Shown in pieces: positions 1 to 64,000 of a stretch of DNA of 64,000 bases. Source of the DNA: Siderastrea radians (taxonomy: Eukaryota > Cnidaria > Anthozoa > Scleractinia > Rhizangiidae); NCBI GenBank assembly GCA_964017195.1, contig OZ024890.1, positions 23,931,201 to 23,995,200 on the forward strand, in the 5' to 3' direction. The position numbers and the translations under genes are program-made. A model generated the notes under the pieces. The model ran no database searches, was not told where the DNA came from, and was given only the letters and a program-made list of their open reading frames with translations. Each line of letters starts with the position of its first letter. The stretch's first letter is position 1.

Positions 1-170
1 AATAAAAAAAACATATTCGAAAGGACCAGCGTTACCATTTCACTGAAGGAACAAAATAAAAATTAAAATTCGAACGGACCAGCGTTATCATTCCACGCGG
101 TAAGGACTGGGGCTTGGCTGGCTTTTTCAAGATGGCGGCCGTGTTGTGATTTCAGCCGTGGATATCGCTA
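1..170 (+). repeat. Left terminal inverted repeat
   Basis: Pairs with 5242-5425. It contains two tandem copies of a ~55-base unit (about 1-50 and 51-100), each with the core GGACCAGCGTTA followed by a CATT-type tail. The inner half includes the CAAGATGGCGGCC string typical of animal core promoters (YY1-type). The integrase ATG at 191 follows directly, so the TIR probably supplies the promoter. Confidence 0.85.
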
Positions 171-770
171 TTTCTGTAACGCAGTAAAGTATGGCCTCGA
201 GGAGTGAATGGAAAGAGGATAATCAGTTGGAACACGACTTAAGAAAGTACGTCAGTCAAAATTTAAAAAGGTCAGAGATTCTTGACTTTGTTCAGAGAGA
301 TTTTTCTGAATATACTTGGAGTACAGCAACCCTTGACCGACGACTTCGCCACTTCGGTATATATTATATAAATTATGATATCCCAGTTGAAGCTGTGTCA
401 GATGCTGTCCAGAAAGAGTTGGAGGGGCCTGGAAAATTGTTAGGCTACAGAGCAATGAATCAGAAGCTGAGAACAGAGCATAACGTACAGGTACCACGCC
501 ATCTTGTTTACAACGTGATGGCTGAATTGGATCCCGAAGGGCTCGAGGCCAGAAACCTTCAACAAAAAAAGAAAAAAAAAAAGGGTCACTTCACGTCTGA
601 CGGACCGTTGTGGGTGGTTTCCTTAGATGGCCACGACAAACTATGTGGTTATCAAAACTCCACATTTCCACTGGGTGTGTACGGCTGTATTGACACATTT
701 GCTCGCAAAATCCTCTTTTTGTTTGTATGCTACTCAAATTCGAACCCTTTAGTCATAGGCAAGATGTACA

Positions 771-1925
771 GACGCTTTGCTAGCTATTCAGCACACTGTA
801 TACAGCTACTTAGATCAACCTGACTGCAAAGCTGTACGTCTTTTTACTATGGATTTTAGTAAGGCTTTTGACTCTGTCAAACACTCCTTACTACATGAAA
901 AACTGAAAAACCTTCCACTGAACCCCTATGTTATCAATCTCTATCTGGATTTTGTAAAACACAGGCAACAAAGAGTCGTCCGTCCACAATACATTTTCAG
1001 GGCTTTGGAAAGAGGTCAATCAAGGCACTACTCAGGGTAGTGTCAGCGGCCCCTACCTATTCAATATTTTTCTAAATGACCTCGAGATTAAAAATGGCTC
1101 TACAGCTTGTTTGTATAAATATGCGGACGACTCCACCATTATTGCACCGGTGTGGAGGGATATAGACTGTTCAAACGAGTTAGTAATGCAGTTCTTAGAA
1201 TGGTCAAAAAACAACTGTATGACCTGTAATCCTAGTAAATGTAAAGAACTTGCCTTTGTGAAAAAAGGCAATGCACAAATCTTTGAGAGAGTAGCTGGAA
1301 TACCTCAGGTTAAGGAACTTGTTCTGCTGGGTGTTACTTTCCAGTCTGACACCCGATTTAACACTCATGTAAAGAACAAACTCACAAAAGCAAACAAGTC
1401 TCTCCATGTGCTCAGGACGCTTAGAAGAGAGGGGTACAATCAATCAGAAATTGACTACCTTTTCAATTCTATTGTACTACCAAATATCTCATACGGGCTT
1501 GCGGTGTACGGAGCCGCTAAAGCTGAACTAACAACGATCCAGTGTTTTTTGGATAGGTGTAAGAAGCGTAGGTACATCTCACATAGCATAGATATCCAAG
1601 ATCTTTTAGAAAAACAAGGTAAGAAAATATGCACTAAAGTTATGGGCTTAGAGGGTCACCCGCTGTATAACATGTTGCCGGAGGTTAAGTACACCAAATA
1701 CGAGCTTAGAAGAAAGTCGGCTGTGAAACCTAAAATAAACACGAAGCGCTTCATGAGCTCTTTTATTAACCGCCTTACTTTTAAATACAAATTAGCTGAT
1801 TTATTTCATTAGAATAATAGTCTTAGTTCATGTAATGTAGCTTGCTTTTTACCATCAATTTTTGTGACATAGGATATGTGTATATCTTATGAAATAAAGA
1901 CTTATTATTATTTATTATTATTTAT
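771..1925 (+). mobile_element. 5'-truncated LINE inserted in the integrase gene
   Basis: Reverse-transcriptase coding sequence starts abruptly at about 771 in mid-domain and runs to a stop near 1812. A short 3' UTR follows, with an AATAAA at about 1893 and a (TTA)n tail ending near 1925, after which integrase coding resumes. Abrupt 5' truncation plus a simple-repeat tail is the mark of target-primed reverse transcription. The 3' tail type and RT sequence suggest a CR1/L2/Rex-like clade; the clade is inference. Confidence 0.85.
777..1812 (+). pseudogene. Non-LTR reverse transcriptase fragment
   Basis: C-terminal half of a LINE polymerase. Seen in order: [14 protein letters not shown] (RT block with catalytic Asp, about 845-885), [14 protein letters not shown] (about 1025-1065), the catalytic YADDSTI motif (about 1120-1140), then thumb and C-terminal sequence to the stop at 1812. 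A frameshift lies near 985-995: the first block is in one frame, and the GTTQGS and YADD blocks share another. The N-terminal endonuclease and the first RT blocks are missing. The copy is a dead truncated insert. Confidence 0.9.
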
Positions 1926-2548
1926 TTGAATCAGTGATGCTGCCAAGAAATCTGCGAGTTGATAGAGGAACAGAAACTGGGAAAATGGCCACAATTCACG
2001 TATTCCTTTTAAACCGGCATGGGATTATGGATGATCCCACTGATTCCATTATTTACGGTCCCTCGACAAGCAGCAAAATAGAGCGATGGTGGCGTGAATT
2101 ACACGAAAGATTAGAGAAGTTTTTTAAAGAACAACTGACAGCACTTTTAAGAGGAAGAGAATATGACCCACATGTGGCACTTGACAGACAACTGCTTGCT
2201 TATGTCTTCAGACCAATTGTCCAGCGGGAGTGTGACATATTTGTCAACTACTGGAATTTTCATAGAATTCGAGGGCAAGATAAACTAGAAATTCCAGCTG
2301 GGGTACCAGATCACATGTTTTCTTTCCCGGAGCAATATGGGGGCACCAATATGGGGATCCCATTGAGCAAGGATGAATTAAAAGAGGTTGCTGATATATC
2401 TGGTGTCATGGATGAAGATGTGTTGGATTTTATTGACCCAAGAGTGAAGAGGGAATGTTTGCAACTCCTTTCAAATCCAGAAAGAGTGGAATTAAAGAAT
2501 GCTATTGAAGCATTTCGGTTTCTTAAGAGGAGTATTACATCTCCTTAG

Positions 2549-4288
2549 GATACTGGATAAAATCAACATATGTATTTTTAATACAATCAGAACAGCTGAG
2601 TTCTTGTTGAATGTTTATTTCCTGACAGTTGAACTTGGGCAAAATGTTTATCATCCATAAGGCCAACCTGAGTATTGTTTGCAACTAGGCCCATTTTTGA
2701 GTACACAAAATCATACACACAAGCGAACAAGGCTGGCAAGGCTGATTAGCATGAATATAAAAGATTAATTAAATGCCTGCCATTCATGCATTTGGTCTAG
2801 AAATTAGAGGTATAAAATGGTTCTGTGGATCATAATCCCCAAGAAGAGAGGTCCTTTACCTATCAGTTTTTACTTTGTTTCCATGGTAACAATGTTAGCT
2901 GCATGGGGGCATGGGACCATAGTGCCCCCAAGATATGTAAGTCAATGGGGCAACAAGTGACCTGTATGGGGGCACTTCATGCCAAACTGATAACTTTTAT
3001 TAACAACTTTCATTAAACTATTTAAATTTCAAACAATGTTGGTGCTTTATGAAGTTCACAGCAGTGCAGCGGCTCTGCTCTACACAGTTCATAGCAGTTA
3101 AAATTTCAACAATAAATGTCCAAAAATGCAGGTGCTCTGCACAGTTCAGAGCAGTTTAAATTTTAAACAATGAATGTCCAAAAATGCAGGTGCTTTATAC
3201 AGTAGATAACAGCATAGAGCTGACTAATGGTAACTGTGAGCGAGTCCACAAAGTCATAATAGAAGAATCTGTGATACTTGTAAATAACATTTTTAGATGT
3301 GCAAAGAATTAATGCTGAACTTAGTCACTTAAATACAGCCTAGTAACACATAGAGCTAAAGGTAATAAATACAGCCTAGTAACAAATACAAGTGAAGGTA
3401 AGGCTTTACTGACCAAAGTAGAAGGTTCAATGTGTCATATGCTTATTAAACCCAACAGTTCATTCGGAGAAGGGTGGAAGGGAGGGAAATAGCTTTAAAC
3501 AAGGCTAAAAAAATTGAGGCTTTGAGCCCAAAAGTATATCAACCAGTTATTTTACTGTGCTGTCCACATGTGAAAGGATGTGTGCTATTGGTCAGTGTAT
3601 GGAATAATAATAAATACATGCCATGTTTTGCCACGGACATTGTATGATCTATGACCCTTGATCATCGTAAGGGGATTTCCCGGATAGCATGTGACACATT
3701 GCCCATGTGTGTCCTGGTTGAGGCATTAACTTAAATTTATGAATTGGCTTGTAAATAGGATGACTCATCCTCTGCATTGTTCCAAATTATAATGACCCAT
3801 ATAAAAATGATGGGGGTGCTCATCAGAAATTTTCAAAGAACACTCTAAAAAGTAAGTTTTAAACAACATGAGACATTCTGTCACGTTTTTTTTTCGGCTC
3901 AGTACCCTAAAAGGTGCTGCAATAATTCCAACCATCATCATTTTAGATTTCAGCAACTCAAAACCAGTCTACAAAATTTGACCCCAATGATTCCCCCCCC
4001 CCCTCTCCTGAGTACTTGATGTGTTGGCCATACATTTCCTTAAAATCAAAACTGAAGCAAAAATTGTAAAGTAAACACAAAATCATGTATTTTAAGACAT
4101 AGCACCACTTGTTGAATGTTTTGTAATCAGATTGTCGAGAAACAAAGATTTCATGCAGTAATGCAAACAACAACAGTGTTTTGTCATTAAACACAGATCT
4201 TTACGGCAACGAGGGGAAATATCAAAATAGATGTTTGTATTTTAGCATAAACTTCAAGGGAAGCACAGCATAGAATCCTCACGATTTT
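2549..4288. other. Non-coding middle of the kinase-bearing transposon
   Basis: No convincing gene. It holds degenerate short tandem duplications. One unit of roughly 65 bases, with the core AAAATGCAGGTGCT and CAGTTCANAGCAGTT, occurs about three times at 3020-3200. A ~32-base unit beginning AATACAGCCTAGTAACA is duplicated at about 3333-3395. A G-rich pair around GGGGGCATGGG lies near 2905-2975. The segment separates the 3' ends of the convergent integrase and kinase genes and presumably holds both polyadenylation regions. Confidence 0.6.
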
Positions 4289-5219
4289 TTAGTATTCATC
4301 TTCGATACCCATCGTATCACAATACCTATTACATTGATGCTGCTTTCTAAACTCATCGATGGTAACTTGGGATAGGTTTCCTGCACAAAAATAGTATTCA
4401 TCCGCGTTTTCCGTTGTTAATTCAGTGGTTGCAATTTCGGGATCATACAATTGAAACATGGATCCTTGAAGATCAACCAGCATCATCTTCCGCTTTGTAA
4501 AGACATAGCTATAATGTACAAGACATTGTGCTTTGGCAAAGACTTCGTCACACGCTTCCACTGGTGACGTTAAGCAAGCCCCGTTGTTGTTGACATATTT
4601 TCGGAATTCGCCAGGTACAAACTCTTCCAGTGTTACTGGAATGTCATCCAAAACCGAGTAAAATACCTTTCCATACTGGAAGGAATCCCCGAATTCTGCA
4701 GGTACTTTGGATGAAAATCTCTGAGTTATGTTCCTGGCTACTGCATGCATCTGGACCTGTTTGCGAGTGTGATCTTCCACGGTCGATTTCAAGACTTCCT
4801 TGATTGTTGTAATCGACGTCGGCGTGTATTTCTTAACAACCCAGTCGCCCAAATGGAGATGGTCGTTGCAGGTGGCTTTAGAAGCATCCCTGAATGCCCT
4901 GCTCGAGAATGGTTCGTCTTCTATCATGAAATCCAGCGTAGCAACGTTCATCCATTTACACTTCTCAACATCAAAGTTCCAGCTGTAATGCAGTAGTCTT
5001 GGGCGGTTTTACCAACTTTCCAGCTCTTAAGAGGTGGGCGATTGATACTGATTTTGGATAGACTGTATTTGGATACACTATATTTCCACTTGCACGCTTG
5101 GATGGCGCAACTGGGGCTGATCTCGCGCGCTCTGGAGGCTGCTCAAATCTTTCAACTACTTGGGGACGAAAGATGCGTTCGGCATTCTCATTAGGTGGAA
5201 GAAATCGGATGAAGTACAC
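4289..5219 (-). pseudogene. Alpha-kinase (MHCK/EF2K type) domain carried by the transposon
   Basis: Alpha-kinases are atypical Ser/Thr kinases, such as myosin-heavy-chain and EF2 kinases. The 220-residue frame at 4951-4289 shows most of the domain in order: phosphate-binding Lys in WVVKKY (residues 37-42), LEEFVPGEFRKYVNNNG (108-124), the metal/catalytic Asp in MLVDLQG (157-163), YDPEI (169-173), a weakened glycine motif GNLSQ (191-195), and the zinc-site string HQCNRYC (205-211) at the very C-terminus. An 82-residue frame (5219-4971, basic and Pro-rich) lies directly upstream in a different frame; kinase-frame coding extends a few codons above its first ATG, so a one-base shift near 4975-5000 separates them. 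It may be a mutation, an assembly error or a frameshift site. The domain itself has no internal stop. It sits just inside the right TIR. Confidence 0.85.
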
Positions 5220-5241
5220 TTCGCGACCTTTAATAGACCTT

Positions 5242-5425
5242 TAGCGATATCCACGGCTGAAATCACAACACGGCCGCCATCTTGAAAAAGCCAGCCAAGC
5301 CCCAGTCCTTACCGCGTGGAATGATAACGCTGGTCCGTTCGAATTTTTAATTTTTATTTTCTTCCTTCAGTGAAATGGTAACGCTGGTCCTTTCGAATAT
5401 ATATATTTTTTATTTTGTTCCTTCG
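5242..5425 (-). repeat. Right terminal inverted repeat
   Basis: Reverse complement of 1-170, with the same two ~55-base subunits. The kinase-side frame starts 23 bases inside it, mirroring the integrase on the other side. Confidence 0.85.
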
Positions 5426-5599
5426 GATTATATTTTCTATTTTTATTCATCAACAGTTTTAACATTAATCTTTAAAAATATATGTATTTCATGATTGTCT
5501 TTTGATCTGAAAATGATAACACTGCTTAATATGACTTTGCAAATGCATTTAAAATAACAAATGAAATAAAAACTCCGTTTTGGTTCTAAATTACACTTG

Positions 5600-6080
5600 A
5601 AATTAAATAATTAACTTAAAATGAAATTTATTATAAAAGCGATACATCACATTTCGTGGCGTAAAATGGAGTGATAATGATGGGCTACCATAGATGAGAC
5701 CTAAAATAGTGTGGGAAAGCCAGTTAATCCAAACATAATACATATTTGGATTTCCTACGGGGAGAGGGATTGCAAAACCGTTCATTGGTGATGTTATGTG
5801 GTTGCTAAATGCTAGCACGTTACTTGATGATTTCGGCGCGCAAGATTGAAAAAACGAACGCACGAGACAATTCAGTTGATAGGAGAATGGGTCAGTGACA
5901 GATAATAGGGATTTCAAGGGCCTTTACGAAAATGGCGAGGAAAGTACATAACTTCTGTGCCCTGTAAGTCATTTTAATAGTTTTTTCGCTTCGTTTGATA
6001 ATTTGCAAATCCATCCTTAATTAAGGGGCGTTTCTGTTGTGAGGACGAAGTTGTTGCCCAGCTTTCTGCCGTATTGACTG
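5600..6080. repeat. Dispersed repeat, copy 1 (homologous to 11726-12100)
   Basis: Aligns by eye, with about a quarter of positions changed, to 11726-12100; shared blocks include ATAATNCATATTTGGATTT-like and AAGGGGCGTTTCT-like strings. The frame at 5917-5603 (-) has no partner in the other copy, so I do not call it a gene. It probably marks the left part of the tandem duplication described at 7890-10710. Confidence 0.6.
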
Positions 6081-6088
6081 GCCATTTA

Positions 6089-6277
6089 CGGTGGAACCCC
6101 GATAAAGCAAAGAGCCAAGGGACTGGCAAAATGTGTTCGTTGGAACAGGGGTTCGTTATATCGGGGGTTCGTTTTATTGGGGTTCTTCTTTACACATTTA
6201 ACTATTACTGGGCTGGAGAATACCGTTCGTTATACCGGGGTCTTCGTTATGGGGTTCGGTATATCGGGGTTTCACCG
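6089..6277. mobile_element. 189-bp MITE, TA target-site duplication
   Basis: Terminal inverted repeat CGGTGGAACCCCGATA at the left and its near complement at the right, flanked by TA on both sides (6087-6088, 6278-6279), as for Tc1/mariner-type elements. The interior is rich in CGTTATA-type strings. A second member lies at 15392-15557. Non-coding. Confidence 0.8.
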
Positions 6278-6409
6278 TACATGGGGAAACCGGTTGGTTC
6301 AAGATTTGCGAAAATGGTACTGTTTGCAAGGTCTGGAACTAGTTGGATTAGCGCCGCCCCGGAACTGAGCACAATTTTCCATTCGTATACTCCGGTTGGG
6401 GATCCGCTG

Positions 6410-7756
6410 TAACCTGCGATCAGGCTCTATTTTCGTTTCGCTCGGTGAAACATTCAGGCGGGACAGGCGAAACGAAAATAAGAGCCTGATACAATTCTTC
6501 TACGGAACGCCTGCCGCCCACTTTTTTGATTGATTGACATTCAACAAATCAACCAATCAAAATTTCTTCTGCTTGCACGATCCTCGGTATGCAAATTTCC
6601 AATAACGGCAATTCGCAAAAAGTCACGCAAATGTCGGCAAAATAAGAAAATCATAGGCTACGATGTATCTTCTAGGCACAAGCACTCAAATTTACACGAT
6701 TGCTAACTTGAAGGTTCCGGTATTGTGCATGGTTACTCTGTCTGAGCTGAAACTGAATGAAAATTCAAAACACGACGAGGTTGTCATGTACCAAAATATG
6801 CTGCATGCTTGAATCCTTTCCCATTTCAGGTGGTATCCGGAAATATTCTCTTCGCATTTGTCACCGATTTTCTGCGTAAAAAACCTTGGGCAATTAAGAG
6901 AAATACCTTCAGTTTCATTCTTTAGAATAAAGATATAAATAAAACCGTTTATAAACAAAGGAGTATGTTGTAATTTAATTTAGTTCCAGAAGTGATAAAT
7001 ATTTGAGATCAGCAGCGAATTTTATCTCTAAACAGCAGCGAATTTTGAAACGAAGAACATTTATTATAAAACTAGTCAGATCCTTTGATGTCAATGTCAG
7101 AGATCAATAAAACGACAGAAGTATGAATAAACTGAAAATCGTTATTGCGACTTGATTGCGGCTCTCGCCAAACATCAGTTTACCGTTAAGTTTATAATTA
7201 CCGAATTATCGGTTGACTTGTTGATCATTCTTGGCGAAATATACTTGATCGTCTGCTATTCGTTTTGTTTCGTAAAACGCGGAAACAACCACTACTCTGT
7301 TCATGTTATCAATACTAGCTGAAAGCCGTCAAATGCAAATTCCGAGACACGATGCCATAAAACGGAATAAATACTTCACTGTTGCTGTACTTCTCTGCTC
7401 CAGGTGAGAGACAGCTTGCGTCAAACCGAACGCCATTCTCAGGAGAGAAAGAATGGTGGCAATTCTCCTAGAACGACGAGAATTTATTAGAGCAACACAT
7501 TTTACTTCGGCAGACTTCTTCCTTGGTTGTTCCTTGGCGACGGCGGTCAAATCGAAATTGTGAGCGAGTCTCCTAGACAATTTACTTCCGTTGACAGCTC
7601 TATCGTTAAAGGGCCAATCAGGTTGCGAGATTCCCGCGGCCAAAATTTGGCCGCCGACACGAACTCCTGTGAGAGATTGTATCAGGCCCTATTTTAGCGA
7701 GCGACCAACGTAAGAGAATATGAGAGCGATGCTAAAATCGGCCTGATCGCAGGTTA
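6410..7756. mobile_element. Mutator-like fold-back element, 1.35 kb
   Basis: Ends in perfect 16-base inverted repeats (TAACCTGCGATCAGGC at 6410 and its complement at 7741-7756), flanked by a 9-base near-direct repeat (gatccgctg at 6401, gatccggtg at 7757; 8 of 9). Each end also folds on itself: 6420-6490 and 7685-7750 are local inverted repeats. A 9-base duplication points to the Mutator superfamily. The frames inside (7643-7329 and 6958-6692, -) match no transposase I know, so it is probably non-autonomous. Confidence 0.75.
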
Positions 7757-7889
7757 GATCCGGTGGGGCAAATTAAAATAGCCCCACCACCAATATTGGA
7801 CAACATTAGAATCCAAATTTTCGGACTTTTGTGAAATGTGGACTGAACGTGTTTCGTTCCCAGGCGGGTGACTTTCATGCAAGCATGTG

Positions 7890-10710
7890 ATCCACCTTGT
7901 CCCGGGAACAAGGTTGCCGAAACACGTGCATGACACGTGAAATCGAAGGTGCTTCAGTATTTCGCAGAATTTCTGGCGTTAGTAGTAACCTTTATTAACG
8001 TAGTCAGAATACACTTAGCTCATTACATTTTGTAAGTATATCGCTACCTTTCATGCATTGCTACAAACAGAAATGCGTAAAAGAAAAACAAAGCGCTAAG
8101 ATACAATATAAAAATCTGAAAATATGTACAACAAAACTATGTACGGATAAAACAATAAAACTATGTACACATTATTGTTACTGTGTGACGTCAATTTTTT
8201 CCAAGCGTCTTTTAAAGCTACTGAGTTTAGTTTCAAATCATTTCTTTTATTCCAACGATTTGCTGGATTAATTTCTTAACCAAACAGACCCCGACTGCGA
8301 TGGATTTAATCTAGACCGGTACTTAACTGATACGTCATGCCAAAATGTAATCTAATTTTCCTAATTTCCCGTCCAGGGAATAAACGACAGAGTTCCGTTT
8401 TGGCAGACTGATTTATAGCTGCATCTGACCCGGTAAAACTTACAACATGTTATGGGTTTTCTGTTATAATTTAAAGTTCTCTTTGGCTGAATGCCATTGA
8501 AAATTCATCTTTTCAGCAATCCCTGCTCACTCAATCCCAGCGACCTTTTTCAACTTTTGAATGCGTGGCGACTTTACAGTGTCACCTTTTAAAAGTTGAC
8601 AGAGTGTTGCTCAGTCAGTTACGTTGTTTATTTCCAGTTGTCTCATGTGAAAAGTTTCTATGTTAACACTTTCAGGAGGTCGGATTCAACGAAAGATGGT
8701 TCAGTTTACAATTTTCCCAGCCGCCCCAAATACAGTCAACCGTAAACTGAACATGGCAAATTACACTTAGCAAAAATGTAATACTTGTTAACATAAGCGA
8801 AAAACTAACAGGGCCGTTTCATTGCTTGGGTTTGCCTGAGATGAAAATTGTTTACGAGTAAAGGCAAATTTGAACTAGAGCCCTATGAAAATTACCCGAA
8901 CTACTACTACACATTCCAATTAAAATTACCACTTGTCTCCCTACATAAGCGAAGATCAAACAGGGCTTTCACTGCTAGGGTTTGCCTGAAATGTAGGACT
9001 GATCTACAGTCATGGCTAGGGACAAGTGACCCTTGTTACGAAAGTAAGTGAAAGCCGGTGTGGCTAAAGACGGCATTAGGCCCGAGTTATACGCCCGGGG
9101 GGACTCCCATATGAAACTGACGGGGATGCTCGTCGTCTCGCTTAGGGGTGTAAATTGCAGATTTTGGTCTCGCTTAGGGTTTTCAGGAAGGAAAGCCAAA
9201 ATTTTTACCCATACAGGTATCGCTTAGGGTTGTGCGTAAAGAAATATCTTTATGAAAAAACCAAACGCCTTCAATCTTGAGCGCCAGTCTTTAGCGCAAT
9301 TAAAATCACTGTAGCTCTTATTTGGTTGTCTGTTTTAGCATGGTATCCTTTAGGGGTCAAATAACGCCTGAGCCACGCCCAGATTGGTCTCCTTTAGGGG
9401 TTTAATTCTAATTTTCCGACGAGCATCCCCGTCAGTTTCATATGGGAGTCCCCCACCCCCCGGGGTTATACGTCGCGTTTCAGTGGCGTCGACTGTAATC
9501 GAACCGCCAGTAAACTCGAGAAAACCGCAGTATATCACCTACACAACAATTCTGCTTTCAAGCCGAGTTAAGTGTAATATTTGTTTTTTTTTCTGATCTT
9601 GGACTGATTTATTGCAACTTTAGCCGTTTTTTGCCAAATGAATTACATTCGACGCGACTGAAATGCGAGATTTCTCAATATTAATTAGCTGGCGCCTAGC
9701 TTTCTGTGGAGGAAAATGCGTGGAAGACCTGTGGAACAAGCTGAACAAGAAGCAACTTTCACGCCTCGCGCTCGATCGTTTTACCGTGCACCAAAACCGT
9801 GCACGGGGCGTCACATACGGCAAGCTAACTCGTTACCTTAGAGTGCTAGTGTCTGAGGTTTCGCTTTTAATCCTATAGTACAAAATTTCATTTCGATGCT
9901 TTTGATTAGCACAACAAAATGACGCTTTTATTTGTGTTCCAATGCGAGATTTTACCGAAGTGGAGACCGTGATAAGGAAAAAATCCTCTTAAGGGGCATG
10001 GTCTGGCTGTATATACGTAAGGGTCATTTGTCGCGTGCTTTTCATTATTCCGTCGATTAACAGCCCACTGTTAATCGCATGATTTCTACGCCTAAAACAA
10101 CATTGGTTTTGTTTTCGTCTTACATGAGGACCTTGTTAGTAGACTAACGAAAAACAACTGAATACCTGTATGTATTTTGTCTATTTTGTTTTTTATTAGT
10201 CCTTGAAGGTCACTCTTTCATCCAAGTAACATAACTTAGCTACCGCCTCCTGTTTTTAACCAGGGACAAAAAGTTTGCAACATAGAATGCTGTCACTAAA
10301 TGAACGTGATTTCTCCAAGTTTGTTGTTCCGCTTAGAGAAGTTTCTCACGCTGGAAACGATCTAGAGTGAAACTGATGTTTAATTAGAGAGCTCGTTGAG
10401 TATAAGGATCTCGGAAACCAGATCCCTTAAGCTTCCTCCCTTCTCATGCAGATTTGCCGTTTGTTGACAAAATTCCAAACAGGCAAAAGATAAACTAGAC
10501 GGAAAATTCAGATAGTCAGTCAGTATTATTCCAGATGGTCGTTAAAATGAGTTTATCTGTTTGCCTTGCGTGTTTGATACTAGTAACAGCCCCGTAAAAG
10601 ACCCGGCAGTGATCCTGTCATAATTTGATAAATAATGAACTGAATAAATTACACTTCGTGCTCTTGGAATTTAAATCATATAGTATAAGGCCTTTATCAA
10701 AATCTGGGTG
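7890..10710. repeat. Segmental duplication, copy A
   Basis: Collinear with 12870-16080 over its whole length, by eye 75-85% alike. Shared anchors include ACGTGCATGACACGTGAAAT (start), GGACCGGTACTTAACTGATA, GACGCGACTGAAATGCGAGA and a matching right end near 10700. No open frame is conserved between the copies, so it is non-coding. It contains an inserted element (9094-9464) that copy B lacks. Confidence 0.8.
9094..9464. mobile_element. 371-bp MITE with 8-bp target-site duplication (hAT-like)
   Basis: Inverted ends CCCGGGGGGACTCCCATATG at the left and the complement, with a few extra Cs, at the right; a perfect 8-base direct repeat gttatacg flanks it (9086-9093, 9465-9472). The duplicated copy B has a single related site (near 14765) without the insert, which acts as a natural empty site. 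The interior has repeated CGCTTAGGG / CTTTAGGGG blocks and no gene. Confidence 0.85.
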
Positions 10711-11084
10711 TTGAATCAAACTTTGTTTTGCGAATGCTTGATGGCAATCAAACTTTGTTTAACACAATTCAACATCATTCAACATCCTTCAGAATCATTT
10801 AACTTCTTCAACAGGGTGCCCAAACGCGTTTAACTAGAGGAATTCAACAATGTTGAACGTGTGTTAAATAGAAATGTTGAATTTCTTATACATAAATGAT
10901 TTTAAATAAAGTTAAAAGGTAGCATCTTTGTTTGGATAAATAAACTCTCAAGTCACGACGAGTTCAGTTCCGCTTTAGTGTCTATACGTTGTCTTTCCAA
11001 TTTAGACGTTGTCTTTTCGCAATTTAGACGTCGGTAAACCTTAATATTGGCGGTCTGCAAACATTTTCCCCCTTTAGACAAACC
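10711..11084. other. Spacer between duplication copies
   Basis: No gene. 10740-10890 is rich in TTCAAC and GTTGAA strings in inverted orientation, as in a worn small inverted-repeat element; the rest is featureless. Confidence 0.5.
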
Positions 11085-11490
11085 GTGGCCATGGTTCTAA
11101 CTTGAGTCGGTGAAGAAACATCTCGAAATGTCTTCATTCACGTGAAAGCTATTCAGGTGTTCTTACCTGTTCTGCTGTTTATTATGCTGTACAAGGTGGT
11201 TCTAAATTTTGAGTCTGTGGATGAAATTCTAAAGTGTGACCATTCAATTGAAAGCTACAGAGCAGTGCTTTCCTGTGGTGCTGTTTATTGTGCTGTACAA
11301 GGTGGTTCTAAATTTTGAGTCTGTGGATGAAATCCTAAAGAGTGACCATTCAGATGAAAGCTACTGAGCAGTACTTTTCTGGGATGTTGTTTATTACGCT
11401 GTGCAAGGTGATTTCTACGTTTTAACTGTCAATGAAATATTGAATGGCGACCAAATAAGAGCTACTGAAGTGAACATTTTGTGCCCGTGC
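11085..11490 (+). repeat. ~110-bp tandem repeat, about four copies
   Basis: The unit contains GCTGTACAAGGTGGTTCTAA and GTCTGTGGATGAAAT. Two central copies (about 11168-11277 and 11278-11383) are close; flanking ones (from 11085 and to 11490) are worn. A single diverged unit recurs at about 19380-19500. From memory this repeat type is widespread in coral genomes. Confidence 0.8.
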
Positions 11491-11725
11491 CCGCCGTACA
11501 GTGCTGTTAATGTTTCTCTTTCCATTTTTCCTAGTGAAAACTTAAGAACATTCGACAAATTTCTATTTTGGCGGCAGTCAAAATCGAACTAGTAAGGAAG
11601 CAAAGAAGAGCTGCTTGACAGTTATGGAGGAACATGAAACGCTAAAATTGGACGAAATTGGCGTGAATTACAATACTTAATGCAGTAATTGCATTTCGTT
11701 TCTCATAATTGTGTTCATCTGCGCC

Positions 11726-12100
11726 TTACAATTGCACGATAATTATGTAGACAAATTGTTGTCCCATTCTAATGGTTAATATTTTTTCCCACAATCTGAG
11801 GTGGCCGAGATCTAAAATCAGTGTGAGAAAACCACTTATTCCCGGCAAACATAATGATCGGATTTTTGCCGGGGCGACGGATTGAAAAACCGCACATTGG
11901 CGAGATGTTTTGTGGTCATTAAGTGAAAACACACTAGAGTTTCGCCGCCCAAGATTAAAATAACATGAGTACTTTTTATGCTCTGTTGTTCATTTAGCTC
12001 TCTACCTATTTTGATACCTTGTAACACCCTGATCAAGGGGCGTTTTTCTCCCGAGGATGAGGTTGTTCCCGCAGGTTTAAGTTGTTCCCCAACCTTCAGA
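11726..12100. repeat. Dispersed repeat, copy 2 (homologous to 5600-6080)
   Basis: Counterpart of 5600-6080 in the same orientation. If both belong to the tandem duplication, the ancestral unit ran from here to the right end of copy B, and copy A was lengthened by the insertions at 6089 and 6410. Confidence 0.55.
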
Positions 12101-12425
12101 CGTAAATTATCCAAGCACAAAGAGACCTATGTTTGACTTCGTGCAACGCATTGAAGCTGTCGGCCACGGATGGCGTGACAGAATGTTTAAGTCATCTTTG
12201 AAAAAAACATCCTTTTCTAATTTACTAGTTTCCATACAAACAACACTAAGTTCACGAAGGTAGTTTGTGTTTATAAGTGTACTATCCTCAAAGAAACGCT
12301 AACTTCAACTATGAAAAAATCCACATTGGAAACAGCCAAAATCCTCCATGTGTCATGAGACGTTCGCCGTATTCAAGGGATTGTGGGATACTATTCATTC
12401 TTCGTCTGAACGTGATGAGTGTGTG

Positions 12426-12835
12426 CCCGGGAGGGGAGTGGGGATACTCCCTTAACTGACCTTAACGGGGACGTGCGGCCCGATAGGGTATGGTTTTCAG
12501 AAGGTTTTGTCTTATACGGGGTAAAGGTATACGTAATTACCGCAAAAAAGCTTAATCACCTTATAAAGCTGTATATTGATTTCTAATTATCAACGTATTA
12601 AAATAAGAAACAGTTTATCCTCACTCCATTCTAGTCTAAAACAGGGCATGATTTTGAGTTTAATTTTCTGGAAAATTCCGAAAAAATTCTGTCTTAAAAT
12701 TCTGAAAAGTTCTGTCTAAAACAAGGTAGCAAAAACAGCGATTTGTGTCTTAAACAGAGTCAGGGTTTCACGACCCGGGCTGCACCTCCCTACCCGAACT
12801 GATCTGTTGAGTACCCCCCCCCCCCTCCCCGGGAG
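12426..12835. mobile_element. Inverted-repeat element present only in duplication copy B
   Basis: Starts GTGCCCGGGAGGGGAGTGGG and ends in the approximate complement, with a long C run and GGGAGTATAC. About 410 bp, non-coding, with internal CTTAAAATTC-type repeats. A worn relative lies in the first third of MPHOSPH6 intron 2 (about 32100-32300). The target-site duplication could not be fixed because of the G/C runs. Confidence 0.65.
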
Positions 12836-12869
12836 TATACGCCAGTTTCATCCGTCCTAAAGACATGAA

Positions 12870-15800
12870 AGAGCCCAGATCAGACACAAGGCTAAACACG
12901 TGCATGACACGTGAAATTAAAGGTGCTTATTCAAATGATGTTGTTGACGTTCAATTCATTCCATTTTTCAAGGAATTACTGGATTAGTTTCAAACTGCGA
13001 CGGATTTAATCTGGACCGGTACTTAACTGATATGTCATACCAAAACGTAATCTAATTTCTCGTCATGGGGTTAAATAACAGAGTTCGATTTAACAGACTG
13101 ATTTGTAGCCGTGTCTAACCGATACACTGAGACCCGGTAACACTTATACAACATGTAGTTAAGACATGGATTTTGTTTAAAGTTCCTTTTGGCTGAGTTC
13201 CGTTGAAAATTCATCTTTTCAGTTGTTATTTCTTCTCACTCGATGCCATCGACCTTTTTCAAGTTTTGAGTGTGTGGATAATTTTACTTTCTGCACTCTC
13301 TTTTTTTATAAGGACCATTTTTTATAAGAACGTTGAAGCTGAGATTTGCCCCGAAATTTAAGAAAATGTATGGGCTGAAATAAGAACATCCTCAGGCTCA
13401 GCCAAATTTTACGCGTTGTTATAAAAAAAGAGCGCATACGTTAACAGTATTGCTCCGAGCTGTTTTTCCCATATGTCTCAAGCGAAACGTTTCTAAGTTG
13501 GCACTGATTCAACGAGAGATGGCTTTTTAAACAATTTGCTAAGCCACCCGACTGAGTACAGTTAAACGTAAACTGAAGGCGCTAATTGTCGCGAAAGTTG
13601 TCTACGAGTTAAAGACTCTCTGTCGACCACAATGCAACGCGCGCCTAAACGGAGGTTTCGTGGACCACGTAACCCCAAAGTTTTGCGTCGGCATTTGAAG
13701 GCTGTGGAAATCTGCCTTCTTCCAAGTCATCCTTCCGTAGAATGGATAGAGATTTTCTTATGGAGCTATGAAATTTATCAGGGAACTATTGGAGCAGTGT
13801 TGATTTTAAAAAAATGTTTTATTCTTCGGGTCACAAAAGCGACATTCGGGCACTCGATGTTTCGCACAGCTCTCAACCTACAAGCGAGACCACGCGGAAA
13901 GTTTTTATTAATCGGACCTCATATCAGAATAATGTGACTATGGACGATCCAGTGAGTTCATAGGGAAAAATAACAGAATTCTTATGGTTATGTGGAACTG
14001 AATGTGAGTGAATATCAAACTGACTACAGTAATAAATGTTTCTGTAGATCGGACGTGACTGAGTATTCAACAAACCCCGCGGGTGACAAATCGCGGTTTT
14101 GCAACTGTTAGTGATAAAATAAAGTAATGTCAATTGCTTTTACTCTACACGCCTTTCGAAGTTTTAAAGAGGGGTATATTAAGGTATAAGTGCTGTTGAA
14201 AATAAATGAATGAGAGAACTCATGACCCGATACACGAAAAACCAAATGCGCTATGTCAATTTGAAAATATTTCACTGCGTGACGTGTAATGACAGTCAAC
14301 GATGAATCGTATTTTATTACAGTCATCTGCAAGACTTATAAACCATAAAATTTAGCTCATTCTATTGATAAAAACGTATACACCTAACGAAGTGAACACC
14401 TTCATTTCCTTTCTTGGCTGTTAAAGGGCTCAAATCTAGCCATTTTATCACAATGTTCTCTCTCCAAAGGAATCAAATCATAAACAAACGCGCGCATTGC
14501 ATTGTAGTCGACAGAGAGTCTTTAAATAGGGCTTCTCATGCATGAAGCAAGCTTCTGTGCTTTCAGAGCTTTAATAAAGCTGGAGCGCTATAAACAAAAA
14601 AATCAAAATCAAACAAACTATCATGACACATCATGCCACTTTACACCAATGGTAACATTTATCCTACATTTCTTCCTGAAATGTAGGATCTACAGTAGCT
14701 AGAGAAACAAATGAGCCTTTTATGAAAGTAAGTGTCTGGTGTGGCTAAAGAGTATTAGGCCCAAGTCTACGTCATATTTCAGTGGCGACGAATGTGATTG
14801 AAACGCCAAACAAACTCGCAAAACTCGTAGTAAATCAACAGCACAAACAATTCCCCTTTCAAGGTTTAAGTGTATTATTTGTTGTTTTTTCTGATCTTTG
14901 GCTGATTTACTGCGATTTTTTTGTTCGCCATTTGAATTACATCGGACGCGACTGAAATGCGAGATTGCTCGGTATTTACTACTAGTTGGCGCCTGTGCCG
15001 GGAAAATGCGCGGAAGCACGGGTAGAGCAAGCGGCTACTCGCGAGCCTCTCGCTCCATCGGTTTTCCGTGTACGCCGTGTCACACACGGCAGCCTTACTT
15101 GTTATCTTAGAGTGTTTTGCTTTTAATCCTATTTCAATTTAATTTCGGTGCTTTCGATTAGCATAACAAGATAACGCTTTTATATGTGTTCAATGCGAGA
15201 TTTTACTGAAATTGAGACTATAAGAAAATCCCTCTTAGTTCCTGTCATAGGCCATTTGTCGCGTGCTTTTCATTATTCCATCGATTAATAACTCACTGTT
15301 AATCGCATGATTTCTACGTCTAAAACAACATCGGTTTTGTTTGTTTTTCTTTGAGGATCTTGTTAGTAGACAAACGAAAAACAAATGAATACGGCAGAAC
15401 CCCCTAAATAACGAAGACCACGGCATAACGAACGATATTCTTCAGCCCGGTAATAGTAAATTACTGTGGCAAAGAACCCCAATATAACGAACCCTCGTTA
15501 TAACGAACATACTTTGCCAGTCCCTTCAGGGCACTTCGTTGTATCGGGCTTCCACTGTACCTCTGTGTGTTTCTTTTTGTTTCCTTGTAGGTAACTCTTC
15601 TATCCAATCCAAGTAGCTCAACTCAGTGGTCTTCAGATTTTCACCAGGAATAAAGTTGCACTGATGGAATGCTTTGTGATGGTGCGTGATTTCTCCAAGT
15701 CTGTTGTTCCGCTTAGAGACGTGATTCTCACGGTAGAAATGATTGAGAGTGAAATTCATGACGCAAGCAGAGCTCGTTGAGTTAAGAATTTCGGAAACTA

Positions 15801-16080
15801 GGTGGTTTAGTTCCCTTTTCATATGTAGATTCGCGGTTTGTTTACAAAATTCCAGAGACGCAAAATATTAATTAGAAATAGACGCCGGAAAATCCAGATA
15901 GTCAGTCTATCAAGTATCATTTAAGAATTATTCCAGTCGGTCTTGCATGTTTGAAACTAGCCAGAGGCCACGCTAAAGGTCTTGTTGTGCCTCTTTCGTA
16001 ATTTAGTGTAAAATGGGAGCAAATAAATTACACTTTCCGATCTGAGAATTTATATCATACAATGCAATCTTTTATCAAAA
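12870..16080. repeat. Segmental duplication, copy B
   Basis: Collinear partner of 7890-10710. Copy B carries its own insertion at 15392-15557. The frames it contains (for example 13632-13937 +) are not kept in copy A, so I treat it as non-coding. Confidence 0.8.
15392..15557. mobile_element. 166-bp MITE, same family as 6089-6277
   Basis: Inverted ends CGGCAGAACCCCCTAAATAA and the complement ending CTTCCACTG, flanked by TA (15390-15391, 15558-15559). Duplication copy A has the empty site near 10160 (gaa-TA-cctgtatg), which confirms TA target duplication. The interior has repeated TATAACGAAC strings. Confidence 0.85.
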
Positions 16081-16913
16081 ATTCAAATCACAACAATAAA
16101 CGATGAAAAGACGCATAAAAGTTTTGTGAAGCCTATCGTGTAGTCGGCGATTTGTATTGGAGGAAACCCAAGGACATCAATGTAGGATTTACCGTTCCTT
16201 AGGAACAAAACACTTGAGGAAAAAAATTTGCGCGTATGTACATTAACCGGGTGGTAAAGAAGTTTTAAGGTACAGAATTTTCGAGACTGAAAATTTTTCG
16301 TGTTGCACCAGTTAGGACCAGTTAGTATTACGGTATTAAAGCAGCCGAGTCACGCTATGCCTCTACCGCTTATTTTCAGTGTTACTGAATAGTCGCCGGA
16401 TTTTGGCTATAGTGAGGAAAGTATGCGGTAAACAGATTCAATGAATAAATATAACAAAAACATTACAAAGAGGGATGACAATCTTTCTGAATTGGCTTGA
16501 AGAATTTTTCGCTAAAAGAAATGAACTTTAATTCTGTCAGGTTAGGGCGAATGACAACACGATATTCTTTTTACAGTTCGTTTTCAATGATCTTGTACTA
16601 TAATGTCAGCCATGAGCGTCCTGGTATGCTTCACCCAACTTCTATTCCACTGGATTCCTTTCTTCGACGAACTTTCTTTTCAAATCTTTTTTAGTATCTT
16701 TAATGCCGGGACTCCCACAGTGGCTCAATTGTATCCGTTAGAGTCGTCCAAACTAGCAATTGATATTGGAATCTAAATTATCTTCATATTCATAGTACTT
16801 TGGGGATCAAAAATATAAACTTAAACCGGTTAGGATATTAAGGATTGAGCTAATTTGCTCATCAGAATTTCCTTTGATATAAACCTATACGGCAACTGAA
16901 TTATTTCCATCTG
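16081..16913. other. 3' flank of the galactosyltransferase gene
   Basis: AT-rich; no gene or clear repeat recognised. It should contain the 3' UTR of the - strand gene at 16914-18017, but I see no canonical AATAAA close to its stop. Confidence 0.4.
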
Positions 16914-18017
16914 CTAGCTAAAGCTGGCATGTGCTTTCTCGAAAAGGTCGATAAGACACTGGCCCACAGCGCCATGCCTCACTAAAGTATCGCGAAATAA
17001 TGCACACGTTCTTGATAAATATGGCGGAGTTTGAAAACCCCGGTTATGTCTGGGGATTATATTCGCTTCTTTGGCCAGCATTCCCACATAAGCATCGTCA
17101 ATTTTGAACTTAGGTATAGTGTCAAAAATTTCCACAAACGACTGCACTACATCTCGCGATAAAATATACCCAGGGCCAGCACAAAAATCCGGATAATGCG
17201 TCTCATTATATTCCTCCTGGGTTAAAAGCCATTTTCCCATTCTTTGAACTACGGGATTTTTGTACACATGCCCCATGTATAGCTTTTCTGTGGGTGTGCT
17301 AGGTTGGTTCAAGACTGCAAGCACAGCCGGAGTGTTTATAAACACATCATCATCTGCCTTCAAAAGGAAAGAAAACTGACAATATCTGGCCGCCCATTCA
17401 AAACCCATCTCCACCTTGAGAGTTTGGTTCCAGTAATCTTCATAATAGTCCGCGCGAATCAAATCGCCGTAGTGGGCTTCCTCTCGCTGAAGTTGCTCCG
17501 AGTCTGTTGTATTTCTCGATTGCCCGAGGAGGAATACTGTCTTCCAGCGAGGTTTTATGAAGCTGTCAGCAGCCCATGTTTGGCGGATTAGTCTCCGCCT
17601 GTCAAAATAGGCCGGTGCGGATGCCACTAGAATAAGAAGAAAATAGTGCTGACTGCACGGTGTTTGCGTAATCAAGGTCGTCTTGTGTTCCACAGGTGAA
17701 TCCTGCGTGGTTGGAGGTTCGCTGGTGGTGCTTGTAGGCTGAAAATTTTCCGCTGTTGTTCTCACGGGAGTTGGCTCGGATAACAGGCTTCCCGCCTCTT
17801 GTTTGGTCCCTGGAACCAATTCTATTTCTGTATATACTTGTACCGACCTTAATTGTCTTGCTCGCGCAGAATTGGAAGCATTAAACTGCCTCGAACCCGT
17901 CCAGTCTCGAATAAACACGGTAATCATTGCAACTGTCACAACCGCGTACACGAAACTGACTACTCTCTTGACGAGGCGCTTCTGCGTGCGGCTGAGATAC
18001 ATCGCATGTGAAGGCAT
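16914..18017 (-). CDS. Beta-1,3-galactosyltransferase (GT31), single exon
   Basis: A 367-residue type II Golgi membrane enzyme that adds galactose, or possibly GlcNAc, in beta-1,3 linkage to glycan acceptors from UDP-sugar. A short basic cytosolic tail is followed by one membrane segment (about residues 19-36), a Ser/Thr/Pro-rich stem (about 70-118) and the GT31 catalytic domain (about 121-350). Family motifs are seen in order: RRLIRQTW (141-148), the metal-binding DxD in ADDDVF (221-226), FCAGPGYI (278-285) and DDAYVG (307-312, the usual EDVYVG). N-glycosylation sequons occur at 197 (NQT) and 271 (NET). The length is normal and the frame intact. The first ATG is followed at once by the basic tail and anchor, which supports the start. 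Acceptor specificity cannot be told from sequence; B3GALT and B3GNT subfamilies are both possible. Confidence 0.93.
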   Translation of the reverse strand: MPSHAMYLSRTQKRLVKRVVSFVYAVVTVAMITVFIRDWTGSRQFNASNSARARQLRSVQVYTEIELVPGTKQEAGSLLSEPTPVRTTAENFQPTSTTSEPPTTQDSPVEHKTTLITQTPCSQHYFLLILVASAPAYFDRRRLIRQTWAADSFIKPRWKTVFLLGQSRNTTDSEQLQREEAHYGDLIRADYYEDYWNQTLKVEMGFEWAARYCQFSFLLKADDDVFINTPAVLAVLNQPSTPTEKLYMGHVYKNPVVQRMGKWLLTQEEYNETHYPDFCAGPGYILSRDVVQSFVEIFDTIPKFKIDDAYVGMLAKEANIIPRHNRGFQTPPYLSRTCALFRDTLVRHGAVGQCLIDLFEKAHASFS

Positions 18018-18064
18018 TGCTCAGTGCTGTACCCCTTTGTGATACAATCCTAATTGCTTTGAGC

Positions 18065-18076
18065 TGCTTATATATC
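18065..18076 (-). promoter_or_regulatory. TATA box of the galactosyltransferase gene
   Basis: On the - strand the string GATATATAAGCAG lies about 50-60 bases upstream of the ATG at 18017, the right distance for a start site near 18040 and a short leader. Confidence 0.55.
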
Positions 18077-19189
18077 GCGTGTGATACAATGAATGTTGTC
18101 CCAGACGACTAGTCCGTCGATGGTAAAAATTGGATCACTTATGTCCGGTCTTTTCACATGATTAACGTGTTTTCGGACGGTGACTACTGACAGAATTAAC
18201 ATACTTCATTTCTGCTTAAACATCCATAACCGCCCAATATCCTTGTCAAGTAGCCCTCCGGCTTATGTCGCGTCTTTAGCCATGTATAGCAGCACGGGTG
18301 TAGTGTCATGCAACGCACGCAAATGCGAAACACGCAAATGGCCTTTTGTTTCCGTTTTGTGTCCACGAGAAAACACGATCTTCTGAATGGGATGTCACGT
18401 TTCCGGACCAAAAGCTACAGGAAAACTGGTTTAAGGGCCACCTGTTTACCATCGACACGAATCAAGGTCACGCACTCTGTTAATATTATTTATGTTTATA
18501 CTTTTCAGGAGAGTACAAATCTAGACTCTAGACACTTGTGTCTTGAAATGTTTGCCTAAACTCCCCGGCTTATCGCTTGGCAACCCAGTGTATGCGCGCT
18601 CGGGATGTCCGCTATGGTTTTGATGCATGGAAGCCACGTGGCAGACCAATATTCCATGGAAAACACTCTTCCTCATTGCGGTTTGAAATGCGCTAACAAA
18701 TTTTGACTTGGAGGAAACAGAACGATTCAAATAACTTCCTTCTGATAAGCTACTTGTAGGTAGTGTTTTTTGTCCTTGTATCACTCACCAATTTCAGAGG
18801 TTAATCATTGATAAAGGGTTTGGTTACGGTATCTGCTTTAGGCCACTCGGCCGGAAACTGGTCTAAAGTGAAAGAAGTAAATTTCCAAAAAAAAAATCTG
18901 AAACTTGGCAAAAATTTGGTATTAATTAAAAAATACTAGGAGCCACAGAGGAGAGCGAATGGTCCCGAAATTGCCTCATAAATTCGGATTTAATTGTGAG
19001 GAAATACTAGAGATTTAGCGAAATGTTTCCTCTTGACAATTATGTAATTAGTTCAGCTTGCATTTTTGGAGAGCAAGTGGAAGCTCGGAAGATTCGAGCA
19101 GCTCTGTGTTAATGCCATAAGGTTGAGGGGGCGTGTATACAAAAGAAATATCGATCTAGAAAGAAAAACAAGAAATTTAACATAAAAAG
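18077..19189. other. Intergenic, no gene recognised
   Basis: No motif-bearing open frame and no clear inverted-repeat element seen. Short frames here (for example 18180-18386 +, 18784-18521 -) lack any family signature. Confidence 0.4.
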
Positions 19190-19354
19190 TAAGGATCCCA
19201 GAGGCGGACTAGTTGGCTAGCTATCTACAAACATCAGGCCAAGGAGCTGAACTTCGGCCCTCGATAGACAACTCCAGCTAGGTACAGAGCGGGATTTGAA
19301 CCCGGCGTCACCGAGTTAAAACTCCAACACCCTAAATCACTCGGCCATGCTGCC
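19190..19354 (-). mobile_element. tRNA-derived SINE (Leu-like head)
   Basis: On the - strand the head reads like a tRNA-Leu: GGCAGCATGGCCGAGTGAT (box A region) and GGGTTCAAATCCC (box B), about 60 bases apart. Non-tRNA body sequence follows to about 19190. The D-arm and T-arm are tRNA-like but the acceptor stem is not closed, so this is a Pol III SINE rather than a working tRNA. Confidence 0.75.
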
Positions 19355-19374
19355 TTCGGCCGTTAAGCTTTTCT

Positions 19375-19505
19375 TTTCTATGTTGCTGTTTACCATGCTG
19401 TGTAAGATGTTTCTCAATTTTGAGTTAATTTGTGGATGAAGCCAAAGAGTGAAGCTAGTTAGCAGTAGCGTTTCCTGTGGTGCACTTTGCTTTTCAATGT
19501 TCGTG
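19375..19505 (+). repeat. Single diverged unit of the ~110-bp repeat
   Basis: Resembles the array at 11085-11490 (shared GCTGT..ACCATGCTGTGTAAG, TTTGAGT, GTGGATGAA, GTTTCCTGTGGTG). It lies right behind the SINE. Confidence 0.6.
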
Positions 19506-19682
19506 AAAACAAGTTTTCCAGCTTTGACTTTTATCGTTGTTGGGAATAAAAGCAATTATTCATTTATGAAAACAATTTTCTGTACTTGAGGTTACATCGT
19601 CCAGTTTACATTTCATTGTCATAACAAACTGATCGGCGAGAAACTGCTTGATATAGCTGACACTGAAAGTCCCTTAACAATT

Positions 19683-19981
19683 CACTATTTACCAGTATCG
19701 AATGACAAAATATTCCCAAAACACTACAGTAACAGCGTTATAACAGCGATACACGCTATATAATAACAGCAGTAGCAGACTGCTGCTGTTCTCTAAAAGT
19801 TTATGAGGTAATCGCTGAAGTATGTTGTTCGGAATACTATGGTTTCAAGGACTGAATTCAATATACTGCTCTTTAACATTTAGTCCTCTCAACGAAAACA
19901 CTTGGTTGTGTTTATAAAAGGAAATGAACCAGGAAGGTTGTTTTCAGGGAATATTTTGTCATTCGATACTGGTAAATAGTG
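19683..19981. mobile_element. Fold-back element of about 300 bp
   Basis: A 35-base stretch at 19683-19717, beginning CACTATTTACCAGTATCGAA, recurs inverted without change at 19947-19981. A second palindrome (GCAGTAGCAGACTGCTGCTG region) sits near the centre. No coding sequence. Confidence 0.75.
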
Positions 19982-22145
19982 CGTCAAGAATGCACGACCT
20001 TTCGTTAGCAAACTATAGATGCACCTGCCTTGAGCTTATAACAGATATGGGCTACTGGGAAAGAATCAGAACAAATATGAGTTGTATGAATCTTTTATGT
20101 GTTTGATTCTTTCAACCGATATTTTACCTTGAAGTGCCTCTCAACAGACCCTATGTTACCATTACAACCACACATCAGTTGGCCAATATAATAGATTTTC
20201 TTTTTTGGTATATGAAAATTTCATGAAAACAAAACATTTTTCAAATAGATATCAGTGCTGAAAACTAGGGCCTGAAGAACATAGTCAGCGACCTTTTAAA
20301 TAGCCTGTGAGATAAATAAAAAGCTTGAAGGAAAAAGAAAATAGATGGCTGTTCTTCTTGTGCGAACCAAAGAGGGTTTCATCAATTTAATCACGAAACC
20401 CAGTCAGGGGTAATAGCTCAAGCTGCGCCAAACTCACTTAGAATGAGATTAGTGGGATGGTTGTTTTTTAATTACACAAACTGCACCAAAATTAAGAAAA
20501 AAGCTTACTTTATAACCGAAGAAACATTTTCGTTGAAAAAAGTATTCAGTTGCACAATTAACTTGAGACGACGACCTGTTAAATATTAGTTGATAGCTTT
20601 ATTGTCGGAGGCCAATCAGATCGCACGATCACTTGGTATCCAGGGGTCTTCTGTAATAAAACAGAACAATATCCGCTAATTTATGATTTCCTTTCTTCTC
20701 GTCATTTGTCTGCCTCACTGGTATTGACGGCTGTCAGGATAAAGTTTTATGTGAATAACGCTTGGAACGAAAAAGTTAATTTTTTTCTCTCGTTCTGGTT
20801 GTTTAAACCGTTGTTAAAATCTTATTCATCGATTATTCGAGCGATTTACTTTGCAGTAGATAAATTATATTTTCTGATATTCGTCTTCTAAACAACTAGC
20901 TGCCAAGACACTGGCAGTAATGATAGCGTGAGCATGTCTCGGCCTCGATGCATTCTGCCGCTAAGAATACGAGGCCTTGCTTCACGCTTGTCATTCTTGC
21001 ATACCCCAGCCGGTTGCATACCTTGCTACTGGGATCATTCCTTCGCCTTCTCCGATACCTTTCACACAAAATCATTTTACTTTTTTACACTTGAGTTTGT
21101 TTTAAAAGGTGGACACACGATCTCTTTCCTCCTGTTATGGCTCTCTACCATAGATATGCTTTCTATGTTGCTCATAGTTGGCAACTCAACGCAATACAGT
21201 GCTCATAAACCTTTGCTGGAGGATAACGACTCATACGGTTTCAGAGATTTTATTTGATCTATTAAACAAACAATAATTTTTAAAAATTAAATTAAGAAAA
21301 CTTTTGTCAAAACCAATTAAGTAAAATACTATCTCGCCGTGCTATTTGGAAATGTCACTTCTCAAAGGACCACGATTAAAAGCATTTGCTTAACTTAACG
21401 CCAAAATGTTAGTTTGTTTGCTGACTGTTCATTGTCCATTTAAGAGATCTGTAGTGTTCTAAGGCTCGATTTAATGGCGTCTGTAATGTTCGTCAATCGG
21501 CCATTATCAAAAGAGTGCAATATATTATAAAGTACAAGATTATGGGACAGACAGAAAAGTATCACAATCCACACCGTATCAATGTATCAGTGGCATTTCC
21601 TATAAAATATCTGAAAATTTAAATATAGCTTTTCGCTAGGGCTGTTTGAGAAATTCGGTCACCCTGGCCTTCTAAAAATAATTTCCAATTCCAAAATATA
21701 ACACCGATGTGACAATTCAGTAAACATTGTACATCCTCCGTAATATGGATGTTGCTGGGGATATACAAAAAGAACATCTTTTTAGCGCCAGAAATCATTT
21801 GAGATTCAAATTTCGATCTATCACTGAGATCAAAGAACAAAATTATGGAGGTCTTTCTGTCAAAAACATGGCGAAAACACGACGCCACCGGACTATAAAG
21901 ATTTTTCTTGTGAGGAATTCGAGGTTTAGTATTTTTTTTTTTTATATCGTGACTAGACGTCTACCCTGCTCAGATTTCACTTCCATTTACCGTTGTTTGA
22001 TATTTAGACGATATAGCCTCTCAAACAAAATAATTTGTAACTGGAAATTGAAACTGTGCAAATGTAGCCAGTGCCCAGTCTACACACCGTCAATTTTTCG
22101 CTGAGGTAACTGTCACAGTTTCGATGTAGGAAACTTAGACAACTC
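19982..22145. other. Intergenic, no gene recognised
   Basis: Frames at 20928-21257 (+), 21727-22104 (+) and 21888-21619 (-) show no domain, plausible splice structure or repeat copy that would support them. Nothing else stands out. Confidence 0.4.
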
Positions 22146-22149
22146 GAGA

Positions 22150-22870
22150 AAATCAGATGGTGTCGTTTTAATTTCCCAAATATTGTCTGCCTTGAATGTT
22201 AATTGAATTAAGTGGATAATATGCCTCGTTGTTCACATCGCCAGGATTAAAAATAAACTTCAGAGCTATAAAGGCAGATATAAAAGACTTTCAGTGAGTA
22301 CAGATTAATGACCATTAATACTTGTTTGTAGCTACAGGAGAGTTGCGTGACCAGGTTGCAAGCTTAGACAAAAGAGAGCCAATGTAAAGAATTAATGAAG
22401 GTCATATACAGCGATGTATTTTCGGTGCGCACAATCTGTAAACGTTGCATCAAAGTTATGTGCTTGTCCATTTTCGTTTCTCCTCTCCTTATGAAAGATA
22501 TGATTACATGTCACTAGAAAATAAAACCGTTGCATTTGCCAATTTGCTAAGTGGCTTCATGTGAGGCCCTCACGCTAATTGTTTTACCAATCAGATGTAA
22601 GTTACAAATTTGGTGTGCGCGCGCTTTCCTGCGTTTGGCGCACAAGAGCGAGAGAGGCATGTTTGGTGTTCGTGTTCGAAAAACTTCGCAAGATTTTTGT
22701 TTTTAGCCTCTCTGAACACATTAGTTCAACTCATTCCTTTGTCTAATCTTCATTTAATTTACATTTAATGTTCATGTAAGGTGGGTCGTCTCAACTGGTA
22801 AAGGGATGGAGTAATACTGTCTTTCCAAAACTAGCTGCAGATGCCGAAGGCAGGGTCTTTTATAAAACAA
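22150..22870 (+). repeat. Tandem duplication, copy 1
   Basis: Collinear with 22905-23710: shared anchors AAATATTGTCTGCCTT, TATAAAGGCAGATATAAAA, GTGCNCACAATCT and GGGTCGTCTCANCTGGTAAA. Non-coding in both copies. Confidence 0.75.
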
Positions 22871-22904
22871 CTCACAGGAAGTAATGGGCGTTGAATAAAA
22901 TTGT

Positions 22905-23710
22905 TGTTGTTTTAATTTGTCAAATATTGTCTGCCTTTAATGTTTTTTTTTTTTTGCATTGAGTGGATAATATTCGTAGGCGTTCCAACTCTAGGACTAA
23001 AAATAAACTTCAGGACTATAAAGGCAGATATAAAAATATTAATGTGCATTATGAGTACAGGTTAGTACTTGTTTGTTAGCTGTATGGCAGTTGCCAGAGT
23101 CAGTGTCAAGAATATATTATGTCATGCACGTCTCTTTCGGTGCTCACAATCTCTAAACGTTGAATCAAAGTCATATGCTTTCAATACCATTTTCATTTCC
23201 CCTCTCCACCTGAAAAATGTGATTATATGTCACTCTAAAATAGAAACGCTGTTTTTACCAGTTTGCTTAGTTACTTCATGTGATGAATGTGCCCTGACTA
23301 ATCAGTGCAAACAATGACAATTGTTTGAACCAATCAGAAGTAGGCAAGCAGCTTTGGCGTACGCGCGTTTTCCCGCGCTTGGCATGGGGGCGACAGGGGC
23401 ATGTTTGTTGTTTGCATTCAAGAAACCTCGTAAGATACGATTCCTTTGATTGTTGCTGCTTTTTTAACCTCTCTGTACACATTAAAGGGACACTGTCACG
23501 GAGATTTTTACGATTTGGGGTGAAAATGTGCTGAAATTTAAATTAAATGCCTTTTGTCATACACAGAATACTCCGTACTCTTTTAGACTTTCAAAGTTAT
23601 CCTAAAAGTGGTGACAGTGTCCCTTTAATTGGGTCGTCTCAGCTGGTAAAGGACTGGAGCTATACTGTTCTTCTAAAACTGGTGACGCCAAGGCGGAGTC
23701 TCTTAATTGT
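22905..23710 (+). repeat. Tandem duplication, copy 2
   Basis: Second copy of 22150-22870, lengthened by the insertion at 23486-23624. A long T run is present near 22945. Confidence 0.75.
23486..23624. mobile_element. 139-bp MITE with TTAA target-site duplication
   Basis: Ends in perfect 14-base inverted repeats AGGGACACTGTCAC and is flanked by TTAA on both sides (23482-23485, 23625-23628), as for piggyBac or Kolobok elements. Duplication copy 1 lacks it. Confidence 0.9.
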
Positions 23711-26700
23711 CTCGAGTGTTTAGACTGATTTTGGTAAAACACGAAACACGCTACGCTCTCGCTTTCAAATAACGCCACGAGGGCAAAAATAGAAAAAAAG
23801 CTCATCTATAAGACTTTTCTCGCAACAAACGTTTCGTTATCTGTAAGTCTTCAATGTCATTTTTTTCCGTGTTTCTTGTGCTGTTTATATTTCTAAGAGC
23901 GTGTGAAAGTACCGTGTGATTGATATTTTTATGTTAATCAACGATGTTGAAGTACGTCTGTGCATGATAATCAAAACAGGAATGTGTATTTTCTCTTGGA
24001 GAAATTAGTCGCAAGCGTATGAGTGCAATATGCAGTGTGAAATCGTGGAGTATGAGAAACAACGGAACTTTAAAATTTAAAAAAAAACTGTATACAGATG
24101 GAAACTACCTTTCGAGTCAAAGACAAACAAACACTCCTTTAAAGTAATAAGGTCTTTGGAAGGTCTTCAGTGTTCAAACTGTACTAATTTTTTTCTTGAG
24201 TGTTGTTGCTTGGTCCACGGCAGTTTGTTTTGATGTTACCCTTGTTACCACAAAAATCTATTCACTTTATGACAGTCCTTAAAATCAAGGCATGGATCAT
24301 GTTCTTCCCCACAATATCTCGAACAGTTTTACAAGCGTTAAGATATACTTTTGTATCCTTAGATTCTGGTTTTCTAAACAAACTAGGCTACAACGGTGAA
24401 TTGAAGCACAGTTGTGAACAGAAAGGCGCAGTGCGGATGACCCCGTAGTCCATGGGATCGACTAGAGTTGAAGGGTCATAAGGGGTGTTTTTTCTCAATC
24501 CCGTGTTGCCTGGCTGTTGTTACCGCGAGCTGTCGAAAACCTTTGTTGCTTTGATTGTTACTGGGTACTGGACGTACACCTTACTTTACGGCTTAAACTG
24601 GATAATTTCACCTTTCTGCTATCTTCTCACCAATGCCACACAGCTCGTGAACTGTTCAAATTGGTGTTAGATGTTATTACGTCGTTTTTGATTTCTGCTG
24701 ATAAGCACAGGCACTCAGATCATTGACCAGAAAACCGCTGTTAAGTTCACAAACTTAACTCTAAAGGGGGTGAATTAAAAATTACTTTGACGTTGTGAAA
24801 CCGTTGTAGATATTGAAAGAAATCTCATTAAATGATAGATGCTTGAGGTGGCTAAGGGTAACATCCGCAAACAAACTGATGTCGCCTCAGCAACCAATAA
24901 AACTCTATGGAGCTATGGAGTGAATTAACAAAACCACTCAAGTTCCACTAAATTCTCAACACTTAACTGAAGAGATAAGAGTGTTTCGAACTGGAAAGGT
25001 AGTTATATAAATAAACGTGAGGCCTATTATTTTGCTGTTGCTGTTGTTGCTGCAGATTTTTCTAATACAAGACCAAATTAAACAAGAGTCTTCATTTTCC
25101 CTGGCTCTCTTTATCCAGATATATTTTTATCCATCTCGCCTTTAGAAAAAAGCTGCGTAGACTTGTACATCTACGATAATAGGAGGCCCCCATTTGTCTA
25201 TTCGATTTTATCTCCTTTTTCTTTCCAGACCTTGATTACTTCTTTGGTAGCTTTTACAATTGTAAGTAAAGTTGACAGAAGGTAACGAGTTGAGGAGCGA
25301 CTAGGGTCTTTCAGTATAACTGCCATTTTTCCCTGGTGGTTTCTTGAAGCTCAATACACACATCTATCGTTGATTGACACCACAGTCCATCAATTACACG
25401 TTGCTTTGCACTTTGACATTCTCTCCCATGCTCTGGGAAATACGAACAGCGCAAGAAACAGGGGAGGAAGGCGGATGACAAGGAATTCAACAGCCAGAAA
25501 AACGCAAATGTTTATCACAAGAAATGGCGTCTATATAGTCAATCTATTCTTCAGTTAATTCAATAAAGCCAAGGTTGTTTATACTCGAGATACTATAGGT
25601 CCCCGCCTTCGATGTCACCAGTATTACTTCTTTACATAACAGGCTGATTTGCATACTGAGTGAGGTATGCTCAGTTACGTTCCAGACGACCTGCCACATC
25701 TTATTTGAGGTACTATAACGTACGCCCTGAGAAAAAAAGGCGGCGCCTGTTGACTTCATGTGTACCACATGAACCACACCAAACCAAAGTAACCCAATCT
25801 TTGTTAATAGAATTATTTCGATTGCTCTGATTGTATTCAGATGGACAGCTGAACAAATACAACAATTCTATTGTCGCACGACGTACGAATTATTATTATG
25901 GAAGGCGAGATTCTTTGTCAGGAAAGGTGAAGTCCGAAAAAGAATCAACCACGACTTTTTCCTACAACTTTGAATTTGTGTCGGCATTAAGTCAACTTTC
26001 AGGTTCGTTACTTGTCGTTGGTTCTAGTAATCAAAGTGACTCAGCAGCCCACTATATCGTTGGTTAGGCGTGCGTGTTAACCCGCACGTAATATGGCGGG
26101 TGGGGCTGGGGCATCCGCGCCTTTTGTTTCCCGCGCCTCGCAAGTGTCCGCACTTTTGCTGATCTGAACCTCCCCCCGCCAGTTTTAAGAGAAAAAACGC
26201 GACTGTTTTGCAGTCTGCTGAATGCACCATCACACATAGGCAACAGGGGAACAAACCACTGGCGAACTTCGAGCGCATAAATCAATACTGCACATTTGAA
26301 GCAAAACTGTTTGTTTTCAGTGCGCTCATTCTGTGCCGTTTTCAATTTATTTTAGAAAGTAAATTGCTGTGGGTTTCGTTTGCAGAGCACCTGTAATTCG
26401 GTTCAATAAAATATTTCTGTCGACAACAGTTCTTGTCTTGCATGATGTTATGCTCTTGAAACAATGCTTTGGATCTATTGACACGGACACCCAGACAACG
26501 CTTAAGGTAAGAACGAAAAACGGATATAGGAATAAACATCCCTAAGTAAACCTTCCGATGTGCACTTCATCAAGACAACAATCCAGCGTCCATATTGCTT
26601 CTCACCTCGACATTCTGTCGCTCTGTACAACTTATAAATCGTTGGTAACCACCCGTGAGCAAACCTATGAAACCAAGGTTTTGTTCCTTGAAACTCTAGA

Positions 26701-27000
26701 AAAGGCATCGAACAACGATCAAGCTGTTTGTATAAAAATCAATACTTTCTAAACAATTACTTTTTCATCGTTGTATGTTGTTACTTGCCAACGTTTAATG
26801 TTTTATGCCACGTGGTAGTTGTGTTATTCGCACTCACACCTTGACTGGCCAGAGTGGCTGGCTACTTTAGCTTGGTCAGTTAACGACTCTTAATTGAACA
26901 TCACTGCTTGATTAATAACTTATATAGTCATTGTTAGTTATTACTTTTTTAGTGGAGACCCCTCCATCTTTAATCAATCAAACTGAATCAAATATCTGTA
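23711..27000. other. Intergenic, no gene recognised
   Basis: I found no convincing exon. A GC-rich patch at about 26065-26220 (GCGGGTGGGG, CCCGCGCC) resembles a worn repeat rather than a promoter. It ends at the 3' side of CFAP90. Confidence 0.4.
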
Positions 27001-27005
27001 ATCGG

Positions 27006-27011
27006 CTTTAA
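27006..27011 (-). terminator. Probable polyadenylation signal of CFAP90
   Basis: ATTAAA on the - strand, about 40 bases beyond the CFAP90 stop codon at 27049-27051. This is the common one-base variant of AATAAA. Confidence 0.45.
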
Positions 27012-27048
27012 TAATTCTTTTGCTGAAGAGACAACAACAGCCACTCTG

Positions 27049-29835
27049 CTAAAACAGTGGAATATTCGTCCCGCTGTACCGGTAGAAATCTCGCTTCACG
27101 GTCGCAACCCGCACGTGTTGACGGGAAGGTGACTCCAGCGGAGGGCGATGACCATACAGAGAAGAGCTTAGAACTGGCACCGCCTTTGTTTTTTCCTATG
27201 AGGAGAGATCGTAGTACAGTTTTAACTTACAATAAATTGGAGTTGACGTGACATTGTTCTACGGGTAATTATTCTTGCAACTTTCAGTACTCAATGATGA
27301 CGAAAGTATTTCGAGCCAGCTTGTAAAACACAGGCTACCTGCTGCAACTTATGGAACATTGTTGTAATAATTAGAAGACTATGTTCTACCTTTCTTGCAA
27401 CTCTCAACGAAAGTTTGCGTTGCAAGAACACTTACGATCTAGTTGCAGGAAAAGTAGATTAGTGCTGTATTTTTCGCAAGTTGTCACATGTTCTTTTGAG
27501 CATAGTAAAAGGTTGAAAAGATGCAACGGCAACTTCGGAAGAAGAAAAAATGATCGTAGGCCTGTGCAGGTAATACGAGGCCTGTAATGCGCTAACAGCA
27601 GGTGTGGCAGCAAGTTTGAAATCCAGGAAGTGTTAATATTTTTTACAGTTTGTATTTCATCAAGTACAGTGCATCTACGTAGTAAGTCTGTGAATCCATA
27701 AGAGGATGTGGTAAACCTGTGCACCTACCTCAGCGTGAACATTCAGACCTCGAGTATGTTCTCTGTCGTCCCGATGAAGCTTACTACAGTAGCCAGTCTT
27801 GATATGGAATGTTCTGTCGTAGTTTGAAACCCTATCGTGCTGCAAGAAAAAGTTTTCAGTTACGTTTTTTTTAGTGTACTTCGCTTCTTTAAACCTTAGT
27901 CGAGCTGTTAGAACGCCGATAAACACTAATCCAGGAAGATAAACGTTGAACAAAGCCGCTTTTGTCTTGTCTGTCCCGTAGAGGGATTATTTTCAATCCT
28001 AGGTTCTTCTAAGTAGTTAAAAAAAACTGGACGATGACTCGGTGAAGAAAAGACATTTACAATATTGTCGGGAGTGAGTTGGCGTGTTATCAAGCAACGG
28101 AGTCTTGAAGAGGTTTTGTAAGGGTGAGAAACTTGTCTTACTAGGAAAGATGCTCAGGTTGTTGGGAAAATGTTTGTTACCAACCAACGTCGAGCCCCCT
28201 CCGAATTTATCCAAGGATGGCTGTTTTCTATGGCTATCGTGTGAACTTGTCCCACCCTTATCCACCACGTACTGAAACTGAGGTGTGGGAAAATGTTTGA
28301 GTCACGTTCACCTTACAAAATAGTGAGTCTAAAGTTGGGCTTGTGCTTGCTGGTTGGGAAATTTTGTTACAACCATGCTGGAAAATGGAACTTTCGATCA
28401 GGAGACAATAACACGGAGCGCGCAACTGCCCTATATTCGTGTCACGGCGTTTTCACAGACCAGGCCAGTTTTAGACCGAATTTCCGACGAATTCAGATTC
28501 CCGAAGGAGCCTTGCAAACAATCACAAGCTTTGCAACTGATTTGTCAGCCTTGCATTATGCTTAACTTTGCGTTACGAATTGCGGGCATTTTAGAAGGAG
28601 AAGGAACGATCTCTGGCCGGTATTTTGGGAGGTATTGGGGACTCACGCACATCGAAACTTAAATTTTCGCTGGAAAAAGTGATTGTAAATCTATCTAAAT
28701 AACCTGGTTTAGGGAAACGCCGTGACATAGGCTTAGTACGGGAGTTGTACGCTCCTGGTTATGGGCTCCTGCTTTCGATATATTTATCGCAGGATTGTGG
28801 AACCGGCGAAACTTTGCTAACAGCAAGACAGAGTGTTTCCTGAAGAATTCCGACCGATTTAAACAAATCAGTAAAAACGGAACTAGCCACTGACAACGGC
28901 TATTAAGGTAAGCTTTAACATCGACGTCTACAATGTATTATTTGCGACGCTGTTAGACTGAATTACGCAGACTTGTGGATATAAAGTATATGATCACCAC
29001 AAGTGTTTCTACGGCAAGCCAGCTGGGGAATTTTAACACAGACATTAGATATCCTTTTGGCATTGACTGATCGTGCAAAACAAAATGGCTTCTCCTGGTG
29101 ATCTCTTCACTAGAATTTTTTGCCCATTTGATAGAAATTAAGTAACTTCTTTTTTAGGGCTGGCTATTCATTTATGTGGTATACATTAAAACAATTAATT
29201 CCCTCAATGTCGGTGAATAGTGGTGGATATTTACCGGGTAGCTTCGCAGCTGGGCAAATATACCCCATTATATATTATATATTCCCTCCACTTCAGTGAT
29301 TAATATAGTTAAATGAAAAAGCGGATCTCACCTGTTTGTTAGTATTAAAATAATTCTGATTGGCTGCATCTGAAGATAAATGCCTCGAAAAATCAGTCAG
29401 CCTCCATGCTTTTGCCAGCGTTTCACTGCAGCTAGACGAAATGAGGTGAAAGTCTCGCAGACGGCTCTCTCTCTGCATTAAAAATAACGACAGCAGCTTT
29501 TAAGGTCCAGCCTTTTTGTTGTACATCAAAATATAATTGCCTTTCTGGTTAATGTAATATTTTCTTTTTCACGTTTTTAACTCAAGCTCTGCTTAAGTAA
29601 GGAAACACTGTTACGTAATTAACATTTACTGCTCATGATTTCCCCCTGTTTATGCGTAAATTAACATTACGATTTGTTTCAGAAACAAAATTAAAACTTG
29701 CGAAAACATGACAAACAAACGTACCTTGGTGCTCTCTCTCCACTGTTCCTTAGTTTGTTCAGGTGTGTAAGTTTTGAGTCCGTAGTTTGACATTAACCTT
29801 CCCCGCATTCGTCTCTCCTGTGCTGATTCCTCCAT
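27049..29835 (-). CDS. CFAP90: Cilia- and flagella-associated protein 90 homologue, four exons
   Basis: A homologue of human CFAP90 (C5orf49), a small protein of motile cilia. Four coding exons, all in phase 0: 29835-29725, 29472-29332, 27839-27729 and 27195-27049, giving 169 residues (human about 147). Each intron starts GT and ends AG (GTACGT, GTGAGA and GTAGGT donors; a pyrimidine-rich CTTGCAG acceptor before exon 3). Exon 3 carries the family core KLHRDDREH and exon 4 carries PVLSSSLYGHR and KRDFYRYSG near the C-terminus, matching the human order. Exons 1-2 are less conserved; exon 2 ends in QNYFNTNKQ, where the human protein has a similar Tyr-rich stretch. Exons 3-4 are secure; the link to exons 1-2 rests on phase and splice sites. 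It is divergent to MPHOSPH6. Confidence 0.85.
28434..28732. mobile_element. Small inverted-repeat element in CFAP90 intron 2
   Basis: GTGTCACGGCGTTTT at about 28438 recurs inverted as AAACGCCGTGACATA near 28715. About 300 bp. The frames across it (28293-28662 +) have no homology that I recognise. Confidence 0.5.
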
Positions 29836-30119
29836 GGTGATATTTTGTAGGCGCGACAACCGCAAAGTATCTTGTTGTTTACCGGCTTGGGCGTCTGTGA
29901 CGACTATTGCTGACGTTCATGTTCTGCGCGCGCCGGTAAAGACTGTTATAAATCCCAGATGAAGCTGCATCGGAGTCGCAGGTTATCGCAGGTTTATGAA
30001 AACGCCAACTTGTGTAACACAGACTTGCGATGAATGGCCAAATGGAGACCCATGTAGATGCCAGTTAGACGTAATGAGACTCTGTTTAAGTGCTCCTAAA
30101 CTGATCATTATTATTATCA

Positions 30120-30165
<46 letters not shown>

Positions 30166-30852
30166 GATTATTATTATTATTATAATTATTATTATTAATT
30201 GGAGAAGTTATTTTCAGTTTAGCCCTGATGGACCTGATTCGAAGGAAAAAGCCGGTATTGAGAAGAGCTCGTGTCGGCTTGCGTTGGGGTGGCCAAAGGA
30301 CGAAAAATTTGCCCCAACATGCTTGTACATGTGAGCTTAATCCAACTGAACGCAAGTCATCGCAGTTACGTTTATAAAAATCCTGACAATACGGTAAAAG
30401 CTCAACCCAAGGCGGAAACTTGCCTCTATTCGGAATTCTGTGTCGGCAGGGCATAAGAGGATTGTTGTGCCTTTTTTGTTTTGTTTCGTGTTTGCTCGAT
30501 TAACTGGGCGCTTATCATGCCGACAAATCGTGTTCTCTAGTAACAGTGCCACATTAAATCCTGACAAATGCCACATATTTAAAGGAAAAACGCAATGATT
30601 AAAACGTCGAAACCATCCATTAAACTTGTTAGTGAGTTCCCGCTTTCTCAACAGCATCCACACCAAGATCTAACTCGAAATTTTGTTACCTGCAGTGCTG
30701 TTTGCATCACGTTAGAACTGCGAATGTGACTAAATATACCATAAGCGTCTCTAACCAAGCCAGTTTGGGAGGAAATTAAATGCTCGAAACCATGGGTGAC
30801 CTGTGGTAAACGTCGACCGTTGGAAGGACTGGGAACTAGTTTACAATCCAAA
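29836..30852. promoter_or_regulatory. Shared upstream region of CFAP90 and MPHOSPH6
   Basis: About 1 kb between two divergent start codons. The CFAP90 side is GC-rich with CpGs (about 29880-29945). The MPHOSPH6 start lies in AAAATGGCGGCC, a typical TATA-less animal start. The middle holds the (ATT)n run and repeat-derived sequence, so two separate promoters are more likely than one compact bidirectional one. Confidence 0.45.
30105..30200 (+). repeat. (ATT)n microsatellite
   Basis: Almost pure ATT trinucleotides. The ~60 bases before it (from about 30035) look like the 3' end of a retroposon, for which the run would be the tail. The Ile-rich frame reading through it is spurious. Confidence 0.9.
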
Positions 30853-33800
30853 ATGGCGGCCGAAGTTGTTCCACCTCAGCCTGCGAAGAAAGCTTTATCG
30901 AAAAATCTCATGGCCATGAAGGTAATCCATCATCACTTACTTTGAAGGTTCAATGAGTTCTCGCCGTTCAATTATGCGTTATAATATACCATATGTAGTT
31001 CATGAAGAGGAAAGCAGAAGCAGATTATCGGCGCCAGCTAGAAGAAGAGCAACAACGTGCGATCGAAGAATCTCACTGGGTATTGGAAGGAAAAGAAGAA
31101 GAAGACAGGTAAGGCGTTAGAAAACAATAAATGGAATTAGCTGTCTATAGAAACCCTATCTTTGTCGAGAGATTGTTTCTCGGATCTGCTGGAACATGGT
31201 ATATTAAACGTTTATAGATTTAGAGATTACAGAGTTAGTACATGTACATGTAAGCAATTAGTTGGTGAGATGTAAGATCGTGTAAGCTTATTTGCTGTAG
31301 AGCAGTGACGGGAAAGCACTCCACTATTTGGAGTTTCTCGAGCACTGCTTGAGAAATGGCAAGGAAAACTTAGAATTCCAAGAATTTCTAAATGAATTAA
31401 ATTGTGCTTAAGCCTTAAGGCCACACTTACGGCAAGATGTCCACGTATAATTTCATGTCTATTTTTGCTAGTCTCCATGTGGCCCGATCTAGGATTTGTC
31501 CCCAATTAGCATTCTGTGCTAATTAAATACCGTTGACACCTAAATAAAGTGGTTTATTATTTTTATTTTTATTATAAGTAGACTAGAGTATCAGAGCAAC
31601 AGAGTTTCATCTTGACATCGCATCACGAGTAGACTGGAGCCTCCCTCACGAGTCGACCAGAGTATAAGATACCATTAAGAGCAAGAGAGTTTGATGCCAG
31701 TTGTTGATGTCACAATAAGCATCTATGGTTGGGAACTAATCGTCTAGAGAGTGGGGGCTAAATTGTCTAAAGATCAGGGGCGAGTAGTCTGGGGTTAATT
31801 GTCTGGGGAGCGAGTTGTCCAGATACCAATATTCTGACTCCAGTTCTCTTTTTGTACTCTGCTTGTGTATGAGGGATAGTATGAAAAGATTATGAACGCA
31901 CGATTATGTATGGGGTTATATGGAAATCTTTTTCATGTATATTTTTCATGACTAAAATTAATTAAATTTGATGTTTTTCAATTCAAAAGTTATTATTTGC
32001 CATGGGGAGTACTCAGGCACTCTATACGCACATGAAAAACCAGTTGATTCTGTTTATTCTTCCACCTTCCTTTGTTTAGTTTGTAAATGAAACTGATACA
32101 GTTGTTTGACATTAAATTGAGAACCCTAAGGTGTGCATGTTTTTTATCAACCCTAAACAAAATCCTGCCAAAATTTTTCTACCCAAAAACAGTCCGCCTT
32201 AAAATTTCTAACCCAAAGAAAGGCCCAAATAACTAATTTCAAACCCAAATGAGGCCTTCACATCTCTACCTGTCACTATGACACTTGAGTACCCCCTGTG
32301 AGGGTATTTGCAGATGTTTATGAGGTCAATGTACATGCCAGAGTAATGTCACATGTAGCTTGTGCACAAAGGAACTGAAACTTTAAATCACCCCCTGAAG
32401 ACAAATTAAGAGACCATGAATCTGTTTGTATGTATATTTACTTTTCAGTTCAGGTAATGGGAACCAAAGCATTTTATTAGGAGAGCCTCAGTTATCAAGT
32501 TAACTTTTATCTGGTTACTTTAGTATAAATGAATTCCATAATCAATAGGCATTTTAATAGCTTACTGTAAATTATTTTTTAGAAGCCACATTGAGTTTGT
32601 ACCTAGCTATGTGAAATGTGAGGATCTTTATCCAAGTGGAAGGATGTCATTCAGGAACTTTAACCCATCAGTTGAAGTATGTACAGTTAAAATCATTTAT
32701 CAATCACTCCTTGCTGTACCTTTTATAGTCAAAATGCTCAGCGCGTTCTGCTGATTATTTAGGAAAGATTTTCATTAATCGAGAACGGATTGCAACATTG
32801 GAATCAAAATTCCATTTTCAGATTGAAGATTGAAATCTTCCAATGGTAGACTCATTCGAAGTAACGAATGTTGATTGCATTGTTACTTGCGTGAGCCAAA
32901 AGTTCACATGCGGAATACGAAACCGTTGGCGGCTGTTGGTTTCAGTTGGTTTGACATGAACATTTCTTGTGCATTTACAGCACACTTGTTTTTTAAGAAA
33001 TATTTTTCACAGTTTTATAACAGTAGAGACAGTAGACTGTTTCTTCACACAGTGTGAAAAAGCACTTGCGATTGATATTTTGTTGAGCGAACACAAATCA
33101 CATCAGGCACAACAAGCCGCCAACAGTCTGCCACTTGCACGTGAACATTTGCCTGATGTCAATAATAAACCAATTAGCATTCCACATTTGGAATAAGGCT
33201 ACCGTTGGAACATTACAATATTCAATTTGAAAGAGGAATTTTGATTCCAATAATGCAATCCGTTCCCGATTAATGAAAGTCATTCCCAAATAATAAGCGG
33301 AATGCGCTGAGTATTTCGACTGTATTAACTTGTGAACTCTGAAGTTCACACCTTCGTGTAATTCTTGAATGCAAATTCCCAAAAGTTACCAAGTAATGTT
33401 TATAGTTATTTAGTATTATTTACTATCATTATTAAATTATAATTGTGATTATTTAATTATCCTTATGTAATTGTGACTGCTGTACCTTTGGAGCTCCTCC
33501 CACGTCGATTAGCTTCTGCTATTTGCGGGCAGAACTGAACCTTCAATCATTCTTATTTTAGTAGTTTTTGTCTTTAACAATTTATGTATTTTTGGGAATT
33601 GTGTGTAAATAAAATCAAGTAATATTTCACCATATTTCACCAAATATCTCACAATAAAATAAAATACTAGTGTTCTTTTGTTGCAAACATTCATAGCACT
33701 TACCTTATGTATTTAAGATAGTAGTCTCACGTTCTTAAATATACACTAAAAGTTTTGGCTTGTGGTTCAGTCTAACAAATGAAAATATATGTACACACAG

Positions 33801-35421
33801 TACACAGTCACAAATAACCGGTGTCTGTAAACCGATTTTCACTTTTGATAGGAGTGTGTGTGTACTCAGGCCTGAGAATACATGTGCTAGCAGAAGATTT
33901 ATGATCTTTCTGTAGGGAGAAAAAGACTGTCCATCATAAGAAGTTAGTGGGTGACTGTAAAGCATTAAGTGGGTGTCTATAAAGCAGAGTTCCACTACAG
34001 TTGTGTTCAGATGCTATGTAGAACCTAAACAAATCAACTGAATGCTGTGCCAATTTGTCAACAGAAAATGTTTAAAGAAATGATAGCTGAGGAAGACTTG
34101 GCAAAATCAGAGGAACGGGAAAGGGAAGAAACTGTTTCTGATGAGGAAATGGCAAAAAGGTATTATATAGCAATTCAAGTAACATGCCCCTTTCCCATAA
34201 TAGACTTAAATTTTACCAGCAGACAGGGTGTCTTGTTAAAAATAACTCCTAGCATTTTGTCAGCTGTAAGTGGCCAGTTACTTAAGTTCCCAGCTGTACA
34301 CTAACATGGTGCAGTGGCTTATCCCTTCAGACTCAGACTGATCTGAATAGTAATGTGAAAATACAACCTGGATTATGTCTGTTTTGTCTACACAATAAAG
34401 CTCCTCCTTGAAGATTGTAAAAAAAAATGGTGCAATAGACTGATGTATTCCACAATTTCTGTAGCATTAGAAGAAAGGGAATTATTTTATTTACTTGAAT
34501 ACTTGCTACGTACATTGGAGTGGTGATATTGCATGACAGTACAGTCAATTTTCATGAATTTTAAAAAATTTTTCAAAACATTCTTATACTGTATCTGAAA
34601 TCAAGTGAAATGGATTAATGCAAAAATTGACTTCGCAAAAACTTCCTGCAATGAGGTACCTTAATGCCTTTTATTTTCAGTAGGGTTTTGTGACTTATTG
34701 AAAATTGCCAAAAATTTTCCCCAAGAAAATTTACACAACTTTTGTGAATTCTACATCCCTCAGAAATAAAAGGTGTATGGGTACTAGACCCTCTGGGTAA
34801 GATGCTAGTACATTTAAATCTTCATTTCTTTGTTTTGTTTTTCACATACTGTCTAGCCTGTTCCAGGCTCTGAGATAGAGGGGAAAGCGTGAATTGAGAA
34901 AACGAGTGCAAAAAAATGCGTGGGGGCTGGGGAGAGAAGAAGCACCCCCTTTTCTCCAGATCCTACGCGTCTTATTTTTGCGTTCTCTTTCTAATTTTCA
35001 TGCTGTCTTTACTATCTGAGAGCCTGGAACAGGTTACACACTGTCTCACTATCTGACCCACCTAGATTGTCATCCGTCATTTTCAGGGCCCCAGAAAGTC
35101 TTCAATTTATCATTGTGGAAAATAATCTAGTTCCATCCACTCTTGAAAGTGCTTGATGAAAATTATTTAAAGCCCAAATTGGGCTAATGCTTTTCGGCTC
35201 ACTCTAGGATTTTAGGATTTTGGTCTTTCATGGTAAATGGCATTAAAAATTTGTAATGTGTTTTGGTTTACAGATATGAAAGCTTGGTGGGGACGGTAGC
35301 CAAGAAATTTTCAACAAAAAGGAAACGTTCATCAGTAGGTGCTAGTTTTGAAGGAGAAAGTCCTTCAATACACCATCCATCAAAGAAAACAAAAAGAGAG
35401 TTCATGAAACCAAGGGACTGA
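30853..35421 (+). CDS. MPHOSPH6: M-phase phosphoprotein 6 homologue, five exons
   Basis: MPP6 is a small RNA-binding cofactor that joins the nuclear RNA exosome (with MTR4/EXOSC10) and is needed for 5.8S rRNA 3' end maturation. Five exons: 30853-30921, 30999-31108, 32583-32676, 34065-34159 and 35274-35421, all with GT-AG borders; joined they give 171 residues with a consistent frame (human about 160). The conserved blocks appear in order: LSKNLMAMKFMKRK near the N-terminus (the exosome/MTR4-binding motif region), SHWVLEG, the hallmark GRMSFRNFNPSVE, SDEEMAKRYESLVGT, and a basic C-terminus ending KREFMKPRD. No lesion is seen. The start is the ATG in AAAATGGCGGCC. Introns 3 and 4 contain small MITEs. 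It is head to head with CFAP90. Confidence 0.95.
32726..33322. mobile_element. ~600-bp MITE in MPHOSPH6 intron 3
   Basis: Long inverted ends: AGTCAAAATGCTCAGCGC at the left pairs with the complement at 33304-33322, and similarity continues for about 80 bases (through TTCATTAATCGAGAACGGAT). TA flanks both ends, as for Tc1/mariner-type MITEs. The interior frames are not coding. Confidence 0.8.
34856..35034. mobile_element. 179-bp MITE in MPHOSPH6 intron 4
   Basis: Inverted ends GCCTGTTCCAGGCTCTGAGA and complement (CTGAGAGCCTGGAACAGGT), flanked by TA. A fragment of a related element (CTATCTGAGAGCCCGGAAGA) is at about 42658-42678. Confidence 0.85.
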
Positions 35422-35799
35422 TACATGTAACTTTTAAGGATATATTGAATGTCAGTAAATCAAATCAGAGATATTTTAAAGATATTTCAATTAGCATTTT
35501 TGAGATATTTTCCAAGTTATTTATTCCATAATTTTTGTTATTTTTAAAAGATTTTTCTTGAAACTAGAAATTATTATTTTTATTACTTTTATTATTATTA
35601 TTGTTGTTATAATTGTATCTATAACAAAATGCTCGATTGTGATTGGTTCTCCGCGTGCCTATTTAATATGTAATTGGAGGGTGATCATGTGGGTGTCCAA
35701 TTACAGCTGTCCAATTTGAACTTTTTGGAATTGGATAGCTGTCATCAGACAACTATGCTGCGTGCGTGTCAATCAAATGCACTGAAATGGGTTCTTCTT

Positions 35800-36051
35800 A
35801 AAAATGTTTCTCCACTGCTTGCAAACTGTTAAAGTAAAAATATATCCCCAACAGGCAGGTAGATTTTCCTAATCTCGCATTTTGTTATGGATACGATTAA
35901 TTGGTAACTGGACTTAGTGTCATACAATTCAGGGGTAATCGTGCTCATAATTTCAAATTGTCCTCGCGCTGCGTGCTCGGTTGATTTAAAATGACTCGCC
36001 CAATTACTCCCTGAATTGTACTCCACTCATGATCAGTCCAATTAACATTAC

Positions 36052-36107
<56 letters not shown>

Positions 36108-36110
36108 AAT
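35800..36110. repeat. Repeat ending in a (TTA)n tract
   Basis: Short inverted ends (ATTGGTAACTGGACT near 35900, AGTCCAATTAACAT near 36035) followed by a pure ATT/TTA run at 36050-36105. It lies about 400 bp downstream of MPHOSPH6. No gene. Confidence 0.55.
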
Positions 36111-36276
36111 GTTACAAATTGAAGATAGCTCGACTTCACTGAGCTATCTTCTATTCAATGTAAAAGTAATACCGTCCACGTTTTGCTTATTAGCAGACGG
36201 TGAAAAATAGTCACGTACTGGGGAGCTACTGAACTCTGAATTGCACCTTAAGTTTGAGTTTAAACACGTATTTCAG

Positions 36277-36569
36277 GGTTCCAATGGGTTGTGAAAAACC
36301 TGGAAAGTCACGGAGTTTTAGAATTTCATTTTCCGGGCCTGGAAAGTCATGGACATCAAGCATTTGTCATGGAAAGTTCATTGTACAAACTCAATTTAGC
36401 AGTTACCCTTTCTTTAAATGAAAAGAAAGTTACTGGGTCGTAAACTGGATCTACGTTACCTTTTTTGTAAACAAGAGGCTAAATTTCGTCACGGAAAATG
36501 TTTAAAGGTCATGGATAAGGTCGTAGAAAGTCCTAGAATTTCAAAATCTTAAAAGGGTGCGAACCCTGG
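36277..36569. mobile_element. ~290-bp inverted-repeat element, hAT-like ends
   Basis: Begins CAGGGTTCCAATGGG and ends GGGTGCGAACCCTG, the CAGGG..CCCTG signature of hAT termini. The interior repeats TGGAAAGTCA / CATGGA strings. I could not confirm an 8-base target duplication. Confidence 0.55.
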
Positions 36570-37028
36570 ATTGCTGGGCTCAGAGGCTCTAGCTATCGAG
36601 TTTGGAATAGTTTGTTTTCATTTTACAAGGTGGTTTGGTTGTCATTGTCTAATTGTTTCTAGTTGTAGCAGTAGCACTGTAATGGTACTCTTTTCAGCAA
36701 TCGATTCAACCAAGGCGAATAAAAAAATCTTTTATGTGGTCTATTCTGTATCCGTTTTTGAGATTTTATCTGGAGAATTCTCTTATCGCTTTTGGAATTC
36801 TTGGATCCGTTTTGCTAATAAAGTGAAGCTTTAGAGGACAATTTTCACGATCACACGCCCTGCCTCACAGAGCCTCGAGGACTGTGGTGCGTGTTTTATC
36901 TGTTCTTCTCACGGTGATTGCGGTTATTAGCCCCTGGAAAAGACGTGTTCCAGCGTCACCTGGCAAAATGGTTGAAAGTTCTGGGAAAACTGCTTTGAAA
37001 GTGGTGAACGTAACCCATGAATGATATA

Positions 37029-37628
37029 AATGTGGTGGTGAATTTTAAGCCTGGTGAATTAGAAAGAGGTTTATTCAGTGAGTGACACAGGCGACTTGGA
37101 AAAAAAATCCGAGTTCTCCCAACAGGAGTCGAACCTATGACCGTCTGGTTACTAGTCCAGATGCTCTACCACTGAGCTACAGGAGACTCGTGGGAGCCAA
37201 GGCCATTAAACTAGGTTCATGTGACAAACATCCTGCATACTGCTAGGACTGGAATGTCGATAGGTGGCATATTCGCCACCGCCTGTGTCACTCACTGAAT
37301 AGCCCTTTTCACAGTTACCTTTTCTCATTTGCATTACAATGTTTTTGAACATGGATGTGAGGCAATTTCGGGCAATTTTGTAGTTTCTGCCCGAAATTGC
37401 CTCACATCCACGTTCAAAACCATTCTAATGCAAATGAGAAAAGGTAACTGTGAAAAGGGCTATTTCTCATATATTTCACCAGGCTTAAAATTCACCATCA
37501 CATTTATATCATTGCAAATATGCCACCTATCGACATTCCAGTTCTAGCAGTATGCAGGATGTTTGTCACATGAACCTAGTTTAGTGGCCTTAGCTCACTG
37601 TGTCACTCACTGAATAAACATCTTTCTC
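37029..37628. mobile_element. SINE-derived inverted dimer with 15-bp target-site duplication
   Basis: CGTAACCCATGAATG occurs directly repeated at about 37014-37028 and 37629-37643 and brackets a ~600-base palindromic structure. The centre (37300-37463) is a hairpin with ~75-base arms; outside it, blocks such as CACATGAACCTAGTTTA and ATGCCACCTATCGACATTCC are inverted in the two halves. Only the left half keeps the tRNA-like head (37111-37189, -); in the right half that head is deleted. A 15-base duplication points to LINE-type insertion. Confidence 0.8.
37111..37189 (-). other. tRNA-like head of the SINE (Thr/AGT-like)
   Basis: On the - strand it shows GTAGCTCAGTGGTAGAGCA (box A) and GGTTCGACTCC (box B). 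The anticodon arm TCTGG..CCAGA encloses eight bases rather than seven, and the acceptor stem is imperfect. I therefore read it as a SINE promoter head, not a functional tRNA gene. Confidence 0.75.
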
Positions 37629-37643
37629 GTAACCCATGAATGT

Positions 37644-38385
37644 TTTCAGAAGTCCTATTTTGTCTATAATTACCATTCCTCTTTCCACACTGAAGGTGCT
37701 CTGCCAGGAATTCAGGTATATACAGGTATTGATTGCTGGCTGTGAGTCATAACACGTAGCAATCTTCTTCTAACCATCCCACCCGACATATCGTTTGAAA
37801 TTTTTTGTAATCCAGGGGTAAAATTCTTCTTAGATTTTACTGCTAAGAAAGGACAGATAAAATCTTTGCTAGTAACGCAAGGTTGCTTTTGTCACAAAGG
37901 TGGTTTAAGGGTGCTGTCCAGAGGGTAGCTAATAAGAGAACGTATAGCGGTCAAGCCAAGCTCGAGGTCATCAGTGTTTATTGTAGTAAAAAGGCAGTGC
38001 TTATCAATACCATGCAAGCTCATGAAGTATCACCACTAAGAGGTTTGCGTGTTTCGTTAAAACCGACATGCATTCAGGTCTAAAGGACTGTAGTTATTTT
38101 CGTTAACTCCTTTAAAGTCCTTAAAGAAGCAGCTTCTTTGAAGACCATGCACATACAGCAAAAGAGGACACTGACATTTCAGACTACCAAAGACCGCTCT
38201 TTTCGTTTTAACAGCTGGAAACCTTTCGCTAACTGACACGTATTAGGATAACTAGCCTACCATGTTCTTTGGTGTAACAGTCACCTCCACTGCTGTGCGG
38301 AAAACGCTTCAAGATCAACGTTAAGAACCCACCTTTGTGTCGTGTTTTGTAACTACAAATTGAACAGAAGCTGATTATATATGTT
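37644..38385. other. Intergenic, no gene recognised
   Basis: No supported gene or repeat seen. Confidence 0.4.
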
Positions 38386-38389
38386 AGTA

Positions 38390-39350
38390 AATATTTATTA
38401 AAACTAGTTTTAACGTTTGGTAATAGAAACTTAAGGATTTACAGTCACCAAAGCCAAAGTAATTATGCTGTCAAAAATCTGCTTATACGACTAAATACAT
38501 TTTTAATTAATAAGTAAATATTTTTGTAACACGGTGACCTAATTAAATCTTAAGGCTACACAGCTCTTACTGGCAACACAGCTTAGGTGTCTACTTTGAA
38601 ATACCTACATAAGGAGTAGAATTCTTTGTAATTAAAGAGTAAATATTCTTGTAACACGTTACCTAATAAAATCTCAACGTTTGACAGTTCTTACTGACAA
38701 CACAACCAAAGAACTTACTGAAAAAAAAAACTACTTGACGAGTAGTTACCTTTTTTTAATTATTAAAGTAACAAGTTACCGTTCACAGTTCTTCCTGGCA
38801 ACACGGCCAACAAAGAGTCTACTTGACGATTAAATATCTTTTTTTGTCTTTTTGTAATATGCTCACTAAAGGATTCTCAATGTTTTAAAGTTGTTACTGG
38901 CAACAGCTACCAAAGTAATTACCTATACGAGTAAATATCATTTTTCTTGACGATTTACACAGGTTTTGCTGGTACATGTCCCAAGCAATTACTGTTTTGA
39001 AGAGTTCCCCAGTTGTTGTTGGCTACTTCGCCGAAGTAATTACATCATTACTTATGGGAATAAACATCGAAATATTCTTAACGCGTTGCACGGGTTGCAC
39101 GGTTCTTGCTGGCTAAATGGCAATAAAACAATGACTTGCTGAAATCTACTGACTTGTATGAGTAAATATCCCTTGCTGGCCACATAGCCAAGTAATTACT
39201 TTATAAAGTCTACTTCTATAAGTTCTTATCCATTACGTTTCTTTAAGAGTTCCACAGTTTTTGTTGGTTACATGACCAAACTAATTTCGTTATATAGTCT
39301 ACCTATAAGAGTAAATATCTGGGTTTTCTTGACAAGTAAATATTTTATCG
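38390..39350 (-). repeat. Degenerate ~95-bp minisatellite behind the IRG gene
   Basis: About nine worn copies of a unit that includes GAGTAAATAT, a T-rich stretch with TAACACG, CAGTTCTTGCTGGCAACA, CCAAAGTAATTAC and AAGTCTACTT. It stops within a few bases of the end of the IRG reading frame, so it would lie in that gene's 3' UTR. Confidence 0.75.
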
Positions 39351-40473
39351 CAAGCTTAATCAATTTCAGTGTCAATCCCGACGACTGCCTGTTGAGCGAC
39401 TTCCATCAGGACTAAATTCGCCACTTCTTGACATTTTTCAAAAGCTCCTTTAGGGCAAGATATGTGGCCGTAAACGACATACCGCTGGCTATGAGCGAGC
39501 CTATAATCGGAACAAAAGGAGCGAAGCCCTCGACGGCTGCTTCCGCACTAAAGGCCTCCAGAAATGCAACAAGATGCGGAATAGTCGTCAGGCTAACTTT
39601 ACTAACTTTTTCTTGGATGGAAAAAGGAAGCGCCGCGAACTCATCCGAACCTTCCTCAGGAAGACCAAGCTGGGACCTGTAAAAGCTCACTTCCTTCAGT
39701 ATTAGCAGGGTGTCAACGCCAAAAGCCAATCCGGAAATCGGGACAACAGCAGCAGCAGCACATGCTGAAGCAACCATCCATATGCGCCCTTTGAGGACCT
39801 AAACTTTTCTTTTCAAAATTTGAGTTCACAAACTTGTTAGAATGTTCAGAGGCAAGGTCAGACTCTCTCGCTGATATATCGACAGTGCATCTAGGATGGC
39901 CTGTGTTAGTCGAGCAAAGTCCCATTTGGCAGGAACATGGCTGCTTATCAAAAATACATCTTGCTCACGGGTCAGCAGGTCACTCAGATTTTCCAAACAG
40001 TCGCGTCGGATTTTCCCCAGCACGGCATCTTCTTGGAACGCTCGCTTTCGCCTCTCGGCTCGAATATTTTCATCGATTTTTGTGCGAACGAAGAAGAATT
40101 TCTTATCAAACGATTTAATTTTCCTGGCCAACTGCAGGTCATTTTCGGTGAATCGGTTGGCTGTGAAGATAAGGAACGCGTGGAACTTCTCCAACTCCAC
40201 TTTCTTGCAGTATGTTTCCAGGTCAGGATAGTTTGGAGTCCCTATTCCTGGTAAATCCCAAAACTTTATGTTAGGATTGGTCGGGTGGTCATATGGAGTC
40301 GGATGTTTAGTGCCCTCTTTGACATCAACCTCAGCTGCCCCTTCATCGTCCTCATTAAGGCTATAAAAAACAACAATTGCTATTCAAATATTGGCAAAAG
40401 GTTTGTACATTTTATCTCTGCAGCTCTTTTCTGAGCTGTATCTGGTCATGAATTGCATTGTGTTAATATCAGT

Positions 40474-40731
40474 TTATTGTATTTTTGCAGACAAATCAGG
40501 GAAACTGAGACACGAATTTTGTGGAAGTTGTTTTTCCCTTGATTCAACTGCTTTTCGAACCGGTGCTAAGTGGACATCCTGGGAGAATGCTTTAAGGTCC
40601 GCTTGATTCAGGGTGCCTGCTACACTGGGGTCATAGAATACGTCATAATTGGTGTAGCGCCCGCCTTTCGGTGTGAAACGGGGCGCGAGAATGCAGTTGT
40701 ACGAGTCATCAGTCTGTATCAGGGGTTTCAA
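40474..40731 (-). other. Unidentified open frame inside the IRG intron
   Basis: An 85-codon frame of balanced, protein-like composition (strings such as YTNYDVFYDPSVAG and VHLAPVRKAVESREK). I do not recognise a family. It could be a relic of a mobile element or an exon of another gene. No matching splice structure was found. Confidence 0.25.
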
Positions 40732-40925
40732 TAAAATTTGAAGTAGGCAGCTGGTTTAAATGAGTAACCGACTGTGTCAACAATATCGTTTGAAAGAATC
40801 TTTCTTAATTACTTTGATTTAGGGAATAAGTAGCCGACTTCTCTGAGCGAAGTAGCCGACACTTTTCGTCGGCCGTCGGTGCTTATTGAAAGCACTGCTG
40901 AATCCAATCCGTTTATTCAGTAGCG

Positions 40926-41318
40926 ATGTTGCGACGACTTAAGGCTTACAATCGTCCGGGTTCAGGACTGTCAAAGACTGTAATAAACCATACTCGTAAG
41001 TGGCTTCGAGTGAAGCTAAAACTGAACCAGGTAGCGAAGCTACAAAAATCAAAACGTTCTTGCTCGCACGAGGAGCAGTCCCCTGAAAGTCCCGTATCTA
41101 AACTAAGGCATGACGGGATGCGTCACGCAAACAAAACGACTGTGAAGGCGTTACAATTGGTGTCAAATATATCCCACTATATTGAACGTTCAAAAGGCCC
41201 AATGCACACGAGTGTAGATGAAACAGTTTGGAGAGATTTTATGCTCTTGAGGTTTTTCCTTTCTTTTCAGCCTTGCTATCGTGTTCTGAGACTGAGAATA
41301 GTCGTTATTCTTTTCTGA
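40926..41318 (+). other. Unidentified open frame inside the IRG intron
   Basis: A 130-codon frame, basic and Ser/Lys-rich in its first 100 residues (RRLKAYNRPGSG, KLQKSKRSCSHEEQ); the last ~30 read through a pyrimidine tract that looks like a splice acceptor (CTTTCTTTTCAG at about 41260-41271). It is opposite in strand to IRG. No family is recognised. Confidence 0.25.
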
Positions 41319-41371
41319 TTTTTCGCATCCACCGGCACGATACACGAGTAGTGAAACGTAAAGGTGGATTG

Positions 41372-42634
41372 TGTGTTTCCAGAAAATATCCATATCCCCC
41401 CCACGGATGGTCGTTCAGTTTTAACCCCCCCACCCCCCCTGGAATTTCCATTCCAGAGGGTCTGTGGTGGACCCCCCACCCCCCAGGATTTTCCAGTTTT
41501 TTTTTTTCACTTTTTTTTTACAAGCCTTAACAATTTTTTAGCATTGTTCGCTTATTACAGGGCCTCTGATATTATGCTATGTTGCGATTTCGCATAATTG
41601 ACCTCAAATCGCAACTTGTCATATAATTCATCACAAATCGCAAAATTCGTACAAAATCGCACAAATGAGAAAAGATAAAGGAAATACTCGCTTTAACTAA
41701 GTCCTAAGACAATTTCAAAGTTGTTTCAAGGTGGTTTACCTGTCGAAAACCCTTGGAAAACCTCTGATGTGGTTTCCAATCGAACAACATTACTTCGGGC
41801 AGGCAACTTCCTTTTTCAGTTTCAACTTAGCCATAACAACATTCCCACAAATAAATTTGCTTTCTTTCTTTGCTTTCTTGTATTGTACTGCAGTTTACAA
41901 GGCAAAATGGCTGAATGCAGAATGTTTAAATCTTTCCATGAAGTCAAAAACATCGTAGAGTGTTCGATCGTGTCTTCGATCGTTCGACACCGCACGTTAA
42001 CACATGCGCCTTCATTATTCAGTCAGCGGTATCTTGTGACACTTCATATAAACTCAGAGACACAAGAAAAGTACTAATTTCTAAGAAAAAGGCTTCTCGA
42101 TGAAAATGTTCATGAGTTTTTAAATCTTTTTAGTGCTCGCTTTGTGTATAATTTTGCACGTTTAAATTTTACAGATCTGCTGAGGATTGACAGTTAAAGT
42201 TAATAAAGAAAATATAAACTTCCGGTGTAGAATTATGTTTTCTTCCGGTAGAGATGAGACCTAGGGATCTGGGTACCAATTTGCTACGGGCGGCCATCTT
42301 GATTTATCTCGCGTGCAGAGCGTGCGAAAATGAAGTGAATTATGCTTCCTCCGAAGGATGACCGCGATCTCTCAGCAAAGAAAAAGACGTTTGAGACCAA
42401 CATCTTGAATTTCTTTTTGGAAAGGGCATCTGTTTCAAATTTTATGGCGCTACAAATAAAAAATTCAGGTACGTTTGTCTAGCACACTTCGCGTCGTTTG
42501 TGGAGAACCCTGGAAAATTATTCGCGTTAGCACCCCCATACCCCTCGGAAATTTCTACCTTTTAGCCCCCCCACCCCCTAGGAATTTCCATTGACCATCC
42601 GTGGGGGGGGTATGGATATTTTCTGGAACCACAC
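41372..42634. mobile_element. 1.26-kb inverted-repeat element in the IRG intron
   Basis: Ends are ~40-base inverted repeats: TTCCAGAAAATATCCATA with a C run and CACGGATGGTC at the left, and the complement at about 42593-42630. Subterminal CCCCCCACCCCC and GGAATTTCCATT blocks occur on both sides. The interior has a GGCGGCCATCTTG promoter-like string near 42290 and the possible exon at 42342-42468. Confidence 0.7.
42342..42468 (+). other. Possible first coding exon inside the element
   Basis: The ATG at 42342 opens 42 codons (MLPPKDDRDLSAKKKTFETN at the start) and ends at a strong donor, TCAG|GTACGTTT, at 42469. It lies 50 bases after a CpG-rich promoter-like stretch. No continuation was identified, and it may be the 5' remnant of the element's own gene. 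Confidence 0.3.
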
Positions 42635-43720
42635 ATTGATGAACTGTCAGACGTATGCTATCTGAGAGCCCGGAAGAGGCTAACGTAGCGTAATCCTTTC
42701 AAGCAAGAGTAATTGACTTTGTTGTTGCACAAGAGGCATTACTCACGGTAAAATATCATTTCAATGATGGTTTTTACTCAGAAACAATACAGTTATCTTA
42801 CGCATCTACCCTGGGAAATTCTCAATGTAATAGTCACTTGCACCGAGCTGAAGATGTTTGAAGTTTACCATAAAGGTTTGACTCATACTTCCGGTTTTGT
42901 TCCGTCTTCTAAAAGCGAAACTAGGAACGTACTTCGCAAACAAGTCGAAAATGAAGCAAGGGTGTGATTTTGATAAAAAGTTTTCCCTGGGAAAGTGATG
43001 GAAAAATGTACTAAAAAGCCTTTACTTTACTTGGCTATTATCACATGTTCTGTTTACTTTCTTTATTTTGGTCCAAAACGTCGTTAACATTGTTCACACG
43101 AGTTATGGTATGGTACACAATCTACAGTCTACACATCGAATCTTACACACCAGTGCTGAACGTTACTGAAGCTGATTTCAATACATTTAGAAAACAAGAC
43201 GTATGTCGGTATAACATGCATTGTGGATCAATGAATCCTATTTTATTAGCTATATTAGAATGTACTCACTCTCGTAATGAGTGAATAAAACTGGATTTTC
43301 CAGCTCCTGAGTCGCCAGTAATTGCGAAGTTCATCTCGGCTTCTTGCCATCTTTCCAGTCTCTTCTTAAAGTCATTAATAATCGAAACACCATAAAGATC
43401 AACGTCTTCTAGAAGCTCTATAAACTTGGTTAATTCACAGTCCTCGGATCCAACATGTCCAGCATCCATGACGAATTCAGGGATGGAAGACATGTTTATT
43501 GTCCTCACGGCAGTTGCGTCGTGGCCTCTGTACTGATAACAAACAAATGCTTGCTGATGCTAGAGGCTGCTTTCCTTATGGTCAGCAGAAAGGTAACAGC
43601 GTGGCTGGGATCAGATTATTCGTTTTGTTTACTTCAAAAGGAGCTACTTTTCAGAGGAAGCGATTTATCCGATTATCCGAGGCAAAGTTTTCGGTCATTT
43701 CAAAACATTAATCCAAAAAG

Positions 43721-43742
43721 AGAGAGAGAGAGAGAGAGAGAG
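43721..43742 (+). repeat. (GA)n microsatellite
   Basis: Eleven GA units, about 230 bases upstream of the IRG start codon. A similar run at 48263-48284 goes with the rearranged copy described there. Confidence 0.9.
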
Positions 43743-43744
43743 CC

Positions 43745-43940
43745 AGAGGAAAGGGCACTTTTGTAACGAAAAAAGGGAACTTTCGTAACGAAAAAGGGAA
43801 CTTTTGTTACGTCGGGAACTTTTGTAACGAAAAAAGGGAACTTTTGTAACGATTAATGGGGAACTTTTGTAACGACAGGGAACTTTGGTAACGGCAAGGA
43901 ACTTTTGTAACGTAAAAACAGGGAACTTTAGTAACGAGTG
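43745..43940 (+). repeat. Tandem array upstream of the IRG gene
   Basis: About nine copies of a 20-28-base unit, GGGAACTTTTGTAACGAAAA with variable spacer (for example at 43781, 43801, 43824, 43840). It lies in the presumed promoter of the IRG gene. The GAAA(N)GGGAACTTT phase vaguely recalls interferon-response elements; that is speculation. Confidence 0.85.
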
Positions 43941-43949
43941 TGGGGACAA

Positions 43950-44790
43950 TGTCGCACAGTCACCTCTTTAATCAACCTAGAAAAATGGGGATTGTTCCAA
44001 TAGTCAAATCTCTTTGTTGATTTCGTCAAAATACATAGTTACAACCTTCTGTTAACGATTTCTTAACAAAACAAGCTTGATCACCTTCAGCCTCCGTACG
44101 GAATTTAAGCGGCAAAATTCCACACGTTTGTCCGCACTATTTACCAACCATTTTTTTCTTTAATTTTTGCCAAGCCTAAGCTGTCAAAAATATGGCAAAA
44201 TGTTTTTTCATGCAGGCAGAATTCATATACATAATACCTACTAAGGAGCTCTATCCCTTTTCCGGACCAAAAAATTTCCAATCTTTTTCCAGGTCGGATA
44301 ACCTGAAATGACTGGTATACTGCACTGAGTTGAAACTGCGACTACGACATCTGTTGGAACTCAACGAACACATAAACCCTCAATTTAAACTATATTTTAA
44401 TCAATTTTTGGCTCTAAAAGCAAGATGCAACGAACGGTCATTTTACATAAGAAAAGAACCGTCTTGGTCCAACAAATGTAGTGTTGTTACACAAAAATCA
44501 AAAACTGAAAATAAGGAAAATTAAAAGGATTTGGGTTGTTACAAGAATTTAAAGAACATCATATAATTAGTAAACATAAAGAACAAGCGAGCTGGTTTAG
44601 GTATCACTAGGTGTCAGTGGATTCTGTGGAAGGGAGAAAGCCTTCTGACATGCCATGAAAAATTACACAACACTTAAGAAAAGGCAAGACCAAGAAGTGA
44701 AATTTAAGATTTGTGATTGTTACGGGCCGGTGTTAGGTTGGAAAAGAAATAACACAAACGTCTACCTGTGTTTTCTATCTCACACCAACT
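43950..44790. other. Intergenic, no gene recognised
   Basis: AT-rich with no supported feature. Confidence 0.4.
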
Positions 44791-44913
44791 GTCTCTAAGA
44801 CATGCGACGTTTATGTATAAAAATGTTTGAACGGTCTAGCTCCTGTGTACTTCCAGAGCTTGTTTACCTTGAGGTGTGGTATTCACAGCCTTAACACCTG
44901 GCGTAATAATTAG
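44791..44913 (+). pseudogene. LINE reverse-transcriptase C-terminal remnant
   Basis: Translating from about 44822 gives KCLNGLAPVYFQSLFTLR and then IHSLNT, the familiar tail of non-LTR polymerases (KxLNxxAPxYLxxLF). The bases just before (LSLRHATFMYK) are in another frame, so a frameshift is present. The rest of the element is gone. Confidence 0.6.
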
Positions 44914-47640
44914 TCGCAGGTCCCAAGTGCAGTGTTGCCCTCGCACAAGATGCCTCGCAATTTGATTTATGCGCACGTTAGTTTTTTTTTTCATTTTTTA
45001 TGTAAATCAAATTTTTCTTATTATAATTTTAATGTTTTTCTTCACTGTAATTATAACTTATTACTCTCAAGAAAGGTTGCAAATTGGTTTCAAAATCCTC
45101 AGGAGAAAATTAATAAATGTACTTGTAATTATATTCTATCCCACGTTCGGGTAAGGCAGTATTCACCTTGCGCTCTTATTGCGTAGGCCCACAAATTGCT
45201 ACGGAACTTCAACGTTCATGTGGCATAAAATAGACGTTTATCCAATCTCAACGACGGTTTTCATCTCAGCAACCTATTAATTCAAAAGATGAAGAATAAA
45301 AGACTTCTTGGAACAAGTAACAAGTAGTGGCTCCTATAAGGTTCTTAAGTGACTTTCCTTAGTAATTTGTAACTAATCACTTCCCTACCCTGCGTGTAGC
45401 TAAATAGGAAAGGACTTTTCTTGGTCGCCTATGTAACGGTATAGATCGGGTGATACAGCTGACGGCTCTAAACCCTATTTAGCTTGGGAGGTGGGGAGAA
45501 CAAAGTGCCCGCGCTCAATTTGAACGCTAATAACTTTGTAATATGCAAAAGCCACCAAACTGTGTTACTTTCCCTAAAATTTATCTAGAAACAATTTGGT
45601 GTGACATGTCCTTGTTCAACCAATTTGGTGTTGCCATGGCAGCCATATTTTGACAGGTGCTTTTTCACAATTTTAAGTTTTACTGTTCTAAGTGAAAAAT
45701 TTCATTTCCACTTCGCTAACTTTTACACTTTTACACCATTTGAGTCTTCTTATGTTGGTTTTCAATGGTTATTGTGAAATGTTAATGGTTTCTCAAGGTT
45801 TTGGAAAAAGCAAGGAATTACGGCAGGTGACGTCATCAAATGTTGTTGTTGGACCTCAAAGGAAACGTTTTGGGACACCTATATCACCCTCGACATTTTC
45901 TTGACAAGGCTTTAATACTCTCGGAGTTGGATTCAATTTTTGTCCTCACAATTCTTAACCTCGGACGTACAAGGGATGGGGAGGGGGGTTATAGGCCCCA
46001 TAAGGTTTTTCTTGAGTTTTTCTAATATGATTTTTCATCAGCACCTGCCATTGTCAGTAGCTGTACGCATATCCCTTAGACACATTTTGACCTAAGTTTG
46101 GTGCGAATCGTTTACTACGGTTACGAAATATGACGTCATAAGTAGCAGGAGCAGGTGGTCAGGCTATTTTTGAGTAAAAATGCGTGTTGTTAGGTGATAG
46201 CATTAAAAATGTCAATTTCCGCCTTTTTATGAGAACTTCTACAATACTAGATGGTGGCGTCACAGGCCCCCAGCAGCGCCACAACCAATAATATATACCT
46301 CAACTTGTAGAGCACATCACAGACAAAAGGAAAATCTTTTCAAAACATGGTAACATATAAGAAACCCAAGAGGGGTTCCATCACCCCCCCCCCCCCTTCC
46401 TCCCATTGTACCACTCTGGGGGTATGACTTTTCCCTTGCGTCCGAGGGTCAAGACTTCGCTCGAAAAAAGCTTCAGCTAAAGGGGGAGAAAAGGAAAATT
46501 TTAAACTTAATTGTGCTATATGTTACATTTTAAGATCATTTTGATCATTCATTTATTGGTTTGAATTACTTTTAGGCCAATTTTGGTGGTTTTCAGAGGT
46601 TTTGACAAAAACATAAAATCTTAGATGACAGATTAAAGATGGCCACCATTTGGCAATAATGACGTAATACCCACATCATGTGACGTCATCAGGTCATGTT
46701 GCGAACTTCAAAAGAAAGATACAAAAAAAGCCCAAGCTGAATAGGATTAAGAGTGGACCCTGTAACAGCTAAAAATGGAATGTTTAGCAACGTTTAACTG
46801 TTACTGCCGTATATTTGAATAGATGATATTGAATGGCGCGAAATAACTTGAAAATGCCGTTCACCACTACAATGTACATAAGTAGTTAAAAAAAATTAAA
46901 GCCACTGTCATTAAGACCACATTTGGAATTTCTAGCTAATTAAGCGCAATAATATACAAAGATATCAATCAAGGATAAGTGAAATACATTAAAAAAGTGA
47001 AATGAAAGCAGAGTAGTATGTACAAAGTTTCCTGCAGACCAGTAAATAGTTCAAAAGGTTGTCCTAACTTTGCGCTACAAATCAGACCTTGTAAAGGCTT
47101 GAACTACAAGTTTAGCCGGTAATACTCAATCATCATCATCTTGTTTATCATTCTTTTGTTCATCTTCTTTTTACTTGAAGTAAAGGGTACACGTTCTTTA
47201 TAAATACTTTTACTACTAAATGCACTCCTCTGCAATATTTTATTTGAAGTTGTCCCAGAGCTACGCCCTCTTCCTTGTACGACAAAACGATGGTTGTCTC
47301 GGGTGCTGTATAAAACTTCACCGTTTTGTGCATTGCTTTGGAAATGTTTCTAAGCAACAGAATAGCTCACAGGCAGTCAGTTGTATGTTACACAATTAGT
47401 ATTACTCATTTTTACTATAATTCAGCGATACATTGAGTCGTATATACAATTCCTGCAACCATACACCCTTACCGCCATTACCGCGAAAAGCGCCAAAGTA
47501 GAATAAATACATTTCCACAGCTCTAACTCCTCTTCCTTTTTTAGGACAAAGTTCAATTTTTGGTCAACTATTTCTGTCATACTAAAGTTTAATTTGATTG
47601 CATTAAACTTCACAATCTCTCAAGAAATTATTGTGAAACC
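44914..47640. other. Non-coding repeat-derived stretch
   Basis: No gene. 45480-46800 has the feel of a long worn mobile element (repeated TGACGTCAT, CCATATTTTGACA and C/G-run blocks such as 45980 and 46383) without coding motifs or clear ends. Confidence 0.4.
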
Positions 47641-47654
47641 ACCTTCTGGAACTT

Positions 47655-48330
47655 CTAGCAAATAGGGAACTTTTGTAACATCGCCGCTTTTTTGACATTA
47701 GTAACCTAAAATCTCCATAACAAAATAAGGATTTATCCGATTCACTCCAAGTTTTCTTTGTTGCATTGGCAAAAGATAGCTTCAACTTCTTCTATAATTA
47801 TAGCGCGATTGACCGACTTAAATTGTCAAACTCATTTGTTCAAATTCGTCATGTAAAAAACGGGCTTTTTGCGAATCGTGATTCTTTTCATGGACATGAA
47901 AAGTCAAACACATACACGGCAGATTTTTGTGAGCCAAAATAACTCAGATTTAAAGTGCTGTGGTAATTGAGAGAATCGTTTGGCGCATAAATGGTAAGGC
48001 AATAGCTACAATTTAGCACAGAAATGGATTTTATTGCTTTTAAACAAACAGTTACCACAACATAGGGCACTTTTGTAACCTCTCGAGGACACGTCAGAGC
48101 CTAATACATGCAGATTTGTGTGGTATTAACTGACTACTTGCATGCAGTGGGTTTACAGCAGTAAGTATTCCCATGATTTTATTTAGTTTTTTCTGCAAAG
48201 ATCTAAGCATAGCTATCATCAAGAGAGACAAAAGTTACAAAAGTGCCTGACTTTTCTTCTGGAGAGAGAGAGAGAGAGAGAGATGTGCAGCACCCATGAC
48301 GAATTCAGGGATGGAAGACATGCTTATACA
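47655..48330. repeat. Rearranged copy of the IRG 5' region
   Basis: Contains isolated units of the array at 43745 (TAGGGAACTTTTGTAACA at 47664, TAGGGCACTTTTGTAACC at 48064, an inverted one near 48231), then (GA)n at 48263-48284, then about 40 bases (48288-48329) matching the IRG first exon at the start codon (on the - strand the frame begins MSSIPEFVMG). The order differs from that at 43460-43940, so it is a broken duplicate, not a second gene. Confidence 0.7.
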
Positions 48331-48560
48331 GCCGAAGCTCTCCTGAGCGACCACCTTGGGAATTCAGGAAAGTGGTCGCAACCTAGAGCTGGCCGCTTAC
48401 GAGAATGGGCTCTTGTAAGTGACAATGTAATAAAACAATAGAGGGTGGTCGCCCACGAGAACTTTGAGTAGAAACCTTTGTATATGGTGTTGGCAGAAAC
48501 TCATAAGGAGTTGAAACGTGTAACTCGCGTTCAATGCTCGTGAATATTCATTTTTCAAAC

Positions 48561-48591
<31 letters not shown>

Positions 48592-48999
48592 ATGATGCTG
48601 CAGTTCCTTTCGCTTCCGTTGAAAATTGAACTCATAAGCAATACAAACGCGTAGTTGATTCAAAACTCAATCACTAGTTACCATACAAATCAAGAAAGAA
48701 CGACAAAAAAAAACGAGAAAGGAAAAAGGCAAAATAATCGATCACATGACTGAAGGAAAAAGGCGCCAAAACCGTGTTGCAGCGTTTCTTTACAAAGCTG
48801 AATGGATCAATGAAACTGCTCCGAAGTGAACATCCGAGAATAATTTTTTGAAAAAGTCTTCCAAATATTGGCTCTAAAATGTGGTACAGGTTTGACGTTT
48901 CCTGAAAAATTGTTGTATTCATCGTCCAAAGTGGATTAAAGCTACAGTATGATTTCAGCTTTGAAGATGGAGAGTGGAAACGAACAGAAAACGTAGTGG
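48331..48999. other. Intergenic with a worn repeat
   Basis: 48345-48460 contains GAGCGACCACCTT, GTGGTCGCAACCTAGAGCTG and GGGTGGTCGCCCACGAGAAC, a run of related GGTCGC blocks typical of small dispersed elements. No gene. Confidence 0.4.
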
Positions 49000-49945
49000 T
49001 TATGCATGGTTCAATTTTACCTGTTACCATCCCCCCCTGGCAACCCCGGGGACAAGTCCAGCCCTTCGGTCCCGGGGGTGGGGAATTGCTTGAAGCCGTC
49101 TTGTCCCGGAGGGAGGGGGGCGGGGCAAATCGAAAATAACTTCTTGTTGTTCTTGTGAAGTACGTCACTTATCGGTTGACGCCGGACCGCGTGGAGAAGA
49201 CTGCCTATTTCCAGTGAGAATCGCTAGAATTTGCAGCAGACTGGTTAGAGAAGAATAATCTCTCAAAATTAAAATCTGTATTCGAAGGTACTTTTATTTT
49301 AAATTGTTAAACGAATGTGTGTTTGATTCGTACTCGAATGGATGGCATTCGTCACAAACAAAGAAATATTTCTTCAGCGTATTTATGTAAGCTTATATAC
49401 CAAGACGACTTAAATAGACTCTATATGAAAACGGATGCACGGCTTTATATTAAACAGAGGTCTCAGTCCAGTGTTCATTCTTATGAAACAAGCTAAGAAA
49501 AACTCCTTTAAAATGCTGCCAGCAATTTGTTCACGGGCCTCTTGTGCTTATGTGCTAGATTTAGAATAAATCACGTGGCGAAGACCATTACTTCACCTGC
49601 TAGCCGTATGCCAGTGCGGTTAGAGGTTTTTCTTCAGTTTTCTTTTTCAAATATAGTGTTCTTGTTTTTATTACATTATACATGTAGTGTCCTTCGTTCA
49701 AGAAACTCTAGAAAAGCATTTAAGTTCTTAACAAAACGTCTGGTTTTGCTGTTGTACGGAAATCTATGCTTTGAACACAAAACAACGTATTTGTGGTCGA
49801 TGAGGAGTCCCGGGGGTGGGGAATTGTCTATTTCTGCGTGCCCGGGGGTAGGGAATAGACCGCCAAATGAGAATAAAATTGCAAATCCCCGGGGGTATGC
49901 CCGGGGGGGGGGCATAGTAACAGGTAGAATTGAACCATGCATTAC
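49000..49945. mobile_element. ~950-bp inverted-repeat element
   Basis: TGCATGGTTCAATTTTACCT at 49002 recurs inverted at about 49923-49943. Both subterminal zones have CCCGGGGGTGGGGAATTG-type blocks. The frames at 49168-48674 (-) and 49527-50102 (+) cross the ends and are artefacts. Non-coding. Confidence 0.7.
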
Positions 49946-50812
49946 AGGTTCAGAGGCCGCGGACGGAATGTGTCAAAACAACAATGAATCATTCAACTTA
50001 TTTTGCATTACGATCTCTTTATTTGAACATTTGGAGCTGCTTGAACTCAGAGTTACATCAGCTGCAAACAAAACGATGTTATTTTGTGTAGTAAGCTTAT
50101 AAACCCCAAAAAATGTCGTCCTTTCTTATTCAGTTAATTATTTAGCTTGATTTTGGTAGCGAACAACCGAAAATGTGTGACATGTGACTCTTAAATATTA
50201 TTTAAAACGGTTCTCTTCAATTTTACTCGGTTAAATATTTTTGTGTTATGTCTTAGTATTTTGGTGTGAAACGTTTTCCGTGTAAAACCTACCTTTTGTG
50301 AACATTTCTTGATAGTGCCACGGTGAAAGAAATCGTAAACACAACGCTAGACTAGTTTGGTTTGGTTTCGCAGTCCGATCTACTTCTAACCCCAGCGGTT
50401 TGCTCGATTTTGTTTCAATTACCAATTTTGTTGCCTGAAAAATTTTCTGCTCGTTCTTCGAATCCAGTATTTCTTTTCGCTTTGTCGTTCCAATGTTTGA
50501 AAGCTTTGTCGGCTTGTTTTCCCCCTGTTTGTCAGCTATTCTTTGAGCAAGCGGGCGAACTCGGTGTGAAATTACGTCACGTCGTTCACGAAATTGATTG
50601 GTCAGTTCTCTTTCTCCTCATGTTCCAAATATGGTACTTGCGAAAATGAATAATTACGAGCATTAGTCAAAACCCGGCAAGAACGTCATGCTAGCCCACA
50701 TATAAGGTACTAATAACATTACAATCCCATATGAATATATACACCAACTGATTAACGCACCTACCTCCACTAACACACACTTTCCTTCACTTGTACTCAC
50801 TTTCCTTCATTT
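49946..50812. other. Intergenic, no gene recognised
   Basis: Nothing supported. A 20-base unit (TTGTACTCACTTTCCTTCA-like) is tandemly repeated at about 50783-50820, next to the hAT insertion. Confidence 0.4.
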
Positions 50813-50820
50813 GTACTCAC

Positions 50821-53672
50821 CAGGGGGGGCTGGCAGCTACCTTTGATCTTGCCGCTTTTGGCCTCTACATGATTGCCCCAGTAAAGAAATCTGTCAATCA
50901 TTCGAAAACTCTAACGAGCATGCGCGAATTGCAACGAAGTCTCGCGCGAACTACTCGAAAATATGTGTTTTTTTGTTCGTGGTGACTCGATTGTGGAAAA
51001 GGAATTCGTTTTTCGCTATTGTTTATTTGCTGTTAGTATTTTTGGCGACAGTACAGTGTTTGGGCACCACTAAATTCTGGATCTGTGTACACTCCTGCTG
51101 TGTATTATGTCAAGAACATGAGCGTGATGGTTGTGTTATCGACAACATAAACGTTCGCGGTGTCAACAACCACTTGACCTGGGAAATGGCATTAAAGTTG
51201 CAGCTTTCGACCTTCCATTTCGATCCATTTCTGTTTCTGAGACCATCAAAATCGATGGAATGAAGGACCAGCTTTATTTTAGGTTAGTAGAGCAGTCAAT
51301 ATTGAATATGCAAGTGACAAGTTTCGGCCTCAGATTTTCCCAGTTGAGTGTTGAACAAACTACGCTCAAATTATAACTATATTTTAGCCGATGATTGTGG
51401 ATTTCGTCATCTCAGGAAGATTTATAAGAATCTTTTTACTGTGGAAACTGTGGAATCTCCCAGCCAACAAAGCGAAAAGAGGAGATTTCGATTGCGAGTC
51501 TTCTTTAAGTCTGTTTCACAATGAAGACACAAAATCGAATGCGAAAGCTTAGAATGTATTAAAAATGGGCTTGAACTTTCACATGCACTTGTCTCAAGTT
51601 TTTTTGCGTCTTATTTACAGCTGTAAGCGTAATTACGTGTAAAATACCACGTTTATTTTATGAAATTCTTCTTTTTTTGGCTTGAGTGTTTCTTGGCGGC
51701 AGTTGTTTCTGCAAATATATTGGTTGGTTGCAGTTACAAGAAAAATAAGAACATTTGAGATGATAGAATTTTGAAACTGGAAAGGATAGCTTATAAAGGA
51801 CAACCAACAAAAGAAGAATGCTTAACCTTACAAACAGAGCTGTCTGAGGTTTGCTTGTTTTGATAAGAGAACTTAAAGAACTGGCAAAGTAAATACACCT
51901 AGGTTTAGGAAAACTCCCTAGTTCCATATAGTGTACTGACATGCTAAGTTTAATTCAATGGAAAATGCAATGAACTATCACATTTCCAAGCATTTTCCCA
52001 CATTACGCATGCAACTGTCCAATGAGAAGGTTTATAAACATTTGCTAGGGTAATCTGAAAAGATTGAAGGATTTGCAATGATATGATTTTTTTGTCTTTT
52101 GCCTGTAGCCTGTACAAGAAGCTTAATTCAAAGGAAAGACATTCGGGCCCATTTTTCTTAAGTGTCAGTGAAAAATTTGTAGTTTGAGTTCAGTAACAAT
52201 AATGGAGTATTAGACAATGCAAAAGTTCTAAACTGTCCCTTCTGTTAAAAGGGCAATTGACTTCTGCTCACACCCTTTCAGACATTTGTACTTTTGATGA
52301 GGAAACAGTTCCAATTGCCAAGAAGAATTCAGTTTTTTGAAAGATGGATACATATGAAATAAATCAGGTGTGAACTGCCTGGTGTAACAAATGTGGCCAT
52401 AAAGGGCTTGCAGTTTTTAAATGTCTTCAACTTGAGCAGTTGAAAAGGCAAATTTGATCCTGGTCGAGACTGAATTTTTCAAGATTGCTTTTTCAACTGC
52501 TCAAGTTGAATGCATTTAACTGTGAGGAACATTATTTCAGAACTGTTAGTGATAAGGTAGGGGAAAACAGGTCAAAACAGTGTTGTATTGCTGGGTGTCA
52601 AAACGAGGCTGGCATGCATTCAGTAACTGTTTATAAAGGAGATGCGAAATAACCCCAGAATGGCTGATCAACCATGGTTGCTCTAAGTGTGCAACAGTCC
52701 TTTTGAGGTGTTTTCAGAAAATTAAGGATTAACACCCCCAAATGATTGTTTTGTTTGCAAAAGCTGTTCAACATCAATTGCACTGTCAAGAAAAATTCAA
52801 GTCCCTTCAGAATTCAAATGCCAATTTTCCACAAACCCATTCATGGTGAAATATATGAAGCCAAGGTCACCAAGTAAATATGTGAAATGACTGGCTGAAG
52901 TATTACTGTCAGTTGAGCAACCTGGCCCCTTTACGTTTCAGCTCTCACCTCAGAGGTGTGATAGACAAAATCTAAATGAAAAATTATTTCACCTTTTTCT
53001 CCAAAATAATGAGCTTTATTATCAGGTATACCTACACACTGTAGGCAATATCTGTGACTCACGTGGCGAAGTCAAAGAGCAAAGTGTTGTAAACATCACC
53101 TCTCAGCTTTTCACCATTTAAGGATTCTAGAGAGCTGTACATGAAAAAATCTCTTGTGGACTGTAAGGTAGTAACATAACTTGGGCAAAACAGAAAATAA
53201 TTTGGATCAACAAAACCTCCACAATTAATTGTTGACTCCTCCTGGGTAGTTCCTATAAAGAAAAAAAAAATCTACAGTGTATGTAAATGAAACAAGGACA
53301 AAGTCTCGAGCAACAATTCTTAGTGAAAGAGGGGAGCGAATCTGGCCGCTGTGAAATGTGTCAGAAAATGCGTCAAAACTCGTAAAATCAGTACCAGAAA
53401 AAGCAGAAAGGGCAACCAAATCAGATAGAAACAAAGGTAAAAAAAAAGTGATCGAAACCTTCCCTTGAATGTTTAAACTTGGAATAACGGAAATAATGCT
53501 GAACCAACACAAACGCGCGTACACCAAATAACGGCTAATTCGGCTAATTCTCCTTCCTCGCCACCGCCATATTTGTTTGGAATAAAATTAGTACACAGTC
53601 CTACTCGGCCAAATTTCTTTACTGGGGCGATCATGAAAACTCGGTTCCAGACCTCGCTGCCAGCCCCCCCTG
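50821..53672. mobile_element. 2.85-kb hAT-type element with perfect 8-bp target-site duplication
   Basis: Begins CAGGGGGGGCTGGCAGC and ends with the complement (GCTGCCAGCCCCCCCTG); similarity of the ends continues for ~85 bases (ATGATTGCCCCAGTAAAGAA inverted near 53612). The 8-base repeat gtactcac flanks both ends (50813-50820, 53673-53680). CAGGG..CCCTG ends with 8-base duplication are hAT hallmarks. I see no transposase; the frames at 50973-51376 (+) and 53527-53225 (-) have no family signature. Probably a non-autonomous or badly worn copy. Confidence 0.85.
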
Positions 53673-53685
53673 GTACTCACTTAGT

Positions 53686-53861
53686 AGTATATCCGGTAGT
53701 TAACAAATACCACCTGATTGTCAGCGGTTTATTTCCGAATTTTAAACCCCCCACCATAATAACAAGCTCCCTTTGCTCGCTTGTTTATTATGGTGGGGGG
53801 TTTAAAATTCGGAAATAAACCGCTGACAATCAGGTAGTATTTGTTAACTACCGGATATACT
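53686..53861. repeat. ~176-bp near-perfect hairpin at the left of the virus-like region
   Basis: Arms of about 81 bases (53686-53766 and 53778-53861) match with only one or two differences around an ~11-base loop. The stem includes GGTAGTTAACAAATAC, GGTTTATTTCCGAATTTTAA and a C6/G6 run. The first gene starts 80 bases to the right. It could be a terminal hairpin of the element or an independent fold-back MITE. Confidence 0.9.
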
Positions 53862-53940
53862 CTACTTAACCGAAATAAACCACCCAGCATAAAAAAATTT
53901 TAATTAAAGAATTACATATCTTTATTATATCCAAGTTGTA

Positions 53941-54351
53941 ATGTCTGCACTTAACATAAACATTGAAGAGTTTTTGAAAGAACTTGATCCACCAACGTTA
54001 CAAGCTTTGGAGCAATTACTTGCAGAGGACGCTCCTGCTGTTCGAAAAACTATTCAGAACATAAGGCAACAAAAAACAGCTAAATGGAAAGAGGTACACA
54101 ATGAGTTATTAAAACAACCTTTCTGTCATAACAGGCAGCAACTTGTGCGTATAATTATATGTTTAGATTATATAGACTGTCGCTGGGAAGGGCTTTGTTA
54201 TCCTTGTTTTGAGCAAGGAATCAAACATAACCTGTTGTACACTCCTCCGCTTGAGAATATACCTTTATTAAAGATTTGCTCTGATACTTACGACTGGCAC
54301 AGCGCATATAACGATTTTAAGGAATTGGTTGACCTCGGTGTGCTTTTGTGA
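53941..54351 (+). CDS. Small Cys-containing protein, paralogue of 60372-60731
   Basis: 136 residues, function unknown. The N-terminal ~45 residues are acidic and Leu-rich; then comes a core with KWKEVHNELLKQPFCHNR, RQQLVRIIICLDYIDC and GLCYPCFEQG, followed by a variable tail. The core aligns over ~50 residues with the protein at 60372 (shared pattern W..VH.ELL.QPFC..RQ.LV.II.C..Y..C....CYPC). The pairs of Cys suggest a small metal-binding or disulphide fold. An A-rich leader with CCACCCAGCATAAAAAAATT lies before it; a similar CCACCCAGTTCATAAAAAAA occurs after its stop and would precede the next gene, so it may be a promoter element. The paralogy supports a real gene. No known family. Confidence 0.7.
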   Translation: MSALNINIEEFLKELDPPTLQALEQLLAEDAPAVRKTIQNIRQQKTAKWKEVHNELLKQPFCHNRQQLVRIIICLDYIDCRWEGLCYPCFEQGIKHNLLYTPPLENIPLLKICSDTYDWHSAYNDFKELVDLGVLL

Positions 54352-54385
54352 AGAGTACCAACCACCCAGTTCATAAAAAAAAATA

Positions 54386-54614
54386 TTTATGTTGATACAC
54401 TGTACTGGGTGCAAAGAAAGAGCTCCGCGCAGGGACGCACTCGTTTTGCTGAAGATGATATGATATACAACAGAGATCTGCTCAAGTGTTGGAGTTTTTT
54501 GGCCACAAGTATGCTGTGGCTGATTTATTGAAAATACATAAAGAGCATTTGATGACAATAAAATACTAAATAGCATATCATGTTCAGCAAAGGTGGGGCG
54601 AAAAAAGCGCCACA
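54386..54614 (-). repeat. Split direct repeat B2 of the Ngaro-like element
   Basis: 229 bases, by eye identical to 54900-55128. Forms the outer end of the element. Confidence 0.9.
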
Positions 54615-54686
54615 CCTGGCTGGGTTACAACATTATACTACATGATGATAATCCGTCAGAAGTTGCAGCGGGAGCGGAGGGAGGGA

Positions 54687-54903
54687 AAAAGCTTTTCCCA
54701 GAGATGTAAACGCTGTGATTGCGAAAAGAAAGAGGGAATTAACGTCAGATTGATGAGGAATTTATACCCGGGCGTGACCGTGACCGATACTATGATTGGC
54801 TGTTATCTGACATGGGAATCCAGAATCGGAAGAGCAAGAAGAGTACAAAGGCGCACTGTATCAACATAAATAACATTATGTTTTGACATAATGTTTGGTT
54901 TTA
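54687..54903 (-). repeat. Split direct repeat A2 of the Ngaro-like element
   Basis: 217 bases, by eye identical to 60085-60301; overlaps the next repeat by a few bases at the junction. It holds a short palindrome (AACATTATG..CATAATGTT) at that junction. A 75-codon frame here (54642-54869 +) is part of the repeat and is not called a gene. Confidence 0.9.
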
Positions 54904-55128
54904 TGTTGATACACTGTACTGGGTGCAAAGAAAGAGCTCCGCGCAGGGACGCACTCGTTTTGCTGAAGATGATATGATATACAACAGAGATCTGCTCAAG
55001 TGTTGGAGTTTTTTGGCCACAAGTATGCTGTGGCTGATTTATTGAAAATACATAAAGAGCATTTGATGACAATAAAATACTAAATAGCATATCATGTTCA
55101 GCAAAGGTGGGGCGAAAAAAGCGCCACA
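54900..55128 (-). repeat. Split direct repeat B1 of the Ngaro-like element
   Basis: Partner of 54386-54614, adjoining the 3' side of the interior. Confidence 0.9.
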
Positions 55129-55319
55129 AGCCACAAAATGTGGCCGCCCCACCAAGACCCAATGCAGAGCTCGCAAATAACGGAAAGCAAAAGCAAATAC
55201 GAGAGAATAATCAGTATTTTCGGTTGGCGAACGGAATAACAAGCGAAGCAACAAAAGAGGATCATCATCATGTATAACAAATTAACACATTACTCCCACA
55301 AATAATCTTAAGATATATT

Positions 55320-55820
55320 GACGGATGATCGGCAGCCGCATGTCTGACCCAAACCACCGTCATGTAAACCACTAAGTCTAGAATTATTGACAGGTCAGTG
55401 GCAGCCGCATGTCTGACCCAAATCACTGCCAAGGACTGGTGATATACATACGGTTATGAAGGCAACACCAACTGAAATTGCTTGTGAAATGTAATGTTCA
55501 TTAAGTCTAAAATATCAAGTCGCAGATCAATGGCAGCCACGTGTCTGACCCATATCACTGTGAAAAAGAAAAACTAAGATATAAATGTTGTGCCCTTTGA
55601 AGACCCCGAATGTAAATTGTCTAAATTGGCAGGTCATTGGCAGCCGCGTGTCTGACCCAAATCACTGCCAAATGCTAAAAGGGGAATGCGTTACATCACC
55701 ATAAACTTGAAACATATATTGACAGGGCAGTGTCGTTGCATAAAATGACGGAAAATCAAACGCACAATTGACGGCAGGAGGTGTAGCAGTCCGTATCTGT
55801 CCTACATCTCCTGCTGCAGA
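55320..55820. repeat. Tandem hairpin-like repeats in the Ngaro 3' region
   Basis: GGCAGCCGCATGTCTGACCC and close variants occur four times (about 55332, 55398, 55530, 55639), each followed by AAATCACTGCC-type complement so that each unit can fold. A further palindrome (GCAGGAGGTGTAG..CTACATCTCCTGC) is at 55771-55816. Confidence 0.8.
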
Positions 55821-55875
55821 AAAATACATTACAGTAATACCTAAGCTGAGGGGGTACGAACTGAGCAAATTTTAA

Positions 55876-56130
55876 TTAAGTGGCACTGAGCCATTCAGAA
55901 CGAATATAAAGATGGAAGGCGTCAGATTTCCAGCGACCAAGAGTGCGAATTTGAGCATCGGAAAAACCCTTATCAGCCGCATGAGATGCGGCACCAATTC
56001 GGAAACTGTGGCCTTTATACCGACTGGGATCTAAACCGCAAAATTTTAAACAGCGAGCCATGTTAGCTTTACCGTCTCCTATCAAAAATTGTACCTCCCT
56101 AAACTGAACCACGGACGCTGCGCAATCCAC
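55876..56130 (-). pseudogene. Tyrosine recombinase C-terminal fragment
   Basis: 84 codons matching the end of YR integrases: the box II pattern HSFRIG (His-x-x-Arg), then LGRWKSDAFHLYIR with the nucleophilic Tyr context, and stop. The box I Arg and everything upstream are missing: the frame runs into a poly-T tract (A run on the + strand at 56145) and then repeats. As it stands it cannot recombine DNA. Confidence 0.85.
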
Positions 56131-56159
56131 GCTCTTAGCCGCAAAAAAAAAAAAAACCG

Positions 56160-59100
56160 TAAAAGGCTACCAAACACATGGCTGAGTACAGAGAGTGCTG
56201 AAAAGCCGAAGAGTTGGTGTATCTGTTAACGTATGATGCCTGTGTAGCAATACCAACTCTTCAGCAATGAAAAGGTTTACGGGTACAAGGATGAAAAAAG
56301 CTATAAATATTGACTAGAAAGTAAACAAAGTAATAACGGAAACATGTTAACTCAAATGTAGACGTAGCCGGTCTGATTGACATTATGAAATGGTATACAC
56401 AGGGGCACCCAGTGTCTGTCACAGAATACTCAGTTTCTGTTAAATGTATATTAGTGCTAGAAGGAGAGAATGCTCGAATTGGATTCTTTCGCTGAACCTT
56501 CTAGTCGCGGCCCAGGCTGAATATTCTTATTTTTCTGCCGATTTTAGGCTGAAAATATTCTTGTATTATTCTTAAATTATTTTTGTGTTGTATATAGTAC
56601 ATATGTATGCCATGTACCATTCATCGAACTGTCATTAGGCTAATGTAATGCAGGTTTTTTTCTTTTGTTGGCTAGTTTTACCTTTTAGAGAAAGGAATAC
56701 TTTTATACGCTTAAGTTAAAAACATATAATTGCATTTTATTTACAGATTTTCAACACAAAAAATTATATCCTTTTCAAAATCTCGGCCTGGGTAAAATGT
56801 CGCAAATTTCCGCCGCGATATTCTTATAAAATATATTCTGGTAACAGAGGTGTGCACCATAAGATGCCGAGCTGCTGCTGACTTAGTAAAAATGGTATGA
56901 TTTCGCTATGGCAGAAAAAAGAAAACTCTAGCATATCACCGCAATAAAATCCAGGTTTCTGGGACAAATTGAAAGTATAACCCTATCTCGAAAGGACGTT
57001 TCCCTGAAATGATTTGTTGGTGCCCATGTATATGTATATAAAGGTTTAAAATTGTTATTAAAAAGGAAAACATAGACGATGACAGTGAAAACCGCAGCCC
57101 CTGCTCTGAACGATTTCACTGAACGTCTCAAGACGAATCAATACCTTGAAAATTACTAAGTGTAGAGGAAATCCAAAGGTGGGATTGTGAAGTATGTAGT
57201 TGGTCCACACATAAACGGTACAGGCGTCGCGAATAACCAACTTCCAAGAGCACAGTGCGCAACGTAGTAAGCTTAGTGTACCTATCAGCAGTGTGCCAAG
57301 TGTTCACATCCGATGTGACGTTTGTAAACCTTTGGGTCTTGCTAACAGAAGTGAAGTTGCGGCATGGGCGGCGAAGAATGTGCGCTGTTAACTTGCAGTT
57401 GCTTCCTGTGAAAACGCCGACTGAATGCCAAAACAGAAGACAAACGGAAACGAAGCCGAATACTGGTATGCTGCGTGACAAAGATCATAAAACAGATAGG
57501 GTGACAGCACAAAGGAAAATCCCCGTCAAGTGATGATATAAATATGTGGACCTTGATGTCTGCAGGAACGACACTACTGTTTTCGGATGGGCTGATCTCC
57601 TCCGCCTGTGAAGAACACTGTCTGCGAGAAATAACTCACACAAAAAATGAAATTAAAGCATGATGAAACAAAACTGTGCGACAAAATTGTGCAATCAACA
57701 TTTGAATCCGACTCAGAGAACGTGTTGACAGACTAAAACGATAAGATGCCGCAAAGGAAATTCCTTCGTCAAATGGCGTCTGATAAGACCGACAGTTTGA
57801 GAGGAGGCTGTAATACTTGCAATGCCTATGCGGCCAACAAAAAATCCAAATATCGTGATAAGACACAGTAAAATTGTTAAATAACTTGAAAACCATAAAA
57901 ACACAAGACAAAGTAATATACCAAAATTGTGAAGCTTAAAATAAACCAAGATGAGTTAACAGCCACAAAAATGCGTAGTCAACATTTGGAATCGACTGAA
58001 AGACTAAAACAAATGTCGTCTGATAAAAAAACCGACAGCTTAAGAGGAGGCAATACTAAATTTAAACCCAGACTTGTAAGGCCAATACAGCCTACAAGTC
58101 AGATATCCCGATAAGACGCAGTTTTTTAAACAACTTAAAAACCCCTAAAAACACGAGGGAGCAGAAATAAAAATGCCAAGTTCAACAACTCAGTACAAAG
58201 TGCTTGATCGCACAATAGAAAGTGCTATGTCACAGTACCGAGTGCATTGGACACGTTCCAAATAAAGGATGGTCAAAAAGGGTTGTACACTCATATGGCA
58301 AAGTGAACGCACAAAACAAGCATTACCAAAGCCGCACAAAGCACACGATATGACTATCGTGACTAAAATACGGTCCATTGGACCGACAAATAAGCCTGCC
58401 AAATGGGAAATTCCCATAAACAACAAGGCAAGGCATAAAATAATAACAATAAGTCGGCTTGGTCAAACAAAATGTGAACTGGCAAAATAATACAAACATA
58501 CTGCTCCTCAAACACAGTTTACGTCATGAGACTGATACATCCCAGTAAGATTTGAAAAATGCCCTCTCAAGCCGTATGGTGATAGAGTTGACCTTGGATT
58601 ATTGAGACTTCCATTAATACTTTCCAAATATAAGTCACAAAAGAAAAAAAAAGATCAATATTTGGCATATAAAAACAAGATAACTTGAACCGCTTTGATA
58701 AGTAGAAATTAGCGCCATTTAATGACCTTTGATACGAAGCGGAGTCCGTGTACATGTATAGCAAAGAGTACTGACAAATCCAAAAGCTTATTAACGTATA
58801 GACAAACAAATAACACAACAAATCAAAGCAATGAAATAATACGTAGTGTGACTTGGCGGCACATTTAACAGAAGAGAGTACAAAAACACTATCTAAAATA
58901 ATCAATCTCAACAGTTAACACCGGGAAAGTATTAGGAGGGGCCGTTCTAAAATAAACCATAAAAATGTATGATTTGCAACGGTATGCAACCACAGGAAAC
59001 ACCTGTGGTAAAAGAAAAAAGGGCAAAGTTCCGACAGAAAAAAAAAAATGCCAAAATTACTAACAAGAGCCCATTTCCGTACAAGAAAACAAGATGCATC

Positions 59101-59400
59101 AACAGTAATACCGAGTGCATTGGACACGCCTTGATACACAGGCGGTCAAAATGGTTTGTACACTCATACGGTAACTGCAAGCAAACTTGAAAAATAAGCT
59201 ACCAAAGCCGGTAAATAAAGGGCACACTGTGCACCAATGTGGTTACAAAGAACCAGCTGAATAAGCCAACTGTGAACAGCAATAAAGGAATGCGGCAACT
59301 AAAGGCCGGCAAAATAAATGAAAATAGCTGATTCACTAGGCGTTAAAGATAAAAACACGGCTTGGCTTGAAAAAGCATATCAAAAGGAAATGGCTCTCTC
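56160..59400. repeat. Non-coding interior of the Ngaro-like element, degenerate tandem repeats
   Basis: Long units recur in the same direction. TCAACATTTG..GACTAAAAC..GACAGNTTNAGAGGAGGC occurs near 57695-57810 and 57980-58050, and ACCGAGTGCATTGGACACG..GGTCAAAA..GTTTGTACACTCATA near 58235-58300 and 59110-59170. No polymerase motif was found on either strand. A patch at 56490-56850 looks like a separate worn insert. Confidence 0.6.
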
Positions 59401-59426
59401 CACCACATAACATGCGGAACTTCTCC

Positions 59427-60020
59427 TTAACCCGAGGTAACTGATAAACGTAAGGATTTTAAAACGGCCCTTCTAATAAAAAAAAAAAAAAAAAAAAAAA
59501 CAAAAAACCCCGGTGGCCCCAGAAAAAAGAAATAGGGGAATGGTTCCAAGAATACTTTAAGGTATTTCGTCAGCGCTCGGACTCGCACATTGAATACAGA
59601 GTCCGCGCCGCGATAAAGGGTTTGGCACACGCATACAAGGCGGACATTGTACGAATCGTGTAAAGTGCGCACTAAATCTTCAATAGCCGAACCCACCAGT
59701 AAAGGATCCAATCGGGAAAGGTCATAAGTCCCTAATGGCAAAAGTACGATTTGGGGTACAAAGGACTCAACCACGTGCAGGTCATCCCGTATCGTGGCCA
59801 CCGCGAGGCCGCCCTAGCCTTGCCACCGAAATATAGCGGCCCCACTTAGCATAAATGAACGATCAAGGTGAGAGCGATGGTCAACAAATTGACCTAAACA
59901 GCGAATGAAAGGATGCCCGAGGATAAGAACACGAGGCGCGGCCACGTGCACAGAAATAATATAAGAAAGAACCAAATAACCGAGGATCACCTCTGAGCGC
60001 TTAAAATAGCTAAGAAACAC
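59427..60020 (-). pseudogene. SGNH-hydrolase-like remnant of the Ngaro element
   Basis: One frame with a single internal TAG near 59811-59809. Block I reads VLILGHPFIRCL, where related proteins have GHSF, so the catalytic Ser is replaced by Pro; block III reads PLGTYDLSRL, where GTNDLS is expected. Downstream are VRLVCVCQT and VFLEPFPYFFFLG before a 20-base T run (A run on the + strand near 59480). SGNH domains of this kind accompany Ngaro recombinases in animals. The lost Ser, the stop and the homopolymer say it is dead. Confidence 0.75.
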
Positions 60021-60084
60021 GGCAATGAAAAAGGAATAGAGATTACCCGAAGATTACTCTAGTTAGATTACACTGACTTGCCTG

Positions 60085-60301
60085 AAAAGCTTTTCCCAGA
60101 GATGTAAACGCTGTGATTGCGAAAAGAAAGAGGGAATTAACGTCAGATTGATGAGGAATTTATACCCGGGCGTGACCGTGACCGATACTATGATTGGCTG
60201 TTATCTGACATGGGAATCCAGAATCGGAAGAGCAAGAAGAGTACAAAGGCGCACTGTATCAACATAAATAACATTATGTTTTGACATAATGTTTGGTTTT
60301 A
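60085..60301 (-). repeat. Split direct repeat A1 of the Ngaro-like element
   Basis: Partner of 54687-54903 and the 5' end of the element on the - strand. Confidence 0.9.
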
Positions 60302-60371
60302 AACGAAACATAACCGAATACGAATGAAAAAAAATTTTTTTTTTATCTGATTAGATATTTGTGAGTCAAAT

Positions 60372-60731
60372 TTGATGGCTGCCGGGTTCAACAACTGTCA
60401 GATTACGGAAGCAATCCAAAACCTACCACCGGAGTTACGTGAGATAATTTACAAACATTACCTCACCATAAAACTGAAAGAGCGAGAGGTTTTGGGTTGG
60501 AACCAAGTTCACGATGAGCTTTTAATACAACCTTTTTGTTCTTATAGACAGCGGCTTGTACATATTATAGTGTGTGTAGCCTATATGCATTGTTGTTGTG
60601 GAGGGTGTTGTTACCCTTGTTATAAACACGAAGAAATCTTAGATGAAATAACCATTTCTGTCCCCGATATACTTGATATAACCCTAATTAAGTTTTGCAC
60701 TGATCTATGGGAAGAGGACCACATTCCCTAA
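60372..60731 (+). CDS. Small Cys-rich protein, paralogue of 53941-54351
   Basis: 119 residues, unknown function. The conserved core reads GWNQVHDELLIQPFC, RQRLVHIIVC and a Cys cluster HCCCGGCCYPCYKH, richer in Cys than its paralogue; the N-terminus (PPELREIIYKHYL) is Leu/Glu-rich. The second Met (residue 2) has the better context. Without the Ngaro insertion its ATG would be about 90 bases downstream of the paralogue's stop, so the two formed a tandem pair. Confidence 0.7.
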   Translation: MMAAGFNNCQITEAIQNLPPELREIIYKHYLTIKLKEREVLGWNQVHDELLIQPFCSYRQRLVHIIVCVAYMHCCCGGCCYPCYKHEEILDEITISVPDILDITLIKFCTDLWEEDHIP

Positions 60732-60871
60732 GTTATGTTTACGGCGCGTGACTTCGCGGTCTGGTGAAAACTCACAGACAATGACGTAATTTATATTCTT
60801 GTACAAAACATTGAAGGGAAACCCCCTTAACAACTCAAGCTTGAAAAAACAAATTAATATTCACAGACAGA

Positions 60872-61189
60872 TTACATTAATTCATAATCAAAATATTCAT
60901 TACCGTCAGCAGAAGTTTTGAGACCTATTTTGTAGACAAATTGATAATAATCATCTTCCATCAGGTCTTCTGTAAGTCGTTTAGGGGCCCACACACAAAA
61001 CTCATCTCCATTTTTTGTTTCTAAAGTTAAAATAGCTGAATCCCCATAGTTACCTTTTCTATATTTAACTTTTTTAATTTTGTAAATAGCGTCTGAAATA
61101 TCCCGCCATTTTAAAATTTCTTTTCTTTCAAAACTTTCCTCTGTTGGCCAGTCTTGTGAGATCGTTTGTTGATCTGTATAGACATCCAT
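60872..61189 (-). CDS. 105-aa protein of the virus-like region, unknown
   Basis: An intact frame with a beta-rich look: WRDISDAIYKIKKVKYRKG, then AILTLETKNGDEFCVWAPKR, then an acidic segment and a short C-terminal YFDYEL. An OB-fold-like nucleic-acid-binding protein is conceivable but not shown. First gene of the - strand block, pointing away from the genes to its right only in order, not direction. The start ATG at 61189 is the only one near the N-terminus. Confidence 0.6.
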   Translation of the reverse strand: MDVYTDQQTISQDWPTEESFERKEILKWRDISDAIYKIKKVKYRKGNYGDSAILTLETKNGDEFCVWAPKRLTEDLMEDDYYQFVYKIGLKTSADGNEYFDYELM

Positions 61190-61483
61190 AGTAAGAGATG
61201 TGTTGAAGATACATTTGTTTAATAGCGTGTACTTTTCTACTCGAGGTAAAATTTTGTGAAGCGCATGCGTAAAAACATCTTATTATTGCGACATTAAGGT
61301 GAAGGACAGAAAAAGGGTACCATAAGGAATAGAAGAAGAAAAATGTGTTTAATATATATTGAAAGTGATCAATATTTATTAGTTCACTCATTGGTAAAGC
61401 CTTAGGGGGGTGATGGTTATAGGGGAACTCCTTTCAGTGGGAGAGTACCCTCGGGTGAGCCCGCCTCGGCCCTACTGGTGACA

Positions 61484-61632
61484 GGGGGGTGCTCAGAAAT
61501 CCCTCGGGATTTCAACCTCGCTCCCAGAGGTAAAATGTGGAATGACAACCGCCTTGTCAGCGGTTAAATCCTCACTTCGGTGAGGTGAAAGTCCTAGCCG
61601 AGGCTAGGCAAGAACAGCCACGAGCACCCCCC
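61484..61632 (+). ncRNA. Candidate folded RNA, five hairpins in an 11-bp closing stem
   Basis: GGGGGGTGCTC (61484-61494) pairs fully with 61622-61632. Inside lie five local hairpins: AAATCC/GGATTT (61497-61512), CCTC/GAGG (61516-61530), CCGC/GCGG (61549-61563), CCTCAC with a TTCG loop (61570-61585) and CCTAGCC/GGCTAGG (61593-61608). It is markedly GC-rich against an AT-rich surround. I cannot assign a family; the strand is unknown and + is given only because the TTCG loop and G/C pairing read naturally that way. Confidence 0.5.
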
Positions 61633-61664
61633 GACGAGGGTTTTTGCTCTTTTATGTGATCTGT

Positions 61665-61770
61665 CACGCAATGTCACGCGTGACTGTCACGTTTGCCGTC
61701 ACAAAATGTCACGCCTCTTGTCACATAAGGTAACGCGTGACTATTACGCGTTTTTCGTTGTTTATAAGAG
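61665..61770. promoter_or_regulatory. Cluster of TGTCACG repeats
   Basis: Seven direct TGTCACGC-like units (61671, 61680, 61692 and onward to about 61730) and two inverted GCGTGAC units within ~100 bases. Such iteron-like clusters bind replication initiators or regulators. It lies between the folded-RNA candidate and the - strand genes. Confidence 0.55.
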
Positions 61771-61790
61771 TTTTATTAGGAAAAATCGTA

Positions 61791-61955
61791 TTATGGAACC
61801 ACATCATAGCCTGAAATTGGGTAGCCATCTTCATCACGTGTGGGTAACATTATTTTTGAAACACACTCACGAGTAATGTATCGTATTTGTCTAATATCAG
61901 GAGGAGTGAGAAGTTCAAAAAACCAATAACAAATAGTTGCAAAAAGTGCAATCAT
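61791..61955 (-). CDS. 54-aa membrane-type peptide of the virus-like region
   Basis: A short frame: the N-terminal MIALFATICYWFFELL is hydrophobic, enough for one membrane segment or signal, followed by a polar tail ending GYDVVP. It starts 31 bases after the stop of the upstream gene (61986-62519), with ATTATATAC (TATA-like) in the gap. Compact spacing on the same strand supports it. Function unknown. Confidence 0.45.
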   Translation of the reverse strand: MIALFATICYWFFELLTPPDIRQIRYITRECVSKIMLPTRDEDGYPISGYDVVP

Positions 61956-61985
61956 TTTGTTAGCGTATATAATTACTTTGAAAAT

Positions 61986-62519
61986 CTACAATTGAGTGAA
62001 TTTTTTTTCATACTTTCTTTGAACAGATAGCGGAATTTCCATACAATGATCAGTGACGAAATTATCAATCATTTTCAGTCTATCAAAAAAGACCTTCTCG
62101 TCGAAAGCTTTGCCTCTGAGGTAAAAGCGAATCTCATCAAGAATTTTCTGGTATTCGATACGGGCAAAATTTGCTTGTTCTGTTTTCTTATCGTATTTCT
62201 TAAGGCTTGCCACTGCTTTCAAAGTAAGCCCAACACCAGTTAAAGTTGCCATGACAGCAGGGTTCAATGTAATTCCTCCGGCTACTGCGGCACTAATAAT
62301 TAATTTGCCAGCCGAAAGATTACAAACAAAATTTTTTCTTCGAAAACCGCGGTGCAACTTTTCATAGCCATAATGTTTCTTATGGTAATAAGGGTATAAA
62401 TCTCTAAGAATTTTAACTTTCTCTTTAGAAAGTGTTTGGTCGATATGATTGAATTCGAAAATGTCCTGCATTGTGTTATATAATAAATGAAAAAAATGTT
62501 TATGGAGTTCTATATTCAA
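61986..62519 (-). CDS. 177-aa protein with hydrophobic core, unknown
   Basis: The N-terminal ~65 residues are His/Lys-rich and helical (YYHKKHYGYEKLHRGFRRK). The middle (about 70-108) is small-residue hydrophobic: SAGKLIISAAVAGG and AVMATLTGVGLTLKAVASL, which would make two short membrane or capsid-lipid segments. The C-terminal ~65 residues are charged and helical. The frame is intact. The architecture fits a membrane-active or minor structural protein of a virus-like element, but I recognise no family. Next to the fibre-like gene, same strand. Confidence 0.6.
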   Translation of the reverse strand: MNIELHKHFFHLLYNTMQDIFEFNHIDQTLSKEKVKILRDLYPYYHKKHYGYEKLHRGFRRKNFVCNLSAGKLIISAAVAGGITLNPAVMATLTGVGLTLKAVASLKKYDKKTEQANFARIEYQKILDEIRFYLRGKAFDEKVFFDRLKMIDNFVTDHCMEIPLSVQRKYEKKFTQL

Positions 62520-64000
62520 TCAATAGTAATATTTCCTCATTTGATACACCCACCAATTCCACACCCATAAGACCAAACGCTAGTACTAAATTGATATTTA
62601 TTGTCTGTGATCGAGTTGATTGGGTTGAAGTGTAAGGGATCGATTGAGTTAAATCGTTACTGTGTTTTATGTTTAAAGAAATAGGCGTATATTGACTTTT
62701 GAGGTTGAAATAGAGCGTTTTTATAGTTAATATGTGGCTATAATTTGGAATGATTAATTTATCCCAACCATTTAATAAAAATTTGCGCCATTTTTGGTAT
62801 TTAAACGACCATGTATATAATGAACGGAACCACCCAAATGGTGTCCGTTTAAAGACAAATCTGTTTCCATTACCATTTTTCCATTTTCAATAGCAAAAGC
62901 GGTGTCATAGACACTTGGGTCAACATTTGAAATTGTTTCTTTAACACCATAGACAATTAAATGACCAATTGTTAAAAAATGATGGATTACTGACTGTACC
63001 GTGCAGATCAAGATAGAGAAATTGTGGAGGTGAGCTACCCCATCTGTGAAAATTGATAACTGTTTTGGTGTACTTCTCGAATGTTTTGGTTGTATAATTG
63101 GAAATTGAAATCGTCGTAGCCTGCACTGTCACACTCAACTCATTCATTTCCGGGGGAAACCATTCAACGACCATTGTGTAATAACCAACCGGAAGTTTAT
63201 ATAGGTTAAAACCGAGGCGTGACCGGTACTGGTTGGGTGAGCCTTTTTCAAACAAGAGTTTAAGTTGGTAAGCTTTTTTATTAATTTGATGTGGAGAATT
63301 GGGAAAATCGTTAATACCCAAAACCTCGATATTGTTTTCACTCGAAGATTCATCAGTGTCTTCCATCAAGTATCTGAAGGCGTCTCTTTTTTGTCCCGAG
63401 TTAATGATCTGAGATTCATGAATTTTTTGAGTGACACTATCTCTCATAGATGTTATTTCATTTTGCATAAAATTAACATTAACTGCGGATTTCGAGTCTT
63501 TGTAATCGGTTTGTAAGTTAACAATTTTATTATTATTTAAATTTAAGTCTCCAGACATACTTGTTGTGCCATCAAGTTTGAGATAATTTTTTCGTGTTTC
63601 AGTAATTCTTTTATTAACAAATTCTACACTTGTGGCGTCTTTTTGGTTTGATGGAAATTTGAGATTTACAATCGAATTGTTTTTCATATCAATATCAGCT
63701 CCTTTATCCAGTTTTTTCGCAAGCTGATTATCGACATATTTTTTGTTTATTGCTTGATCTGCCTGTACCGGGTCTTTTACGTTGTAGATTGTATTATTGT
63801 TCATATCAATACTTGCTTCCATTTTTCCGCCTTCCTTTTTCGAAAGAAAGATATTTCTCGTGTCCTGATAGTTTATTACCTTTGACAGATCACCGTGGAC
63901 AGGATAGGGGTTGCTTTTTAATCGTAAAATATCGTACTTATTTTGCATGTCAATATTAGCAGAACCGCTGGCACTACCACCTTTATCACCTTTATCGCCC
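62520..64000 (-). pseudogene. Fibre-like protein with collagen-like and tail-fibre-like repeats, partial
   Basis: Enters from the right edge in an open frame. At the edge it reads Gly-X-Y collagen-like triplets (GDKGDKGG), then three modules of the phage tail-fibre type: SIDMNNNTIYNVKDP, DIDMKNNSIVNLKFP and DLNLNNNKIVNLQ, each followed by a D-A-x-x-x-x-x-VN/VD pattern. Such repeats form trimeric fibres. A C-terminal beta-rich domain follows until a stop at 62941. Protein-like coding goes on in a second frame (to 62772) and probably a third, without start codons, to about 62520, so there are one or two frameshifts near 62770-62990. Likely an attachment or structural fibre of the virus-like element. 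The true N-terminus is outside the window. Confidence 0.7.

What the first reader, a model, noticed from the sequence alone, without database searches (positions are those of the whole stretch)
1..5425. Alpha-kinase carried as cargo by an IS3EU-like DNA transposon
Seen: a kinase domain with VDLQG, DPEI and HxCNxxC motifs sits inside the same long TIRs as an rve-type integrase. Known: alpha-kinases are normally cellular enzymes (EF2K, MHCK, TRPM6/7), and I know of no described cargo of this kind in IS3EU or Ginger elements. Inference: the kinase is a captured passenger that may modify host translation or chromatin to favour the element, or an addiction or defence-like module. This is my best candidate for an undescribed system.
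Basis: partly seen in the sequence, partly recalled or inferred. Interest (0 to 1): 0.8.

Follow-up and report, generated by a model that had tools for sequence, protein, structure and literature searches.

The report
Broken IS3EU transposon with alpha-kinase gene
This is a dead copy of a jumping gene, apparently in an animal genome, that carries an unusual protein kinase beside its own cut-and-paste enzyme; the pairing was already mentioned for fungi, but the kinase looks like a regular working part of such elements and its job is unknown.

Summary
Window 1-~5424 has inverted repeats (173 bp aligned, 96.5%) around an rva_4 integrase-type transposase (+) and an alpha-kinase (-). The copy is dead: a retroelement fragment sits in the transposase (~779-1918), and the kinase is frameshifted at 4974/4975, has lost a conserved glycine, and lacks the ~108 N-terminal residues of its relatives.

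The kinase is not one captured fragment. A profile found 407 relatives; named ones come from cnidarians and sea squirts. Intact members are ~415 aa: a ubiquitin-like N-terminal domain (confident model, modest fold scores, no Pfam family), a linker, and a kinase domain whose catalytic and zinc positions are 95-98% conserved (column mean 59%).

The claim of an undescribed system fails: Kojima 2025 states in passing that fungal TET+ IS3EU elements carry transposase and alpha-kinase genes in opposite orientation, as here. What I did not find in print is the animal element, the family's breadth and the ubiquitin-like domain. I infer a resident helper enzyme acting on the transposase or a host nuclear factor; no substrate is known. 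Against generality: Styx, an IS3EU relative, is described without a kinase. Copy-by-copy linkage and dN/dS could not be tested; the genome search did not complete.

The parts
1..170 (.). left terminal inverted repeat, cut off by the window start; two 28-base motifs at 16-43 and 69-96
188..778 (+). transposase, first part (start to first catalytic Asp region; ORF 188-823)
   Evidence: P0245 residues 10-207 align at 191-784 (63%), P0189 residues 1-124 at 407-778 (81%); weak HTH_21 and rva_4 below cut-off
779..1918 (+). retroelement fragment inserted in the transposase; ORF 958-1812 is reverse transcriptase; edges approximate
   Evidence: RVT_1 E 2.5e-10; gap between the two transposase blocks
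1919..2548 (+). transposase, second part, integrase core with second Asp (1961) and Glu (2081)
   Evidence: rva_4 E 2.7e-13; P0189 residues 124-332 at 1919-2545, 83%
4289..4975 (-). alpha-kinase domain; conserved Gly replaced by Arg
   Evidence: PF02816 E 1.1e-27; P0002 residues 147-374 at 4975-4292, 87%
4974..5234 (-). kinase linker region in another frame (frameshift at 4974/4975); the ubiquitin-like N-terminal domain of relatives is absent in this copy
   Evidence: P0002 residues 66-146 at 5234-4974, 73%
5242..5424 (.). right terminal inverted repeat; the outer end is not fixed, a TA..TA-type end a few bases beyond 5424 is possible

Best explanation
The region is a decayed copy of a two-gene IS3EU-type DNA transposon. 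Transposase and alpha-kinase are read inward from opposite ends, so each presumably uses a promoter in or next to its TIR (inferred). The kinase is a resident second gene of this group of elements, not a chance passenger of this copy. Its intact form is a catalytically competent-looking enzyme with a ubiquitin-like (UBL) domain and basic N-terminal stretches that could be a nuclear signal (inferred). Most likely it helps the element move or be expressed by phosphorylating the transposase or a host nuclear factor of silencing or repair, which the UBL domain helps it reach. Shown: anatomy, identity of both genes, breadth of the kinase family, conservation of catalytic and zinc positions, UBL-like model. 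Inferred: residency in animal elements in general, promoters, nuclear location, substrate, helper role.
For: Both genes between one TIR pair. 407 kinase relatives, of which the best 120 are listed. In the 186 listed kinases the Lys, Glu, Asp-x-Gln, Asp and zinc His/Cys positions are 95.5-98.4% conserved (150-183 rows each) against a domain column mean of 0.588. UBL-like N-terminal domain, model pLDDT 94.4. Same gene pair and orientation in fungal TET+ IS3EU (PMC12730594). Five contigs over 100 kb, matched by identical length, hold a listed kinase and a listed transposase; chance length matches 0.004. Identity of kinase and transposase correlates over five such pairs plus the window (r 0.78, 23 of 720 permutations). 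A meeting report cites host-derived conserved proteins in diverse DNA transposons as likely regulators of transposition (PMC3520738).
Confidence: 0.6

Rival explanations
1. The kinase is a passive passenger: captured once by an ancestor of this group and carried along, with no role in transposition.
For: Linkage in animals was seen directly only here; Styx lacks it.
Against: Catalytic and zinc positions are conserved far above the domain mean over 186 kinases; a further N-terminal domain is conserved; the same pairing is reported in fungi.
Confidence: 0.2
2. Most relatives are ordinary host genes of an animal kinase family, and this element caught one of them.
For: Many relatives lie on contigs where no listed transposase was seen (56 of 61 kinases on contigs over 100 kb), and several are annotated as TRPM6-like or myosin heavy chain kinase.
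Against: Up to 112 member sequences in a kinase cluster, a wide spread of variants, and five shared large contigs. Only listed cluster representatives were compared, so absence of a transposase there means little.
Confidence: 0.1
3. The kinase phosphorylates the translation factor eEF2 or a similar cytoplasmic target and so alters host translation.
Against: Sequence is nearer TRPM7 (E 1.9e-15) than EF2K (E 0.0072); all alpha-kinases share the fold; no calmodulin-binding part was identified (not searched for specifically).
Confidence: 0.05
4. Addiction or defence-like module.
Against: The only other recognised element gene is the transposase; the ~1.7 kb between the genes holds no ORF above 80 aa; dead copies such as this persist.
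Confidence: 0.03

Closest known systems
Fungal TET+ IS3EU transposons (Kojima 2025, PMC12730594)
   Same: DDD/E transposase and alpha-kinase genes in opposite orientation inside TIRs longer than 30 bp
   Different: Those carry a TET/JBP gene between the two; none was recognised here. Whether the fungal kinases have the UBL-like domain is not known to me.
Styx of Zymoseptoria, derived from IS3EU (PMC10853768, passages)
   Same: IS3EU-type transposase plus extra genes; a two-protein IS3EU ancestor is proposed
   Different: Extra genes are GATA, CCHC and DUF3577 proteins; no alpha-kinase is named
Alpha-kinases TRPM7, MHCK-A, EF2K
   Different: No channel, WD40 or other Pfam domain found in the 5 full-length relatives scanned; instead a UBL-like N-terminal domain

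Membership tests
IS3EU DNA transposon superfamily | rva/IS3-like DDD/E transposase core | tested here: met
   rva_4 E 2.7e-13, D-D-E present; direct comparison with Repbase IS3EU entries was not possible
IS3EU DNA transposon superfamily | terminal inverted repeats | tested here: met
   173 bp at 96.5%
IS3EU DNA transposon superfamily | TA..TA termini (PMC10045372) | tested here: inconclusive
   the left outer end is outside the window; TA dinucleotides lie just beyond 5424 on the right
IS3EU DNA transposon superfamily | 6-bp target-site duplication (PMC10045372) | not testable with these tools
   left flank is outside the window and no second copy was obtained
Alpha-kinase family | alpha-kinase domain with catalytic and zinc motifs | tested here: met
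   PF02816 E 1.1e-27; motifs; fold of relative P0007. Residue roles recalled, except that PDB titles call MHCK-A D756A and D766A inactive. In the window copy one conserved Gly is Arg.
Ubiquitin-like (beta-grasp) domain, in intact relatives only | fold match over the whole N-terminal domain | tested here: inconclusive
Fungal TET+ IS3EU elements | TET/JBP dioxygenase gene | tested here: inconclusive
   no ORF above 80 aa between the two genes, and the listed ORFs there were not scanned for TET/JBP

The most novel reading that the evidence does not exclude
A UBL-alpha-kinase is an old core gene of a major branch of IS3EU transposons shared by fungi and animals, needed for transposition or for escaping host silencing: a protein kinase that works for a DNA transposon, and a source of the large alpha-kinase families of rust fungi and corals.
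Probability: 0.3. Interest if true: 0.7.

Novelty: new member of a known kind. Interest (0 to 1): 0.42.

Why it matters
If the kinase is a conserved working part, this would be a cut-and-paste transposon that depends on protein phosphorylation, with a UBL-like domain hinting at a host partner; that is directly testable. It would also mean that cnidarian proteins labelled TRPM6-like or myosin heavy chain kinase, and the alpha-kinase family said to be highly expanded in rusts (PMC4469406), deserve a second look as transposon genes (inference).

Tried and rejected
Other collections: no relative of the kinase in viral contigs, genome contigs or phages, and none of the transposase in viral contigs or genome contigs. 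These hold mainly viruses and prokaryotes, so this says little about animals. The viral structure library gave no match at E 0.001 or less for the whole kinase model.

Contig coincidences: 182 of 186 listed kinases and 117 of 120 listed transposases have a contig length and were compared; the 7 without one were dropped. Under 10 kb there were 3 coincidences against 1.4 by chance, not used as evidence; one (2842 bases, P0128/P0239, both source lgn) is suggestive. With that pair added the identity test gives r 0.78, 67 of 5040 permutations.

N-terminal domain: the whole-model VIA run covered only the kinase domain, so the domain was folded alone. Pfam: two of 18 members matched TAFA at best E 0.027, taken as chance. 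PDB profile search: nothing below E 1.

Literature: nine searches; 35 papers hold 'IS3EU'. Of the nine papers opened, only PMC12730594 names the transposase/alpha-kinase pair. Seen: PMC12730594 passages, outline, and section 24 part 1 of 2; passages only of PMC10045372, PMC10853768, PMC5295586, PMC4150398, PMC4469406, PMC3520738, PMC9587614, PMC4455052; all others as search listings. Supplements were not open to me, and Repbase and the GingerRoot paper were not consulted; they may hold animal entries.

Full report
What is there. The window opens inside a DNA transposon. Bases 1-170 and 5242-5414 are inverted copies of each other (173 columns, 96.5%, E 3.6e-76; no further copy in the window), and each end holds two copies of a 28-base motif 53-54 bases apart, as expected of transposase binding sites (inference). 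Inside lie a transposase on the + strand and an alpha-kinase on the - strand, read inward from opposite ends, with about 1.7 kb between them that holds no ORF above 80 aa in the list. The transposase carries the Pfam rva_4 integrase core (E 2.7e-13), with D, D and E codons at 626, 1961 and 2081.

This copy is dead. Relatives align to the transposase in two blocks, ending near 778 and resuming at 1919; between them lies a retroelement fragment (RVT_1 E 2.5e-10). The kinase is in two frames that meet at 4974/4975; a glycine kept in 98.8% of 163 relatives is Arg here; and the first ~108 residues of full-length relatives are missing, the TIR lying directly upstream. The finding is thus a fossil, and the interest lies in the family.

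The families. The window's kinase piece gave 98 relatives of 181 candidates, a profile 407 of 5733, with the best 120 listed. The second transposase piece gave 143 of 256, the best 120 listed, with Stylophora, Dendronephthya, Paramuricea, Xenia, Lingula and Ciona among the names. So both genes occur in cnidarians and sea squirts, and the window is probably from a cnidarian (inference). In an alignment of the 186 listed kinases the Lys, Glu, Asp-x-Gln, Asp and zinc His/Cys positions are 95.5-98.4% conserved, while the domain's columns average 0.588. Catalytic positions are kept while the rest drifts: protein-level evidence of purifying selection, not dN/dS.

Is the pair general in animals? Only indirectly tested. 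Five contigs over 100 kb, recognised by identical length, hold one listed kinase and one listed transposase (61 and 41 proteins on such contigs; chance length matches 0.004). That equal length means the same contig is my inference, and that both genes lie in one element is not shown. As a control, like-with-like sharing is 1 of 2650 pairs (no kinase pair; one transposase pair seen in the list) against 5 of 2501, p 0.11. Kinase and transposase identities correlate over the five pairs plus the window (r 0.78, 23 of 720 permutations), less without the window (r 0.66, 10 of 120), and the Stylophora pair is discordant. Suggestive, not proof. The genome search that would settle it was unanswered in 13 of 13 tries.

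Known or new. Kojima 2025 (PMC12730594, section 4.1; [quoted passage not shown] The same pair and layout is seen here, so the combination is in print, in passing and without a function for the kinase in the parts I read. PMC10853768 proposes an IS3EU ancestor with two proteins, but its Styx element is described without a kinase, which argues against the kinase being universal. PMC10045372 gives TA..TA ends and 6-bp duplications for IS3EU, which could not be checked here. PMC4469406 calls the alpha-kinase family highly expanded in rusts; that IS3EU copies contribute is my inference. In nine searches of the held library I saw no description of the animal elements or of the UBL-like domain; Repbase could not be consulted and may hold such entries.

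How it most likely works. The two genes are expressed from opposite ends; the transposase cuts and inserts at the TIRs; the kinase, brought to a partner by its UBL-like domain, phosphorylates the transposase or a host nuclear factor and so favours transposition or expression. The first two steps follow from anatomy and family; the last is inference. A passive passenger and a host gene family remain possible; nothing here favours an addiction or defence role.

Noticed in passing
window 779-1918: 5'-truncated reverse-transcriptase retroelement (RVT_1, ORF 958-1812) followed by a TTATTA-rich tail, inserted in the transposase gene.
   Followed up: partly
window 16914-18020 (-): Single-exon galactosyltransferase gene (Galactosyl_T E 9.1e-42), apparently an intact host gene.
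   Followed up: partly
window 39826-40383 (-): Part of an interferon-inducible GTPase (IIGP E 8.8e-46), of interest for invertebrate immunity.
   Followed up: partly
window 53908-54351 (+), 60872-61279 (-), 61986-62519 (-): Three ORFs of 147, 135 and 177 aa without a Pfam match.
   Followed up: no
database proteins P0037, P0064, P0122, P0143, P0161, P0166: Cnidarian proteins named TRPM6-like or myosin heavy chain kinase belong to this kinase family; the names are probably misleading.
   Followed up: partly
window 6132-6273: Five copies of a ~23-base GGGGTTCGTTATATCGGGGGTTC-like repeat just beyond the element.
   Followed up: no
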